Shown in pieces: positions 1-64,000 of a DNA stretch of 64,000 bases. The stretch is from positions 1 to 64,000 of the forward strand of contig NZ_JAIEME010000035.1 of the NCBI RefSeq assembly GCF_019752415.1, read 5' to 3'. The notes under the pieces are model-generated. The model saw nothing but the letters and a program-made list of their open reading frames with translations, made no database searches and had not been told where the DNA came from. The translations under genes and the position numbers were made by a program. The stretch comes from Nitrosomonas sp. Lineage in GTDB: Bacteria; Pseudomonadota; Gammaproteobacteria; Burkholderiales; Nitrosomonadaceae. How positions within the stretch are numbered: position 1 is the first letter of the stretch; each line of letters begins with the position of its first letter.

Positions 1-75
1 CCGGGTTTTTATCTGCTTTATGCCTGGAACGCTGCAGGGGTACCATCCATTGCTAAGATTATCCATATTGGCTAA
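1..75 (+). CDS. C-terminal end of a galactose-oxidase-like (DUF1929) protein, partial
   Basis: The window opens inside a reading frame that codes for 24 residues and stops at 73-75. The peptide begins PGFYLLYAWNAAGVPSIA and ends IHIG. This matches the typical last strand of the DUF1929 domain at the C-terminus of galactose-oxidase/kelch-type proteins, where a 'PPGYYMLF...GVPSVAKI' pattern closes the Ig-like fold. Only the tail is visible, so signal peptide, copper ligands and length cannot be judged. The family call rests on this short motif alone. Confidence 0.5.
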   Translation, partial: PGFYLLYAWNAAGVPSIAKIIHIG

Positions 76-382
76 ATTGTGAGAGGCATCATCATAATAA
101 CTCGAGGATATCAAAGTACAAGTAGATCGAAATCGTGTTTCTATCAATGCCGAGACAAAAAAGAAAAATAAGAAAAGGAAGGTGAAAGAGTTATCTGTCG
201 AGAATGTCATCAAGGTTCCAGCTACAGAAGTTTTACGCTGGATTACATTGTAAAATGGCAGATGAACCCATGCTTTCTGTATCATATTAAAAGTGAATAC
301 CCAATCACTTTGAAGCAGCTAAAGTTACAAAAAGACAGCAATGCTGATGTCAAATCACTAATTCTGGAAAAAGGAAATCGAA
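76..382. other. Non-coding stretch with one open frame lacking a start
   Basis: No convincing gene is seen here. The plus strand is open from 101 to a TAA at 251-253, coding a Lys-rich peptide that ends VPATEVLRWITL, but there is no start codon or ribosome binding site, so it may be a gene remnant. The last bases before 383 carry an AAGGAAA-like ribosome binding site for the next gene. Confidence 0.4.
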
Positions 383-679
383 ATGAACGAAAAAACAATG
401 AAAGAACAATTGCAAGCTGAACTGACGAATCTGCAATCCATAGTCGATGAAGTCAAGTTGCAAATGCATCTTGGCGCGAAAGAAGCGCAGGATAATATTC
501 GACCTCACCTTGAAGAACTCGAACTGGAGTTAAGCCAGGTAAAGAAAAAATGGGACCAGTTTGAAAAAAATTCAGGAGGTGCATGGGAAGACATTCAAAC
601 TGGACTTAGAAAATCTTTAAAATCTATGCAACAAGCCTTTGATAAAGCAAAAAAACATTTTCCGGAACAGGATAAATAA
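383..679 (+). CDS. Small charged coiled-coil protein, function unknown
   Basis: This 98-residue protein starts at an ATG preceded by AAGGAAA about 6 bases upstream. It has no signal peptide, membrane segment or cysteine. Residues 5-60 are rich in Glu, Lys, Leu and Gln with heptad-like hydrophobic spacing, so a long helix or coiled coil is likely. A second amphipathic helix follows from about residue 65 to 90. I do not recognise a family with confidence. It points toward the minus-strand regulator gene that ends at 718, with 38 bases between them. A cytoplasmic helical accessory protein is an inference only. Confidence 0.6.
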   Translation: MNEKTMKEQLQAELTNLQSIVDEVKLQMHLGAKEAQDNIRPHLEELELELSQVKKKWDQFEKNSGGAWEDIQTGLRKSLKSMQQAFDKAKKHFPEQDK

Positions 680-717
680 TAACTCTTTTCTATTACTTAT
701 CGTACTAGTCGAGTGAT

Positions 718-1383
718 TCAAGCCATAGTGTTTATGATGACTCGGTAATCAAGTGCTGCGCGAATGAGTTGCGCCGAGTTTTGTAGTTGCAGCTTACGCA
801 TCAAATTGGCATGATGAACACCGACAGTTTTATGGCTGATGGTCAGTTTCTTAGCAATTTGTGCAGTGGAATTTCCTTCCGCAATCAGTTTGAATATTTG
901 GAACTCTCGCTTAGTCAGTCTATCGATAGTGCTTTTACTCGTATCCTTATGCATTGTATCCATTGCATTCATTGCTTGTAATGCAGCCAACTCTGATTCA
1001 ATATATTTTTTTCCTGAATTTACCTGCTGGACTGCATGAATCATTTCGCCTATCCCGCTTTGTTTGCTGATAAATCCGCGTGCTCCCGCTTCAAATGAAC
1101 GCTGGGCCATCATTATATTATTTAACATGCTAAAAACCAGAATGCCTGCAGCAGGGTCATAAGCTTTGATACGACGGATTGTTTCAAGTCCGCCGATCCC
1201 TGGCATATTCAAATCAAGAATTGTGACATCTGGTTGATGTTCTACATAAAGTTGGTAGCCCTTTTCACCACTGTCTGCTTCTGCCACCACACGCATGTCG
1301 GGAGTACTTTCAAGTAAGCGACGATATCCGGTACGTACGACTGGATGATCATCAACCAACAGAATGGATATTTGTTTCTTCAT
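718..1383 (-). CDS. NarL/LuxR-family response regulator
   Basis: This is a 221-residue two-domain transcription regulator. The receiver domain (about 1-125) has the acidic pair D11-D12, phosphoacceptor D57 in ILDLNMPG, S85 and K107. The LuxR-type helix-turn-helix (about 152-210) contains LTKREFQIFKLIAEG and the recognition helix TISHKTVGVHHANLM. The start chosen is the ATG at 1383, where the receiver fold begins. A longer frame to 1461 only adds residues that lie inside the kinase gene. The gene overlaps the end of the upstream histidine kinase by 32 bases, which suggests translational coupling and a cognate pair. Its targets cannot be read from the sequence. Confidence 0.9.
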   Translation of the reverse strand: MKKQISILLVDDHPVVRTGYRRLLESTPDMRVVAEADSGEKGYQLYVEHQPDVTILDLNMPGIGGLETIRRIKAYDPAAGILVFSMLNNIMMAQRSFEAGARGFISKQSGIGEMIHAVQQVNSGKKYIESELAALQAMNAMDTMHKDTSKSTIDRLTKREFQIFKLIAEGNSTAQIAKKLTISHKTVGVHHANLMRKLQLQNSAQLIRAALDYRVIINTMA

Positions 1384-2560
1384 TGTTTGAGTTTTCAATG
1401 GGTAATCGAATGTTAATTTCTGTGCCTGCGCTACATGCGCTCCGTATCGACAGCGTGCCATTCATGGAGATTACGCGTTCACGCATACCCAACAAGCCCA
1501 AACCTGTCGATGGTTGATCGACATCGTAGCCTTTGCCGTTATCCTCTATCTTCAGATACAGATAATCAACTGGAGAGTTTTCAATGGGTTCGTAGACCAA
1601 GCTGATTTGCGCCCAAGTGGCTTCAGCATGACTGCAGATGTTATTAAGACCTTCCTGAACAAGGCGAAATATAATGATATTCAATTGTTCACCAAGCTTT
1701 GTAAATTCACCTTGCAGTTTAAATTCAAGGACGATATGTTGATGGTGCGAGCACCATTGCTTTTTTAATTCTAGAAGTGCATTGTGCAAACCCAATGCAT
1801 CCAGTAGTGCCGGGCGCAGTTGATGCAGCATAGTGTGTATCACTTCATGCATTTTCTGAGTACAATTTTTAATCGCCTGGACACTGGGGATAATGTTTGC
1901 GTTATTCTCTGCGGAATTGAGAATTACCTCATTTTCTGCGCGAATGGCAGTAAGCCATTGTCCTAATTCATCATGCAATTCGAAAGCCAGTGTGCGCCGT
2001 TCCTTTTCCTGGATACGGAATAGCTCTTTCATGAGACGCCTGTTCTCAGTTAATAATTCCAGATTGCTGACAATTGCTTCTTTGAGTTGACTGATGTCGG
2101 ACATGATCATACGACACATGTTGTTATCTTCGTCTGCTTTGCTTTCTAAATGAATAAAGCGGATTCGATTTTTCGCATCGCTGATTTTTAGGTCAAGCGT
2201 GGCTTTGCTGGGATTATTAAAAATATCGTGCAGATACTGTAAAAAGGCCTGATGGTCGATATATGGAAAGCAAGCTATAAATGGCTTGCCGATAAGAAAT
2301 GCACGTTCTTCTCCCAATAAGCTGGCGCCGGTCAAATTAATGGATCGGATATCACCAGTTTTATCTAGGGTAAGATAACCTACGGGAGCGTAGTCATAGA
2401 GATCTGCATAATGGTTGCGCGATTCTTCCAACTGCTGCTGTGCTTTCTTGAGTTCCAGATTTTGCATTTCCAATTCTGTCTGATGAGCCTGCAGCTCAAC
2501 GAGCAATTCCATCTTGCTATGACTGATAGCATCATCCGCTCTTCTATGTTCACTATCCAT
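1352..2560 (-). CDS. PAS-containing histidine kinase of the NarX/DegS (HisKA_3) type
   Basis: The product is a soluble sensor kinase of 402 residues. It has an N-terminal coiled coil (about 15-48), one PAS domain (about 50-155), a HisKA_3 dimerisation domain with the phosphoacceptor H196 in FELHDELGQ, and an HATPase domain with IEDNGKGYD and GLGLLGMRERV. No transmembrane helix is seen, so it senses a cytoplasmic signal. The start at 2560 is chosen because it lies 4 bases beyond the stop codon of the broken CheB-CheR gene and is preceded by a GGGAG-like site. It is followed, with overlap, by the LuxR-type regulator, its probable partner. HisKA_3 kinases normally pair with such regulators. Confidence 0.9.
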   Translation of the reverse strand: MDSEHRRADDAISHSKMELLVELQAHQTELEMQNLELKKAQQQLEESRNHYADLYDYAPVGYLTLDKTGDIRSINLTGASLLGEERAFLIGKPFIACFPYIDHQAFLQYLHDIFNNPSKATLDLKISDAKNRIRFIHLESKADEDNNMCRMIMSDISQLKEAIVSNLELLTENRRLMKELFRIQEKERRTLAFELHDELGQWLTAIRAENEVILNSAENNANIIPSVQAIKNCTQKMHEVIHTMLHQLRPALLDALGLHNALLELKKQWCSHHQHIVLEFKLQGEFTKLGEQLNIIIFRLVQEGLNNICSHAEATWAQISLVYEPIENSPVDYLYLKIEDNGKGYDVDQPSTGLGLLGMRERVISMNGTLSIRSACSAGTEINIRLPIENSNNEETNIHSVG

Positions 2561-2564
2561 ATTT

Positions 2565-5439
2565 TTATAATTTCTCCCGTTCCGTGATCGCAATGGCCGC
2601 TGGATTACCCGCCGCGTTATTCAGGATTGATGTCGTCATCCACACCTTGAGCAAATGGCCTTCTTTAGTGCAACGTGTGGTTTCGCAAGGGAGTGTTTTT
2701 TTGGCCGTGTTGAAGTTATACGCATTTCCTCACGGGCTATGTCTGGGACCAATTGATTGGCATTGAGCTGTAGTGCTTCGCCTTCGGTATATCCGACCAT
2801 TTCTGCCGTACGTTGGTTCCATGCCAGAATATGGCCGTTAAAATCCTGGACTGTTACTGCATCGTTAGAATCGCGGACTACCGCAGCCAAACGACGTTCG
2901 TATTGAAGGGCATTACGCAACTGTTCATTATCTTTAATTGCTTCAATACCAATAAATACCATGACGACACCGTCGGTGTTTTTATCCTGTTTCTGGTAAG
3001 GGTGTAGCCGCAATAAGTACCAATGCCCATTATCATCTTGTACCTCCAGCGATTTCGTGACAGCCGATTCTATCGCTTGCTTGAGTTCGCTTTCCAAATC
3101 CGGGATAACGATATTAGGCCGGATATTACTGATCGGTCGATTGGTGTCGGTATCAATAAGATTCAGCAGCACCTTTGCAGCCGGGGTAAATCGCCGGATA
3201 GATAAGTTTCGGTGCAGAATGACAATGGGCGTATCAATGCTTGCCAGTAGATTGATTAAGTCGTTGTTAATTTGATTTAATTCCTGATTCCGATTTTCAT
3301 GCTCTTCGATGATGGTTGTCAGTTCTTCATTGGTGGTTTATAACTCTTCATTAATACTTTGCAATTCTTCGCTGGCGGATTGGATTTCTTCATTGGCCGA
3401 CTGCATTTCCTCATTGGTTTCTTCCTGTTCTTCAATAATCGATTGCAGATACTCCCGTTCAGTCAGTAATTCATTTTCCAAAGTGCTAATGCGAAGATCC
3501 CTGGCATCTTTACACGCATCTTCTGGCTGCAATGGACCTTGCCTAGCGGGAATTTCAGCACCGGGTTCAAATACGACCAAATAGCTTGGAACATTAGTTT
3601 TTGAACCGGCGAGAGGTATTATCTGCAAATTTATATTTTATAGCCTCCATGATGACGCATGCGCAAGCCTTCCTTACGAACGCTGTTGTTGTCCTTGATA
3701 GCTTGATGGACAAGAGTTCGTAGCTCTATTATCAATTCCGGATGCACCATTTTCAGCAAGTTAAGGCTGGCACTCCCAGTAGCGGGCTCAATGTAAGGAT
3801 CGGTTTGGCCAAGGAAATAGAGTATATGCATATTCTGGTCGATTACCACTGCCGCTAGCCCATATTTCTCCAGAATTATATTTTCAGCGGCTTGTTGCAC
3901 TTGCATTGCAGGTGGAGTGTCCTTTGAGTAAGAATAAAATGCCGAAAATGATTGCAGTGTAGAGCGCGTTTCGGCTAAATCAGTATTAGGTGAATTTGCC
4001 TGAGATTTACGCAAATAAATTTTATTTTTCCTGTCAATCAATGAGAAAAGATCGGCCTCGCTACCAATCGTTTCAGAAGTGCCTAATATTAGGAAACCAT
4101 TCGGATGTAGCGCATAAAAAAGTATTTAATACTCTTTTCTGTATTGACGTATTGAGATAAATCAATAAATTGCGGCAGCAAATCAGATTGATCCGGGAGA
4201 AAGGGGGATCTTGGATAACATTCTGTATCGCAAATACACAGACATTCCGGATACTTTTGCAGATCTGATAACCCTCTGTTGTTTTGATAAAAAACCGCGC
4301 AAGCCACTCAATTCCAACTGCCTCATCAATGTGATGGGAATAGATCCCTTGGCGTGCTTTGTCAATCGCTTGCTTATCGATATCTGAAGCAAAGATCTGA
4401 ATATGCATGGCATTCACTTGATTACCGAGAAATTCAAATAGCGCAATGGTGATTGAGTAAACCTCTTCACCCGTTGAACAAGCAGGTATCCAAATACGTA
4501 GTGCTTTTTCATTTGCCAGTTGTTCAATGAGACGGGGAAATACCTCTTTTTTGAGTATCTCAAAAGCTTCCGGATCGCGAAAGAAGCTCGCGACATTGAT
4601 CAGCATGTCCTGAAACAATATGTCGAGTTCCTTTGGATGCTGCCGCAGAAACTTGACATAATCTTTCAGTTCATCCAGTTGGTGTAGCACCATGCGCCGT
4701 TTGATACGGCGCAGAATGGTCGTGTGCTTGTAGTAAGTAAAGTCGATACCGGTGCGCGCGCGCAGTAGAACGAAAATTTTGCCGAGATCCGTTTCTTTGG
4801 CCGGCACATCCTCGGTAAGATTAGCTAACTGTTGTTTTAAATAGGGATGATGCGCTATTTGCGCCAATTTATCGGCAATTCCCTTAGGTGGCAGGATAAA
4901 ATCAACCTGCCCGCTAGCGATTGCACTGTGCGGCATCCCTTCATATTCCGCCGAATCTTCAGTCTGTGCAAAAGTAATACCGCCTGCTGTTTTGATAGCT
5001 TGTATACCCAATGTGCCATCGGATCCCGTACCTGAAAGAATAATTCCAATGGCATGATTTTGCCGGTCTTGTGCCAGATTGGTTAGAAAATCATCAATGG
5101 GCAGAAATTTACCCCGAATATCCGGACGTGGGAGCAATTGCAATACACCATGCAACAGTGCCAAGCTATGTGTCGGTGGGATCACATAAATATGATTGGG
5201 TTCAACACGCAGATTTTCCACGAGCATTGACGTAGTGCGTTTTATCAAGTCCGGCAATACACTGATATGCTTGGGGTCAAGATGCTGGACCAGGACAAAA
5301 GCCATGCCAGTGTCGTTGGAAAGCGCTTTGAGCAGTTGGGTAAATGCATTTAACCCCCCGCGGAGGCGCCGATACCCACTATTGGAAATGTGTCTGTTTC
5401 TGTATTTGGATTGATATCCGCTTTATCCTGATGAATCAT
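2565..5439 (-). pseudogene. CheB-CheR-PAS fusion protein gene, disrupted by at least five lesions
   Basis: Read from 5439 downward, the pieces line up as one gene: a CheB methylesterase domain (PIVGIGASAGG, later FVLVQHLDPKH), CheR methyltransferase (ACSTGEEVYS, CCRNLLIYLN, then LIDRKNKIYLRK), a long coiled coil (EEQEETNEEMQSANEEIQSA) and PAS domains. The frame is broken five times: a one-base loss in a G run near 5355; a slip in a T run near 4112; an extra TA in an AT repeat near 3630; an in-frame TAA at 3338-3340 where CAA is expected; and a slip in an A run near 2686. After the last slip, the correct frame ends at 2565-2567, just before the histidine kinase start. Mixed lesion types argue for real decay, although homopolymer read errors could explain three of them. 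Confidence 0.85.
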
Positions 5440-5647
5440 CGATTGAGAAGCTTTTATTTAACACAATCAAGACTTAATTGATAGTTTAATGGACAAGCTA
5501 CCTTAAAATTCTTCTCATGGGCCATGGCAAAAATAAGGCAAGCGATGTAATTCCAGTTCAAACCCGTTATGCGTTGGATATTCGAGAAAAATTTTCACAA
5601 ACAAACTAATTGATCTATTTATGAGAAGTCTATTTATACTGCCGTGA

Positions 5648-5677
5648 TTCAACGCTGCGCTAAAAATACGTTAGAAT
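5648..5677 (+). promoter_or_regulatory. Candidate sigma-70 promoter for ilvE
   Basis: A TTCAAC box at 5648-5653 is followed after 18 bases by TAGAAT at 5672-5677, giving a start about 28 bases before the ilvE ATG. The rest of the 5440-5710 gap shows no other feature. The call is pattern-based. Confidence 0.35.
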
Positions 5678-5710
5678 ATGGCTTTTAGAATATTTATCGG
5701 GAGTTCCTGA

Positions 5711-6631
5711 ATGTCGATGGCTGACCGTGATGGTGTAATTTGGTATGACGGGAAGATGGCTCCCTGGCGGGATGCCAATACGCATGTTTTAACTCATACC
5801 TTGCACTATGGGTTGGGTGTTTTTGAAGGGTTGCGTGCTTATGAAACTGCGAAAGGACCGGCGATTTTCCGTTTGCAGGAGCATACCGACCGCTTATTCA
5901 ACTCTGCGCATATCTTTATGATGAAAATGCCTTATGACAAGGCAACGTTGATGCAAGCGCAATGTGATGTGGTCAAACAGAATAAGCTTGTCTCCGGGTA
6001 TATCCGCCCGATCGCTTTCTATGGCGCTGAAGCCATGGGACTCTCCGCCAAAACACTTTCCACTCACGTGGCCATCGCCGCTTGGCCATGGGGAACCTAC
6101 TTAGGGCCAGAGGCCCTTGAAAATGGGATCCGTGTCAAAACTTCTTCTTTTACCCGGCATCATGTCAACATCAACATGTGTCGCGCCAAATCGGTCACAA
6201 CTTATGCCAATTCGATTCTGGCCAATCAGGAAGTCGGATTGAATGGCTACGATGAAGCGCTGTTACTGGATGTGGAAGGCTATGTGGCAGAAGGATCGGG
6301 AGAGAATATTTTCATCGTCAAACAAGGCAAACTCTACACACCTGATTTAACTTCATGCCTGGAAGGAATCACACGTGCATCTGTGATTGATTTGGCTGCT
6401 GAAATCGGCATTCCAGTCATCGAGAAACGAATTACACGCGATGAAATTTATTGTGCGGATGAGGCATTCTTTACCGGTACTGCTGCTGAAGTGACACCGA
6501 TTCGCGAACTCGATAATCGCATGATTGGACTCGGCAAGCGAGGGCCAATCACCACACAAATACAAGCCCTATTCTTTGATTGCGTCAAAGGCAGAGCTAA
6601 AAATCACGCCGATTGGCTTACCTTCGTTTAA
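5711..6631 (+). CDS. ilvE: Branched-chain amino acid aminotransferase
   Basis: This 306-residue class IV PLP aminotransferase carries out the last step of Leu, Ile and Val synthesis, moving an amino group between glutamate and branched 2-oxo acids. K160 in CRAKSVTTYANS is the expected PLP lysine. GYVAEGSGENIF (about 190-201) and the late FFTGTAAEVTPI segment are the family signatures. Its length matches E. coli IlvE. The ATG at 5711 is preceded by CGGGAG. A short zinc-finger gene follows 23 bases downstream and is probably co-transcribed. D-amino-acid aminotransferase is a related alternative, but the length and signature favour IlvE. Confidence 0.95.
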   Translation: MSMADRDGVIWYDGKMAPWRDANTHVLTHTLHYGLGVFEGLRAYETAKGPAIFRLQEHTDRLFNSAHIFMMKMPYDKATLMQAQCDVVKQNKLVSGYIRPIAFYGAEAMGLSAKTLSTHVAIAAWPWGTYLGPEALENGIRVKTSSFTRHHVNINMCRAKSVTTYANSILANQEVGLNGYDEALLLDVEGYVAEGSGENIFIVKQGKLYTPDLTSCLEGITRASVIDLAAEIGIPVIEKRITRDEIYCADEAFFTGTAAEVTPIRELDNRMIGLGKRGPITTQIQALFFDCVKGRAKNHADWLTFV

Positions 6632-6654
6632 TCAGCTGCATTGGAGATATTTTT

Positions 6655-6858
6655 ATGAATCAACAAGCCAATAACAAAGCACTTGAAATTGAAATTACAA
6701 CCGATGATCTGCCATTGCATTGCCCCACCCCAGCCATGATGTTATGGAACTCGCATCCGCGGGTTTTTCTTCCGATTGAAGCAACGGGCGAAGCGCTTTG
6801 CCCTTATTGCGGCACCCACTATACGCTCAAAGGCGGCGCTGTTGCTGGGCACCATTAA
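6655..6858 (+). CDS. Zinc-finger domain-containing small protein (zf-CHCC type)
   Basis: The product has 67 residues. C23, C49 and C52, with a nearby His such as H34, form the CHCC pattern (LHCPTP ... CPYCGTHYTL). This is the fold of the mitochondrial complex I subunit NDUFS6 and of small bacterial homologues that often sit beside ilvE in betaproteobacteria. The ATG at 6655 follows TTGGAGAT. An in-frame extension to 6613 would overlap ilvE and is rejected. A role in binding zinc is likely; the cellular partner is unknown. Confidence 0.8.
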   Translation: MNQQANNKALEIEITTDDLPLHCPTPAMMLWNSHPRVFLPIEATGEALCPYCGTHYTLKGGAVAGHH

Positions 6859-6973
6859 ATCGGTTTGATTTCAGAAGAGAACTTACATTCCATTGATTAA
6901 TTGGTCATAGCTATCTGTCAGTGACTATTCATAGCTCTTTTATCAACAATCATTCTTTCAAAGAGAAAAAATT

Positions 6974-8350
6974 ATGCACGCAATTCCTCATGAAATTTTT
7001 AAGGCGTATGACATTCGCGGCATTGTTGACAAAACGATCACCGTTGATAATGTAGAAAAAATAGGTCATGCGATTGGCTCCGAAGCTCGTGCAAGAAATC
7101 TGACAGCTATCGCCATCGGCCGGGATGGCCGATTATCAGGAACAGAATTGTCGCAAGCACTCGCTCGCGGTATTCAAAAAAGTGGCATTCATGTAGTCGA
7201 TGTTGGCATGGTCGCGACGCCCATGCTTTACTACGCCGCACATGAGTTATGCCAATATTCCGGGGTGATGGTTACCGGCAGTCATAATCCGCCTGAGTAC
7301 AATGGCTTTAAAATTGTACTTGGCGGCGAAACTTTGGCGGCTGACACAATCCAGGCACTACGTTTGCGCATCGAAAATAACGACCTCGCACAGGGCGCAG
7401 GCAATTATTCCGAGCATGCTATCGTCAATGCGTATATTGAGCGGATTACTGCTGATATCAAACTCACTCGTCCCATCAAGATTGTTGTTGATTGTGGTAA
7501 TGGTGTAGCGGGTGCATTTGCACCGGCGCTCTATCGCGGCCTAGGTTGTGAAGTAATCGAACTATTCTGCGAGGTGGATGGTACTTTTCCCAATCACCAC
7601 CCAGATCCGTCTGTACCTGATAATCTGAACGACGTGATTCAGGCGTTGAAAACCACCGATGCGGAAATTGGACTGGCTTTTGATGGCGATGGTGACCGCC
7701 TTGGTATCGTTACAAAGAATGGCAATATTATCAATCCTGATCGCCAGCTCATGATGTTTTCAGCGGATGTATTGTCGAGAAATCCTGGTGGAAAAATCAT
7801 TTTTGATGTGAAATGCACTCGGAATCTGGCACCCTGGATCAGTCAGCATGGCGGCGTGCCAGTTATGTGGAAAACCGGTCATTCTTTCATCAAAGCAAAA
7901 CTCATTGAGTCGAAGGCATTATTAGCTGGAGAAATGAGCGGTCATTTGTTTTTCAAGGAACGTTGGTACGGTTTTGATGATGGCTTATATGCCGGTGCAC
8001 GACTGCTCGAATTGCTGAGTCGCGAGGCAGATATCAATGTCACTCTGAATAATCTGCCCGATAGCATTAACACACCGGAACTTCAGGTTCGCGTTGCTGA
8101 AGGGGAAAATCACACACTGATTGCACAGTTACAAAAAAATGCAGTTTTCACGAATCCACAGCAAGTAATCACCATTGATGGTTTGCGGGTTGAATACAGT
8201 GATGGATTTGGTCTGGCGCGTGCTTCTAATACTACGCCGGTCATCGTATTACGCTTTGAGGCCGATAATGAATTCGCTCTAAAACGCATTCAGGAAGATT
8301 TTCGTCATAATATTTTGCAAGCTAAACCGGATGCGCAACTGCCCTTCTAG
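6974..8350 (+). CDS. algC: Phosphomannomutase/phosphoglucomutase
   Basis: This 458-residue alpha-D-phosphohexomutase is of the AlgC/ManB type and interconverts hexose 1- and 6-phosphates for nucleotide-sugar and polysaccharide synthesis. The catalytic phosphoserine S103 lies in VTGSHNPPEYNG. The metal-binding loop FDGDGDRLG and the sugar loop GEMSGHLFF are present, and the C-terminal domain closes with ARASNTTPVIVLRFEAD. The length is normal for the AlgC subfamily and shorter than GlmM-unrelated phosphoglucomutases. Whether it prefers mannose or glucose phosphates cannot be decided from sequence. nadE follows after 24 bases. Confidence 0.93.
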   Translation: MHAIPHEIFKAYDIRGIVDKTITVDNVEKIGHAIGSEARARNLTAIAIGRDGRLSGTELSQALARGIQKSGIHVVDVGMVATPMLYYAAHELCQYSGVMVTGSHNPPEYNGFKIVLGGETLAADTIQALRLRIENNDLAQGAGNYSEHAIVNAYIERITADIKLTRPIKIVVDCGNGVAGAFAPALYRGLGCEVIELFCEVDGTFPNHHPDPSVPDNLNDVIQALKTTDAEIGLAFDGDGDRLGIVTKNGNIINPDRQLMMFSADVLSRNPGGKIIFDVKCTRNLAPWISQHGGVPVMWKTGHSFIKAKLIESKALLAGEMSGHLFFKERWYGFDDGLYAGARLLELLSREADINVTLNNLPDSINTPELQVRVAEGENHTLIAQLQKNAVFTNPQQVITIDGLRVEYSDGFGLARASNTTPVIVLRFEADNEFALKRIQEDFRHNILQAKPDAQLPF

Positions 8351-8374
8351 CTTGCAATAGCATACCGGCAGATC

Positions 8375-10009
8375 ATGCGCATAGCCATTGCTCAGATAAA
8401 TTGCACCGTAGGCGATATCACTGGCAATGCTGTAAAGATATTGAACGCAGCAAAGCAGGCGAAGCAGGCCGGAGCACAGCTGGTAATCACCCCCGAGTTA
8501 GCGCTATCCGGATACCCGCCTGCTGATTTATTATTACGCGAAACATTCTGTCAAGCTTGCAACAATGCATTAGCAGATTTGGTGGAAGCGATTGATGACA
8601 TCACACTAATAGTGGGTTATCCCAGTTTTCAGGAAGGCAAGCTATATAATGCCGTTTCCGTGATTTACCGCGGCAAAATCTCTCACACCTATTACAAGAG
8701 AATTCTCAGTCAATCTCATTTCTTTAACGAATCGTATTATTTCGATGCCGGTACTGAATCGTGTGTATTTGAACTGGATGGGGTTAAATTTGGCATTGCA
8801 ATCTGTGCTGACTTCTGGTTGAGTAATTCGCTCCTTGCAGCAGATTGCTCCGATCTTGATATGTTGTTAGTACTTAGCGCTTCGGCTTACCGTATCAACA
8901 AGCAAGCTTCCCGTTATCAGATTACCCGTAGATTTATTGAACAGACTGGCATCTCCATTATCCACACTAACTTAGTCGGTGGACAGGATGAATTGGTTTT
9001 TGATGGCGCTTCTTTTGCAATGAACCGACAAGGAGCGTTAACCCATCAACTCGGTGAATTTGTTGAAACCATCGAATTAATCGATATTCACAACAATCAA
9101 CCCATACAAACTAAGCTGGCAGCCCCGCAACTTCCCATAGCCAGTATTTATCAGGCATTATGTTTAGGGGTTAAAGATTATGTCCGTAAGAACCATTTTC
9201 CCGGTGCACTGTTAGGTCTTTCCGGTGGTGTAGATTCAGCACTGACACTGGCGATTGCAGTCGATGCGCTGGGCGCAGATAAAATCAAAGCCGTCATGAT
9301 GCCTTCGCAGTACACGGCCAATATCAGCCTGGAAGACGCCAATGAAATGGCCGAATTATTGGGTGTTAAACTCTTCGAATGCAGTATCCAAACATTGTTT
9401 GATCAGTTTTTGTTAACCATCGAAAATGATTTTCAAATTCCCTCTGATTCCACCGCCACGAATACCATGACGGAGAATTTACAAGCGCGCCTTCGCGGCA
9501 CATTACTAATGGCGATGTCAAACCATTCGGGTTCGATTGTATTGACGACTGGCAACAAGTCCGAGATAGCGGTTGGCTATTGCACGTTATATGGCGACAT
9601 GGCAGGTGGCTTTGCAGTACTCAAAGATGTCAATAAGACTCTGGTTTATGCACTCTGCGAATACCGCAATCAAATTAACCGGGTCATTCCTGAGCGTATC
9701 ATTCAGCGTGCACCTTCCGCCGAATTGCGGCCCAATCAAACGGATCAGGATAGTTTGCCGCCGTATGAAATTTTAGATGCGATTATAGAAGCTTACATCG
9801 GAAATAATTATTCACCTGAGGAAATTATTGCGCTGAATTATAACGAAGCGGACGTGCAGAAAGTCATACACTTAATTCATAAAAATGAATATAAACGCCG
9901 CCAGTCTCCTCCAGGAATTCGTATTACGCATTGCGATTTTGGCACGGCATGGCATTACCCCATCACATCCAGCTATAAAGTCTGGTCTACACAATCCAGA
10001 GATAAATAA
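8375..10009 (+). CDS. nadE: Glutamine-dependent NAD+ synthetase
   Basis: The product has 544 residues in two domains. The N-terminal nitrilase-fold glutaminase (about 1-260) shows the triad E41 (PELALSG), K108 (YYKRIL) and C144 (AICADFW). The C-terminal ATP-pyrophosphatase domain has the P-loop LGLSGGVDSAL near residue 280 and TTGNKSEIAVGY. It makes NAD+ from nicotinate adenine dinucleotide, ATP and glutamine-derived ammonia in the cytoplasm. The length fits the two-domain bacterial form rather than the short ammonia-dependent one. It sits between the hexose mutase and a periplasmic protease, with short gaps on both sides. Confidence 0.96.
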   Translation: MRIAIAQINCTVGDITGNAVKILNAAKQAKQAGAQLVITPELALSGYPPADLLLRETFCQACNNALADLVEAIDDITLIVGYPSFQEGKLYNAVSVIYRGKISHTYYKRILSQSHFFNESYYFDAGTESCVFELDGVKFGIAICADFWLSNSLLAADCSDLDMLLVLSASAYRINKQASRYQITRRFIEQTGISIIHTNLVGGQDELVFDGASFAMNRQGALTHQLGEFVETIELIDIHNNQPIQTKLAAPQLPIASIYQALCLGVKDYVRKNHFPGALLGLSGGVDSALTLAIAVDALGADKIKAVMMPSQYTANISLEDANEMAELLGVKLFECSIQTLFDQFLLTIENDFQIPSDSTATNTMTENLQARLRGTLLMAMSNHSGSIVLTTGNKSEIAVGYCTLYGDMAGGFAVLKDVNKTLVYALCEYRNQINRVIPERIIQRAPSAELRPNQTDQDSLPPYEILDAIIEAYIGNNYSPEEIIALNYNEADVQKVIHLIHKNEYKRRQSPPGIRITHCDFGTAWHYPITSSYKVWSTQSRDK

Positions 10010-10049
10010 GATTGATGGAACTTGAATAGCAAACAGACATCCTAGTGTC

Positions 10050-11561
10050 ATGAAATTTGTCTCCCTGATATTCACGCTACCATTTCTGTTTCCAGTCAAT
10101 AGCTATGCCCACGAATTACCTGATCTTGGTGATGTATCACGGGCTACCATCACCCCCTATCAGGAGCGTCAGATTGGCCTGCAAATCATGCGCCAGATTC
10201 GCGCGGACCCGAGTTATCTGGATGATCCTGAGATAGCCAGTTATCTTAGCAATCTTGGTCATAAATTAATTTCCAATTCTGATGAAACCAGTGCAGTGCA
10301 ATCATTTGAATTTTTTGCGATTCAGGACTCATCCATCAATGCATTCGCATTACCTGGGGGGTTCATGGGTTTCAATAGCGGATTGATCATCGCCGCACAA
10401 AGCGAATCGGAACTGGCAGCCGTAATGTCGCATGAAATTGCTCATGTGACACAAAAACATCTGGCGCGTATGATCGCCGGACAAAAGTTCGATTTGATAA
10501 AGTCGATAGCGACACTTGCAGTCGCTATTATTGCTGCGCGCTCTAATCCGCAAGCAAGTCAAGCCATATTGGTTGCTTCCCAGGCCAGTGCCATTCAATC
10601 AAAATTAGATTTCACCCGCAAGCATGAACAAGAAGCGGACCGGATCGGTTTAAGTATCCTGCTCGATGCAGGGTTCGAACCGCAAGGAATGTCTACTTTT
10701 TTTGAACGCCTGCAAAAAGCTGGACGATTTCATGAAAATGGCGCGCCTTCGTATTTACGTACTCACCCGATCACTTACGAGCGTATTGCAGATATCCAGA
10801 ATCGTATTCGCGAAATGCCATACCGCCAAGTTCCCGATAGTATCGATTTTTTATTGGTCCGCGCTAAATTACGTGCAATGCAGGGAAAGCCACATGATGC
10901 AGTTGTACAGTTCAAATCACGTTTAGACGAGAAGCGATATACCAACGAAGCTGTTGAACGATATGGCTATATTCATGCGCTACTACGAGATAAAAAGAAC
11001 AAACAGGCAAACCATGAACTCGCACACTTATATCAAATATTGCAACGTGATTCTTCTACCGCAATGCTGACCAATCATCGACTGGGAGAAACAGTACGCG
11101 TTGAAAATAAAAATGTGATTGCGGGTGCCATGATTGAAACACTTTCAGCCAATGTCAAACTGGGTGATGGAAAAATTACTGAAGCATTTGATATTTATAA
11201 AAGTGCATTAAAAATATATCCACAGCATCGTGCATTGATTCAAGGGTATGCGCATGCTTTAATACGAAACAAACAGACTGAAACAGCACTTGAGTTTATT
11301 AACAAACAATTACTGCTTATTCCAAATGATCCGCAATTGTTTAGCTTACAGGCCCAATGCTACGCCTTATTAGGTGATAGAATGCTGCAACATCGTGCGC
11401 TAGCTGAAACTTATGTGTTGAAAGGACACTATGCGGCTGCGCTTGATCAATTGCAAACCGCACTGCAGAATAGCAACGGAAATTTTTACCAGCTATCCAG
11501 TGTTGAAGCTCGTCTTAAACAGATACAAGTGCTGAAAGCAGAAGAAGATAAAGAAAAATAA
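10050..11561 (+). CDS. bepA: M48 metalloprotease with TPR repeats, BepA (YfgC)-like
   Basis: This is a periplasmic protein of 503 residues with a signal peptide ending about residue 20 (VNSYA). The M48 zinc site is MSHEIAHVTQKH (H128, E129, H132), and a third ligand is expected in EQEADRIG near residue 193. From about 270 onward it is helical with TPR-like repeats. In E. coli, BepA assists or degrades outer-membrane proteins such as LptD during assembly; the same role is inferred here. The length and domain order fit that family. Confidence 0.9.
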   Translation: MKFVSLIFTLPFLFPVNSYAHELPDLGDVSRATITPYQERQIGLQIMRQIRADPSYLDDPEIASYLSNLGHKLISNSDETSAVQSFEFFAIQDSSINAFALPGGFMGFNSGLIIAAQSESELAAVMSHEIAHVTQKHLARMIAGQKFDLIKSIATLAVAIIAARSNPQASQAILVASQASAIQSKLDFTRKHEQEADRIGLSILLDAGFEPQGMSTFFERLQKAGRFHENGAPSYLRTHPITYERIADIQNRIREMPYRQVPDSIDFLLVRAKLRAMQGKPHDAVVQFKSRLDEKRYTNEAVERYGYIHALLRDKKNKQANHELAHLYQILQRDSSTAMLTNHRLGETVRVENKNVIAGAMIETLSANVKLGDGKITEAFDIYKSALKIYPQHRALIQGYAHALIRNKQTETALEFINKQLLLIPNDPQLFSLQAQCYALLGDRMLQHRALAETYVLKGHYAAALDQLQTALQNSNGNFYQLSSVEARLKQIQVLKAEEDKEK

Positions 11562-11670
11562 AAGCACTCAATATTATTAGGCAATCTGCACCAATACATT
11601 CACTAAATTTTCTAAGCGAGTCTTTTGATTACTATTTATCCCCGAGTTGCATTCCATCAAGTTTCTCAAA

Positions 11671-12819
11671 ATGTTAACTGTTAGCATTAAACGAATTATC
11701 GTTGTTTTACTTTTGATTCTTGTCCCAGCCGCCTACTACTGGGCTAATGACGGAAAAAAAGAATCAGCAGAAAATCAATATAAAACCCGGAATATTGAAC
11801 GGGGGGATATCATACAATCCATCTCTGCTAACGGCACGTTGACCCCGGTTGTTCTTGTCAATGTCGGCACTCAGGTTTCAGGTACTGTGGCTAAATTGTA
11901 TGCGGATTATAACGACCATGTTGAAGTGGGTCAGATTCTGGCTGAACTGGATCCAGCCCTACTACAGGCTCAATTGCAGCAATCCAAAGCAAATCTTCTC
12001 AATGCGCAAGTAAGCTTGAGAATTGCTGATGGCAAATTGAAACGCCATCAATTGCTGAAGGAAAAAGAGTTCATTTCACTTGAAGCATTACAAATGATCG
12101 AGCAAGAAATGGAAATAGCACGCGCGCAACTGGCAATCAGTAAGGCCCAAGTTGCGCGTGACCAAACTAATCTCAATTATAGTGTTATCCGGTCCCCCAT
12201 ATCGGGAGTAATCATCGCACGGAATGTAGATATCGGCCAAACTGTGGCTGCCAATTTCCAAACACCAATCTTATTCCAAATCGCCCAAGATCTCCGTCAA
12301 ATGCAAATCAACATCAGCGTCGCTGAAGCCGATATCGGCCAATTACATCTCGGCCAGCTCATTAACTTTACCGTTGATGCGTTTCAGCAACGTAAATTTT
12401 CCGGCACAGTGAAGCAAGTTCGACTCAATCCAACAATTCAGGAGAATGTCGTTACCTACAACGTGGTTGCCATGGTTGATAATGATGATGGAACCTTATT
12501 ACCGGGTATGACTGCCAATATCAATTTTGTTGTCAATCAAAAAGATAAAGTTTTACGTGTGCCCAATGCAGCGCTGCGTTATCAGCCGAAGGACATTGAA
12601 TCAAGTGAAAACAGCAAACAAACAAAATCAGCCAATCAATCTGTCGTGTATCTTTTGCCAGAGAATCGGCCCGTTCCTGTTAATGTGAGCATTGGTATTA
12701 CTGATGGCAATTTCACTGAAATCGTCAATGGTGAAATAAAAGCAGGGGATAAAGTAATTATTAGTGAAGTTGTCGACAAAAAGGAATCGGAAAGTAAGTT
12801 CAAATTAAGAGTATTCTAA
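11671..12819 (+). CDS. Periplasmic adaptor (HlyD/MacA family) of an ABC export system
   Basis: The membrane-anchored adaptor has 382 residues. An N-terminal hydrophobic helix (about 6-22) is followed by a lipoyl-like half motif, a coiled-coil hairpin (about 95-160), the second half GVIIARNVDIGQTVA, and beta-barrel segments. The ATG at 11671 is preferred to a TTG at 11647, because the membrane helix follows it directly. Its last bases overlap the ATPase gene (TAATG), and a permease gene follows. This makes a MacA/YknX-like tripartite exporter. No outer-membrane TolC gene is nearby. The substrate is unknown; macrolides, peptides and lipids are all possible for the family. Confidence 0.9.
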   Translation: MLTVSIKRIIVVLLLILVPAAYYWANDGKKESAENQYKTRNIERGDIIQSISANGTLTPVVLVNVGTQVSGTVAKLYADYNDHVEVGQILAELDPALLQAQLQQSKANLLNAQVSLRIADGKLKRHQLLKEKEFISLEALQMIEQEMEIARAQLAISKAQVARDQTNLNYSVIRSPISGVIIARNVDIGQTVAANFQTPILFQIAQDLRQMQINISVAEADIGQLHLGQLINFTVDAFQQRKFSGTVKQVRLNPTIQENVVTYNVVAMVDNDDGTLLPGMTANINFVVNQKDKVLRVPNAALRYQPKDIESSENSKQTKSANQSVVYLLPENRPVPVNVSIGITDGNFTEIVNGEIKAGDKVIISEVVDKKESESKFKLRVF

Positions 12820-13592
12820 TGCTATCGATTCAGACCAATCATGTCGGCCATTCGCTGATTAGAATTGAGGATATTTCTAAAAGCTACAATCTGCAAGACG
12901 CCAATGGGAATACCATTACGAATCAGGTTCTGTTTAATATCAATCTGACCATCGATCAAGGCGAATTTGTTGCCATTATGGGGCATTCTGGATCGGGTAA
13001 ATCGACATTGATGAATATACTCGGTTGCCTTGATACCTCGACAAGCGGGTCATATTGGCTCTCCGAGAGGAATGTCGCCAAACTTACTAACGATGAACTG
13101 GCACGCATTCGTAACCAGAAGATCGGTTTCGTATTTCAGGGATTCAACTTGCTAAAACGTGTCACAGCGCTAGATAATGTGGCAACACCATTACTGTACG
13201 CTGGAATCGGCCGTTCTCAAAGCCGCAAACAAGCATTAGAACTTCTCCGTCGTACCGGTTTGGAAAATTTTGCCATGCATCAACCGAATCAGCTCTCTGG
13301 CGGGCAACAACAACGTGTCGCCATCAGTCGCGCACTGATTAACCAACCGCCCCTGATTCTGGCTGATGAGCCCACGGGAAATCTTGATACGCAAACCAGT
13401 CGTGAAATTATGTCATTGTTCCAACAGCTTAATCGCGATCAAGGTATTACTATCGTACTGGTCACACATGAAGATGATATTGCGGCTTATGCAAAGCGCC
13501 TAATTCGCCTAAAAGATGGACATATCATTTATGATAAGGACAACAATACGAACACAACTGTAGACAAACTTTCCAGAACTTTTCCGGCCTAA
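12819..13592 (+). CDS. ABC transporter ATP-binding protein (MacB/LolD-like)
   Basis: The 257-residue ATPase has Walker [10 protein letters not shown] (55-63), the Q-loop FVFQGFNLL, the signature LSGGQQQR (159-166) and Walker [10 protein letters not shown] (179-187). It overlaps the adaptor gene by one base, and the permease gene starts 48 bases after it. In true MacB the ATPase is fused to the permease. Here they are separate, as in LolD or the YknY type. It powers the mechanotransmission-type permease next to it. Confidence 0.94.
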
Positions 13593-13640
13593 TGACCGCT
13601 TGTCATTTATTTCTACCGATGTTTAATCGCTATTGACACA

Positions 13641-14864
13641 ATGAATTTTCTTGCAATTATTGGCGAAGCACTGCGCGCCTTGCGTCAAAATCGCTTGCGG
13701 ACCGGGCTAACCATGTTGGGCATGATTATTGGCGTAGCGGCCGTAGTTTTAATGTTATCCATCGGTCAAGGCGCACAAACTAAAATTAACCAAACCATTG
13801 CTGAGATGGGCAGTAATCTTTTTATCGTTGTCCCAGGCGCCACATCTTCCGGAGGATTTAGCTTTGGTAGCGGTAGCATCAGAACTTTAACAATCCATGA
13901 CGCGCAAGCAATTGCCGAATTACCGATAATCAGCGCAACGGCGCCTGTCATTTCGGGTACAGCGCAGCTCAATTACGCCGCCAAAAATTGGAGCACCATC
14001 ATCACAGGCACTACACCGGATTATTTTTCGGTAGGTAACTGGAAAATTGAATCGGGTACAACCTTTACAGAATCTGATTTGCGTTCGGCAAATCGTGTAG
14101 TCGTTTTAGGATCAGTCACGGCACAGAACTTATTCGGTGATGAAGATCCCGTTGGAAAAACCATACGCATAACCAACCGCCCCTTCCTCGTTGTGGGTGT
14201 GCTAATGGCCAAGGGACAAAGCCTAACGGGACGCGACCAGGATGACAATATTTTCATACCGATCACAACCAGTGAAAGACAGATTACCGGCAATCAGTTT
14301 CCTGGCTCTATCCGACTCATGTTAGTCCAGTGTAAGTCGGCGGATGAAATGGATATCGCTGAAATAGAAATTACCCAATTATTACGCCAACGCCATCGTA
14401 TCGCGAAAGGTAAAGAAAATGATTTTACTGTTCGCAATTTAACTGCACTTGCTGATGTTGCGACAGGTGCTGCAAAAGTGATGTCGATGGTATTGGGCGC
14501 CATCGCATCAGTATCTTTATTGGTCGGTGGCATTGGCATTATGAATATTATGCTAGTATCTGTGACTGAACGTACCCGGGAAATTGGTATTCGTATGGCA
14601 ATCGGTGCCAATCAGCGTGCAATTCTTACTCAGTTTCTGCTTGAGGCTATGATGATCTGTTTTATGGGTGGGTTGATTGGTTTGTTACTGGGTATTGGTG
14701 GTGCTTGGGTAGTCAGCCAAGTTGCTGATATGCTGATTGTCATTACACTAGGTATGATCGGTTTAGCTTTTCTATTTGCTTCGGCAGTTGGCATATTCTT
14801 CGGTTTTTATCCTGCCAAGAAGGCTGCTTCACTGAAACCAGTCGATGCACTTCGATATGAATAA
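13641..14864 (+). CDS. ABC transporter permease, MacB/FtsX family
   Basis: This 407-residue membrane protein has the family layout: one N-terminal helix (about 18-40, TMLGMIIGVAAVVLMLSIG), a large periplasmic domain (about 45-270), then three helices in the last 130 residues. The motif SVTERTREIGIRMAIGA between helices 2 and 3 is the FtsX-domain coupling region. It completes the adaptor-ATPase-permease set. It probably moves an envelope or periplasmic substrate rather than pumping across the inner membrane. The substrate cannot be inferred. Confidence 0.93.
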   Translation: MNFLAIIGEALRALRQNRLRTGLTMLGMIIGVAAVVLMLSIGQGAQTKINQTIAEMGSNLFIVVPGATSSGGFSFGSGSIRTLTIHDAQAIAELPIISATAPVISGTAQLNYAAKNWSTIITGTTPDYFSVGNWKIESGTTFTESDLRSANRVVVLGSVTAQNLFGDEDPVGKTIRITNRPFLVVGVLMAKGQSLTGRDQDDNIFIPITTSERQITGNQFPGSIRLMLVQCKSADEMDIAEIEITQLLRQRHRIAKGKENDFTVRNLTALADVATGAAKVMSMVLGAIASVSLLVGGIGIMNIMLVSVTERTREIGIRMAIGANQRAILTQFLLEAMMICFMGGLIGLLLGIGGAWVVSQVADMLIVITLGMIGLAFLFASAVGIFFGFYPAKKAASLKPVDALRYE

Positions 14865-14918
14865 CTTATCTAAGTTTTGTTAATTGGCTTACATTCAGCA
14901 TCCAAATAGGAATAACTC

Positions 14919-15530
14919 ATGACAATCAAAGAGCGCCCTACTTCTGATTTTCTAGCAATTGTCGTCGTAGAAAATACAAAAGAGGCAATGACTGTAGGTG
15001 AAATCAAGAATGCGCTACATGAGCGTGGTTTTGGTATCCTCATGGCCATCGCCGCACTACCAATATGCCTTCCAGTACCCGTCCCACCGGGATGCACAAC
15101 GCTTTTTTCTATCCCGCTATTCATTTTCTCAGTGCAAATGATTCTCGGTATGCGAGCACCGTGGTTACCAATTTGGATTGAAAAAAAATCAATCAAACGA
15201 ACCAGTCTTGAGAAAATAGTTACAAAAGCAAATCCTTGGCTCAAGAAAATTGAGAACAGAATGCAGCCGCGCATGACTTATATCAGTGTGCAGACGTGGG
15301 AAAGAATTATCGGTATTTTTTCCTTTGTTTTTGCGCTATCGATAGCGCTCCCAATCCCTTTGACAAATTTCCCGCCAGGATGGGGAATACTGGTAATGTC
15401 CCTGGGGCTTCTGAATAGGGATGGTGTAACCATATTGATCGGCATGATTATTGGAACGATTGGAATCGGTATTACCATGATTGTTCTAGTAATGCTATGG
15501 ATGGGAATGACGATGCCATCATTCTATTGA
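14919..15530 (+). CDS. ExoD-family (exopolysaccharide synthesis) membrane protein
   Basis: The product has 203 residues and four or five hydrophobic segments clustered at about 42-80 and 130-200. The conserved ExoD start 'GEIKNALHERGFGILMAIAALP' region and the loop LPVPVPPGC are present, as is the later PIPLTNFPPGWGIL repeat of that loop. ExoD was named for an exopolysaccharide and acid-sensitivity phenotype in Sinorhizobium. The molecular function is not established. It sits 54 bases after the ABC permease and may be in the same transcript. Confidence 0.85.
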   Translation: MTIKERPTSDFLAIVVVENTKEAMTVGEIKNALHERGFGILMAIAALPICLPVPVPPGCTTLFSIPLFIFSVQMILGMRAPWLPIWIEKKSIKRTSLEKIVTKANPWLKKIENRMQPRMTYISVQTWERIIGIFSFVFALSIALPIPLTNFPPGWGILVMSLGLLNRDGVTILIGMIIGTIGIGITMIVLVMLWMGMTMPSFY

Positions 15531-15539
15531 TTTATTGCC

Positions 15540-15562
15540 CCAGGAAACTTCACAGTTCCTGG
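15540..15562 (+). terminator. Hairpin after the ExoD gene
   Basis: CCAGGAA (15540-15546) pairs with TTCCTGG (15556-15562). No T-run follows, so it is a weak or factor-assisted terminator at best. Confidence 0.4.
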
Positions 15563-15911
15563 AATTATTGAATGGCTCTGTAGCCATTACTTGTTGAATT
15601 TCAAGTCAAAATGCATCGGAATGTAAAAATAGGTATACATCATGAAAGCAGCTGAAATAAATTTTCTCGGCGCGCCCTGCACCTATCCCCGCGGCAAGAC
15701 CGCTGGGAATCGCAAGTTCAAAGATTGCGCGAATTCAATTTCAAAGTGCAACGCCTAACGGTGGTTCGGTGTAGCGCACCATCTTCCTGAAGAACACCTC
15801 AAACAAGGTTCTGAATCTAAGCACTCTGTGAGCCCAATGGTTGAGTCTATCCATCACCCACTGCACTTGTGTGACCACATCACGCTAGGATTGCTTAAGT
15901 CCGACAGACTC
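15563..15911. other. Unassigned stretch, possible gene remnant
   Basis: No intact gene is visible. An ATG at 15641 opens a 38-codon frame beginning MKAAEINFLGAP. A different frame, from about 15682 to a TGA near 15790, reads RWESQVQRLREFNFKVQRL. The two frames together could be the shifted start of a decayed gene, but I do not recognise the family. The last 100 bases show nothing. Confidence 0.3.
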
Positions 15912-16997
15912 CTAGAAGAAATCGATTGTACCTGTTTCTTTTTTCTCAACAATATGTCCGCTTTCCAAAAGACTTTCATAGAAATGGAGTTGGTTTTTCC
16001 CATTGTTTTTTGCGTGATAGAGCGCTTGATCTGCACGTCCAATAATTTCAGATGCGAGGTGGTGAGTTTCGCTAATCAAAGTTGCACCAACACTAATCGT
16101 GACCGTATTGATTTGCGGGAAACGATACGCTTCAATTTTTTCTCGAAAACGTTCCAATGCTTTAGCAGCTTCCGCTTGATCTGGGACATGGAAGATGACT
16201 ACAAACTCTTCTCCGCCGAAACGAAATAATAAATCCTTTGCGCGGAAATTTTGTTTCATTACATAGGATAATAGTAATAGAACTTCATCGCCCATAATAT
16301 GGCCAAACCGGTCGTTGATAGACTTAAAATCATCAATATCAATAATAGCGAGACAAAATTCTTCTGTTCCTGTTTTAGTTCTTCTCCGGTCTTGCTCGTT
16401 TCCGTTAGGTTGTTGGCTGATATCCGAATTTAGTGTAAGCGAGCTGATTTTATTGATATTCGCTTCAAAAGTTTGGCGGTTCAGCAAGCCCGTCAACTTA
16501 TCTTTCTGGCTCTCATCCAACAGGCTGCGAAAGTTATAGGTGATACTCAACAAGCTAGTGATGATGAGCATTTCCCCTTCGGTTAATGAATGAGAAAGCT
16601 CAAAAGATAGCAAACTTTCAATTTTGTTGGCGGCAAAGATTGGATAAACAACTAAGTATTGATTCCCCTGTAGCTGAATATAGGGTTTTTTTGTTGTCTC
16701 TACCCACAACTGTGCTGACTTGATCTCCTCCGGAATCACGATTTCAGAGGTATATATCTCTTGCGACTCTGAAAACTGTCTTTTATTATCATCTTGAATC
16801 AAATTGGTTGAATGCGTAGACAACCAGCACATCATGCTAGTTTGACTGAGCCTGTACATGGCTATCTGATTAATTTTTAATAACTCAGCCAATGTTTTTA
16901 ACAAACTAGTTTCGAATAATTCGACATCTCGAATGGTGGTTAATGATACTAATCGATTCAGCAGAGAAGGCGGTCCGGCATCTTTTTTATTAATCAT
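15912..16997 (-). CDS. Diguanylate cyclase (GGDEF) with an N-terminal sensory region
   Basis: The cytoplasmic protein has 361 residues. The first 150 are GAF-like (alternating helices and strands, with no membrane span). The GGDEF domain starts at DKLTGLLNR (about 167), has the metal site IIDIDDFKSIND (about 218-229) and the active loop GGEEF (261-265). The allosteric I-site RxxD (RAKD, 252-255) is placed exactly five residues before it. All features needed for making cyclic di-GMP and for product inhibition are present. A linker of about 30 polar residues (190-212) is inserted early in the cyclase domain. It stands alone, next to IS remnants. Confidence 0.92.
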   Translation of the reverse strand: MINKKDAGPPSLLNRLVSLTTIRDVELFETSLLKTLAELLKINQIAMYRLSQTSMMCWLSTHSTNLIQDDNKRQFSESQEIYTSEIVIPEEIKSAQLWVETTKKPYIQLQGNQYLVVYPIFAANKIESLLSFELSHSLTEGEMLIITSLLSITYNFRSLLDESQKDKLTGLLNRQTFEANINKISSLTLNSDISQQPNGNEQDRRRTKTGTEEFCLAIIDIDDFKSINDRFGHIMGDEVLLLLSYVMKQNFRAKDLLFRFGGEEFVVIFHVPDQAEAAKALERFREKIEAYRFPQINTVTISVGATLISETHHLASEIIGRADQALYHAKNNGKNQLHFYESLLESGHIVEKKETGTIDFF

Positions 16998-17099
16998 GTG
17001 TAAGATTTAGATGACAAAGCAATGTCGTGATTATAACTGCATTACTTAGTCGATAAAATTTTAAGTTCAGTTTGAGATTCCTCTTGGTCTTGCTTCAGG

Positions 17100-17545
17100 G
17101 AACATTATATCGAGCTCATTCGCTATTACGTTTGCGTAGCCGGTTCTTATAGTCGATGGCGCAGCTGCTATCAGCGTGGCGTCAACTATCTACCACGCCT
17201 GACACAACACTAATGCGTGTTGCGCTAACTGCGCAGCTGTTTCAGCAGATAGGCTTTGTGCCAAGTGATGCTTCTCCTGCATCTAATCCGGAAAATTCAC
17301 GCAACATTGGCACATCATGTAACGCTTCTCCCATCCCCGGATCTGAATAACTAAACCATTGTTGCATCATATGAATTTTCAGCATTACTTCCACCGCAGA
17401 TAGCTTGCGCCCAAACCCGCTACCAGTCACTTGCTCCATTTCTTCGAGAAACTTTTGTCGACGAGTTACTTTGGTTTCTTGATAAAGAACGGAATCGACA
17501 AGCCTAATTGTTTCATCAATGTGATTACTTGCAGTGGTTACGATA
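17100..17545 (-). mobile_element. Degenerate IS5-family transposase remnant
   Basis: On the minus strand the pieces follow the order of IS5-type transposases: TRRQKFLEEMEQV, then RKLSAVEVMLKIHMMQQWF, then MGEALHDVPMLREFSGLD, and further on IVDATLIAA, which holds the first catalytic Asp of the DDE triad. The segment between the first two is deleted, stops and shifts separate the later parts, and the C-terminal half is missing. No terminal inverted repeats were found. This is a dead fragment. Confidence 0.75.
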
Positions 17546-17735
17546 TGCCATGTTTCTTACAAGTTTTTGAAACTTATTGAGAGCTTGTATTTTTTATCAC
17601 GTAGATGACCGCAAGATCATTATTATCAGTAACTCATTCCAATTACAGATAGGAACAGTAACAATATAATCTTTAACTTTGGTAGAGGCCATCATGGTAT
17701 GACAGGGAAGCAGGATGGAGCAAGTTGTGGTAGCG

Positions 17736-17965
17736 ATGGCACCCGCTAATAAAGAAAGTCCGACTCTGTACCAAATACTGAAACGGCATGGCTGGGGCAA
17801 ACTGGCTCCGGATAAAAGCTATCCACAAGCCATCCAGCGACGCGCGAGGCGTTGAAAAAACTCCCCGAGCGACTAATCGACGAAATGGCGGCTTTTGTGA
17901 TCCCACGCCCACTGCACCCTAATGTATCGGGAAGAAGAACGTTTCGGTGGGAGTTTTGAACGGGG
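17736..17965 (+). mobile_element. Degenerate IS630-like transposase remnant
   Basis: A plus-strand frame contains LYQILKRHGWGKLAPDK, the pattern that follows the winged helix in IS630-type transposases. After a shift, EALKKLPERLIDEM and a third piece REEERFGGSF resemble the next parts of that protein. Frames are broken within 250 bases and no ends were recognised. The family call rests on these short motifs. Confidence 0.5.
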
Positions 17966-18115
17966 ATACACATTCATGGCTGATTAGGAACTATGCAAAA
18001 GCACAGCCTAAAAACTAAGCAGCTATAAAAAAATGTGGTAAGAAGCATGGTACATTCTTAACCTCAAAGATAAATATTATTACATATAATTCAATAACTA
18101 ATGCGAAGATAGCGC

Positions 18116-18568
18116 CTATTTCTTAAGTATCGCTAGTTGTTCCTTCAATGCTTTAATTTCCTCTTCTGCCCGGATTTGCGGGGTAACGTCCAATTGAACA
18201 CCCAGGAAATAGAGTAAATTTCCATTGGAATCAAAAAGTGGCGACATTAGCAAATGGTTATAAAATAATTCGCCATTTTTACGATAATTATTCAGCGTTA
18301 CTTCAACGGATTTCTTATCCTTTATAGCTTCTCGCAATTTATTGACTTCAGTTTGGTCGTGTTCCTTACCCTGTAAAAAACGGCAATTCTTACCTACCAC
18401 TTCTGCTAACGTATAACCAGTTATTGTCTCAAAAGCTTTATTAACATAAACCAATGGCATATCCTCTTGATCAGGATCAGCTAGTGACACTCCGTTTACA
18501 CATGAATCAAGAATCTTGGACAGTACTTGTGGAATCAATCCAGGGTCTTTCTCAACGATAAAATCCAT
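18116..18568 (-). CDS. Short LOV-domain blue-light photoreceptor protein
   Basis: This 150-residue protein is almost entirely one LOV (PAS) domain. GKNCRFLQG (59-67) carries C62, the cysteine that forms the flavin adduct in light. N94 in NYRKNG, N104 in FYNHL and Q125 in FLGVQLDVT are the expected flavin contacts. A helix of about 20 residues (131-150) follows, like the J-alpha or dimerisation helix of short LOV proteins. No output domain is attached, so signalling must go through a partner. The ATG at 18568 has GGAGAG upstream. It is the third gene of an operon with a flavoprotein and an SRPBCC protein. In Pseudomonas putida, a short LOV protein is known to act with a LitR regulator; none is visible here. 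Confidence 0.88.
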   Translation of the reverse strand: MDFIVEKDPGLIPQVLSKILDSCVNGVSLADPDQEDMPLVYVNKAFETITGYTLAEVVGKNCRFLQGKEHDQTEVNKLREAIKDKKSVEVTLNNYRKNGELFYNHLLMSPLFDSNGNLLYFLGVQLDVTPQIRAEEEIKALKEQLAILKK

Positions 18569-18647
18569 GATTTTCTCTCCAGGTTAATCAATTGTTTGCT
18601 AAATAAATACACTCGTGCGAGGGACTTCCGATTACTCAAAAATCAGC

Positions 18648-19112
18648 CTAATCTGCTTCAATTAATTTCTTGATATTCTTGACAGTCCGCTCGGTTCCGT
18701 CTTGAACAGCAATGCGTACCAGCTTTTCAAATGGCCTTACATGTAAATCGAGACTGAGCAGTTCAAAAATAAATGTTATCCGGCTATCTAAAGCGTTAAC
18801 CGATTCAATCACATAGTCACAACGATACGGATTAGAAACACCTTCAAAACAAATACGTTCCCCTATATCAAAAAACTTAACTTTGAATGTCGATTCAGAG
18901 CGATTGCCTTGATCAATGCGCACTTGACGGCATTGTGTTCCCAATTTTATAGGTCCATCGGTGAGTTTCTCCAGTTCTTTAACCTCCGGTGACCATCTGG
19001 GATAGTTAATCAGCAAATCGTTACCAATAAAATTAAAAAGCTTTTCACTGGGAGTATGGATTATTGTATTGGCCTTGCCAATTACAGGGGTATCTTTGAA
19101 CAAACCAAGCAT
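18648..19112 (-). CDS. SRPBCC (polyketide cyclase-like) protein
   Basis: The product has 154 residues. The pattern of alternating strands with ANTIIHTPSEKLFNFI at the start, PRWSPEVKELEKL in the first loop and a long C-terminal helix (about 125-152) is that of the SRPBCC/START-like fold, which holds a hydrophobic ligand. There is no signal peptide and no clear catalytic residue. The ATG at 19112 is preceded by GCAGGAGG. It lies 25 bases after the flavoprotein gene and 79 bases before the LOV gene on the same strand. A role in binding a lipid, quinone or pigment is suggested by the fold only. Confidence 0.75.
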   Translation of the reverse strand: MLGLFKDTPVIGKANTIIHTPSEKLFNFIGNDLLINYPRWSPEVKELEKLTDGPIKLGTQCRQVRIDQGNRSESTFKVKFFDIGERICFEGVSNPYRCDYVIESVNALDSRITFIFELLSLDLHVRPFEKLVRIAVQDGTERTVKNIKKLIEAD

Positions 19113-19137
19113 TGTAATGCCTCCTGCGTAGTATTTG

Positions 19138-20304
19138 CTAAACCAAGTAAGTATCTATTCCTGCCAACAATAAGTCATATTGCGCTTCAACCAGTTCTTT
19201 AATTGTCAAAGCTGGAATACCTGTGATCAGGTTGCCTTCCGAAACCAACCAGCCTACCGCATCTGAAGGCCCAAGGCTAACGACATAGCCTAATTCATGA
19301 TGGAGATAGGGTTCGAGCAATCCGGGAAAACCGGAATGCCGTAATATATTGCGTGCTACTAACTTCCCTTTCCGAACAGCTGATTGTGCTGTTAATGTAT
19401 TCGAACCTAACGATTGATAGTAAGAGCAGTCACCCGCCACAAAAATATTTTGTAGTGGCTCCTGATTAGCTATAATACCTTGTCCAAAGGCGTTCGCGGT
19501 AAAAATATTTTGTTGTTTCTTACCTAAAAACAAAATGGACAGACTGGAAGCCAACTCAAACGGTTCTTTTGTTTGTTTATTTGTCAGTAAAATTTGCCCG
19601 TCTTGCTGTTCACGGTAATAGGTATTTGGGTAGAAAGCAATATCCATCTCACCCATGCGAGCTTCCACATAAGATCCAAATCCATCAGGAAATTGTTCCA
19701 GAACATGTTCACCCGAATGAATCAGGCGTAACGCAGCCTTACTTTTAATTCGATTAAGAAATTGTTTTATTTCAAACAAGAACTGTATGCCCGTTGCTCC
19801 TCCACCCACAACAGAAATAGATTGTTCAGATGAATTGCCTTGGTCCAGTAATTTTGTTAATAAATCTGATCCATTTGCAATCGTGAAGTCCTGCAAACTC
19901 AGAATATTATCTTTTCTTATCGAATCAACAGCTCTACTTTCACAACCCGAAGCAATAATCAGGTAATCAAAATTTAAAACTTCTTCATTGAGACCCAGTT
20001 GTTTTTTATCTTGACATTCTTGTAGCATCTCCTGATCAAAATTTACCGATGCTGCAATGTGTCGGCACCCGTAACGATTTTCTATCTCGGTAAATGGGAC
20101 CAGCAAATCTGTCAGGGGATATCGGAATGTTTCATGTAGATGCGTAATCTTTATATGGTGCGTTTTGGAATCAATAATCGTGATATCAGTATCGGGTGCA
20201 TATTGCAAAAGATTCGTTAACGCAGCCACGCCAGCATACCCTCCGCCTACAATCACCACCTTCAATCTCTTTTGTTTCGGTATATTAAACGGCAAAAAGG
20301 CCAC
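19138..20304 (-). CDS. FAD/NAD(P)-dependent oxidoreductase, NDH-2-like
   Basis: The protein has 388 residues and two nucleotide-binding folds: VVIVGGGYAGVAAL (about 16-29) for FAD and ISVVGGGATGIQFL for NAD(P)H. The late FVAGDCSYYQ segment contacts FAD. The layout fits type II NADH dehydrogenases and their relatives, which pass electrons from NAD(P)H to quinones without pumping protons. There is no clear C-terminal membrane helix, only an amphipathic end. Its start at 20304 has TAAGGAG upstream. It is the first gene of the operon with the SRPBCC and LOV proteins. The electron acceptor is unknown. Confidence 0.82.
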   Translation of the reverse strand: MAFLPFNIPKQKRLKVVIVGGGYAGVAALTNLLQYAPDTDITIIDSKTHHIKITHLHETFRYPLTDLLVPFTEIENRYGCRHIAASVNFDQEMLQECQDKKQLGLNEEVLNFDYLIIASGCESRAVDSIRKDNILSLQDFTIANGSDLLTKLLDQGNSSEQSISVVGGGATGIQFLFEIKQFLNRIKSKAALRLIHSGEHVLEQFPDGFGSYVEARMGEMDIAFYPNTYYREQQDGQILLTNKQTKEPFELASSLSILFLGKKQQNIFTANAFGQGIIANQEPLQNIFVAGDCSYYQSLGSNTLTAQSAVRKGKLVARNILRHSGFPGLLEPYLHHELGYVVSLGPSDAVGWLVSEGNLITGIPALTIKELVEAQYDLLLAGIDTYLV

Positions 20305-20373
20305 GGTAACTCCTTACCCGATATGCATGAAAAACATTAATCACTTCTCAATTGGTCATCAATCACGTTAATT

Positions 20374-20405
20374 ATTATAAACAGTTGTGCAATTACAACT
20401 TTTAA
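20374..20405 (-). promoter_or_regulatory. Candidate promoter with operator dyad for the LOV operon
   Basis: On the minus strand, TTAAAA (20400-20405) and a perfect -10 TATAAT (20374-20379) are separated by 20 bases. The spacer and its edge hold an inverted repeat AGTTGT-N6-ACAACT (20383-20400). A long spacer with a central dyad is the geometry used by MerR-family activators. The regulator is not in the window. The remaining sequence to 20492 shows nothing else. Confidence 0.45.
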
Positions 20406-20492
20406 TCTGCACGACACTTTAAGGGTTAGACTAGCACAAATATTGGGCTTAGTGCTCTACTTTAAATCAACTCAGCATTATTGATGGCTCAA

Positions 20493-21371
20493 CTAATGAA
20501 CAATCAGATTCACGCGCCAATTTTGTTGAGCCCATTGCCAGAAGGAAGCAACGTCACCCTCTGAAATTTCAACAGGTGGTTTCTGACCCAAGAAATGTAA
20601 TACATCAACTAATTGAGTTAGTGTATTCAAACTATTGACTGGCGTAGCATTTGTTTGCTTACTGAGTTTCTCACCCTTCGCATCCGTTACCACTGGCAAA
20701 TGCAAATATTGCGGTATTGGATAATCCAATAATTGCTGCAAAAAAATTTGGCGCGGCGTAGATTCTAGAAGATCAGCACCACGCACAACATGTGTTATAT
20801 GTTGTGCCGCATCATCCACCACTACTGCTAATTGGTAGGCATAAATTCCATCGACTCTGCGCAAAACGAAATCTCCCACATCACGCTTAAGCCTCTGTGA
20901 ATATATGCCATTTAAAATATCTTTAAACTGAATCAGATCATTATTTGTATGAATGCGAAGTGCATGAGCTTTCTTTACAGATGCAGGATTCTTAAGGCAA
21001 GTACCAGGATAAACGCGCCCATTCAAACCCATAATGCTGGAATCCGCAATTTCTTTTCTTGAGCAAGTACAGGGATAAATCAAACCTTGTTTACTCAAAA
21101 TATTCAAGGCCTCGAAGTAGGCCTCAGAGCGTTGGCTTTGGTAAACAACTTCTTCATCCCATTCCATTCCTAGCCTTTCAAGCAGATATAATATTTCGCT
21201 CGCTGCACCAGGTACTTCGCGTTGCGAATCAACATCTTCAATTCTAACCAGCCATTTGCCGTGATGATATTTTGCATCAAGATAGCTTCCTACAGCCGCA
21301 ACCAATGAGCCAAAATGTAAAGGCCCGGTTGGAGATGGCGCGAATCGGCCCCGATAATTTAAATCAATCAT
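20493..21371 (-). CDS. gluQ: Glutamyl-Q tRNA(Asp) synthetase
   Basis: The product has 292 residues and resembles the catalytic half of glutamyl-tRNA synthetase without an anticodon-binding domain. The HIGH-like motif is RFAPSPTGPLHFGSL, the KMSKS-like motif is EKLSKQTNA, and a zinc site CTCSRKEI with YPGTC follows the enzyme family. It attaches glutamate to queuosine in tRNA(Asp). ATG 21371 is preferred to a GTG at 21386, since the conserved start lies right behind it. The gene is divergent from mpl. Confidence 0.93.
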   Translation of the reverse strand: MIDLNYRGRFAPSPTGPLHFGSLVAAVGSYLDAKYHHGKWLVRIEDVDSQREVPGAASEILYLLERLGMEWDEEVVYQSQRSEAYFEALNILSKQGLIYPCTCSRKEIADSSIMGLNGRVYPGTCLKNPASVKKAHALRIHTNNDLIQFKDILNGIYSQRLKRDVGDFVLRRVDGIYAYQLAVVVDDAAQHITHVVRGADLLESTPRQIFLQQLLDYPIPQYLHLPVVTDAKGEKLSKQTNATPVNSLNTLTQLVDVLHFLGQKPPVEISEGDVASFWQWAQQNWRVNLIVH

Positions 21372-21570
21372 TTGAGTACTATTCACTAAAAATTAACTAA
21401 TCGGATATACAGAGGTTTAACACAAACACCCAAACAATTTCTTAATCAGCCCGCTATAGTCACAAACAACAACCATCGATATTGTCTTATTCAATAGACT
21501 ATAATCCTAGAAGACAACTAGTTATAGTAGTTGTATCTGTGAAACATAATCAAGAACTTTTAAACTAAAT

Positions 21571-22959
21571 ATGCATATCCATATACTAGGAATTTGTGGC
21601 ACATTTATGGGCGGAATAGCGGCCATCGCACGTGAAGCTGGACATAGAGTAACGGGCTGCGATCAAGATGTTTACCCACCAATGAGTACACAGCTCGAAT
21701 CTCAAGGGATCGAATTAATAGCTGGTTATTCCCCTGAACAAATCCAGCTACAACCGGATATATTTGTAATTGGCAATGTTATTACACGCGGCAATCCATT
21801 GATGGAGGAGATACTCAACCGGAATCTGCCCTATATTTCTGGTCCGCAGTGGTTATCAGAAAATATTCTGGGGAGCCGCTGGGTACTTGCCGTTGCCGGC
21901 ACGCATGGCAAAACGACAACCAGTTCCATGTTAGCCTGGATTTTAGAATATGCTGGATTGAATCCGGGATTCCTAATTGGCGGAATTCCTGAGAATTTTG
22001 GCATATCAGCAAGAATTGGCAATCTGCCAATATCTGTTCAAGACTCCAGTCTGAATCCTACCGAGATCTCACCTTTCTTTGTCATCGAAGCGGACGAGTA
22101 CGACACAGCTTTCTTTGATAAACGTTCTAAATTTGTCCATTATCATCCCAGAACCGCAATTTTAAATAACCTTGAATTCGATCACGCCGATATTTTCGCA
22201 AATCTTGCTGCCATTGAACGCCAATTCCATCATTTTGTTCGAATTATTCCAAATAACGGTTTGATTGTTGCAAACGGAAATGATAAAAATTTAGAACGTG
22301 TTTTGAAACAAGGTTGCTGGACACCCATTGAAACATTTGGCATAGAAGCCGTCTGGCACTCAAGGCCACAGACAAACGACGCTATGGATATTTTTCTTAA
22401 CGAGACCCATCAAGGCTGCTTGCATTGGGATTTGCTAGGTGAACATAATCGCATGAATGCATTAGCTGCTCTGATCGCCGCCCGGCATGCCGGAGTACCC
22501 ATCGAGACTGGAATAGCGGCATTAGAGCAGTTTAAGAATGTTAAACGTCGCATGGAAATGCGTGGCGTCATCAATGGCATTACTGTTTATGATGATTTTG
22601 CACACCACCCAACTGCGATTCGAACAACATTAAATGGCTTACGGACACATGCCGGCAAACAAAGAATTATTGCCATATTGGAACCGCGATCAAATACGAT
22701 GAAAATGGGTGTATGGAAAGATAGTCTCGCCGATAGCTTAATGGGAGCCGATCAGGTTTATTGCTTCACTCGCGATTCGCATTGGGCCAAAGCTGCTATG
22801 ACTCCATTAGGAAGTAAAGTGCATTGTTATGATGATTTGCATCAACTCGTACAAAATATTTCTGCAATCACGAGGCCCGGTGATCATATTCTAGTCATGA
22901 GCAACGGCGGATTTGGCGGCATTCACGAAAAAATATTGTCAACCCTTCGCCAGGGTTGA
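21571..22959 (+). CDS. mpl: UDP-N-acetylmuramate:L-alanyl-gamma-D-glutamyl-meso-diaminopimelate ligase
   Basis: This Mur-ligase family protein has 462 residues. The start MHIHILGICGTFMGG is characteristic of Mpl rather than MurC. The ATP loop VAGTHGKTTTSSML, a carbamylated-Lys region and the C-terminal ligase domain (FAHHPTAIRTTLNGL) are all present. It joins recycled murein tripeptide directly to UDP-MurNAc in the cytoplasm. MurC is the close relative, but the N-terminus and length favour Mpl. Confidence 0.95.
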   Translation: MHIHILGICGTFMGGIAAIAREAGHRVTGCDQDVYPPMSTQLESQGIELIAGYSPEQIQLQPDIFVIGNVITRGNPLMEEILNRNLPYISGPQWLSENILGSRWVLAVAGTHGKTTTSSMLAWILEYAGLNPGFLIGGIPENFGISARIGNLPISVQDSSLNPTEISPFFVIEADEYDTAFFDKRSKFVHYHPRTAILNNLEFDHADIFANLAAIERQFHHFVRIIPNNGLIVANGNDKNLERVLKQGCWTPIETFGIEAVWHSRPQTNDAMDIFLNETHQGCLHWDLLGEHNRMNALAALIAARHAGVPIETGIAALEQFKNVKRRMEMRGVINGITVYDDFAHHPTAIRTTLNGLRTHAGKQRIIAILEPRSNTMKMGVWKDSLADSLMGADQVYCFTRDSHWAKAAMTPLGSKVHCYDDLHQLVQNISAITRPGDHILVMSNGGFGGIHEKILSTLRQG

Positions 22960-22987
22960 TTTAACTGCCATAACCGCATGTTATAGC

Positions 22988-23515
22988 CTACCCCCCCTCA
23001 AACTCACATAACGAAAATACCTTACACCCTAAATTCTCCAAACGAATCCGCCCCCCCACATCCGGCAAATCAATTACAAAACAGCATTCAACAACTTCTC
23101 CACCCATGTCCTGAATAAGGCCCACGGCAGCTTCTGCAGTTCCCCCCGTTGCAATCAAGTCATCGATGAGAAGTATCCGATCTCCAGGTTGTATAGCATC
23201 TACGTGGATTTCGATACGATCGCTACCATATTCCAGTTGGTAATCTCTCCCTATCGTTTCTGCCGGCAGTTTATTCTGCTTACGGATAGGCACAAAGCCC
23301 TTCTGCAATTGGTATGCCACAGGCGCACCAATAATAAAACCACGCGACTCAATCCCTACAACTTTGTCAATCTCCATATTGAGATATCGGTTTGAAATTT
23401 CCCGAATGGTTGTACACAACCCAATAGGATCTTTCAGTAAAGTTGTAATATCACGAAACATGATTCCATGATGAGGGTAATGCGGGATAGTACGAATATG
23501 CGATTTAATTGACAT
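22988..23515 (-). CDS. apt: Adenine phosphoribosyltransferase
   Basis: The product has 175 residues. The PRPP-binding motif is [14 protein letters not shown], and [17 protein letters not shown] with the N-terminal FRDITTLL are Apt signatures. It salvages adenine to AMP. The ATG at 23515 ([11 protein letters not shown]) is preferred to an upstream start, which would add eight unconserved residues. It lies downstream of nirK on the same strand but is separated from it by a strong terminator. Confidence 0.96.
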
Positions 23516-23583
23516 AGAGTTGTGCTGATCAACAATCAATGGAAAATATTATGAGCGTATTTAAATTGCATCCGCCATCAATA

Positions 23584-23615
23584 AAAAAGCCTCAACCCAT
23601 CGGTTGAGGCTTTTT
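23584..23615 (-). terminator. Intrinsic terminator after nirK
   Basis: GCCTCAACC (23589-23597) pairs perfectly with GGTTGAGGC (23602-23610) around a four-base loop, with A- and T-runs on both sides. It is strong in the nirK direction and could also act in reverse. Confidence 0.9.
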
Positions 23616-23648
23616 AGTTACTGCTTCAACGTTACACTAAATCAAATC

Positions 23649-24746
23649 TTAGTGATCCATTGCAGCTTTTGCATCAAAGCTCTTTGGTGCTTTAACTTGG
23701 GTCATGAGATCATCATCCCATTTGCCTTCAACATTCATATGAGCAGCAGCACCCAGTAATACAGCTTCAATCATGTTATGACTGAGGTATACATAGAGCC
23801 CTGGTTGTTTGAACTCATACGCTGCAGCAACAGCTGAACCGGCTGGTACAAACCAAGTTTCTTGGCTGGTCAAAGGAATGTCACTGAATGAACCACCAAC
23901 CCAGTATAGATCGCCATGGCCACCAATCAAATGCGGATAGGAAGGACGGTTAGCTTGTGAGTGAATAAACAATACTTTCTCGCCCACCTTGGCTTTTAAT
24001 GCGTTGTCACCTGTCAGTGCGCCAACAGCGCCATTAAGTACTACGTGCGTTGGGATGAGTCCTTTTGCCACTTCCAGCATATCAGCCATGCCTTCAGCTG
24101 GTGAACCGTAGGTTTTGAAATTGCCTTTGTCGTCTTTTGGCAAATAGAAATCTTGTTCGCCGATATAGTATGCACGATCATAGGTGTATGGCTTGCCCTT
24201 TGCGTCTTTCAAGCCACCTTTTGGCAATACCATAACTGCACCACTCATACCAGAAATAACGTGGAATGGAATCATGGTTCCACCTGGTGCACAGTGGTAA
24301 ACAAATACGCCTGGTTTAATTGCTTTCCAACGCAATACAACTTCTTCACCGGGTTGTACCAGGGTTAAACCAGCACCGCCCAATGCACCTGTTGATGCGT
24401 GGAAATCCACGTTATGTGCCAGCGTGCTGGTTTTTGGGTTGACTAATGTTAATTCAACATAATCGCCTTCATTCACTACGATGAGCGGACCAGGAATACT
24501 GCCATTGAAAGTTAAACCCCATACTTTTGCACCAGGAGCAACTTCAATCAATTTTTCTGTGGTTTCCATGCGTACTTCAACAATCTTAGGCCCTTTGCTA
24601 ACCTGATCGTGCACAGGTACATTTGGTGGAGCCACCAATTCTTGTTTTACACGCGGTAATTTAGAAATGTCTTGTGCCACTGCTACTTGTGTAGCAGCCA
24701 AACAAAGCAATCCTAACCCTAATACTGCCTGAACAGCTTTAATCAT
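23649..24746 (-). CDS. nirK: Copper-containing nitrite reductase
   Basis: This periplasmic two-domain cupredoxin has 365 residues and a signal peptide ending at VAVAQ (about 25). Type 1 copper ligands are H111, C152, H162 and M167. Type 2 ligands are H116 and H151, with a third His expected in [11 protein letters not shown]114 in HNVDFH and the His in PHLIGGHGD complete the active site. It reduces nitrite to nitric oxide, and in ammonia oxidisers it also supports nitrite tolerance and efficient growth. The start is fixed by GGAGGG just before ATG 24746. It stands alone; in N. europaea nirK sits in an ncgABC-nirK operon. It has its own promoter and terminator. Confidence 0.96.
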
Positions 24747-24872
24747 ATATCCCTCCATAAATGATGAACTTTGCGCTTTTTTTATGCGCCATTCTTAATT
24801 TACTGGCGCAACCTCAAATTGCCCCAATACCTCCCCTTTTTCTAAATCTAAAGAGCAAAGGGTAGCTAGGAA

Positions 24873-24901
24873 ACTATACACTTTCTTCGGTGTACTGTCC
24901 A
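24873..24901 (-). promoter_or_regulatory. Sigma-70 promoter of nirK with a dyad in the spacer
   Basis: On the minus strand, TGGACA (24896-24901), a 17-base spacer and TATAGT (24873-24878) form a near-consensus promoter about 125 bases before the nirK start. An inverted repeat TACAC-N8-GTGTA (24877-24894) fills the spacer and could bind a repressor. No other feature was found in 24747-24982. Confidence 0.6.
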
Positions 24902-24982
24902 TTTTTCATGGCGTAAACTACTGAAATCTTTTTGATTAAGTCACAATACGAGCAGGGATTTTATTATTATATGAATGAATAA

Positions 24983-26974
24983 TTATGCTATTTCACCTTG
25001 CAGTAATCTAATTTCTGCAGCAGCCAAATTATCCTGCGTGCCTCTCAGTACGATAACATCGCCCAGCTCTAGCCGTGTCTCGTTAGTAGGCATTAACCCG
25101 CGGATATTTCGCCTTCTCACAGCAGTGACCTCAACAGCCAAGCTAGCCAAATTGATGTCCCCCAAAGTCTGATTGATCGCAGCTGCACCCGGAATAATGG
25201 TAAGCGTTAATAAGCGCGGAAGTAAATTTTCACTACCGTCTTCTATTTCATCAGTTGCGCCGTAATAGAAGCCGCGCAATAAGCTATACCGCTGTTCACG
25301 AATTTCTCGTATGCGCCGCAAAATACGACCTATTGATATGTCTACAAACATCATAGCATGCGAGGCCAACATCAAACTTCCCTCCATAATCTCTGCAACT
25401 ACTTCTGTCGCACCAGCTTCTTTCAGCAAGTCAATATCCGAATCATCCCGTGTCCGGACAACAACAGACAATTCTGGCCGTAATTCCTGAACATGCCTTA
25501 GAATTTTTAAAGCGGAAACGGTATCGGCATAACTGATAACTAATACTTTTGCGCGCATCAAACCGGCGGCAATTAACACTTCGCGTCGCGCAGCATCCCC
25601 ATAAACAACTGACTCTCCCGCGCTGGCCGCCTCATGTATGCGTTGCGGATCGAGATCCAAAGCGATAAAAGGTATAGATTCCTGCTCCAATATACGCGAC
25701 ATACTCTGCCCACTTCGTCCATACCCGCATATGATGACATGGTTTTGTGCCACCATAGTCTGTGAGGCAATGGAGGTTATCTGCATCGCTCGATACATCC
25801 ATTCCGATCCGTAAAAACGCTGAACCACCGGTTCGCTATATTCGATCAGGAAAGGCGCGACAAACATCGATAAAACCATAGCCGCCAGGACAGGTTGAAG
25901 CACTGAGCTTTCGATCAATCCCATTGCACCCGCTTGTGCCAGCAAAACAAATCCAAATTCCCCCGCCTGCGCCAAATTCATTCCTGTTCTAACCGCCACA
26001 CCAGAATCTGCTCCATACCATCGTGACAATCCGGCAATCACTACCATTTTCAATAGGATGAGCGCCGCCAGGATCACAAACACCCAAAGGAAGCTTTCCA
26101 TCACTACTTGCATGTCTAATAACATACCTATCGTGATAAAAAACAGGCCTAATAAAATATCCCGGAAAGGCTTAATATCGACCTCGACCTGATAACGATA
26201 CTCCGTTTCAGAGATAAGCATACCTGCAAGAAATGCTCCCAAAGCCAACGACAATCCTGCCAATTCGGTCAGCCATGCAAGACCCAGGGTAATCAACAGC
26301 ACATTGAGAACAAACAGCTCCGACGATTTCTGACGGGCAACCAAATGAAACCATGGGCGCATTAACTTGTGTCCTAAAAACAAGATAAATGTCAATACAG
26401 TGATTATCTTGAATATGGCAATAGCAAGCATTAAACTAAAATCATTCGTATCGCCGTCGACCTCGGTTGCCAGAGCAGGAATAATAATCAGCAAAGGGAT
26501 TACTGCCAGATCCTGAAAAAGCAATACGCCAATCACCTGCCTGCCATGTGTAGAATTGAGCTCAGCCCGCTCAGCCAGCATTTTGATCACAATAGCGGTA
26601 GAAGACATGGCCAAAGCGCCTCCTAATACAAGCCCGACACGCCAATCCAATCCAAGCGTCCATACGATCGCCATCACCAAAATAATGCTGACTATGACTT
26701 GCGCCGTGCCAAATCCAAACACGATACGCTTCATGGCCAACAACTTTGGCAGGCTAAATTCCAGGCCGATGCTGAACATCAGAAATACCACCCCAAACTC
26801 CGCCAAATGACGAGTTTCATCGGTCTCTGGGATCCAACCCAGAGCATGCGGTCCTATAATGACACCCGCCAGCAAATAACCCAACATGGGCGGCAAACGC
26901 AGCATACGAAAAACAACCACAGCCAATACTGCGATGGCTAACAAGATAAGAACGGGCTGCAGAGGGTTAAGCAT
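24983..26974 (-). CDS. Monovalent cation:proton antiporter, CPA2/Kef type, with RCK domains
   Basis: This inner-membrane protein has 663 residues. About twelve hydrophobic helices span residues 1-385, including the transport core motif LAQAGEFGFVLLAQAG. A TrkA-N (RCK) domain starts at VIICGYGRSGQSMSRIL (about 410) and binds a nucleotide. A TrkA-C domain covers roughly 575-660. In E. coli, KefB/KefC are gated by glutathione adducts; gshA and gshB lie on the other side of the intergenic region, which is suggestive but unproven. Substrate K+ or Na+ cannot be decided. Confidence 0.92.
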   Translation of the reverse strand: MLNPLQPVLILLAIAVLAVVVFRMLRLPPMLGYLLAGVIIGPHALGWIPETDETRHLAEFGVVFLMFSIGLEFSLPKLLAMKRIVFGFGTAQVIVSIILVMAIVWTLGLDWRVGLVLGGALAMSSTAIVIKMLAERAELNSTHGRQVIGVLLFQDLAVIPLLIIIPALATEVDGDTNDFSLMLAIAIFKIITVLTFILFLGHKLMRPWFHLVARQKSSELFVLNVLLITLGLAWLTELAGLSLALGAFLAGMLISETEYRYQVEVDIKPFRDILLGLFFITIGMLLDMQVVMESFLWVFVILAALILLKMVVIAGLSRWYGADSGVAVRTGMNLAQAGEFGFVLLAQAGAMGLIESSVLQPVLAAMVLSMFVAPFLIEYSEPVVQRFYGSEWMYRAMQITSIASQTMVAQNHVIICGYGRSGQSMSRILEQESIPFIALDLDPQRIHEAASAGESVVYGDAARREVLIAAGLMRAKVLVISYADTVSALKILRHVQELRPELSVVVRTRDDSDIDLLKEAGATEVVAEIMEGSLMLASHAMMFVDISIGRILRRIREIREQRYSLLRGFYYGATDEIEDGSENLLPRLLTLTIIPGAAAINQTLGDINLASLAVEVTAVRRRNIRGLMPTNETRLELGDVIVLRGTQDNLAAAEIRLLQGEIA

Positions 26975-27045
26975 AAATCGTGTTAACCTATTTTGGATAT
27001 AGAAAAACCATAAGATACTTCAGGATCGGGCTCGCCACAATCTAC

Positions 27046-27213
27046 TTAACCCGGATATTGCATGAATTGCACACGCCCCCATTTGTCTCTTGATTCCACA
27101 AGGAATTTATCTCAATCAGGTGTATGAATAACTACACCGTTTCTTCGAAAAAATCCCTTGCGAAACCAATATCATGCGTGATCATCGCGCGAATTCATGC
27201 AATATCCGGGTTA
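27046..27213. mobile_element. MITE-like element with 19-bp perfect terminal inverted repeats
   Basis: CCCGGATATTGCATGAATT at 27050-27068 is repeated in perfect inverted form at 27191-27209. The motif TTAA flanks both ends (27046-27049 and 27210-27213), so it may be the duplicated target. The inside is 122 bases long and codes for nothing. This has the structure of a non-autonomous transposable element. The parent IS is not in the window. It lies between the Kef-type gene and gshA. Confidence 0.75.
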
Positions 27214-27221
27214 ATACATAA

Positions 27222-27230
27222 TGCTATAAT
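27222..27230 (+). promoter_or_regulatory. Extended -10 promoter element for gshA
   Basis: TGCTATAAT contains a consensus TATAAT with the extended TGN motif, 27 bases before the gshA ATG. It lies only 12 bases beyond the MITE-like element, so any upstream contacts would fall inside that element. Confidence 0.5.
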
Positions 27231-27257
27231 GGCTCTGGATTAATACTTCATACAGAA

Positions 27258-28568
27258 ATGCCAATACCACATCTTTCTACTGCCCTGCGCGGCCCTATCC
27301 TTGATCTTGAGAATCGCATCATTAATGCTATGCCGACCATTGAACATTGGTTAAGAACCAAATGGCGTGAACACACGGTACCTTTTTATTGTTCGGTCGA
27401 CTTACGCAACAGTGGTTTTAAATTGGCACCCGTTGATACGAATTTGTTTCCGGGTGGTTTTAATAACCTTAACCCGGAATTCATTCCTCTCTGCGTACAG
27501 GCAATGATGAGCGCCATCGAAAAGATATGTCCGGATGCTCATAGCATTCTTTTGATACCAGAAAATCACACCCGCAATACCTTCTACTTGCAAAATATCG
27601 CAACATTGCAAAGTATTATGCAGCATGCTGGCTTAAATGTACGCATTGGTACTTTATTACCCGAAGTTACGATCGCGACACAAATTGATCTTCCAGACGG
27701 GCAAACCATTACCCTTGAACCCATCATACGCAAAAACAATCAATTAGGCGTCAGCAACTTTGAGCCTTGTGCTGTACTCCTTAACAATGACCTGTCAACA
27801 GGTGTTCCGGAGATACTACAAAATCTGAATCAAATTGTTATTCCGCCATTACATGCCGGCTGGGCAACACGGCGGAAATCCAATCACTTTGCCGCCTATG
27901 ATCGAGTCGCACAAGAATTTGCTGATTTGATCGGGATCGACCCTTGGTTGATTAATCCCCGTTTTACTTCGTGTGGCGAAATTAACTTTCGCGAAAAACA
28001 AGGAGAAGACTGTGTGGCAAGTGCTATCGACCGAATTCTTTCAATCATTAAGAGAAAGTATCAACAGTATGATGTCAAGGAAGATCCCTTCGTCATCGTC
28101 AAAGCCGACTCCGGTACTTACGGTATGGGTATTATGACGGTAAAAGATGGCTCAGATATCTATAAGCTGAATCGCAAACAACGCAACAAAATGGCTGTAG
28201 TTAAAGAAGGATTATTGGTCTCAAATGTCTTGGTTCAGGAAGGTGTCTACACATTCGAGAGCATTAATGAAGCTGTCGCAGAACCCGTCATTTACATGAT
28301 CGATCGTTTTGTTGTCGGCGGATTTTACCGAGTACACACCGGGCGTGGCATCGATGAAAACCTCAACGCTCCCGGCATGTATTTTGTTCCTCTGGCATTT
28401 GAAACCACTTGCCTAGTACCTAAAAGTGCAGCACAACCCAATTCGATTCCAAACCGATTCTATGCATACGGCGTTGTTGCGCGCCTGGCCCTGCTAGCCG
28501 CTGCGTTAGAATTGGAGCAAGATCACTCTGAAATGTCAGCGGCGCTTCCTGCTCAAACTCAAAAATGA
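27258..28568 (+). CDS. gshA: Glutamate-cysteine ligase, Acidithiobacillus/nitrifier type
   Basis: The product has 436 residues and belongs to the distinct glutamate-cysteine ligase family first seen in Acidithiobacillus and nitrifiers, unrelated in length to E. coli GshA. Recognisable stretches are VDLRNSGFKLAPVDTNLFPG near the start and VKADSGTYGMGIMTV with an ATP-grasp-like look. It makes gamma-glutamylcysteine, the first step of glutathione synthesis. Its stop overlaps the start of gshB (ATGA), so the two enzymes are coupled. Confidence 0.93.
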   Translation: MPIPHLSTALRGPILDLENRIINAMPTIEHWLRTKWREHTVPFYCSVDLRNSGFKLAPVDTNLFPGGFNNLNPEFIPLCVQAMMSAIEKICPDAHSILLIPENHTRNTFYLQNIATLQSIMQHAGLNVRIGTLLPEVTIATQIDLPDGQTITLEPIIRKNNQLGVSNFEPCAVLLNNDLSTGVPEILQNLNQIVIPPLHAGWATRRKSNHFAAYDRVAQEFADLIGIDPWLINPRFTSCGEINFREKQGEDCVASAIDRILSIIKRKYQQYDVKEDPFVIVKADSGTYGMGIMTVKDGSDIYKLNRKQRNKMAVVKEGLLVSNVLVQEGVYTFESINEAVAEPVIYMIDRFVVGGFYRVHTGRGIDENLNAPGMYFVPLAFETTCLVPKSAAQPNSIPNRFYAYGVVARLALLAAALELEQDHSEMSAALPAQTQK

Positions 28569-29527
28569 AGCTCGCTTTTATTATTGATCAGCTGGATTCC
28601 ATTAAAACCAGTAAAGACTCGAGTTTTGCAATGATTTGTGAAGCGGTTAGCAGAAACCATACGATTCATGTGCTTTATCAGCATGATATTGTACTGAACC
28701 AGAATATTGTTACAGGCTTTTCTCGCACACTGACTTTGACAGAAAATCTTCAGGATAGAGATTGGTTTAGAACCAGTGGTATTTCCGCAACGCCGCTCTA
28801 TGAATTTGATGCCATAGTAATGCGCAAGGATCCCCCGTTTGATCTGGAATATGTTTACAGCACGTATCTACTGGAATTGGCTGAATCCCAAGGCGCGTTA
28901 GTAATCAACAGTCCTCGCAGTATCCGTGATCACAATGAAAAGCTGGCGATTGCCAAATTTCCGCAATTTATGGCACCCACCCTGGTAACCAGCCAACCTC
29001 ATGTAATCAGAGAATTTCTTAGTAGCCATCAAGATATTATTTTAAAGCCGCTCGATGGCATGGGCGGCGCCAGTGTATTTCGTGTGCACAGTGCAGACCA
29101 CAATCTCAATGTGATTCTCGAAACGCTGACCCACTATGGAACACGAACAATCATGGCGCAACGTTATATTCCTGAAATTGCTCAGGGAGACAAACGTATA
29201 CTTCTCATTGCGGGAAAAGCTGTGCCCTATGCACTGGCGCGCATTCCGAAACCCGGCGAAACACGCGGCAATTTAGCCGCGGGCGGAACAGGAAGAACAC
29301 AACCATTATCAGCGCGCGATCAGGAAATCGCAGAATTTCTCGGACCTGAATTAGTCAAATCAGGTTTAATGCTGGTAGGTCTGGATGTCATTGGTGATTA
29401 TTTAACTGAAATTAACGTCACCAGCCCGACAGGTATGCAAGAAATAACAAAACTAACTGGATTAAACGTGGCTGGAATGATGCTGAATGCCATAGAACAC
29501 CGTATCAAATACGCCCCCGTGCAGTAG
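28565..29527 (+). CDS. gshB: Glutathione synthetase
   Basis: This ATP-grasp protein has 320 residues. MRKDPPFDLEYVYSTYLLE, ILKPLDGMGGASVF and the C-terminal LTEINVTSPTGMQEI are GshB signatures. It adds glycine to gamma-glutamylcysteine. The four-base overlap with gshA marks an operon. It converges with ftsH, leaving only three bases between the two stops and no terminator hairpin. Confidence 0.97.
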   Translation: MKLAFIIDQLDSIKTSKDSSFAMICEAVSRNHTIHVLYQHDIVLNQNIVTGFSRTLTLTENLQDRDWFRTSGISATPLYEFDAIVMRKDPPFDLEYVYSTYLLELAESQGALVINSPRSIRDHNEKLAIAKFPQFMAPTLVTSQPHVIREFLSSHQDIILKPLDGMGGASVFRVHSADHNLNVILETLTHYGTRTIMAQRYIPEIAQGDKRILLIAGKAVPYALARIPKPGETRGNLAAGGTGRTQPLSARDQEIAEFLGPELVKSGLMLVGLDVIGDYLTEINVTSPTGMQEITKLTGLNVAGMMLNAIEHRIKYAPVQ

Positions 29528-29530
29528 CCA

Positions 29531-31351
29531 TCAAGGCATTGCCTGAGAAATAATCGCTTGCTTGAGCTTAATAATTTCCGGCTGGTTGAGCGTTTCCGTT
29601 TTTAATAACGCTTCAGCAGTCTGATCAAGCAAAGCGCGATTGACCTGAAGTATATTGATTGCGCGCTCCAAAGCCTGATCAACTAGAACACGCACCGCAA
29701 TATCGATCTTATTGGCAGTTTCTTCGCTGTAATTGCGATTCTGCGGCATCGGTATATTGGGTTGCAAGAATGCGGATTGTTCCCGCTCATAAGCCACGTT
29801 ACCCAATGCCTCGCTCATGCCGTAGCGCAACACCATGGCACGGGCGATGTCCGTAGCGCGCACCAAATCATCTGCCGCACCGGTAGAAACTTCCTGAAAT
29901 ACCACTTGTTCTGCTGCTCGTCCGCCCAGCAATACTGCCATTTTATTGAGCAGTTCCACGCGTGTCATCAGAAAACGGTCTTCGGTAGGGCGTTGTATGG
30001 TGTAACCCAAAGCACCGACACCGCGCGGAATGATGGATACTTTGTGAATTTCATCGGTACCGGGTAATGCCAGCGCAACCATCGTATGTCCCAGCTCATG
30101 AAATGCCACCACGCGCCGCTCTTCAGGATTCAACAACCGGTTTCGTTTCTCCAGACCGGCCACGATACGCTCAATGGCGTTATTGAAATCGTCCATCGTC
30201 ACCGATGCGGCTGCACGCCGTGTGGCAAGTAAAGTGGCTTCATTAATAAGATTCGCCAAATCCGCTCCGGTAAAACCCGGCGTTAAAGCGGCAATCTGTT
30301 CAATTTTGACATCCAAATTCAGTTTCACTTTTTTCGCATGCACGGTCAGAATTTGTTCTCGCCCAATCTTATCGGGGCGATCCACCAGCACTTGACGATC
30401 AAACCGGCCGGCACGCAATAATGCCGGATCAAGAATTTCCGGCCGGTTGGTTGCCGCCAGCAACACAATCCCGCTGCTGGAATCAAAACCATCCAATTCT
30501 GCCAGCAATTGGTTCAACGTTTGTTCTTTCTCATCATGCCCGCCGCCCAATCCATAAGCGCCCCGTGCGCGGCCTAGCGCATCCAGCTCATCAATGAAAA
30601 TAATCGCCGGTGCCATTTGCCGCGCTTGTTCGAACAGATCACGCACTCTGGCGGCACCAACACCGACAAACATTTCAACAAATTCAGAACCGGAGATAGA
30701 GAAAAACGGCACACCGGCTTCGCCTGCCACAGCGCGTGCCAAGAGTGTTTTTCCGGTACCCGGCGGGCCCACCAGCAAAATACCCTTCGGCGCGCGCCCG
30801 CCTAAACGGCCATAATCTGCCGGATTTTTCAGAAAATTGATAATTTCCACCAATTCTTCTTTGGCTTCATCCACGCCAGCCACATCGTCAAAAGTCACCT
30901 TGGTTTCCTTTTCCACAAATACTTTCGCATGGCTTTTGCCGATCGACATCAATCCGCTGCCCATGCTACTGCCCATTCGGCGAATGACAAACAACCAGAT
31001 GCCCACAAAAATCGCCGTTGGCACAATCCAGGAAAGCAAATCGCGCACCCACGTACTTTGTACCACTCCGGTATAAACCACATTGTGCTTGTCCAGCACT
31101 TCCGCCAAATCAGGCTCTACCCGTGTGGTGACAAAGTCCTTGAATCCGTCTGCATTTTTTTCTTTCAGCGTTCCAAAGATCTGATGCTCGGTAATCGCAA
31201 TCTCAGCCACCCGCCCTTCCTCCAGAAAATGCATAAAGCGGCTATAGGGAATGGGTTCTACTTGCGTGTATTGCGAATACAGATTCTGTATCAACAGCAA
31301 CCCCAATAGCGCGACGATGACAAACCAGAAATTAATTTGTGATTTTTTCAT
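29531..31351 (-). CDS. ftsH: ATP-dependent zinc metalloprotease FtsH
   Basis: This membrane-bound AAA+ protease has 606 residues. Helices at about 8-25 and 105-125 flank a periplasmic domain. Walker A GPPGTGKT is at 195-202, Walker B IIFIDELD near 250, and the second region of homology [20 protein letters not shown] near 301-320. The zinc site is HELGH (418-422). It degrades misfolded membrane proteins and short-lived regulators. The ATG at 31351 with GAGG upstream is chosen; an in-frame extension of 66 residues has no similarity to FtsH. The C-terminal tail is short and this may be one of two FtsH copies, since ftsH usually follows rlmE. Confidence 0.95.
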
Positions 31352-31384
31352 TGATTGGCCTCTAATAAAAGTATATGGGTAAAT

Positions 31385-31414
31385 AGTATAGTGGGTTCGA
31401 ATTTCGAACAGTAA
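31385..31414 (-). promoter_or_regulatory. ftsH promoter with a 15-bp palindrome
   Basis: On the minus strand, TTACTG (31409-31414) and TATACT (31385-31390) are 18 bases apart. The spacer contains the palindrome GTTCGAATTTCGAAC (31395-31409). It covers most of the spacer, as a repressor operator would. The rest of the 31352-31695 gap shows only a possible plus-strand promoter near 31670 (GTTAAAAT) for rimP. Confidence 0.5.
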
Positions 31415-31695
31415 ATTAAGAAGGTACCTATCTAGTCCCATAATTAAGCGTTCTGGATTAATAATATAGTGGCGAAGTTTGCTTGTATACAAAGCCACCA
31501 CCATGGTTAAGTAAATTTTACTGAGCCGACTATGATAGAAAATTCTCAATGACCGTCATACCCTCCCTATTTCTACTAACCAAACGTTCCTTCAGCACCC
31601 TAAAGGAGGAGAATAAAAATCCATTCACATAATAGGGAGCGAAGTTTATGTTTCCTATTTCATAAATCTTTGTTAAAATGCAATCGGTAGATTCG

Positions 31696-31719
31696 ATGGG
31701 CTTTTTCAGCCCATTTTTT
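31696..31719 (+). terminator. Terminator-like hairpin in the rimP-nusA leader
   Basis: ATGGGCT (31696-31702) pairs with AGCCCAT (31708-31714), followed by a run of six T. It lies 15 bases before the rimP start, inside the likely leader, so it looks like an attenuator rather than an end-of-gene terminator. NusA is known to control its own operon in enterobacteria. Confidence 0.7.
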
Positions 31720-31734
31720 ATTTGTGGCGGAGCT

Positions 31735-32163
31735 ATGGCACTGGAAGAATTATTGGAATCAACTCTACAAGGTTTGGGATATGAGCTGATCGAAGTGGAA
31801 CGAATAGCACACAACAAATTATTAAGAATATTCATAGATAAAGAAGGCGGCATCAATATTGATGACTGTGTAGCCATCAGCAATCATCTGAGTCGATTAT
31901 TTGCAGTTGAAAACATTGATTTTGGTCGATTGGAAGTTTCGTCACCAGGATTAGATAGACCCTTACGAACAGAGGCTGATTTTCTCCGCTTTAACGGAGA
32001 AACGGTTAAATTAAAGCTGCGTGTTCCTTTAGAGGGACAAAGAAATTTTGTGGGAGTTTTACGGGAAACTAATAATGGCATAATCAAAATTGAAGTCGAA
32101 GGGAAATTGTTAGACCTTGAATTGAGTAACCTTGGAAAAGCCCGTTTGGTTCCAAAATTGTAG
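31735..32163 (+). CDS. rimP: Ribosome maturation factor RimP
   Basis: The product has 142 residues: an alpha/beta N-terminal domain ([30 protein letters not shown]) and a small C-terminal barrel. It assists 30S subunit maturation. ATG 31735 has GGCGGAG upstream; a longer frame would run through the terminator-like hairpin and is rejected. It is the first gene of the rimP-nusA-infB-rbfA-truB operon. Confidence 0.96.
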
Positions 32164-32188
32164 TATTTAAAGATTTGGCTGGAGGACT

Positions 32189-33661
32189 ATGAGCCGCGAA
32201 ATTTTACTGTTGGTCGATGCATTGGCACGTGAAAAAGCTGTTGAGAAAGAGGTTGTTTTCACAGCACTGGAGCTTGCATTAGCATCCGCCACAAAAAGAC
32301 GGTTTCAGGAGGATATTGAAACACGTGTTTCAATTGACCGATTGACAGGAAGTCACCAGTCTTTCCGCCGTTGGCTGGTTGTGGAAGATGGTGCTGTGGA
32401 TGACCATGCGCACCAAATATCATTGAGTGATGCCTTAACAGATGATGCAGAAATTCAGGTGGGCGACTATATTGAAAAATTACTCGAACCAATTGAATTC
32501 GGTCGTATCGGAGCACAAGCAGCGAAACAGGTAATATTTCAGAAAATACGGGATGCTGAACGTGAGCAGACATTGAATGATTTTCTTGAGAGAGAAGATT
32601 ATTTGATTAACGGCACGATCAAACGGATGGAGCGTGGCAATGCGCTTATTGAATCCGGAAAAATCGAAGCTGAATTGCCGCGTGATCAGATGATACCAAA
32701 AGAAAACTTGCGCGTGGGTGACCGGGTCCGCGCTTATTTGTATAAAGTCGATCGCGCGGCCAGAGGACCACAATTAAAGCTTTCGCGCATTTCCCCTGAA
32801 TTTCTGATGAAATTATTTGAGCTGGAAGTGCCTGAGATTGAGGAAGGTTTGTTGGAAATCAAAGCGGCGACGCGAGACCCCGGCTCACGTGCTAAAATTG
32901 CAGTCAAATCAAATGATCCACGCGTTGACCCCATTGGTACCTGTGTCGGCATGCGTGGATCCAGAGTACAGGCGGTTATTAGCGAACTGGCTGGTGAACG
33001 CGTTGATATCGTATTGTGGTCGGATGATCCAGCGACTTTTATTATTAATGCATTGGCACCTGCGGAAATCAGCAGCATTATGGTCGATGAAGAAAAACAC
33101 AGCATGGACATCGTGGTGGATGATGATAATCTCGCACAAGCAATCGGTCGAGGCGGGCAAAATGTACGATTAGCTTCCGAACTAACAGGTTGGGAGCTAA
33201 ACATCATGACGATAGAAGAATCTAAAGTTAAACATGAACAAGAATCATCGTTGATTTGCCAACTTTTCATGCAAAAACTGGATGTTGATGAAGAAATCGC
33301 TGAGATCCTTGTACAGGAAGGTTTTGTCACATTGGAAGAAGTGGCTTATGTTCCTCTCAATGAGATGTTGGAAATCGAGACATTAGACGAAGATACTGTC
33401 AATGAAATACGAAATCGAGCCCGTAATGTATTACTAACCGATGCCATAGCCAAAGAAGAAAAAGTGGAGCATAGCGCTGAAGATTTGCTTGCATTAGAAG
33501 GAATGGATATTAATATTGTCCGTGAATTGGCATCAAATGGTATTAATACGCAAGCTGATTTGGCTGATTTGGCCACTGATGACTTGGTCGAGATGACAGG
33601 TATCGATATTGAACGTGCAAATCAACTGATTATGAAAGCACGTGAACCATGGTTTACTTGA
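32189..33661 (+). CDS. nusA: Transcription termination/antitermination factor NusA
   Basis: This RNA-polymerase-binding factor has 490 residues. The order is: N-terminal domain (1-125), S1 (about 130-200), two KH domains (with [18 protein letters not shown] and [18 protein letters not shown]), and two C-terminal acidic repeats (about 360-490) of the kind that bind NusG or the alpha subunit. Twenty-five bases separate it from rimP, and the start ATG has GGAGGA upstream. Confidence 0.97.
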
Positions 33662-33744
33662 TTTAAATCATCGGATGATAATAGCTAGTAATTATTTATT
33701 TTGATGAGAATCTGCTTGTAGTTTTGATTGCTGAAGGGTTATAA

Positions 33745-36399
33745 ATGGCTCAATTGAGTGTGGAACAATTTGCTAATGAACTGGGCTTGCTGCCAGCAGT
33801 CCTGCTGGAGCAACTTAAAGCTGCTGGCGTGAATAAAGTGTTGGCGGAAGACAGTTTGACAGAGCAAGATAAAGCTCAGTTGCTTGATTATCTGAGAAAA
33901 ACTCATGGAACCACTGAGGTAAAAAGTAAAGTTACCTTAACCCGCCGTCAAACTTCCGAGATCCGAAAATCGGATAGTACGGGACGGGCACGAACCATTC
34001 AGGTGGAAGTTCGAAAAAGACGTGTCCTGACACAGCCATCTTCTGGAGACTCAGAATCCGCTGCTCCAATAGCAATCAAGTCATCTGATAGCGCTAGCCA
34101 GCAACCGGTTAGAGAGCCCGTAATTGACGCAGAACAATTAGCACTGCGTAGTGAAGAAGCAAGAAAGCAAGCAGAACTGATCGCACGTCAAGTTGAGGAA
34201 ATTAAACAGAAAAAAGCGCGCAAGAAAACCGAAATTACGGATGAGATAAAGCAAAAAGAAGAAGAATCGAAAGGAGTTGCTGATGAAACATCAACACTGG
34301 AAAAACAGGTATTGCCAATATCTGCAACATCCGATGATGCTGCTCAATCGCTAACTACCAAAAAACTTGAACCTGATCCGCAAACAGAAGCGCAATCACA
34401 TTCCGGATCTACTGATGGAACACTGCATAAGCCTATTGTAAAACCCGAAGAAAAAGCAGACAAGAAAAAGAAGCAAGCCAAACAGCAGGTTGTTTGGAAA
34501 GATGAAAGCACCAAAAAACGCGGTGTTAAAACCCGTGGCGATCTTTCTGCCGGGCAAGGTTGGCGCACACGTAGAGACAAGCATAGCAAACCAACACATG
34601 TAGATGACCAGAATATTCATGGTTTTTCCGCACCGACAGAACCCATCGTACGTGAGATCATGGTGCCCGAAACAATTTCTGTGAGCGGACTTGCCCAGAA
34701 AATGTCAGTTAAGGCGGCTGATGTCATTAAAGTACTGATGAAAATGGGCAGCATGGTGACAATCAATCAAATGTTGGATCAAGATACCGGCATGATTGTT
34801 GTCGAAGAGATGGGGCATATTGCAAAACACGCTGAGTTGGATAATCCAGAGAACTTCCTTGTAGACCGTGAAACATCTGATGTTGAAGTGGAGTTGGCTC
34901 CACGTGCGCCTGTGGTCACTGTAATGGGACATGTCGATCACGGTAAAACTTCTTTATTGGATTACATTCGCCGTACCCGCGTTGCCGGCGGCGAAGCAGG
35001 TGGCATAACCCAGCACATCGGTGCGTATCATGTAGAAACAGATCATGGCATGATCACCTTTCTGGATACCCCGGGGCACGAAGCATTTACCGCGATGCGT
35101 GCTCGCGGCACAAAAATTACCGATATTGTCATTCTCGTAGTGGCTGCCGACGACGGCGTTATGCCCCAAACGGTTGAAGCAATTCATCATGCAAAAGCAG
35201 CAAAAATTCCTATTATCGTAGCAGTGAACAAAATAGATAAACCAGAGGCAAACGCTGAAAGAATCCGGCATGAACTGGTTGCCAACGCTGTAATTCCGGA
35301 AGATTGGGGTGGAGATACAATGTTCGTAGAAGTTTCAGCCAAGACCGGACAAGGTGTAGATTCCTTATTGGAAAGTATATTATTGCAAGCTGAAGTGTTA
35401 GAACTAAAAGCACCAGTCAACACACCTGCCAAGGGTGTTGTAATCGAATCCCGTTTGGATAAAGGTCGTGGTCCGGTAGCTACCATTCTGGTGCAATCCG
35501 GAACTCTAAAGCGTGGCGATGTCTTGTTGGCTGGCGCAGTTTTTGGCAAGGTACGGGCCATGAATGATGAAACTGGTAAGGCGATCAAACAGGCAGGTAC
35601 ATCTATCCCAGTTGAAATTCAAGGATTATCCGAAGTCCCTGAAGCGGGTGAATTTGTGTTTGTACTTGATGATGAACGCAAAGCCAGAGAAATTGCCTTA
35701 TTCCGCCAAGGAAAATATCGCGATGTAAAATTTGCCAAACAACACGCTGCGAAACTTGAAAATGTTTTTGACCAACAAGCAGATGTTAAGGTCCTTGCTT
35801 TGATTATCAAAGCAGATGTTCAAGGCTCCTGTGAAGCATTGGCGTATGCATTGCACAAGCTTTCAACAGATGAAGTAAAAATAAATATCATTCATAGCGG
35901 CGTTGGTGCCATTATTGAATCCGATGTTAATTTATCCCTGGCATCAAAAGCCGTTATTATTGGCTTTAACGTCCGTGCAGATGCCAGCGCACGTAAGTTA
36001 ATCGCATCGAGTGGTGTTGATGTGCGTTACTACAACATCATTTATGAAGCGGTGGATGAAATTAAAGCTGCGCTATCTGGAATGATGTCGCCGGATCGTA
36101 AGGAAAGCATACAAGGTTTAGTTGAAATTCGTGAGATTTATCGAATTCCTAAGGTCGGCATCGTGGCAGGATGTTATGTATCAGAAGGCATCGTTAAAAG
36201 AAATTCATTAATTCGAGTATTACGCGATGGCCTGGTCATACATAGTTGTGAATTGGACTCATTGAAGCGCTTTAAGGATGATGCCAAGGAAGTCAGGGAA
36301 GGTTTTGAGTGTGGATTGTCTCTAAAAAACTATAATGATATTCAGGTGGGAGATCAATTGGAAGCTTATGAAATTGTTGAAACAGCGCGATTTCTATAG
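33745..36399 (+). CDS. infB: Translation initiation factor IF-2
   Basis: The protein has 884 residues. It has an N-terminal IF2-assoc domain (1-50), a long charged linker (about 60-300), then the G domain with G1 GHVDHGKT (395-402), G3 DTPGHE, G4 NKID and the C-terminal domains that bind fMet-tRNA. The length is normal for betaproteobacteria. It lies 83 bases after nusA in the same operon. Confidence 0.98.
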
Positions 36400-36426
36400 T
36401 TGAAGCTTTAATCAACCCAACTTCCT

Positions 36427-36819
36427 ATGCCCAAAGACTATTCCCGCACATTACGTATTGCGGACCAGATACAGCGAGAATTAGCCGATCTGCTACAACA
36501 TGAAATCAAAGACCCGCGTGTCGGGCAAATCACACTGACTGCTGTCGAAGTAACACGTGATTATAGCCATGCCAAAGTTTTTTACACCACATTAGGCAGC
36601 AAAGAAGAAAATTTCTTAGTGGAAAAAGGCTTGGAACACGCGAAAGGTTTCTTACGCTCGAACTTATCGCACCGGATGAAACTAAGAATTGTCCCGCAAT
36701 TACATTTTATTTATGACGAATCCGTTGAACGCGGTGTTCGACTGTCAAAACTGATCGATGAAGCGATAGCCCAAGAACAAACATCGCATCAAACAGATTC
36801 AGATTCCGAAAAATCATAA
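36427..36819 (+). CDS. rbfA: 30S ribosome-binding factor A
   Basis: This 130-residue KH-type protein carries [14 protein letters not shown] near the start and [17 protein letters not shown] near the end, both RbfA signatures. It helps mature the 5' end of 16S rRNA at low temperature. It lies between infB and truB as usual. The last 15 residues are a polar tail. Confidence 0.96.
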
Positions 36820-36831
36820 TATAAAGCCTGC

Positions 36832-37794
36832 ATGTTGCATGCTGAAATTTCCCCGCGCAAACCTGCCAAACGCACTATTAACGGTGTTCTCTTATTAGAT
36901 AAGCCCTACGGTATTTCATCCAGCAAAGCGGTGCAAATCGTAAAACGAGTATTCTCAGCGGCCAAATGCGGTCATACCGGCACACTGGATCCCATGGCAA
37001 CTGGATTACTACCCCTTTGCCTGGGGGAAGCGACTAAATTTTCCTCAGTATTATTAGGTGCCAATAAAACCTATGAGGCTACCTTACAGCTTGGTTTTCT
37101 AAGCACAACAGGCGATGCAGAAGGCGAAATCACCCAACTCACGACCAATGCTGGAAACCCAACCCTGTCACAGTGTGAGCAAGTCCTTCAGCGCTTCATC
37201 GGAAAAATCATGCAAGTCCCCCCCATGTACAGTGCGCTCAAGCATCAAGGAAAACCCTTATATGTTTATGCAAGAAATGGCAAAAACATTGAACGCCCAG
37301 CGCGTGAAATCGTCATCCATGCGATACAAATCAAATCACTATCCAACGATGTGCTGCAGTTAATTATTCACTGCGGCACTGGCACCTATATTCGAACTTT
37401 GGCGGAAGATATTGGCAGTGCACTCGGATGTGGCGGCGCTTATCTGACTCAATTACGACGCACTGCTATCGATCGTTTTGATTTATCGCAGACGCAAACT
37501 TTATCCGCATTGGAAGCGATGAATGCCGATGAGCCAGATGCGTGTTTGCTGCCCATTGATTACTTATTACAAGAATTCCCAGCAGTCATTCTGGATGAAC
37601 AGACAGCGCTGCATATCGTGCAGGGGAAAATCGTCGCCAGCCCATCCGATATCAGCCATATGCTAGAAGGTAATTCCGTGCGTTTATATGATCACCAGCA
37701 ACAATTCTTAGGGCTCGGTGAAATTACCAGTGAGCAAAAAATAGCCGCGAAACGCATGTTGGCAAGTTCTCAGTTGCTTAAAGCAGTTGTGTAA
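36832..37794 (+). CDS. truB: tRNA pseudouridine(55) synthase
   Basis: The product has 320 residues. The catalytic D53 lies in GHTGTLDPMATG, and KPYGISS with GTYIRTLAEDIG are TruB motifs. It makes pseudouridine 55 in the T-loop of tRNAs. The distance to rbfA is 12 bases. No hairpin terminator follows directly. Confidence 0.97.
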   Translation: MLHAEISPRKPAKRTINGVLLLDKPYGISSSKAVQIVKRVFSAAKCGHTGTLDPMATGLLPLCLGEATKFSSVLLGANKTYEATLQLGFLSTTGDAEGEITQLTTNAGNPTLSQCEQVLQRFIGKIMQVPPMYSALKHQGKPLYVYARNGKNIERPAREIVIHAIQIKSLSNDVLQLIIHCGTGTYIRTLAEDIGSALGCGGAYLTQLRRTAIDRFDLSQTQTLSALEAMNADEPDACLLPIDYLLQEFPAVILDEQTALHIVQGKIVASPSDISHMLEGNSVRLYDHQQQFLGLGEITSEQKIAAKRMLASSQLLKAVV

Positions 37795-37881
37795 TGAGCT
37801 CTTTTATAAAATAACACTCTCACCCTACTTCCCCCGCGCGTTCCTTCATTTGAATTTCAGATTCATGGATATTGCGTATCG

Positions 37882-38020
37882 TTATCTTGTGCGAAACATA
37901 AAATAGATCGCACCCATCGTGCACAGTGCAGCCCACAGATAATCCATTTTAACGGTTCTTTTAAATAAAACAGCGCATGGTCAGCAGCAAGATGGTTTAC
38001 CAAATTTCGCGCATAGCATT
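37882..38020 (-). pseudogene. C-terminal remnant of a DUF486 (DMT-like) membrane protein
   Basis: On the minus strand a frame reads ALFYLKEPLKW and, after a one-base shift, continues DYLWAALCTMGAIYFMFRTR to a stop at 37882. This is the typical end of DUF486 small membrane proteins. The coding sequence begins exactly where the palindromic element at 38021-38165 starts, so the N-terminal part is missing. The remnant is therefore both truncated and frameshifted. The remainder of 37795-37881 shows nothing. Confidence 0.65.
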
Positions 38021-38165
38021 AACAGGCCGTTGAAAAACTATCTGTGTTGCCGCTGCGGTGTTAAAAACAGGCTCAAAATGCTCATTTATTAAGCATAAAC
38101 TGCGCTTTTTCGCCTGTTTTTGCCTTGCATCGGCTGCCTCGAATACGTTTTTCAATAGCCTGTTA
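38021..38165. mobile_element. Palindromic MITE-like repeat between ubiD and the DUF486 remnant
   Basis: The ends AACAGGCCGTTGAAAAACT (38021-38039) and, in inverted form, AACAGGCTATTGAAAAACG are close mirror images. A second inner pair, AAAAACAGGC and GCCTGTTTTT, lies inside. The whole 145 bases could fold into one long imperfect hairpin. From memory, similar sequences beginning CAGGCTGTTGAAAAA occur in many copies in proteobacterial genomes. The stop codon of ubiD (38163-38165) lies in its outer end. Confidence 0.65.
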
Positions 38166-39626
38166 AATGCCTAGGCTCTGCCAAATGGCATCGACTCGTT
38201 TTCTAACCGTATCGTCCATCGTAATCGGCGTCCCCCACTCCCGGTTCGTCTCGCCCGGAAATTTATTGGTTGCATCCAGCCCCATCTTGCCACCCAATCC
38301 TGAGATCGGGCTGGCAAAGTCCAGGTAATCGATCGGCGTGCTCTCAACAAGCAGCGTATCGCGTACCGGATCAACTCGGGTGGTGATCGCCCAGATCACT
38401 TCTTTCCAGTCGCGCACGTTGATATCGTCGTCAGTGACGATAATGAATTTGGTGTACATGAATTGACGCAAAAAACTCCAGATGCCGAACATCACACGCT
38501 TGCTATGCCCGGCATACTGCTTTTTCATGCTCACTACTGCCATACGGTATGAGCAGCCTTCCGGTGGCAGGTAAAAATCAGTGATTTCCGGGAATTGCTT
38601 TTGTAGCAGCGGCACGAATACTTCATTCAACGCCACGCCAAGAATCGCGGGTTCATCCGGCGGTTTACCAGTATAAGTAGAATGATAAATCGGGTTGCGC
38701 CGCATGGTAATGCGATCGATGGTGAATACCGGGAAAGTTTCCTGCTCATTATAGTAACCGGTATGATCACCATAGGGGCCTTCCAACGCGGTTTCACCGG
38801 GATGAATCGCACCTTCCAGAACTATTTCTGCGCTTGCAGGGACTTGCAGGTCATTGCCGATACATTTGATCACCTCCGTTTTGGCGCCACGCAACAAACC
38901 GGCAAACTGGTATTCGCTCAACGTATCCGGCACCGGCGTCACAGCACCCAAAATGGTCGCCGGATCAGCACCTAAAGCAACCGCCAGCGGATAGGGTTTG
39001 CCGGGATTGGACAAACTAAACTCACGAAAATCCAGAGCCCCGCCGCGGTGCGCCAGCCAGCGCATGATGACTTTATTAGGGCCGATAACCTGCTGGCGGT
39101 AAATGCCTAAATTCTGCCGGGTTTTATTAGGCCCTCGAGTCACCGTCAGACCCCAGGTGATGAGTGGCGCGACATCGCCCGGCCAGCAGGTTTGAATCGG
39201 TATTCGGCTTAGATCGACATCGTTGCCTTCCCAAACAATCTCCTGGCACGGTGCACTGCTCAACACCTTCGGTGCCATATTCAATACTTGTTTCAATACC
39301 GGCAATTTATCCCAAGCATCCTTTAATCCCTTCGGCGGATCAGGTTCTTTCAGATAAGCCAGTAATTTACCGACTTCACGCAGTGCCTCGACCGATTCCT
39401 GTCCCATTCCCAATGCCACCCGCTTCGGCGTTCCGAACAAATTACCCAATACCGGCATGGTATGCCCCTTGGGATGTTCAAAGAGCACCGCCGGACCTTG
39501 TGCTTTCAGGATGCGATCGCAGATTTCCGTCATTTCCAATGCGGGATCGATCTCTGTTTGAATACGTTTGAGTTCACCCATTGCTTCCAGTTGCCTTATG
39601 AAATCCCTGAGATCTTTATATTGCAT
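38163..39626 (-). CDS. ubiD: 4-hydroxy-3-polyprenylbenzoate decarboxylase
   Basis: This decarboxylase has 487 residues and uses prenylated FMN. The start [20 protein letters not shown] and the interior [12 protein letters not shown] and [13 protein letters not shown] are UbiD signatures. It removes the carboxyl group from the polyprenylated benzoate in ubiquinone synthesis. ATG 39626 is chosen; 24 residues of upstream frame overlap ubiA's end and are not conserved. It is the third gene after ubiC and ubiA. Confidence 0.96.
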
Positions 39627-39637
39627 GGATTGAATCC

Positions 39638-40507
39638 TTAATGCGGATAGATGAAGAAATCGAGTGCAATCCCGGCAAACACCACCATCCCCACCCAATT
39701 ATTATGCAGGAATGCCTTAAAACAAAGCGCCCGATCGCGGTTACGGATCAGCGTATATTGATAGATGATGAGTCCCGTTGCCCCCATCAACCCGGCGTAA
39801 TAAGCCAGATTCATCTGCTGCAACTGCCCGATAATTAGCATGATCGCGATAAAACAGGCATGACACACCATCACGCCCAGCACATCAAAACGCCCAAAAG
39901 TAATTGCAGAAGTTTGGATACCGATTTTCAAATCGTCCGGCTTATCGACAATAGCATACGCCGTATCATACGCAATCACCCAAAACAGATTGGCCAGCAT
40001 CAAAATCCAGATGATCGGCGGCAAATTATCAGTTTGCGCGGCAAAAGCCATCGGGATACCAAAACTGAATGCAATCCCCAGATAGGCCTGCGGCATGGCG
40101 AAAAATCGCTTGGTAAACGGATACGTTCCGGCCAGGAATAATGCGGGTACCGAGAGCAGAATGGTCAATTGATTCAAAGGCAGAATCAGCAGGAATGCAG
40201 ATAAACTCAATCCGGCCGCCAGTAACAAAGCTTCTTTGGAACTGATCCGACCAGCCGCCATCGGACGATTCTTGGTACGCTCGACATGCGGGTCGATTTT
40301 ACGGTCGGCGTAGTCATTGATGACACAACCCGCCGAGCGCATCAGTATCGTGCCCAGAACAAAAATGATTAAAATTTGCCAATCAGGCAATCCCTGCGCG
40401 GCAAACCACAAGCCCCATAACATCGGCCACAACAACAGTAGAATGCCAATCGGTTTATCGAGCCGCATCAATTGCGCGTACGTTTGAATTCGATCTGCCA
40501 TGTTCAT
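39638..40507 (-). CDS. ubiA: 4-hydroxybenzoate polyprenyltransferase
   Basis: This inner-membrane protein has 289 residues and about nine helices. The two Asp-rich motifs that bind the prenyl diphosphate and magnesium are [19 protein letters not shown] (about 63-81) and [12 protein letters not shown]. It attaches the polyprenyl tail to 4-hydroxybenzoate. The start overlaps the ubiC stop by four bases (ATGA). Confidence 0.97.
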
Positions 40508-41046
40508 AACGGTAAATCCAGAATTGCCGGTAAAAATACTTCAGTCACTAAAATCGATTGTCCGTGCAACGTAAACAATGAGCGCCGCGCCCACAGATTC
40601 GCCGGTTTCTCTGGCAAACGAGTACAAGCGCGATCATAAAGAAAATGGCCGCGACTGACTTTTTTAAACTCTAGCGGTGTGCGCTTGATTCTTGGATTGG
40701 TAAACAAAACCGTGCCCAACGATTTATTGCCCAGCCCGCTCAGACCCCGCCATGCACCGCGTAAATTCTTGTGTGCCACCACCGAGTGTGCAAACACCAC
40801 CGGCGTATCACCACAATACAGATACACTTCGCGCACCATGGCTAATTCATTAGCACGCAACCCCATCACATCCAATTCATCCCCGTAAACCCTACTCAGC
40901 GACTGAAATACGCGTTTTACGCAAAATTGATCACAGCGGTCCTGTATGCGGCGCGTCAAAGACCCGCGATCCTGTAACCAGTTGCGTTGGTGATACGAAA
41001 CGGATGTTAACGCAGAATACCAGGCCAGCGGATGCGCTTTGATCAT
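40504..41046 (-). CDS. ubiC: Chorismate lyase
   Basis: The product has 180 residues. The pattern WLQDRGSLTRRI, REVYLYCGDTPVVFAHSV and LPARRSLF-like WARRSLFTLHGQSILVTEVFLP fits UbiC. It converts chorismate to 4-hydroxybenzoate and pyruvate, the entry to ubiquinone synthesis. It is the first gene of ubiC-ubiA-ubiD. Confidence 0.93.
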   Translation of the reverse strand: MIKAHPLAWYSALTSVSYHQRNWLQDRGSLTRRIQDRCDQFCVKRVFQSLSRVYGDELDVMGLRANELAMVREVYLYCGDTPVVFAHSVVAHKNLRGAWRGLSGLGNKSLGTVLFTNPRIKRTPLEFKKVSRGHFLYDRACTRLPEKPANLWARRSLFTLHGQSILVTEVFLPAILDLPL

Positions 41047-41435
41047 CGCGAAAAAGCTAAAAAATGGGATGGTTGCATGCTTGGAATTCTTAAACTGAGA
41101 TCCGGCAAGGTTATTTTGGGAATTGATGGAACGCGATTATACAACAGTCTCAAAGCGAGAATTGCAAAAGCCAGTCAATAGAAATCAGTTCGTGTACCGT
41201 ATTACCTATTACTGTATATGACCAAAGCAAGCAAGGCTGCAGGGTTGCCGATTTACCCGGAGCTAACTGCCAGATTAATGTCTCCAATCGCAATGGATAG
41301 CCTAACGTTCCACACATCGTATCCATGATAAACTTTGGAAGCCGCATCAATAGTGATGTGTGTATTTTTATACAATGGTTTATCCTAATAATTCAATTCA
41401 ATACAATAGAAGCATATGAAAAACATAGCATCATC
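41047..41435. other. Gap of about 390 bases without a supported gene
   Basis: Short open frames exist on both strands: a 66-codon one on the minus strand at 41150-41350 and a 32-codon plus-strand one from 41128. Neither has a ribosome binding site or a recognisable sequence. The region should hold the divergent promoters of ubiC and the lipoprotein gene, but I could not fix them. Confidence 0.4.
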
Positions 41436-42044
41436 ATGCTATTAATTGCGATGCCTTTGCTTTTGATTGGCTGTGCACACGACACTGATCGCCAAAAGGA
41501 TAAACAAAAAGCTGCTTTCAAACGAAGCTTAGAAGAAAATACCCATCAATGCAGAAAGAGCATCGAGACGGCAGAGCTCTCAAATGTTAAAAGCAAAATT
41601 CTCTGGGTATCCGGACTTAGCGAACCCACTACAGCAATGCAATCTGACGAGAATTTTATCCAGGAGAAAGAAAAACCAGAAATCGAGATGCTCTTTAAAA
41701 TTATTGATTTCTGCCAGAATATTTATCGCAGCACTATTACTTTATTTATAAATACTGAATACGGCGATCAGTTCAAAAAACACCTGTATGCAAAAAATAG
41801 TAACCTGAGCGATCTCAATGATGGCATGATCGCCTACGGTACCTATAATCGCCAAGAAACTGAGTTAGGCAAACAGTTAATCAGGGATTTACAATTTCTG
41901 GATGAACGATACCGATCCCAGGCCATGCGGCAACGTACATTGGAGCCACCCGTAGATTTTCAGCGGTCTTCTAATTTCTTGCCTTCTATATTTACGCAAT
42001 ACCTACTCCTTGAGCTTATCGCAGGGGCGCTGCTTATTTTGTAA
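41436..42044 (+). CDS. Putative lipoprotein, function unknown
   Basis: The product has 202 residues. The start MLLIAMPLLLIGCAHD has a hydrophobic stretch and a lipobox LLIGC, so Cys13 is probably lipidated. The mature part is hydrophilic and helical, with several Cys and many Glu/Lys residues, and ends in a hydrophobic tail (LLLELIAGALLIL) that may be a second membrane anchor. A longer frame from 41325 is possible but lacks a clean signal. I do not recognise the family. It is flanked by the divergent ubiC and the convergent bestrophin-like gene. Confidence 0.6.
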   Translation: MLLIAMPLLLIGCAHDTDRQKDKQKAAFKRSLEENTHQCRKSIETAELSNVKSKILWVSGLSEPTTAMQSDENFIQEKEKPEIEMLFKIIDFCQNIYRSTITLFINTEYGDQFKKHLYAKNSNLSDLNDGMIAYGTYNRQETELGKQLIRDLQFLDERYRSQAMRQRTLEPPVDFQRSSNFLPSIFTQYLLLELIAGALLIL

Positions 42045-42150
42045 ACTGCTCCTAATCACGAACACAGCATTGACACACCGCTCTGGCGCACATCCACTTC
42101 ATCTGGTTGAATTTGCTAGTTAATTACACGCCCATGATTATTTGCTGTCC

Positions 42151-43083
42151 TTACAGCAAAATATCATTCTCAGGTTTAAGCGCCTCTGGACGATCCGGAT
42201 CACCGATCAGTTCCAGCAAATTAATTTCAATATTTCTCGAAATCGCAGTCAGCGGCAGGTCATTAGGTTGCAAGCCAAACGGATTCTCAATTTCATCGCC
42301 GATGGCATCCAGCTCAAAAAAAGCATAGGAAATCAACAGTACAACAACCGGTGTCAACACGCCGGTTGTTTCAACCAATCCAAACGGCAGAGCAAGACAG
42401 TAGGAAGCCACAATGCGGTGAATCAATACGGAATAGCTGAAAGGTATCGGGGTGTTTTTAATTCGTTCGCAAGCACCAAGGATATTGGTCAATTCATTGA
42501 GCTGAGCATCCATAAACGGAAAACTACGTTCACTCAACCAGCGCCGATCTCGTGCGACAGCCAGATCTCGCCCTAATAGCTGTAGAATCGCAAGCGGCCG
42601 GTGTTTGGATTCAACAACACTGGTCCAATCTTCGGATGGTAGAAATTTTTTAATTTCCTCTGCAGTTTCTTCATTCCGCAAGTGACAGCGCAATGCATGC
42701 ACATATGCAATTAAACGTTTGACAAGAACTTCCCGGAAATGCTGCAATTCCTCGGCATCATGGGAAGAATCGATCACAAAGCAAGCCTGCCGTGTCAGGT
42801 TGCGTGACGTATTAACCAACGCCCCCCAGAGTTTGCGTCCTTCCCAGAATTTGTCGTAGGAGGCGTTGTTACGAAAACCGAGAAAAATACCTAATGCAAC
42901 ACCGATCAAAGTAAACGGCGTTGTCGTAAGCGTATATTCTTGGATGTGGTAATACAGTTCGACGTAAGTAACGATAATCGCGACAACTGTCACCGCGAGA
43001 ATCCGCGGCCAAGTTTCCATAAAACTGCTGCCCCTGAAGTGAAACAGCAAGCGCACCCATGAAACTTTATCCTTAACAATCAC
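42151..43083 (-). CDS. Bestrophin-like membrane protein (UPF0187)
   Basis: The product has 310 residues. Helices near 25-70 and 210-250, the motif GFRNNASYDKFWEGRKLWGALVN and the C-terminal DAIGDEIENPFGLQPNDLPL are shared by bacterial bestrophins (YneE type). Homologues form pentameric ion channels. Ion selectivity is not readable here. An eight-base perfect hairpin (TTTGCTGT/ACAGCAAA, 42141-42160) overlaps its stop codon but has no T-run. The start ATG 43083 lacks a strong ribosome binding site. Confidence 0.9.
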   Translation of the reverse strand: MIVKDKVSWVRLLFHFRGSSFMETWPRILAVTVVAIIVTYVELYYHIQEYTLTTTPFTLIGVALGIFLGFRNNASYDKFWEGRKLWGALVNTSRNLTRQACFVIDSSHDAEELQHFREVLVKRLIAYVHALRCHLRNEETAEEIKKFLPSEDWTSVVESKHRPLAILQLLGRDLAVARDRRWLSERSFPFMDAQLNELTNILGACERIKNTPIPFSYSVLIHRIVASYCLALPFGLVETTGVLTPVVVLLISYAFFELDAIGDEIENPFGLQPNDLPLTAISRNIEINLLELIGDPDRPEALKPENDILL

Positions 43084-43575
43084 AGCAGTAATAATTCCTT
43101 ATCTGGTTCATCTTTGTGACATCAATCTGGCTATCAGTATTCCCGCAGGAAACGCAGAACCTAAAGTACGACAGCGCATTATTCATGAAGTTATTCAGGT
43201 GGGGGATCGATTGTACCAAATATTTGCAATAGATAAATAGCGCTTCAGATAATATAGACTCTGTCAATAGTAAAAATGTACTGTATAATAAAGTTGATAT
43301 ATCACTGTTAGAAAAACGATTTTTACATTAATGTAGCACAGCAATCGCGTTGCTGTGTAATTTAAAATAATAATCGGTATATTATTAATACTAGAAAGTG
43401 GATTCTGAATTTTGTATTCAAATATGCTGTTTGACGATTTGGATTCATGACCCAAGAACTAAAAGTAATTAAGACTTATTTGGCCAAGTCATTATTTATA
43501 AGTTTATTTATTTTCATGGAAATGCACAGAAGATTAGTTAGAACGTAATATTAATTAAATTTAAGGAGATTCAAA
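43084..43575. other. AT-rich gap upstream of the RTX gene
   Basis: No gene is supported. The minus-strand frames at 43073-43455 are AT-rich noise. TATAAT near 43284 and TTGACG near 43436 are isolated promoter-like boxes without a proper partner. The last bases hold the RTX gene's ribosome binding site AAGGAG at 43563. Confidence 0.4.
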
Positions 43576-44970
43576 ATGGCAAATATCAATGGTACAGTTG
43601 GAGCAGATACAATCACTCCAGGTTTTGTTTCACCGGGCGTTGTCGGTGGTCTACCAACCTTCGCTAACGACACGATTAACGGTTTTGCTGGCGATGATAC
43701 TATTAATAGTGGTGGTGGCAATGATTTAGTATTCGGTGGCAACGACAATGACAATATCAATGGGGGTTCGGGTAATGACACTCTCAATGGTGGTGCAGGT
43801 AATGACACCATCAACGGCGCTGATGGCGATGATCTTATCAATGGTGACGGCGGCAACGACACTCTGAACGGTGGCAATGGCAATGACACTATCAATGGGG
43901 GTGCAGGCATTGACATTCTCAATGGTGGTGCAGGCACTGATCAGTTATCGGGTGGTGACGGAAACGACAATATTACTTCCGATGGAGACGGTGGAACTTA
44001 TAACGGAGATGCGGGCAATGACATCCTATTTTCAGGTATTGGCGGTGAAACCATGGACGGTGGAACTGGAATTGATACCATTGATCACCGTGCCTATAAT
44101 GGAAACTATATTTTCAATATGGCAACCGGGCTGACAAACTTTGTTGGTGAACTCTACACTAATTTTGAGAAAGTCCGCATGGGCAATGGTAATGACACCG
44201 TTACCGGCAATGCGGCTGACAACACGATCTTCGGCGGGGGGGGCGATGATACGCTGACCGGTGGTGCCGGTGTTGACACAATCAATGGCGAGGATGGAAA
44301 CGACACGATTACTTCCGATGGCGATGGTGGAACCTATAATGGGGGGGCCGGTAATGATTTCATGAAATCATCAAGTTTCGGCTTTGAAACCATGATTGGC
44401 GGAACCGGGTTTGATGCGATTGATCATCGCGCCTTTAATGGAAACTATGTTTTCAATATGGCAACCGGACTAACAAACTTTGCCGGTGAAAGTTTCACAG
44501 GTTTCGAGAGCGCCTTTATGGGCAGTGGCAATGACACCGTCACCGGCAATTCCGCTAGTAACACAATCCAAGGAGGTCAGGGTGATGACACCCTGAACGG
44601 TGGCGCCGGTAACGATATCGTTGATGGTGAAATCGGCAATGACATTCTTATTGCTGGAGCGGGTCAAGATACGCTGCTGGGTGGATTTGGCGCAGATACA
44701 TTCGATTTTAACTCAGTGACTGACAGCTCAGTCGTAGCGCCGGATGTAATTGGTGATTTCAACTGGAATAGTGAAGGCGACATAATTGATCTTTCAAGCA
44801 TTGATGCGGATGTTACTGTGGCTGGAAATCAAGCATTTACGCTTGCGCAACTAACATTTAACAGTGGTGCGGAAACATTATACGCGGATGTGACTGGTGG
44901 AGCAGATCTCTTAATAAACTTGCCTTTTATAGAAGTTGGTTTTGTAACTAACACTAATATAATTCTGTAA
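43576..44970 (+). CDS. RTX calcium-binding repeat protein, probable type I secretion substrate
   Basis: This very acidic protein has 464 residues and no N-terminal signal peptide. Glycine-rich nonapeptides (GGxGxDxLx, for example GGSGNDTLN, GGAGNDTIN) run from about 38 to 135, 205-248 and 318-372. They form calcium-binding parallel beta-rolls. The C-terminal part (DVIGDFNWNSEGDIIDLSSI, about 398-417) matches the M10/serralysin C-terminal domain used for type I secretion, though the last residues (TNTNIIL) are hydrophobic as such signals often are. No enzyme domain is present, so it may be a surface or matrix protein. No type I ABC exporter gene is nearby. The ribosome binding site AAGGAG is clear. 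Confidence 0.88.
   Translation: MANINGTVGADTITPGFVSPGVVGGLPTFANDTINGFAGDDTINSGGGNDLVFGGNDNDNINGGSGNDTLNGGAGNDTINGADGDDLINGDGGNDTLNGGNGNDTINGGAGIDILNGGAGTDQLSGGDGNDNITSDGDGGTYNGDAGNDILFSGIGGETMDGGTGIDTIDHRAYNGNYIFNMATGLTNFVGELYTNFEKVRMGNGNDTVTGNAADNTIFGGGGDDTLTGGAGVDTINGEDGNDTITSDGDGGTYNGGAGNDFMKSSSFGFETMIGGTGFDAIDHRAFNGNYVFNMATGLTNFAGESFTGFESAFMGSGNDTVTGNSASNTIQGGQGDDTLNGGAGNDIVDGEIGNDILIAGAGQDTLLGGFGADTFDFNSVTDSSVVAPDVIGDFNWNSEGDIIDLSSIDADVTVAGNQAFTLAQLTFNSGAETLYADVTGGADLLINLPFIEVGFVTNTNIIL
43979..44572 (+). repeat. Internal duplication in the RTX gene
   Basis: Residues about 135-220 and 247-332 are near copies (SDGDGGTYNG, IDHRA.NGNY, FNMATGLTNF, GNDTVTGN) offset by 336 bases. The DNA is also closely similar, so the duplication is fairly recent or conserved by gene conversion. 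The module between the nonapeptides (about 60 residues, IDHRA...FEKVRMG) is not itself RTX-like. Confidence 0.85.
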
Positions 44971-45031
44971 ACAACCAACAGCCCCGTGGTAAGACCTCTA
45001 CGGGGAATCGTCAGTGAAGCTGTACAAACTC

Positions 45032-45065
45032 AACCTTTGGCGCTTTATCAATCGCGCCAAAGGTT
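45032..45065. terminator. Hairpin between the RTX gene and recG
   Basis: AACCTTTGGCGC (45032-45043) pairs perfectly with GCGCCAAAGGTT (45054-45065) around a ten-base loop. A weaker hairpin CCCCGT/ACGGGG lies at 44982-45005. The genes converge here, so this is probably a two-way terminator, although T-runs are short. Confidence 0.6.
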
Positions 45066-45088
45066 TGATAACACATCAGCGCACGTGA

Positions 45089-47167
45089 TCATACGCGCAA
45101 ATATTCTGTCTTATCACCCAACCAGCGCGCGATATGCCGCTGTGCAAACTCCACATAATTATTTAACATCTCATCTGCCGTGGCTTGTGCCGCTAAAAGT
45201 AATTCGCCGTCTTGCTCCAAATCGGCAAAACGCAACATCGGCACCCCACTCTGACGTGCGCCAAGAAACTCGCCGGGCCCTCTCAACTGTAAATCCTGGC
45301 GGGCAATTTCAAATCCATCCGTGTGTTCAAAAATGATTTTGAGGCGCTTACGGGCAATTTCTGATAAAGGCTGTTGAAATAGTAGAATACAAATACTGGC
45401 CTCCGATCCTCGCCCGACACGGCCGCGCAACTGATGTAACTGTGACAACCCCATGCGCTCGGCATTTTCAATCACCATTAGCGATGCATTCGGCACATCC
45501 ACACCCACCTCGATGACTGTGGTGGCGACCAGCAATTGAATCTCTCCTCGCTTAAAGGATGCCATTACCGTTGTTTTTTCCTGCGTCGATAAGCGCCCAT
45601 GCACCAAACCGACACTCAAATCTGGGAATTCTTTGCTCAAACTTTCATACGTTTCCATCGCCGTTTGCAGCTGCAAGGTTTCTGATTCTTCAATTAATGG
45701 GCATACCCAATATACTTGTTTGCCTTGCTGGCAGGCATGCTGAATGCGTGCGATGATTTCGTCACGGCGATTGTCGGCGATTAATTTGGTTACGATCGGC
45801 GCCCTACCCGGGGGCAGCTCATCAATGACCGACACATCCAGATCGGCAAAATAACTCATCGATAGCGTACGCGGAATCGGTGTGGCGCTCATCATTAATT
45901 GATGCGGCACCGTATTGGATAGCGAGCCTTTCATGCGTAGCGCCAGGCGTTGATGTACGCCAAATCGGTGCTGCTCATCAATGATCGCCAGTCCCAATTG
46001 ATGAAATGTCACTTGATCTTGAAACAAAGCATGCGTCCCTACCGCAAGCTGCGCCGTACCCAACGCGATATCATCCAACGCCGCTTGCTTTTGTTTCTTC
46101 TTCTGGCTGCCGGACAACCAGACAACTCTTATCCCTAATGGATTAAACCAAGCCGATAATTTCTGGAAATGCTGTTCGGCTAGGATTTCGGTCGGTGCCA
46201 TCAGTGCCGCCTGAAAACCATTCTCTATGGCCTGCAAGGCAGCCAATGCCGCCACGATTGTTTTGCCGCTGCCGACATCGCCTTGCAATAAGCGCTGCAT
46301 GGGATGGGCGGCAGCCAGATCTCGGCTGATTTCAACGGATACTTTGATTTGTGCTGTGGTCAGTTCAAACCCAAGCTGCTTGAGAAGCAATTTTTCCAGC
46401 TTGTGCTTTTGCATTAGCACCGGAGCGGAGTGGCTGCGCCGCTGCCGGTAGTGCAAGCGCATGGATAATTGCTGCGCCAATAACTCATCAAACTTAATAC
46501 GCCGCCATGCCGGATGTGTGCGTGCTTGCAAAGCTTCTACCGATACATCGGGGGGCGGATTATGCAAGCACATCACACTCTCCTTTAAACCTGTCAGCCG
46601 GTGTTTTTGAATGATTTTTTCAGGCAAAGTCTCAGTCAAAGCCTGCGTCTTTTGTACATCTTGCAAAACTTTCCCGATCAACTTACCTAAAATCTTCTGT
46701 GTCAGGCCCGCCGTAATGGGATAAATTGGTGTCATCGATTCTGCCAGAGACTCGCCTTCACGAACAATGCGGCATTTGGGATGCACCATTTCCGCACCGA
46801 AGAAACCGCTGCGAATCTCGCCCAACAGCCTCACGCGTTTCCCCACTGCATAGGTTTTTATCTGACTGCCATAGAAATTCAGAAAACGCATGACCAAGAT
46901 GCCGCTGTTGTCTTCAACCTGGCAAACCAGTTGCCGTCTGGGACGAATCACCACTTCGGTATGAATAATCACGCCCTCGACCTGCACCACTTGTCCTGAT
47001 GGCGCATCACTGATTGGAAACAGATGCGTTTCATCTTCATAACGAATCGGCAGGTGCAGTAACAAGTCCAGTTCACTGCAAATACCTAAACGGGATAATT
47101 TTTCCTGTACATTAGCACTAACAGTCATTGCGAGGTTAGGCAATATTGAATCCGCCGATTGACTCAA
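45089..47167 (-). CDS. recG: ATP-dependent DNA helicase RecG
   Basis: The product has 692 residues. It has an N-terminal wedge domain (OB-fold, about 60-150), helicase motif I LLQGDVGSGKTIVAAL, motif II IIDEQHRFG, motif III MSATPIPRTL and motif VI QLRGRVGRGSEAS. The end LRFADLEQDGELL is RecG-specific. It remodels stalled replication forks and Holliday junctions. The stop of ridA lies four bases upstream of its start. Confidence 0.97.
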   Translation of the reverse strand: MSQSADSILPNLAMTVSANVQEKLSRLGICSELDLLLHLPIRYEDETHLFPISDAPSGQVVQVEGVIIHTEVVIRPRRQLVCQVEDNSGILVMRFLNFYGSQIKTYAVGKRVRLLGEIRSGFFGAEMVHPKCRIVREGESLAESMTPIYPITAGLTQKILGKLIGKVLQDVQKTQALTETLPEKIIQKHRLTGLKESVMCLHNPPPDVSVEALQARTHPAWRRIKFDELLAQQLSMRLHYRQRRSHSAPVLMQKHKLEKLLLKQLGFELTTAQIKVSVEISRDLAAAHPMQRLLQGDVGSGKTIVAALAALQAIENGFQAALMAPTEILAEQHFQKLSAWFNPLGIRVVWLSGSQKKKQKQAALDDIALGTAQLAVGTHALFQDQVTFHQLGLAIIDEQHRFGVHQRLALRMKGSLSNTVPHQLMMSATPIPRTLSMSYFADLDVSVIDELPPGRAPIVTKLIADNRRDEIIARIQHACQQGKQVYWVCPLIEESETLQLQTAMETYESLSKEFPDLSVGLVHGRLSTQEKTTVMASFKRGEIQLLVATTVIEVGVDVPNASLMVIENAERMGLSQLHQLRGRVGRGSEASICILLFQQPLSEIARKRLKIIFEHTDGFEIARQDLQLRGPGEFLGARQSGVPMLRFADLEQDGELLLAAQATADEMLNNYVEFAQRHIARWLGDKTEYLRV

Positions 47168-47170
47168 TAT

Positions 47171-47560
47171 CTAGTGCTGTATAACCATCACCGCATCCAT
47201 TTCCACCAACGCACCCCGTGGCAACGCTTTGACACCGACTGCTGCACGTGCGGGGTAAGGCTGAGTAAAATAACCGGCCATGATTTCATTCACCAATGCA
47301 AAATTATCCAAGTCCGTCAGAAATATATTTAATTTCACAATGTCACTTAAACTACCGCCACTGGCTGTTGCCACAGCTTTCAGGTTTAAAAATACCTGCT
47401 GAATTTGTGCATCAATTCCACTGACCATCTGCATGCTTACCGCGTCCAACCCAATCTGACCGGATAAATAAACCGTATCACCGCCACTAACTCGAACTGC
47501 CTGTGAATAGGTACCGATTGCTTGCGGCGCATCTGCGGTTTGGATGATTTGCTTACTCAT
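47171..47560 (-). CDS. ridA: RidA-family enamine/imine deaminase
   Basis: The product has 129 residues. The pattern [20 protein letters not shown] and [24 protein letters not shown] holds the conserved Arg and Glu of the active site. RidA hydrolyses reactive enamines produced by PLP enzymes such as threonine dehydratase. Its gene precedes recG with a three-base gap. Confidence 0.94.
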
Positions 47561-47737
47561 TTTTTCTCCTGATGAATTTATTGAATACTTTTTTGTTATA
47601 GTAGGTACTACTGAACAAAGCCTTCAACGCTTTATTACGCTATGATGCAGTGAACTTGAGCGCATTTCAACCGGATAATTCCTGTTTGTCTGCATAGCCT
47701 CCACTCGGACAAGCATTTTATTAAAACTTTTATTTGA

Positions 47738-49003
<1,266 letters not shown>

Positions 49004-49011
49004 AAAAACCA

Positions 49012-49043
49012 AAAAGGCCTTTGCGGTTAAACAAAGGCCTTTT
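49012..49043 (+). terminator. Intrinsic terminator after murA
   Basis: AAAAGGCCTTTG (49012-49023) pairs perfectly with CAAAGGCCTTTT (49032-49043). Flanking A- and T-runs make it work in both directions, so it can also end the minus-strand gene at 49090. Confidence 0.9.
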
Positions 49044-49089
49044 AATTTACAGCATTAACTCATTGACCGTAGCGACCGGTCATAATCCA

Positions 49090-49704
49090 TTAAAATTTCG
49101 GCTGTTTGTAGCTCACAACGACGGTAGCAATTTTCTTATTTAATCCCATTACTGGAACAACCAGGATTTTTTTACCGTCGACATCGGACTTAACGGTTAC
49201 TTTCTGGAGATTAAGAATTTCCTTCGGAAATAATTCCACCCCTTTTGTTTCTTCCAGCCGTTTATCCGTTGAAACCAACAATTGGCCATCATCACCAATC
49301 AATACAACCCTTTCTGTATCTTTCATTTTGACGATTTCACTTAAGTATTGATCAATTTGATCAATATTATGACGAATCAACTCACCCCGCACTGCCCAGG
49401 ACAAAACCTGGCCAAAGCGTTCCTCTTCTTTCATATATTGCTGATCAGCGTATGCGCGGGCTTGCTGTGTAATCAACACGCGCTCACCCTCAAGTTTCTT
49501 GGCCATATCAGATTCCACTTTACTCACTGCGATGGTTTTCCAAAGAAAAATTACCACAATGACGCCGACGAGCATCACAGCATACTTAGCAGGAAACTGC
49601 ATGGTAGGAATTTTAGCCAAGATCTCAAATTTGGCGCTTAACATTGAAAAAAAAGTATTAACTGCGGATTGTTCATCTTGATTTTGTTTGTTCCGATCCG
49701 TCAT
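49090..49704 (-). CDS. Single-pass membrane protein with a periplasmic sensor-like domain
   Basis: The product has 204 residues. A cytoplasmic N-terminal tail (1-40) is followed by one membrane helix (about 43-62, AVMLVGVIVVIFLW), a coiled segment (65-105) and a compact alpha/beta domain (about 110-204) with VVLIGDDGQLLVSTDKR. That layout resembles the extracellular PDC or four-helix sensing domains of chemoreceptors, but no signalling domain is attached. It lies alone between murA and argH. No function is assigned. Confidence 0.65.
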   Translation of the reverse strand: MTDRNKQNQDEQSAVNTFFSMLSAKFEILAKIPTMQFPAKYAVMLVGVIVVIFLWKTIAVSKVESDMAKKLEGERVLITQQARAYADQQYMKEEERFGQVLSWAVRGELIRHNIDQIDQYLSEIVKMKDTERVVLIGDDGQLLVSTDKRLEETKGVELFPKEILNLQKVTVKSDVDGKKILVVPVMGLNKKIATVVVSYKQPKF

Positions 49705-49982
49705 GGATAACTCCTTGTGTATTTATGGGTAGTAGGGGAAAGCTCGAATTATCCACTAATCCTTAAGGAAGGAAAAGTGGCGTGTATCAATTAAATTTAC
49801 TAGCAAACGCTGCAGCTAAGATTAAATCTGAAGTGACATGGTTCTTATGATTTTGTTTCTACAAACTTGGCAGATAACATTCACCGTGCAAAAAATTGCA
49901 ATGCCGCAAAATGACCGGCTATGCGTTTATGTTTTATAATCGACGCTTCTCACGGCAGGAAATAAGGGATTATAGCAACACA

Positions 49983-51389
49983 ATGGATAATTACTCAGCA
50001 TTAGAAAAAGAAAATAATAAAAAAACCTGGTCCGGACGGTTCAATGAGCCGGTCTCGGCACTTGTGGCGCGCTATACCGCCTCTGTCGGTTTTGATCAGC
50101 GGTTGGCCGAATACGACATTCAGGGGTCACTGGCTCATGCACAAATGCTTACAGAGCAAGGAATTATCAGTAATGAAGACTTGCTAGATATCCAGCAAGG
50201 CTTAAATCAGATTCGTGATGAAATTCGTAATCAGCAATTTATTTGGTTGCTGGAACTAGAGGATGTGCATTTAAATATTGAGAAACGTTTGACTACTCTA
50301 GTCGGTGATGCCGGCAAACGCTTACATACCGGCCGTTCACGTAATGATCAAGTCGCTACCGACATCCGATTGTTTTTGCGCACTGCAATTGATGAAATCA
50401 TTGATTTGATCAAAGCCATGCAACACGCTTTATTAAATCTGGCGGAACAGCATATCCATACCGTTATGCCAGGTTTTACTCACCTTCAAGTCGCGCAGCC
50501 TGTTTCCTTTGGTCATCATCTAATGGCTTATTTTGAAATGTTGAAACGCGACATCGGACGATTAACTGATTGTAGAAAACGTGTGAATCAATTACCGCTG
50601 GGAGCAGCAGCACTGGCTGGCACCAGCTATCCGATCAATCGTGAACGGGTTGCAGAAATACTGGGTTTTGATGGGATTTGCGAAAACTCGTTGGATGCTG
50701 TTTCAGACCGGGATTTTGCCATTGAATTTACCGCTTGTGCAGCCCTGATCATGACCCATTTATCCCGCATGTCGGAAGAATTCATTTTATGGATGAATCC
50801 ATCGTTCGGCTTTATTCAATTAGCCGACCGGTTTTGTACCGGTTCTTCGATCATGCCGCAAAAAAAGAATCCGGACGTCCCTGAATTAGTACGCGGCAAA
50901 ACCGGTCGTATCAATGGCCATCTGGTTGCCCTGCTGACCTTGATGAAAGCACAGCCGCTCGCCTATAACAAGGACAACCAGGAAGACAAAGAACCGCTTT
51001 TTGATACTGTCGATACATTGACCGATACGTTACGGATCTATGCGGACATGCTCACCGGTGTTCGTGTTAACCAAGAAGCCATGCGCCACTCAGCATTACG
51101 TGGTTATGCCACAGCCACTGATCTGGCCGATTATTTGACTAAAAAAGGCATGCCTTTCCGCGATGCGCACGAGATTGTGGCAAAAGCAGTGCAATATGCG
51201 GAACAAAAAGGTTGCGATCTCGCTGATCTTGATCTGAATACGCTACAAAAATTTTCGCCACAGATTGAGCCAGACATTTTTGCTGTCTTGACGCTGGAAG
51301 GTTCAATGCAAAGCCGCAAGCACACCGGCGGAACAGCACCCGATCAAGTACAAAGAGCAATTAACCAAGCCAGGCAGTGGTTATCCTGA
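49983..51389 (+). CDS. argH: Argininosuccinate lyase
   Basis: This protein of the fumarase/aspartase superfamily has 468 residues. [12 protein letters not shown] carries the catalytic serine loop, and [14 protein letters not shown] and TWSGRF at the start are ArgH signatures. It splits argininosuccinate to arginine and fumarate. ATG 49983, with AAGGGA upstream, is chosen; a longer frame from 49896 begins before a TATAAT box at 49935-49940 that could be its promoter. Confidence 0.97.
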
Positions 51390-51424
51390 ATATACGTTCC
51401 AGCTGCTTTTAAAGAGACAAACAT

Positions 51425-52309
51425 ATGGATGCCTGGGATCAAATCAGCACACAAATTTCCACAACCAGCGGCCACCCCTTCAAGATAAAAGACACCCGCC
51501 CAATTAGCGGGGGTTGTATTAATCAAACCTATTGTATTGGTGATGGCGCACAACATTATTTTGTTAAATTGAACTCGCCCGGCAATCTTTCTATGTTTGA
51601 AGCGGAAGTTGCCGGATTAATGGAAATCCATCAGTCACACACCGTACGTGTACCACTACCCGTCTGCTTTGGCCAAAATGATCACGCTGCCTGGCTGGTT
51701 CTGGAATACCTGGATTTGAACGCTGGCAACCGCGGCAAAGCATCCGACTTGGGCATACAGCTTGCAGCCATGCACCGTACTGTTTCCAAACAATTTGGCT
51801 GGATTCGTGATAATACAATCGGACAAACCCCGCAAATTAATACCGCTTCTTCCGATTGGACTAACTTCTGGAAAATGCATCGCCTAGGGTATCAATTAGA
51901 TCTGGCTAAAACCAATGGATTTAACGGAAAATTGCAAAAATTAGGGGAGCAATTATTAATCGATCTGGATGAATTCTTTTCGGGTGTAACACCATCCCCA
52001 TCACTTTTACATGGCGATCTCTGGAGTGGCAATTATGCCTATGATGGCTCAGGAAATCCGGTACTGTTTGACCCTGCCGTATATTACGGTGATCGTGAAA
52101 CGGATATTGCCATGACTGAGCTTTTTGGCGGCCTTCCGGCCGATTTTTATTCTGCTTACCGATATGATTATCCGTTGGATTCCGGGTATAATGTTCGCAA
52201 GGTTGTGTATAACCTCTATCATATTCTTAATCACATGAACCTTTTTGGTAGTAGCTACTGCCACCAAGCTGAGCAAATGATGGATCGATTACTTGCTGAA
52301 ATTCGTTAA
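51425..52309 (+). CDS. Fructosamine/ketosamine-3-kinase family protein
   Basis: The kinase-fold protein has 294 residues. LLHGDLWSGNYAYD carries the catalytic Asp, and PVLFDPAVYYGDRETDIAMTELFGG is the magnesium-binding segment. ISGGCINQTYCI is the glycine-rich region. Members phosphorylate Amadori products so that glycated proteins break down, which reverses sugar damage. It lies 35 bases after argH and 86 bases before pyrG. The substrate here is inferred from the family. Confidence 0.92.
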   Translation: MDAWDQISTQISTTSGHPFKIKDTRPISGGCINQTYCIGDGAQHYFVKLNSPGNLSMFEAEVAGLMEIHQSHTVRVPLPVCFGQNDHAAWLVLEYLDLNAGNRGKASDLGIQLAAMHRTVSKQFGWIRDNTIGQTPQINTASSDWTNFWKMHRLGYQLDLAKTNGFNGKLQKLGEQLLIDLDEFFSGVTPSPSLLHGDLWSGNYAYDGSGNPVLFDPAVYYGDRETDIAMTELFGGLPADFYSAYRYDYPLDSGYNVRKVVYNLYHILNHMNLFGSSYCHQAEQMMDRLLAEIR

Positions 52310-52389
52310 TAAATACTGAAAAAGTTGTCTGCTAAAAAGTCATGCAAAAACTCTCTCACAATTCTCCTGAATTATTCTAGTTACGATAA

Positions 52390-54072
<1,683 letters not shown>

Positions 54073-54106
54073 CAATATCGCAGTAGAAATAATACTAATT
54101 CAATAA

Positions 54107-55404
<1,298 letters not shown>

Positions 55405-55405
<1 letters not shown>

Positions 55406-55698
55406 TGAAGCTTTTGAGTTTTATACTGCTGCTACTGATTGCTGCGATGCAGTATCCCTTATGGTACGGTAAAGCAAGCTGGCTTAAAGTCTGGCAGGCC
55501 GATCAAGATGTTGTTACAGCACGTGAAAATAATTTAATACTGCAGAATCGCAACAACAAGCTTGAGGCCGAAGTGAATGACCTGAAACAAGGCCTTGAAG
55601 CAATTGAAGAACGCGCTCGTAGTGACCTTGGCATGATCAAGGAAGGGGAGATACTTTTTCAGATTGTCAAAAGTACATCACCCCAACCTTCGCGATAA
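55405..55698 (+). CDS. ftsB: Cell division protein FtsB
   Basis: The protein has 97 residues: one N-terminal helix in the inner membrane (about 3-19), then a leucine-zipper coiled coil (about 32-70) in the periplasm, ending RARSDLGMIKEGEILFQIV, the FtsB signature. It acts with FtsL and FtsQ in the divisome. Position after eno is conserved across proteobacteria. Confidence 0.95.
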
Positions 55699-55984
55699 TT
55701 TCACACTACGCTGTTTGCCCAGTAATGATCAAAGATCATCCATCGGTGAATTACTCTGTCTTATTTCCGTACTTACTTTCAGAAAATACTGAATTCATTT
55801 GAACGGTACAAGAAATCTGGCACCTAAATTATTAGGTTTAAGATCTCTAGTAGTCAATTTGAATAACATTCCGTCAGCAGCCCAATCAGAAAAATTCAAA
55901 TATAATCCGCTTGAAAAGTGAAAAAAAGCTCACATATCAACACCAGCTTTGTTCTGTATTTTATCGATATCATGGAGTAAAGGA

Positions 55985-56866
55985 ATGAAAAGAATTATAC
56001 TTTTTTTAGCAACTAACTTGGCCATTATTGTTGTCCTTAGCATTACACTAAGACTATTTGGATTCGAAAGAATTTTAGACGAGCAAGGAACAGGTCTGGA
56101 CATCAATTCCCTATTACTGTTCGCATCAGTATTTGGATTTGGCGGCTCGTTTATGTCACTTGCTCTGTCAAAGTGGACAGCAAAACGATTTACCGGTGCA
56201 CAAGTTATTGAAATTCCACGTAATGCGCAAGAACACTGGCTAATCACCACCGTGCAACGGCAGGCAAAAATAGCCGGTATCGGTATGCCGGAAGTTGCCA
56301 TCTTTAACGCGCCGGATGTCAATGCTTTTGCCACAGGAATGTCTAAAAATTCCGCACTGGTCGCGGTCAGTACCGGGCTCTTAAATACCATGAGCCAGGA
56401 TGAAGCTGAAGCCGTACTCGCGCATGAAGTCAGTCATATTGCCAATGGGGACATGGTGACATTGGCGCTGATTCAGGGTGTCGTCAACACATTTGTGATT
56501 TTTCTGTCGCGTGTCATTGGACACACTGTGGATCGTGTCGTATTTAAAACAGAAAATGGGCATGGTCCTGCTTTCTGGGTTACCACCATCATTGCTGAAA
56601 TCGTTCTGGGTGTGTTGGCCAGTATTATTGTTATGTGGTTTAGCCGCCAACGTGAATTCCGTGCCGATGCCGGTGGTGCCAGTTTAGCGGGCAGAAACAA
56701 AATGATCGCTGCATTGCGGCGCTTACAATTAACTCACGAACAGGCACATTTACCGGATCAGTTGGCCGCTTTTGGTATTTCCGGAGGGAGTAGCGGACTC
56801 ATGCGCTTATTCATGTCACACCCGCCGCTGGAAGAAAGAATTGCAGCACTTGAGGCGCAACGCTAG
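55985..56866 (+). CDS. htpX: Membrane protease HtpX
   Basis: This M48B peptidase has 293 residues. Two N-terminal helices (about 5-23 and 37-55) and two more (about 155-210) enclose the cytoplasmic domain. The zinc site is [12 protein letters not shown], and [12 protein letters not shown] gives the third ligand. It degrades damaged membrane proteins, alongside FtsH. ATG 55985 with AAAGGA upstream is chosen. The 286 bases before it show no gene. Confidence 0.96.
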
Positions 56867-56888
56867 TATTCGCTGCATTACGCTCTGT

Positions 56889-56924
56889 GAAAACGCCATA
56901 TCATCGCACTGGTATGGCGTTTTC
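56889..56924 (+). terminator. Intrinsic terminator after htpX
   Basis: GAAAACGCCATA (56889-56900) pairs with TATGGCGTTTTC (56913-56924) and is followed by ATTTTC. The stem is 12 bp and nearly perfect. Confidence 0.85.
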
Positions 56925-56940
56925 ATTTTCTGTATCGGAT

Positions 56941-56977
56941 AAAAAATACATCCTTCCTAAAACGCAGGAATGTATTC
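56941..56977 (-). terminator. Likely terminator for the TIGR04073-type gene
   Basis: Read on the minus strand, AATACATTCCT and AGGATGTATT form a stem with one bulge, followed by a run of T at 56941-56947. It lies about 40 bases after the stop codon at 57018. Confidence 0.55.
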
Positions 56978-57017
56978 TTTGAAGATTCTGTTGTTATTCT
57001 TGGAGATAGCAAGCCGA

Positions 57018-57365
57018 TTAATAGGACGTTTCTCTGGAGAAATCTTGCCAGATAAAAGGAGGATTAACCGATGGTTTGGTTGGAATAAAGAAAGTAGCTG
57101 CATCAAGCACGCCCACTAAACTACGACCGACTGTATGCATGATACCCATTGCCAAACCAATTGTCGCACCATAAACTGGTCCCTCTTTCTGGCCAGTTAA
57201 AATAACGTTCTTAGGTAACTCCACCCACCCAGTAACCGCATTAGCAATACCACTTACAAATTTCTCGCTTGAGTTACCAAAATAACTGTCAGACGCAACA
57301 GCTTGAGACGAGAAAAGAAAAAATATAGAAAGCAGTAAAGATAATTTAGCAATTCTTCTCATCAA
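57018..57365 (-). CDS. Exosortase system-associated protein, TIGR04073 type
   Basis: The product has 115 residues with a signal peptide ending at SSQAVAS (about 25). The mature part reads EKFVSGIANAVTGWVELPKN ... GLAMGIMHTVGRSLVGVLD ... FFIPTKPSVNPPF, which matches small secreted proteins found in genomes that have exosortase/PEP-CTERM sorting. Their biochemical role is unknown. It follows the short cis-prenyltransferase gene on the same strand after 154 bases. No exosortase gene is in the window. Confidence 0.75.
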   Translation of the reverse strand: MMRRIAKLSLLLSIFFLFSSQAVASDSYFGNSSEKFVSGIANAVTGWVELPKNVILTGQKEGPVYGATIGLAMGIMHTVGRSLVGVLDAATFFIPTKPSVNPPFIWQDFSRETSY

Positions 57366-57519
57366 AAAAACTCCTTTATTCGATTTTAAAATTAGATTTC
57401 TGTTTTCAGTTAAGTTAAGAAACGAACAGAAATTTATTCGAAGTTTACCCCTTCATATCTAAACAAACAATTCATGATTACAGCTCAATTAACTATTAAC
57501 TAATTTAGCTTGCTATATT

Positions 57520-58134
57520 TTAACCACCTAGACTGCGATCTTGTTTTTTGTACCAAGCAAGAGCTTGCTCAAAATGTTTGACCTCAAAATCTGGCCAATA
57601 TTCTTCTCTCACATAAATATCTGCATATACCGATTGAGCAGGCAAGAAACCACTCAATCGCCTCCCGCCGCCCCAACGAACAATCAAATCGATTCTAGAA
57701 ACATCTTCCGATCGTAACTTGCCCGTTTTAAGGCCATTTAAATCCCATTCCCAACCATAATTAACCAGTAAATTTACTTTAATACCTTTTCCTTTACGTT
57801 GTCGAAATTGTTTTAAACTGATAGGAAATTGTAATGAAGAATCATCGCCCACAACTAGCAATGCAGCCCCTCGATCAGAAATTTCATTTACAAATGTTAA
57901 AGTAGCGGTACTAAAGGCTTTTTTTTGTATATTTGGTCGTTTGGTATTGTCTTGAGTAAAGCAATAAACAGATATTTCCTTAATTCCTCTTTTTTTACAT
58001 TCTTCGAATAATAATAAACCTGGGGCGATTCCATGGGAATAACCTGCGTCTCTCGTTAATCCATGGCTTAACGCCCATCTACGATTACCATCCGGTATAA
58101 ACCCAATATGATTCGGTGTATTAATTTTTGACAT
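57520..58134 (-). CDS. Short cis-prenyltransferase (undecaprenyl diphosphate synthase family)
   Basis: The product has 204 residues, shorter than the usual 230-260 of UppS. The catalytic Asp (D15) lies in IPDGNRRWA. The substrate-binding C-terminal motif is DLIVRWGGGRRLSGFLPAQS followed by YADIYV. The hydrophobic tunnel region between them is shorter than usual. The housekeeping uppS normally sits with frr and cdsA, so this is likely a second copy with a different product length or a specialised role. The linked TIGR04073-type gene hints at a lipid-carrier link to surface polysaccharide or protein sorting; that is inference. Confidence 0.82.
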   Translation of the reverse strand: MSKINTPNHIGFIPDGNRRWALSHGLTRDAGYSHGIAPGLLLFEECKKRGIKEISVYCFTQDNTKRPNIQKKAFSTATLTFVNEISDRGAALLVVGDDSSLQFPISLKQFRQRKGKGIKVNLLVNYGWEWDLNGLKTGKLRSEDVSRIDLIVRWGGGRRLSGFLPAQSVYADIYVREEYWPDFEVKHFEQALAWYKKQDRSLGG

Positions 58135-58208
58135 TTATCATTTCTAATTAACTATTGTTGATTTTCTCGACCACAAATGAGGGCTGAAAAATTAACATTG
58201 CCATCCAC

Positions 58209-58297
58209 AACCTTGCATTAATCGACTTTTGTCAATTAACCTTGCGAATGTAAGCTTTTGTCAACCTGAGAACCTTGCGAATTGGCCCATCTGTCAA
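58209..58297 (+). repeat. Three phased copies of AACCTTGC-N14-GTCAA
   Basis: AACCTTGC starts at 58209, 58238 and 58271, and GTCAA lies 22 bases further in every copy (58231, 58260, 58293). The second and third copies share the longer AACCTTGCGAAT; the first two share CTTTTGTCAA. Copy spacing is 29 and 33 bases, about three helix turns. The rest of the gap 58135-58571 holds no gene I can support. Confidence 0.65.
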
Positions 58298-58571
58298 CCA
58301 GCCCCAAAAATCAAATTGCACCGCACGCTTGAGATATCTGTTCACCGAATCGGAAAATCTGATAACTGATTTATTAAGATTTCAGTTTGATTCTCGTGCA
58401 TATATGCAACTAACTCTAAGATAACCGACTGAGCGGAACCAGCTTGCAGGCATAAGACCTTGTGCAGAAGAGCACAAAATTTGCGAAGCAAATTCCCCGC
58501 TGAAAACTGTCCGGTTGAACTTGAGATTCTCCGCTGTATTGCCAAGAGGAATCTCAAGTAGATCAAATTGA

Positions 58572-58739
58572 TTATGGGGGGGGAGTACGTCTACCTGTTA
58601 TAAAGAAAATTATAGCCATGATGATACCGACTATGAATGCAATCCATGCTATTTCCGTAGCAGTACCTGCGATTTCACTAAACCCTAAAACAGCTGCAAT
58701 TAATGCGATAACTAAAAATGTAAGAGCCCAATTAAACAT
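58572..58739 (-). CDS. DUF1328 small membrane protein
   Basis: The product has 55 residues: MFNWALTFLVIALI at the start, then AAVLGFSEIAGTATEIAWIA and a second hydrophobic helix ending in GRRTPPP. Two membrane helices with the central GxxGIAG-like loop are the hallmark of DUF1328 (YtjA-like) proteins, which are often stress induced. The last codons lie in a run of eight G/C, so the exact end could shift with a read error. The ribosome binding site GGAGT is in place. Confidence 0.82.
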   Translation of the reverse strand: MFNWALTFLVIALIAAVLGFSEIAGTATEIAWIAFIVGIIMAIIFFITGRRTPPP

Positions 58740-58858
58740 TTTCTACTCCTTATTTAGGATTAAATAAATTATGAACATATTCATCTGAATTTTGGAAAAA
58801 GCCGGTACGGCATCCCAAATTTTTCTGAACATATGATATGAAATACCGTTAACAGGCC

Positions 58859-58933
58859 CTAGTGCACGAATAACGCTATGAGAATAATAATAGGAATGGG
58901 GACACCTATAAGAAATAAAAGTATTGAACGCAT
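58859..58933 (-). CDS. Very small hydrophobic membrane peptide
   Basis: The product has only 24 residues, MRSILLFLIGVPIPIIIL followed by IALFVH. It is one membrane helix with the VPIPI motif that recurs in tiny proteins of proteobacteria, commonly beside other small membrane proteins. The ATG is 34 bases after the stop of the next gene (58967), with GGAAACA as a poor ribosome binding site. Translation is plausible, but no function is known. Confidence 0.55.
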   Translation of the reverse strand: MRSILLFLIGVPIPIIILIALFVH

Positions 58934-58966
58934 TTTGTTTGTTTCCTTAATGAGTTAGTTGTGTAA

Positions 58967-59914
58967 TTACATGTCCCGTTGCCGACCGCCGTAGGTGGCC
59001 GAAAAACTGGCAACGAATGCACCGATAAGTAGCGAGATAAACAACCACAGCGATGCATAAGAGGAAGCTTTACGTGCTTGATCAGCCGCTTCTTTTGAGA
59101 TTGTTTCAGCATCTTGTAGTTTTTCCTGGATACGGGTAAATGTATCTCTTACCCGCTTCTCAGCATTTTGTTGAGTCAAATCGGTGTGCTGTGCTACCAC
59201 TTGACCTATATAACGAATGTCTTCTTCGGGGAGGTTTTTCGTTTGTATGGAATTTATGAAAATACGGGCAACTTCGAGTGTTCCGGTTGCGGGTATAACC
59301 GCACTTGAATCTGTGCTCACATCTTTCCTGAACAGTGAATCAATGAAGTAATCCATTGAGCTACTCTCAGAATTGGAATTCACTATCCCAGACCCTGCAG
59401 TGGAAGCAACACTTACAGTTGCAGCCGCCGCAGTGGTGGCAACACCCCTCGCCACGGTAGCTCCAGCCTGTATTCCGCCGCTGATGATCGACCCGATTAC
59501 CGTAGTTAGTATCACTGCAGTTGCAAGCGTAGCGACAGCCCAAGCCAAGAAACCATGCGCGGTATCGCGAAAGTAAACCTCGTCCGAATGTACTGCAATC
59601 CACTTTGTCCTCAGTCTGCCGGAAAGATAACCGCCTATTCCGGAAGCAAAAAGTTGTGTAAAGGTCAGCCAAAGGATGGTTGATACACCGAAAGTCATAG
59701 CACTGACCCCGTTGTGCGACCACGGCGATACCGAAGATAGTCCCAAACCTGTTCCCAAAATAAGAAGGATAAGCGATAGAGCAGCAATTGCTGCCGCTCC
59801 AGCCACGATAGCACCCCAAGAAACTGCACTTGCCTGCGTTTGTATAGGAACAGTAGTGATACCAGTTTTTTCTTGTTTGAGTACGTCAGATGTTGCGGTA
59901 TTAGAAGTAGTCAT
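58967..59914 (-). CDS. Polytopic membrane protein, function unknown
   Basis: The product has 315 residues. Membrane helices lie at about 33-57, 70-95, 122-150 and 288-308; the last is next to the C-terminus. An Ala/Ser-rich segment (about 150-185) and a helical domain (about 225-285) with acidic heptads are between them. SWGAIVAGAAAIAALSL at the start resembles a family of uncharacterised proteins in Nitrosomonadales. It precedes two tiny membrane-protein genes on the same strand, probably a common transcript. Confidence 0.7.
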   Translation of the reverse strand: MTTSNTATSDVLKQEKTGITTVPIQTQASAVSWGAIVAGAAAIAALSLILLILGTGLGLSSVSPWSHNGVSAMTFGVSTILWLTFTQLFASGIGGYLSGRLRTKWIAVHSDEVYFRDTAHGFLAWAVATLATAVILTTVIGSIISGGIQAGATVARGVATTAAAATVSVASTAGSGIVNSNSESSSMDYFIDSLFRKDVSTDSSAVIPATGTLEVARIFINSIQTKNLPEEDIRYIGQVVAQHTDLTQQNAEKRVRDTFTRIQEKLQDAETISKEAADQARKASSYASLWLFISLLIGAFVASFSATYGGRQRDM

Positions 59915-60218
59915 AAGATATCTTCATGAAGTGTTAAAATAAAATTTTCGCGTAAACTCCTGGCACGTGTCTGTTCGCTGTCGCACTTTGTTTTTTAAAT
60001 CGCGTAAACATTCTAAATTAAACCATAGCATGGTTACGCTATATGGTTGATCACACTTCGAATTCCCGCTCGATTGCCATGATTATTTCCAGGATGCGTA
60101 ACATCTCGACAACCTTAAGTCCAAACATCCAAAAATAAATTTCATATTTCACAAACTTTCTAAAAGAAATCAATATTGATGTCGATATCCTTTCTCATAT
60201 CGTAACAGACCGGTTTTG
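59915..60218. other. Divergent upstream region without a gene
   Basis: The gap between the minus-strand membrane-protein gene and the REC-REC-GGDEF gene contains no reading frame with a ribosome binding site. It should hold promoters for both sides; only the plus-strand one at 60219 was visible. Confidence 0.4.
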
Positions 60219-60247
60219 TTGACAGTCTGCAACCAGATTTATGTGAT
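60219..60247 (+). promoter_or_regulatory. Candidate promoter of the REC-REC-GGDEF gene
   Basis: A consensus TTGACA (60219-60224) and TGTGAT (60242-60247) are 17 bases apart. The -10 box would put transcription about 10 bases before the start codon, which is tight, so the call is weak. Confidence 0.3.
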
Positions 60248-60264
60248 TGAAGGGGTATTAGAAT

Positions 60265-61548
60265 ATGGAAGGACTTATCGTTGAACCATCCAGAACGTAT
60301 CAAAAACTTCTATCGTCTGCGATTGAATCTGGCGGACTTGAAACAAAGCAGGTTTCAACCGGCGAAGAAGCCCTGACATTGCTTAAGCAGCAGCCTTTTG
60401 ATTTGGTATTTATTGCAATGCATTTACAGGATATGGATGGTCCAAAGTTTTCGTCACATCTGCGTGCCGATTCCCGCACCCGGCAAATACCGCTGGTTAT
60501 GGTTACTTCGAATGAAGATAAAGAATTATTGGACGAAGCATTTTCAGCAGGTGTAACAAAAATATTTGCTAAACATGAATTGGACAAAATCACCAGTTAT
60601 GCTGCTCAGTTTTCTAGAAAAAACGGCAGCAAAACCATGTCGGGGCACATCTTATATATTGAAGGCAGTCCATCAGTTGTCAACTTAACATCGGCGGTGT
60701 TAAGAGACAACGGCTATACCGTCGATCATTTCGCCACGGGTGAAGAGGGGTTAGAAGCATTCCAGAAGAATGCCTACGATTTAGTGTTGACCGATATATT
60801 GCTCAAAGGCAAATTAAATGGCCAGGGAACTGTCAAAGCATTACGGCACCTTGCTGAGGATAATAAAAAATATGTGCCCTTATTGGTATTCTCGGTGCTT
60901 GATGATACCGCACACAAAGTAGAATTGTTGCGCTTGGGAGCCAATGATTACGTTACCAAACCCCTAATCCAAGAAGAATTGCTTGCAAGAGTCAGCAATC
61001 TAATTACCAGTAAGAAGTTACTGGATAAGACAGTCGCCCAGCAACATGTCATGCAGGAATTAACAGTAAAGGATCCATTGACCGGTTTGTATAATCGCTA
61101 CTTTATGATGGAAGCTGTTTCATCAAGATTGCGCGAAGCAACACGTCATAGTATTCCCTATAGCCTGATTATAGTGAATATCGATAAATTCAATATAATC
61201 AATGAGAATTACGGTCACTTAACGGGTGATTTGGTATTGAAAGAGATTGCTTCCGAATTAGTTAAACCTACTCGCAAAGAAGATATCGTTGCGCGTTATG
61301 ATGGCGAAGAATTTGTTTTGTTACTGTCCCACTGCAATATTTCTAATGCAACGATCATTGCAGAAAAAATACGGCAAGCTATTGAAAATTTGCATCCATC
61401 AGACCTGAATGTGACCGCAAGCCTTGGCGTCGCAGAGATGCAACCGGATTCGATCGAAAGTTTCCCTGAATTATTTAAAGCCACCCATGATGCTATTAAT
61501 CAAGCCAAATCAAATGGCGGCAATCAAGTCATCGCACGCCACCTATAA
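60265..61548 (+). CDS. Response regulator with two receiver domains and a GGDEF domain
   Basis: The product has 427 residues. The first receiver (about 1-115) has Ala at position 51 where the phosphoacceptor Asp should be, and Glu/Pro in place of the acidic pair, so it is a pseudo-receiver. The second (about 128-248) keeps D177 (DLVLTDILL) and K232 but lacks a clear acidic pair. The GGDEF domain (about 265-427) has NIDKFNIINE and the active loop DGEEF (346-350), where the first Gly is replaced by Asp. An RxxD I-site (RKED, 337-340) is placed correctly. Cyclase activity is possible but uncertain. It has no paired kinase nearby. Confidence 0.9.
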   Translation: MEGLIVEPSRTYQKLLSSAIESGGLETKQVSTGEEALTLLKQQPFDLVFIAMHLQDMDGPKFSSHLRADSRTRQIPLVMVTSNEDKELLDEAFSAGVTKIFAKHELDKITSYAAQFSRKNGSKTMSGHILYIEGSPSVVNLTSAVLRDNGYTVDHFATGEEGLEAFQKNAYDLVLTDILLKGKLNGQGTVKALRHLAEDNKKYVPLLVFSVLDDTAHKVELLRLGANDYVTKPLIQEELLARVSNLITSKKLLDKTVAQQHVMQELTVKDPLTGLYNRYFMMEAVSSRLREATRHSIPYSLIIVNIDKFNIINENYGHLTGDLVLKEIASELVKPTRKEDIVARYDGEEFVLLLSHCNISNATIIAEKIRQAIENLHPSDLNVTASLGVAEMQPDSIESFPELFKATHDAINQAKSNGGNQVIARHL

Positions 61549-61574
61549 AAATGCCCGGATGTTCATAAGCTTCA

Positions 61575-63332
61575 CTATGCGGAGTTTAGACTCTGCATGA
61601 CCATTGCATGGCTTTCAATATAGCGTTGGTTTTTCTTTTCTTTAATGGTATCGATATGCACCAGAATCAGCGCATCGACACAGTTAGAAAAGGTTGGATC
61701 GATATTAAACCCCAGAAATTCGCAACCGCCCAGCTGGCATAGTTCCACATATTGCTTATAGAGTACCGGAACCTTCACGCCGAATTCATCCATTTTTTCT
61801 TTCAGAATCGTATAAGCTTGTTTGTACTCAACCTCATCCGCAACCTTCTTGAATGGCGTAAAATCCTCTACTTGCTCAAATTCGAACGGCAACCTGGGTT
61901 TAGCAAGTAGCTCGTCTTTACCGAAAAGTTCTGTATAAAAACCTGCAATCACTTTTTGCGCAGACTCAGGCAAAGCAGTACTCAGCGAAACTGGTCCAAC
62001 CATATAACGTATTTCTGGATGCTGATATAGATACGCGCCAATCCCGTACCAGAGATAATCCAGACTGCGTTTCCCCTGGTATCGCGGTTGAATGAAACTG
62101 CGCCCCAGTTCGATGGCATGTTCAAGATAAGGAACAAACGCTGAATCAAACTCGAATAAGCTATGGGTGTACAACCCTGATTCTCCATGTTCCTTAAGAA
62201 TTTTGGATGCTTCACCAATGCGATAGGAGCCGATAATTTCCAATTCGTCTTCGTCCCACAGAATCAAGTGCCGGTAATAACGATCATAGCTATCGATATC
62301 CAACGCATTGCCGGTACCTTCCTGCACCTGCCGGAAAGATAATTCGCGCAACCGACCAATCTCACGCATCACACTGGAATTCGGCATATAGTCAAACAGA
62401 TAAATATGTTTGCCGTCCTGGGTTTTACCGATCAGTTGCGACGCCTTCAGCTCCTTGCGGATTAATTTGGTGCGGACGGGGTGGATAATATTTTCAATCG
62501 GCTTAAACAGTTCTTTTTTCTTCTTTTTATCTAATAAATAGACCTGCTTGCGCATCAATTTTGCCACGGCTTTCTTAGATAAATCCATTGCCGCAATGGA
62601 TTCCCATGGGATCGGTTTACCAATCCGGAATGAAATTTCACTGCCCTTCTGGTTGAACATCTCATTGACCAGCATCATCGTACCCAGCGGTTTGTAGAGG
62701 CTCGAAAGACCATAAAATAGTGTGGAATTTTTGCCGCCAATATAAACAGGAACAATCGGTGCTTTGGTTTTCTTGGCCAGCGATAAAAACCCGGTTTTCC
62801 ATTTGCCGTCACGAACACCCAGCGGGCAAATACGCGATACTTCCCCGGTCGGAAATAGAATAACAGCCTGCTCCGCTTCCAATGCATCAACAATCTGGTT
62901 CAAATTGTCACGATGATTCGCGGATTCCGCTAAATTACCCACCGAAAGAAACAAGCTTTGCAGCGGATCAATGCAGTTCAACAAAGTCGTTGCGACAATC
63001 TTCACGTCGGTTCTGATCTCCGACACCAACTTAAGCAGCGCCAGCCCGTCCAGAGAACCGAGCGGATGATTTGCGACAATCAGCACCCGGCGCTGATCAG
63101 GGATACGTGCACGATCTTTGCTGGAAACCTGAAAGCTAAAATTAAAATGCTCCAGCACCGCATCATTGAACTCCAACCCTTCCAAATGCCGGTGTGTTTC
63201 AATGAATGCGTTGATTTCTTTCTGATGAAATAGCTTCTTCAAGACCGAAGCAGCAGCCTTCATCAGCGGCTTATCACTCGTCTCATCCGTATTTTGAAAA
63301 TAATCTTTCAGCAAGGTATCCACGTCAAGCAT
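61575..63332 (-). CDS. Two-domain acyltransferase (PlsC-like plus GNAT), OlsF-like
   Basis: The protein has 585 residues. The N-terminal domain (about 70-290) is an acylglycerol-phosphate-acyltransferase type with VANHPLGSLDG (H89, D95) and FPTGEVSRI. The C-terminal domain (about 310-520) is a GNAT-like fold of the ornithine/hemolysin acyltransferase group (DSYDRYYRHLILWD, IEIGRSFIQPRYQGK-like). Fusions of this order, called OlsF, make ornithine lipids: the C-terminal half N-acylates ornithine and the N-terminal half O-acylates the product. The HX5D spacing differs from the common HX4D. Convergent with the GGDEF gene, 26 bases apart. Confidence 0.85.
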   Translation of the reverse strand: MLDVDTLLKDYFQNTDETSDKPLMKAAASVLKKLFHQKEINAFIETHRHLEGLEFNDAVLEHFNFSFQVSSKDRARIPDQRRVLIVANHPLGSLDGLALLKLVSEIRTDVKIVATTLLNCIDPLQSLFLSVGNLAESANHRDNLNQIVDALEAEQAVILFPTGEVSRICPLGVRDGKWKTGFLSLAKKTKAPIVPVYIGGKNSTLFYGLSSLYKPLGTMMLVNEMFNQKGSEISFRIGKPIPWESIAAMDLSKKAVAKLMRKQVYLLDKKKKKELFKPIENIIHPVRTKLIRKELKASQLIGKTQDGKHIYLFDYMPNSSVMREIGRLRELSFRQVQEGTGNALDIDSYDRYYRHLILWDEDELEIIGSYRIGEASKILKEHGESGLYTHSLFEFDSAFVPYLEHAIELGRSFIQPRYQGKRSLDYLWYGIGAYLYQHPEIRYMVGPVSLSTALPESAQKVIAGFYTELFGKDELLAKPRLPFEFEQVEDFTPFKKVADEVEYKQAYTILKEKMDEFGVKVPVLYKQYVELCQLGGCEFLGFNIDPTFSNCVDALILVHIDTIKEKKNQRYIESHAMVMQSLNSA

Positions 63333-63586
63333 AATTCCGCTCCCAGCATAGCAATTGAATGCTGATAAGATAGAGGATCAATGTGACAAAAGAATGACGT
63401 TCAATTTTTTACTGATTTATTGGTCTTATCTCTGTGGAGCTTGCAAAGTTTGGTATGATCAAAATAATTTAACTTGCCGCCATAAAACACAAGGAAACAT
63501 CATAAGGCTTACTGTATTGGAACTCACTTCTGACGAGATAATTTTCATCCATTTCTGAAGTTTAATTTTTGTTAAGGCAGAAATTC

Positions 63587-63880
63587 ATGGAACCTCCATT
63601 CAAAGTAATCGATTTCCTGCCGAGTACTTCAGCTAAATGGGCAGCGTGGCTATTTTCATTCCTCTCAGGATCGCTTCATGTTCTCCTTGAGTGGTTGCAA
63701 ATTGATAAGCTCTTGCCGCTAGAATGGGCGCAGAAATTATCATTATCGCTGCTGCCAGCAGTACTCCTATTAATTGGTGCAATTATTGTCCTTTTCTTTG
63801 TGGTTTATACTTACAAGAAACAAATCGAAGAAATTCAGAAAAAACCAAAAATTTCTCTCACTAACTGGAAACGTGGATAG
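63587..63880 (+). CDS. Small membrane protein with two hydrophobic segments
   Basis: The product has 97 residues. Helices at about 18-36 (WAAWLFSFLSGSLHVLLEW, partly amphipathic) and 52-74 (LSLLPAVLLLIGAIIVLFF) precede a Lys-rich cytoplasmic tail. ATG 63587 with AAGG upstream is preferred to a TTG six codons earlier. The topology resembles phage superinfection-exclusion B-like or holin-like proteins, but no family is recognised. The next gene overlaps its end. Confidence 0.6.
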   Translation: MEPPFKVIDFLPSTSAKWAAWLFSFLSGSLHVLLEWLQIDKLLPLEWAQKLSLSLLPAVLLLIGAIIVLFFVVYTYKKQIEEIQKKPKISLTNWKRG

Positions 63881-64000
63881 ATCTAACGTAACACTCGATC
63901 TAATCTTTCTCGATATCACTGAACAGGAGCAAGGATCGAGTCTTGCAATCAAACATAATAACCAGCAGATGGTAATCAAAGACACGCATTATCTGGTAAC
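63873..64000 (+). CDS. Possible gene start, runs off the window
   Basis: A GTG at 63873 opens a frame that stays open to the end of the window (42 codons, starting DRSNVTLDLIFLDI). It overlaps the end of the small membrane protein by eight bases, a common arrangement for coupled genes. The sequence is too short to assign a family. Confidence 0.35.
   Translation, partial: MDRSNVTLDLIFLDITEQEQGSSLAIKHNNQQMVIKDTHYLV

Follow-up and report, generated by a model that had tools for sequence, protein, structure and literature searches.

Short LOV proteins are the closest described relatives of the photoreceptor treated here, and most work has treated them as isolated photoreceptors; PpSB1-LOV, DsLOV and similar proteins have no fused effector, according to PMC4335406. 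As for their partners, PmSB-LOV from Pseudomonas mendocina binds, in its lit state, PmlR2, a LitR-type MerR protein; the paper, from 2022, states that before this LitR-type regulator no bacterial short LOV had an identified protein partner (PMC9758184). Regarding the organisms concerned, sunlight inhibits ammonia oxidation (PMC9239080).

The locus discussed below lies in a window of 64,000 nucleotides, the whole stretch of DNA that was analysed, from a Nitrosomonas genome of 2.96 Mb in 108 contigs. It resembles PmSB-LOV/PmlR2 in having a short LOV without an output domain and a candidate partner encoded next door; however, PmlR2 is a MerR-type DNA-binding protein, whereas the neighbour in the window is an SRPBCC ligand-grip protein. 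The window LOV has its core and its flavin-contact residues in common with PpSB1-LOV, DsLOV and the other characterised short LOVs, and its N-terminal cap is unlike that of 12 control LOVs, a set that does not include PpSB1 and DsLOV.

Organization of the locus and its LOV and SRPBCC proteins

The three genes are transcribed from the minus strand in the order NDH-2-like, SRPBCC, LOV, separated by 25 and 79 bp in the ORF listing:

18116..18568, minus strand: short LOV (blue-light, flavin) protein, 150 aa, without output domain
18383..18385, minus strand: codon of C62, the photoactive cysteine (motif GKNCRFLQG)
18506..18568, minus strand: LOV N-terminal cap, residues 1-21 (MxFxxEKDxGxIPxxLxxILD), candidate SRPBCC docking surface
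18569..18647, minus strand: SRPBCC-to-LOV intergenic gap, 79 bp (49-229 bp in 92 pairs, median 82)
18648..19112, minus strand: SRPBCC / Bet v 1-like helix-grip protein, 154 aa, near-constant LOV partner gene
18723..18725, minus strand: codon of SRPBCC K130, candidate contact, a lead only
19138..20304, minus strand: NDH-2-like FAD/NAD(P) oxidoreductase, 388 aa, GTG start, frequent and separable neighbour
20493..21386, minus strand: GluQRS-like tRNA-synt_1c protein, co-oriented, upstream of NDH

The first-pass annotation had placed a co-oriented LOV, SRPBCC and NDH-2-like trio at 18116..20405; the three minus-strand ORFs are indeed there, while the end given, 20405, lies 101 bp beyond the NDH start. 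A promoter and terminator scan of 17900-20700 returned fewer sites than in shuffles, and nothing usable. The entire segment running from a nirK-like gene to the LOV gene is often kept in this genus.

Regarding the LOV protein, PAS families were its sole matches in the Pfam scan (PAS_9 at residues 34-129, 4.3e-22); the domain spans most of the 150 residues and an effector domain is absent, in agreement with the first reading of this gene. The flavin residues named in that reading (C62, N94, N104 and Q125) were correctly positioned and are invariant in 16/16 aligned LOV rows, and the photoactive cysteine is present in all 40 SRPBCC-paired LOVs and all 12 controls. Of the solved structures, those nearest to it belong to a LOV histidine kinase, to the YtvA photoreceptor and to "sensory box" proteins; with the YtvA family NF052652, the protein scored 164.4 bits against a curated 250 and covered positions 2-132 of the 243 of the model, hence it is not assigned to this family. 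Among 125 Nitrosomonadaceae genomes, 105 of the 106 LOV matches are 55-100% identical (the remaining one is at 35%), so that its conservation is not due to chance. By domain and residues, the window protein is of the short LOV photoreceptor type, for which flavin binding and, under blue light, bleaching at 450 nm are predicted.

As for the middle protein, the window copy had no Pfam match at 0.001; in a lax scan it reached 19.7 bits with Polyketide_cyc2 (PF10604), below the cut-off of 27.4 that two of its relatives exceed (40.7 and 51.2 bits). No credible solved relative emerged from sequence searches, nor did PHROGs contain a match. Its AlphaFold2 model (pLDDT 93.3) has a helix-grip fold with an antiparallel sheet and a long C-terminal helix, residues 126-153, and it matched 358 PDB folds at E <= 0.001, the best 50 of which range from 2.5e-8 to 3.8e-7. 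PR-10 cytokinin/melatonin binders and the abscisic-acid receptor PYL2 are at the top, with the ZhuI aromatase/cyclase lower; the identity to PYR/PYL and PR-10 proteins, the best fold matches, is just 9-16% in those rows. On this predicted structure, the protein clearly belongs to the SRPBCC / Bet v 1 superfamily, and the name SRPBCC that it had been given earlier is right; the binding of a hydrophobic ligand is a prediction. In PYL proteins, ligand binding alters partner binding; their partner is a phosphatase, whereas the partner proposed for the SRPBCC protein is a LOV protein. The source genome encodes a second SRPBCC, 54% identical to the first and followed by an O-methyltransferase (Methyltransf_2), with no LOV beside it.

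The SRPBCC-LOV pair within and outside Nitrosomonadaceae

The three-gene order is kept in other Nitrosomonadaceae (43 named loci; 125 family genomes), as the first-pass annotation had anticipated; the opposite outcome that it had envisaged, an order conserved in no relative, did not occur. The set of 43 named loci was retrieved with the SRPBCC sequence and is therefore biased to close relatives; in it, the LOV gene comes next in 43/43 and NDH lies ahead in 41/43; in L047, one of those without NDH, the contig starts too near. Most of the named relatives that share this order belong to Nitrosomonas, including strains of N. ureae, N. oligotropha and N. communis.

Of the 125 family genomes, 100 have a match to LOV (E <= 1e-25), 111 to SRPBCC or its paralogues (E <= 1e-5) and 120 to NDH (E <= 1e-30); in part of the genomes of the same genus, LOV was not found. 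An SRPBCC gene is directly upstream, on the same strand, in 104/106 LOV matches (92 from listed places and 12 from fetched regions, including G057, whose SRPBCC is cut by the contig end). As for the two LOVs without it, that of G065 stands at a contig start, and that of G009 is the unlike LOV, 35% identical, in a 317-aa frame. Seen from the other gene, two of the 95 SRPBCC places that entered the pairing lie in genomes counted as LOV-less, G077, with a broken LOV, and G005, with a LOV that runs off the contig. The conserved unit is the two-gene SRPBCC-LOV pair, smaller than the three-gene order; the earlier description of a three-gene unit stands for the order, not for NDH-2 as an obligate member, and it had not singled out the SRPBCC-LOV core.

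Outside the family, there are seven further instances of the pair, from five genomes and two classes. In the order sample (399 genomes), the SRPBCC profile hit 10 genomes at 1e-12, none of them outside the family; in the class sample (369 genomes), it hit nine at 1e-6, seven outside the family. Four of these seven genomes have LOVs of the same type (E 2e-61 or better), five genes in all (two in G757, one each in G850, G664 and G774), and the next gene upstream is SRPBCC for all five; in G757 the pair stands twice in tandem, and about 430 bp separate the two genes of the first. Sixteen further genomes of the class have a different LOV (E 1e-45 to 1e-38), and SRPBCC was found at 1e-6 in 0/16 of them; therefore the pairing is specific to the LOV type. 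The phylum sample (349 genomes) added G1042, from another class, with two SRPBCC copies, each followed by a LOV; in one of these pairs the LOV is 63% and the SRPBCC 42% identical to the window proteins. The genes that flank the pair differ among these outside genomes. No SRPBCC match occurred in the plasmid collection, and spread by plasmid was rejected on this ground.

Regarding the 12 SRPBCC copies outside the family, seven are LOV-paired; the remaining five come from G664 and G774 (in both, the second copy), G869, G772 and G809 (a weak match). Since these five, as well as the paralogue of the source genome, stand without a LOV, the SRPBCC protein also has LOV-free work.

Genes that accompany the pair

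The third protein of the window matches Pyr_redox_2 (1.9e-21) and aligns with NDH-2 from Staphylococcus aureus (5na1) over residues 11-383, near full length, with E 1.9e-19. The alignment of the FAD and pyridine-nucleotide domains makes it NDH-2-like, with NADH:quinone activity predicted at most. Its motifs were compared in 57 copies, the one from the window and those with 370 aa or more: AQSAVRKG, which we take to be the NDH-2 quinone-site motif, is present in 55/57; however, the glutamate of GxGxTGxE, presumably the defining NDH-2 residue, is replaced by Q in 57/57 (GGGATGIQ).

NDH precedes SRPBCC directly in 78 of the 92 listed SRPBCC-LOV pairs. It is not ahead in the other 14, namely G028, where no NDH match was found (the genome is 66% complete), G075 and G060, where it adjoins the other LOV pair of the same genome, and 11 pairs with NDH elsewhere, mostly on another contig, for some of which an assembly break is possible. 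In LOV-less genomes, NDH adjoins GluQRS and/or Mpl in 11/11 loci examined (L084-L092, L189 and L190, drawn from the 21 LOV-less genomes with an NDH match); in G094, G095 and G096, all from genus g3, probably Nitrosospira, and in G055, NDH is beside GluQRS and LOV-SRPBCC is elsewhere. At 1e-4, NDH is absent from all six loci that have the pair outside the family. Because NDH stays with GluQRS/Mpl where there is no LOV and lies apart from the pair in other genomes, it is regarded as a separable neighbour, not a constant part of the SRPBCC-LOV unit; the loci where it and the LOV pair separate ruled it out as a core member.

These data bear on a three-protein redox pathway, in which the LOV and an SRPBCC ligand carrier would tune the NDH-2-like quinone reductase. 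The frequent position of NDH upstream of the pair, its 25-bp gap in the window, the quinone-site motif and the presence of all three genes in the small genomes G004 (1.3 Mb) and G117 (1.6 Mb) agree with such a pathway; its separation from the pair within and outside the family, its company in LOV-less loci and the invariant Q go against it, and we hold it to be unlikely.

The same loci speak to ordinary co-inheritance of small neighbours without a joint function. The nirK-like-to-LOV stretch, often conserved within the genus, speaks for this explanation. Against it, the flanks change around a retained pair across several families and two classes, G757 and G1042 each carry the pair in two copies, and NDH comes apart from the pair, making co-inheritance very improbable.

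As for the other neighbours, a second LOV type, from genus g3, is found in the order SRPBCC, LOV, O-methyltransferase in 12/12 genomes (by listed places, 10 of which were drawn out). At 1e-20, at least 12 family genomes with the pair gave no O-methyltransferase match, among which G041, G063 and G073 are at least 99% complete; at 1e-4, it occurred in 0/6 outside loci, and it is not near the pair of the window either. With these absences, the O-methyltransferase was rejected as a core gene. A fatty-acid hydroxylase (FA_hydroxylase) is beside the pair in G757 and in both G1042 loci, with 52-69% identity between loci; it is not beside the pair in G850, G664 and G774 (3/6 outside loci), and the hydroxylase copies of G107, G664, G774 and G850 are only 33-38% identical and on other contigs. 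The source genome has none that was found, and with 3/6 outside loci only, the hydroxylase was also discarded as a core gene. No third gene is constant beside SRPBCC-LOV (in the outside loci, NDH 0/6, hydroxylase 3/6, O-methyltransferase 0/6); the recurring theme near the pair in other lineages is hydrophobic small-molecule chemistry.

This theme raises the alternative that the SRPBCC protein is an enzyme or a carrier in a LOV-switched route, together with the O-methyltransferase and the hydroxylase, to a photoprotective or signalling hydrophobic compound. The O-methyltransferase that follows the pair in the second LOV type, and the LOV-less paralogue as well, the hydroxylase beside the G757 and G1042 pairs, and ZhuI among the fold matches point in that direction; however, the window pair is accompanied by neither gene, half of the six outside loci are without both, and the family genomes lacking the methyltransferase still keep the pair. 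We consider this route rather unlikely, although less so than the redox pathway.

Candidate contact sites and the proposed photoswitch

The 12 control LOVs came from 18 unpaired loci, the six omitted being mostly frames of several hundred residues. The flavin residues are common to the 40 SRPBCC-paired LOVs and to these controls, whereas the cap separates them: F3, K7, D8, I12 and P13 are present in 40/40 paired LOVs versus 1, 4, 1, 0 and 2 of the 12 controls, respectively, and G10 in 39/40 versus 0/12; L16 and D21 are common in control LOVs too. Both G1042 LOVs retain the KDxGxIP of the cap. This LOV-type-specific cap suggests a dedicated partner.

On the SRPBCC side, K130 is present in 39/39 LOV-paired copies versus 1/17 unpaired ones, two further copies with K130 having been omitted from these and the tree counts, L191, whose LOV is truncated by the contig, and L102, whose LOV is broken. 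SRPBCC rows were thinned by likeness from 92 to 58 before the tree; the trees largely sort the copies by context, with many weak inner branches (20/53 open in one tree). In a tree built without the K130 column, K130 tracks the LOV in 3-4 of 4 independent contrasts (p 0.125-0.25). Because the contrasts are too few, and K130 is kept in L102 with its broken LOV, this residue is a lead only, and it was discarded as proof of contact. SRPBCC and LOV distances correlate with r 0.91 (0/2000 permutations), a value expected from common descent anyway, from which it does not separate co-evolution.

Genes adjoining a photoreceptor are often its targets, and the sole proven partner found for a bacterial short LOV is the LitR-type MerR regulator mentioned above; both fit an explanation in which the LOV would act as a light-dependent anti-regulator of an unlinked repressor, like PmSB-LOV with PmlR2, and SRPBCC would simply be a regulated gene. 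Against it, MerR_1 has only two matches in the source genome, with frames of 134 and 156 aa and no full-length LitR/CarH; no MerR regulator of LitR/CarH size is found among the genes adjacent to LOV, and no regulator is prominent among the recurring neighbour groups listed. The cap, which suggests a dedicated partner, also argues otherwise, and control of transcription appears to us improbable. A split receptor is favoured because the near-constant neighbour is SRPBCC, while the two MerR_1 proteins have short frames and neither is adjacent.

In the split photoswitch that we propose, and regard as probable if only just, the short LOV would be the input and the separately encoded SRPBCC protein the ligand-binding output. 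Blue light would produce the C62-flavin adduct, a photochemistry established for this motif; the ensuing change of shape in the LOV would reach the SRPBCC protein by direct contact, in which the LOV cap may meet the C-terminal helix of SRPBCC near K130, keeping in mind that adjacency of the two genes does not prove contact. Light would then gate the hold of the SRPBCC protein on a hydrophobic ligand, be it a lipid, a quinone, an isoprenoid or a polyketide; in the alternative direction, this ligand would gate the LOV-SRPBCC complex. Both directions are proposed because the SRPBCC protein has the grip fold of plant abscisic-acid- and cytokinin-binding proteins. The output may vary by lineage, with the NDH-2-like protein in this genus, the O-methyltransferase in another and the fatty-acid hydroxylase in two distant genomes. 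The broader proposal of a new split blue-light receptor with a dedicated SRPBCC effector and exchangeable outputs, in at least two classes of one phylum, is more tentative, and we would place it somewhat short of an even chance; in such a receptor, light would govern how the hydrophobic molecule is taken up, released or chemically altered, or else the molecule would govern the response to light.

No paper on the SRPBCC-LOV pair was found in the open-access literature searched, and SRPBCC with blue light returned plant papers only; the data suggest a light-controlled SRPBCC-LOV switch, undescribed in that literature. The SRPBCC protein would be a second, testable kind of partner for short LOVs, and, if the proposal is true, a hormone-receptor-like ligand fold would be under light control. 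Ammonia oxidisers would gain a candidate light sensor; its retention, with all three genes, in the 1.3- and 1.6-Mb genomes of G004 and G117 suggests that it has value, although not every genome of the same genus shows a LOV; a link of the SRPBCC-LOV cassette to the inhibition of ammonia oxidation by light is, for now, conjecture.

Finally, the window LOV has H70 and V75 at the positions of R61 and R66 of PpSB1 (by motif count from CRFLQG). Fast dark recovery, hence a fast photocycle, is predicted for it, because these residues replace R61/R66 and the R66I variant of PpSB1 recovers about 100-fold faster in the dark, as reported in PMC6047819. The LOVs of the methyltransferase group have instead R/R at these two positions in 8/8 thinned rows, and slower photocycles are predicted for them; in the other pairs, the two residues vary.

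Genes flanking the LOV locus

Two genes of the window frame the SRPBCC-LOV locus:
15912-16997, same strand as LOV and downstream of it: diguanylate cyclase (GGDEF, 5.7e-35)
23649-24758: multicopper-oxidase protein

Among the longer named loci, most keep the gene for the multicopper-oxidase protein, which we take to be a NirK-type nitrite reductase, in this neighbourhood. As for the diguanylate cyclase, GGDEF homologues occur in the flanks of a few relatives' loci, and their presence is not constant. Small ORFs lie between the GGDEF gene and LOV (17100-18000); they look like a decayed insertion element, and one of them (17242-17439) presumably resembles the start of a transposase.

A broken LOV gene, and pairs outside the family

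In the Nitrosomonadaceae genome G077 (L102, contig C97, 846-1155), the LOV gene is split into two pieces in different frames, and the SRPBCC and NDH reading frames beside it are intact; the break looks like a recent loss.

Outside the family, G757 (L167, 8613-12330) has SRPBCC-LOV-SRPBCC-LOV in tandem, followed by a fatty-acid hydroxylase, with ORFs that we assume to be dxs- and ispA-like about 2.4 kb upstream. G850 (L168, 259-1197) carries a GGDEF-containing ORF downstream of LOV and co-oriented with it; the product of this ORF is 27% identical to the window's GGDEF protein.

SRPBCC copies without LOV

The window's own genome has a second SRPBCC paralogue, without LOV (L104, G000:C1, 61608-62072), followed by an O-methyltransferase (60451-61485) that has a weak NCBIfam match to BchU, with DSYB and hydroxyindole O-methyltransferase among its PDB kin; the ORFs close to this paralogue presumably resemble ispA, dxs, and murJ. 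LOV-free SRPBCC copies also occur outside the family in G664, G774, and G869 (L170, L172, and L173); the ORFs near them include shared groups, and some look to us like genes for a histidine kinase and for a protease of the DegP type.
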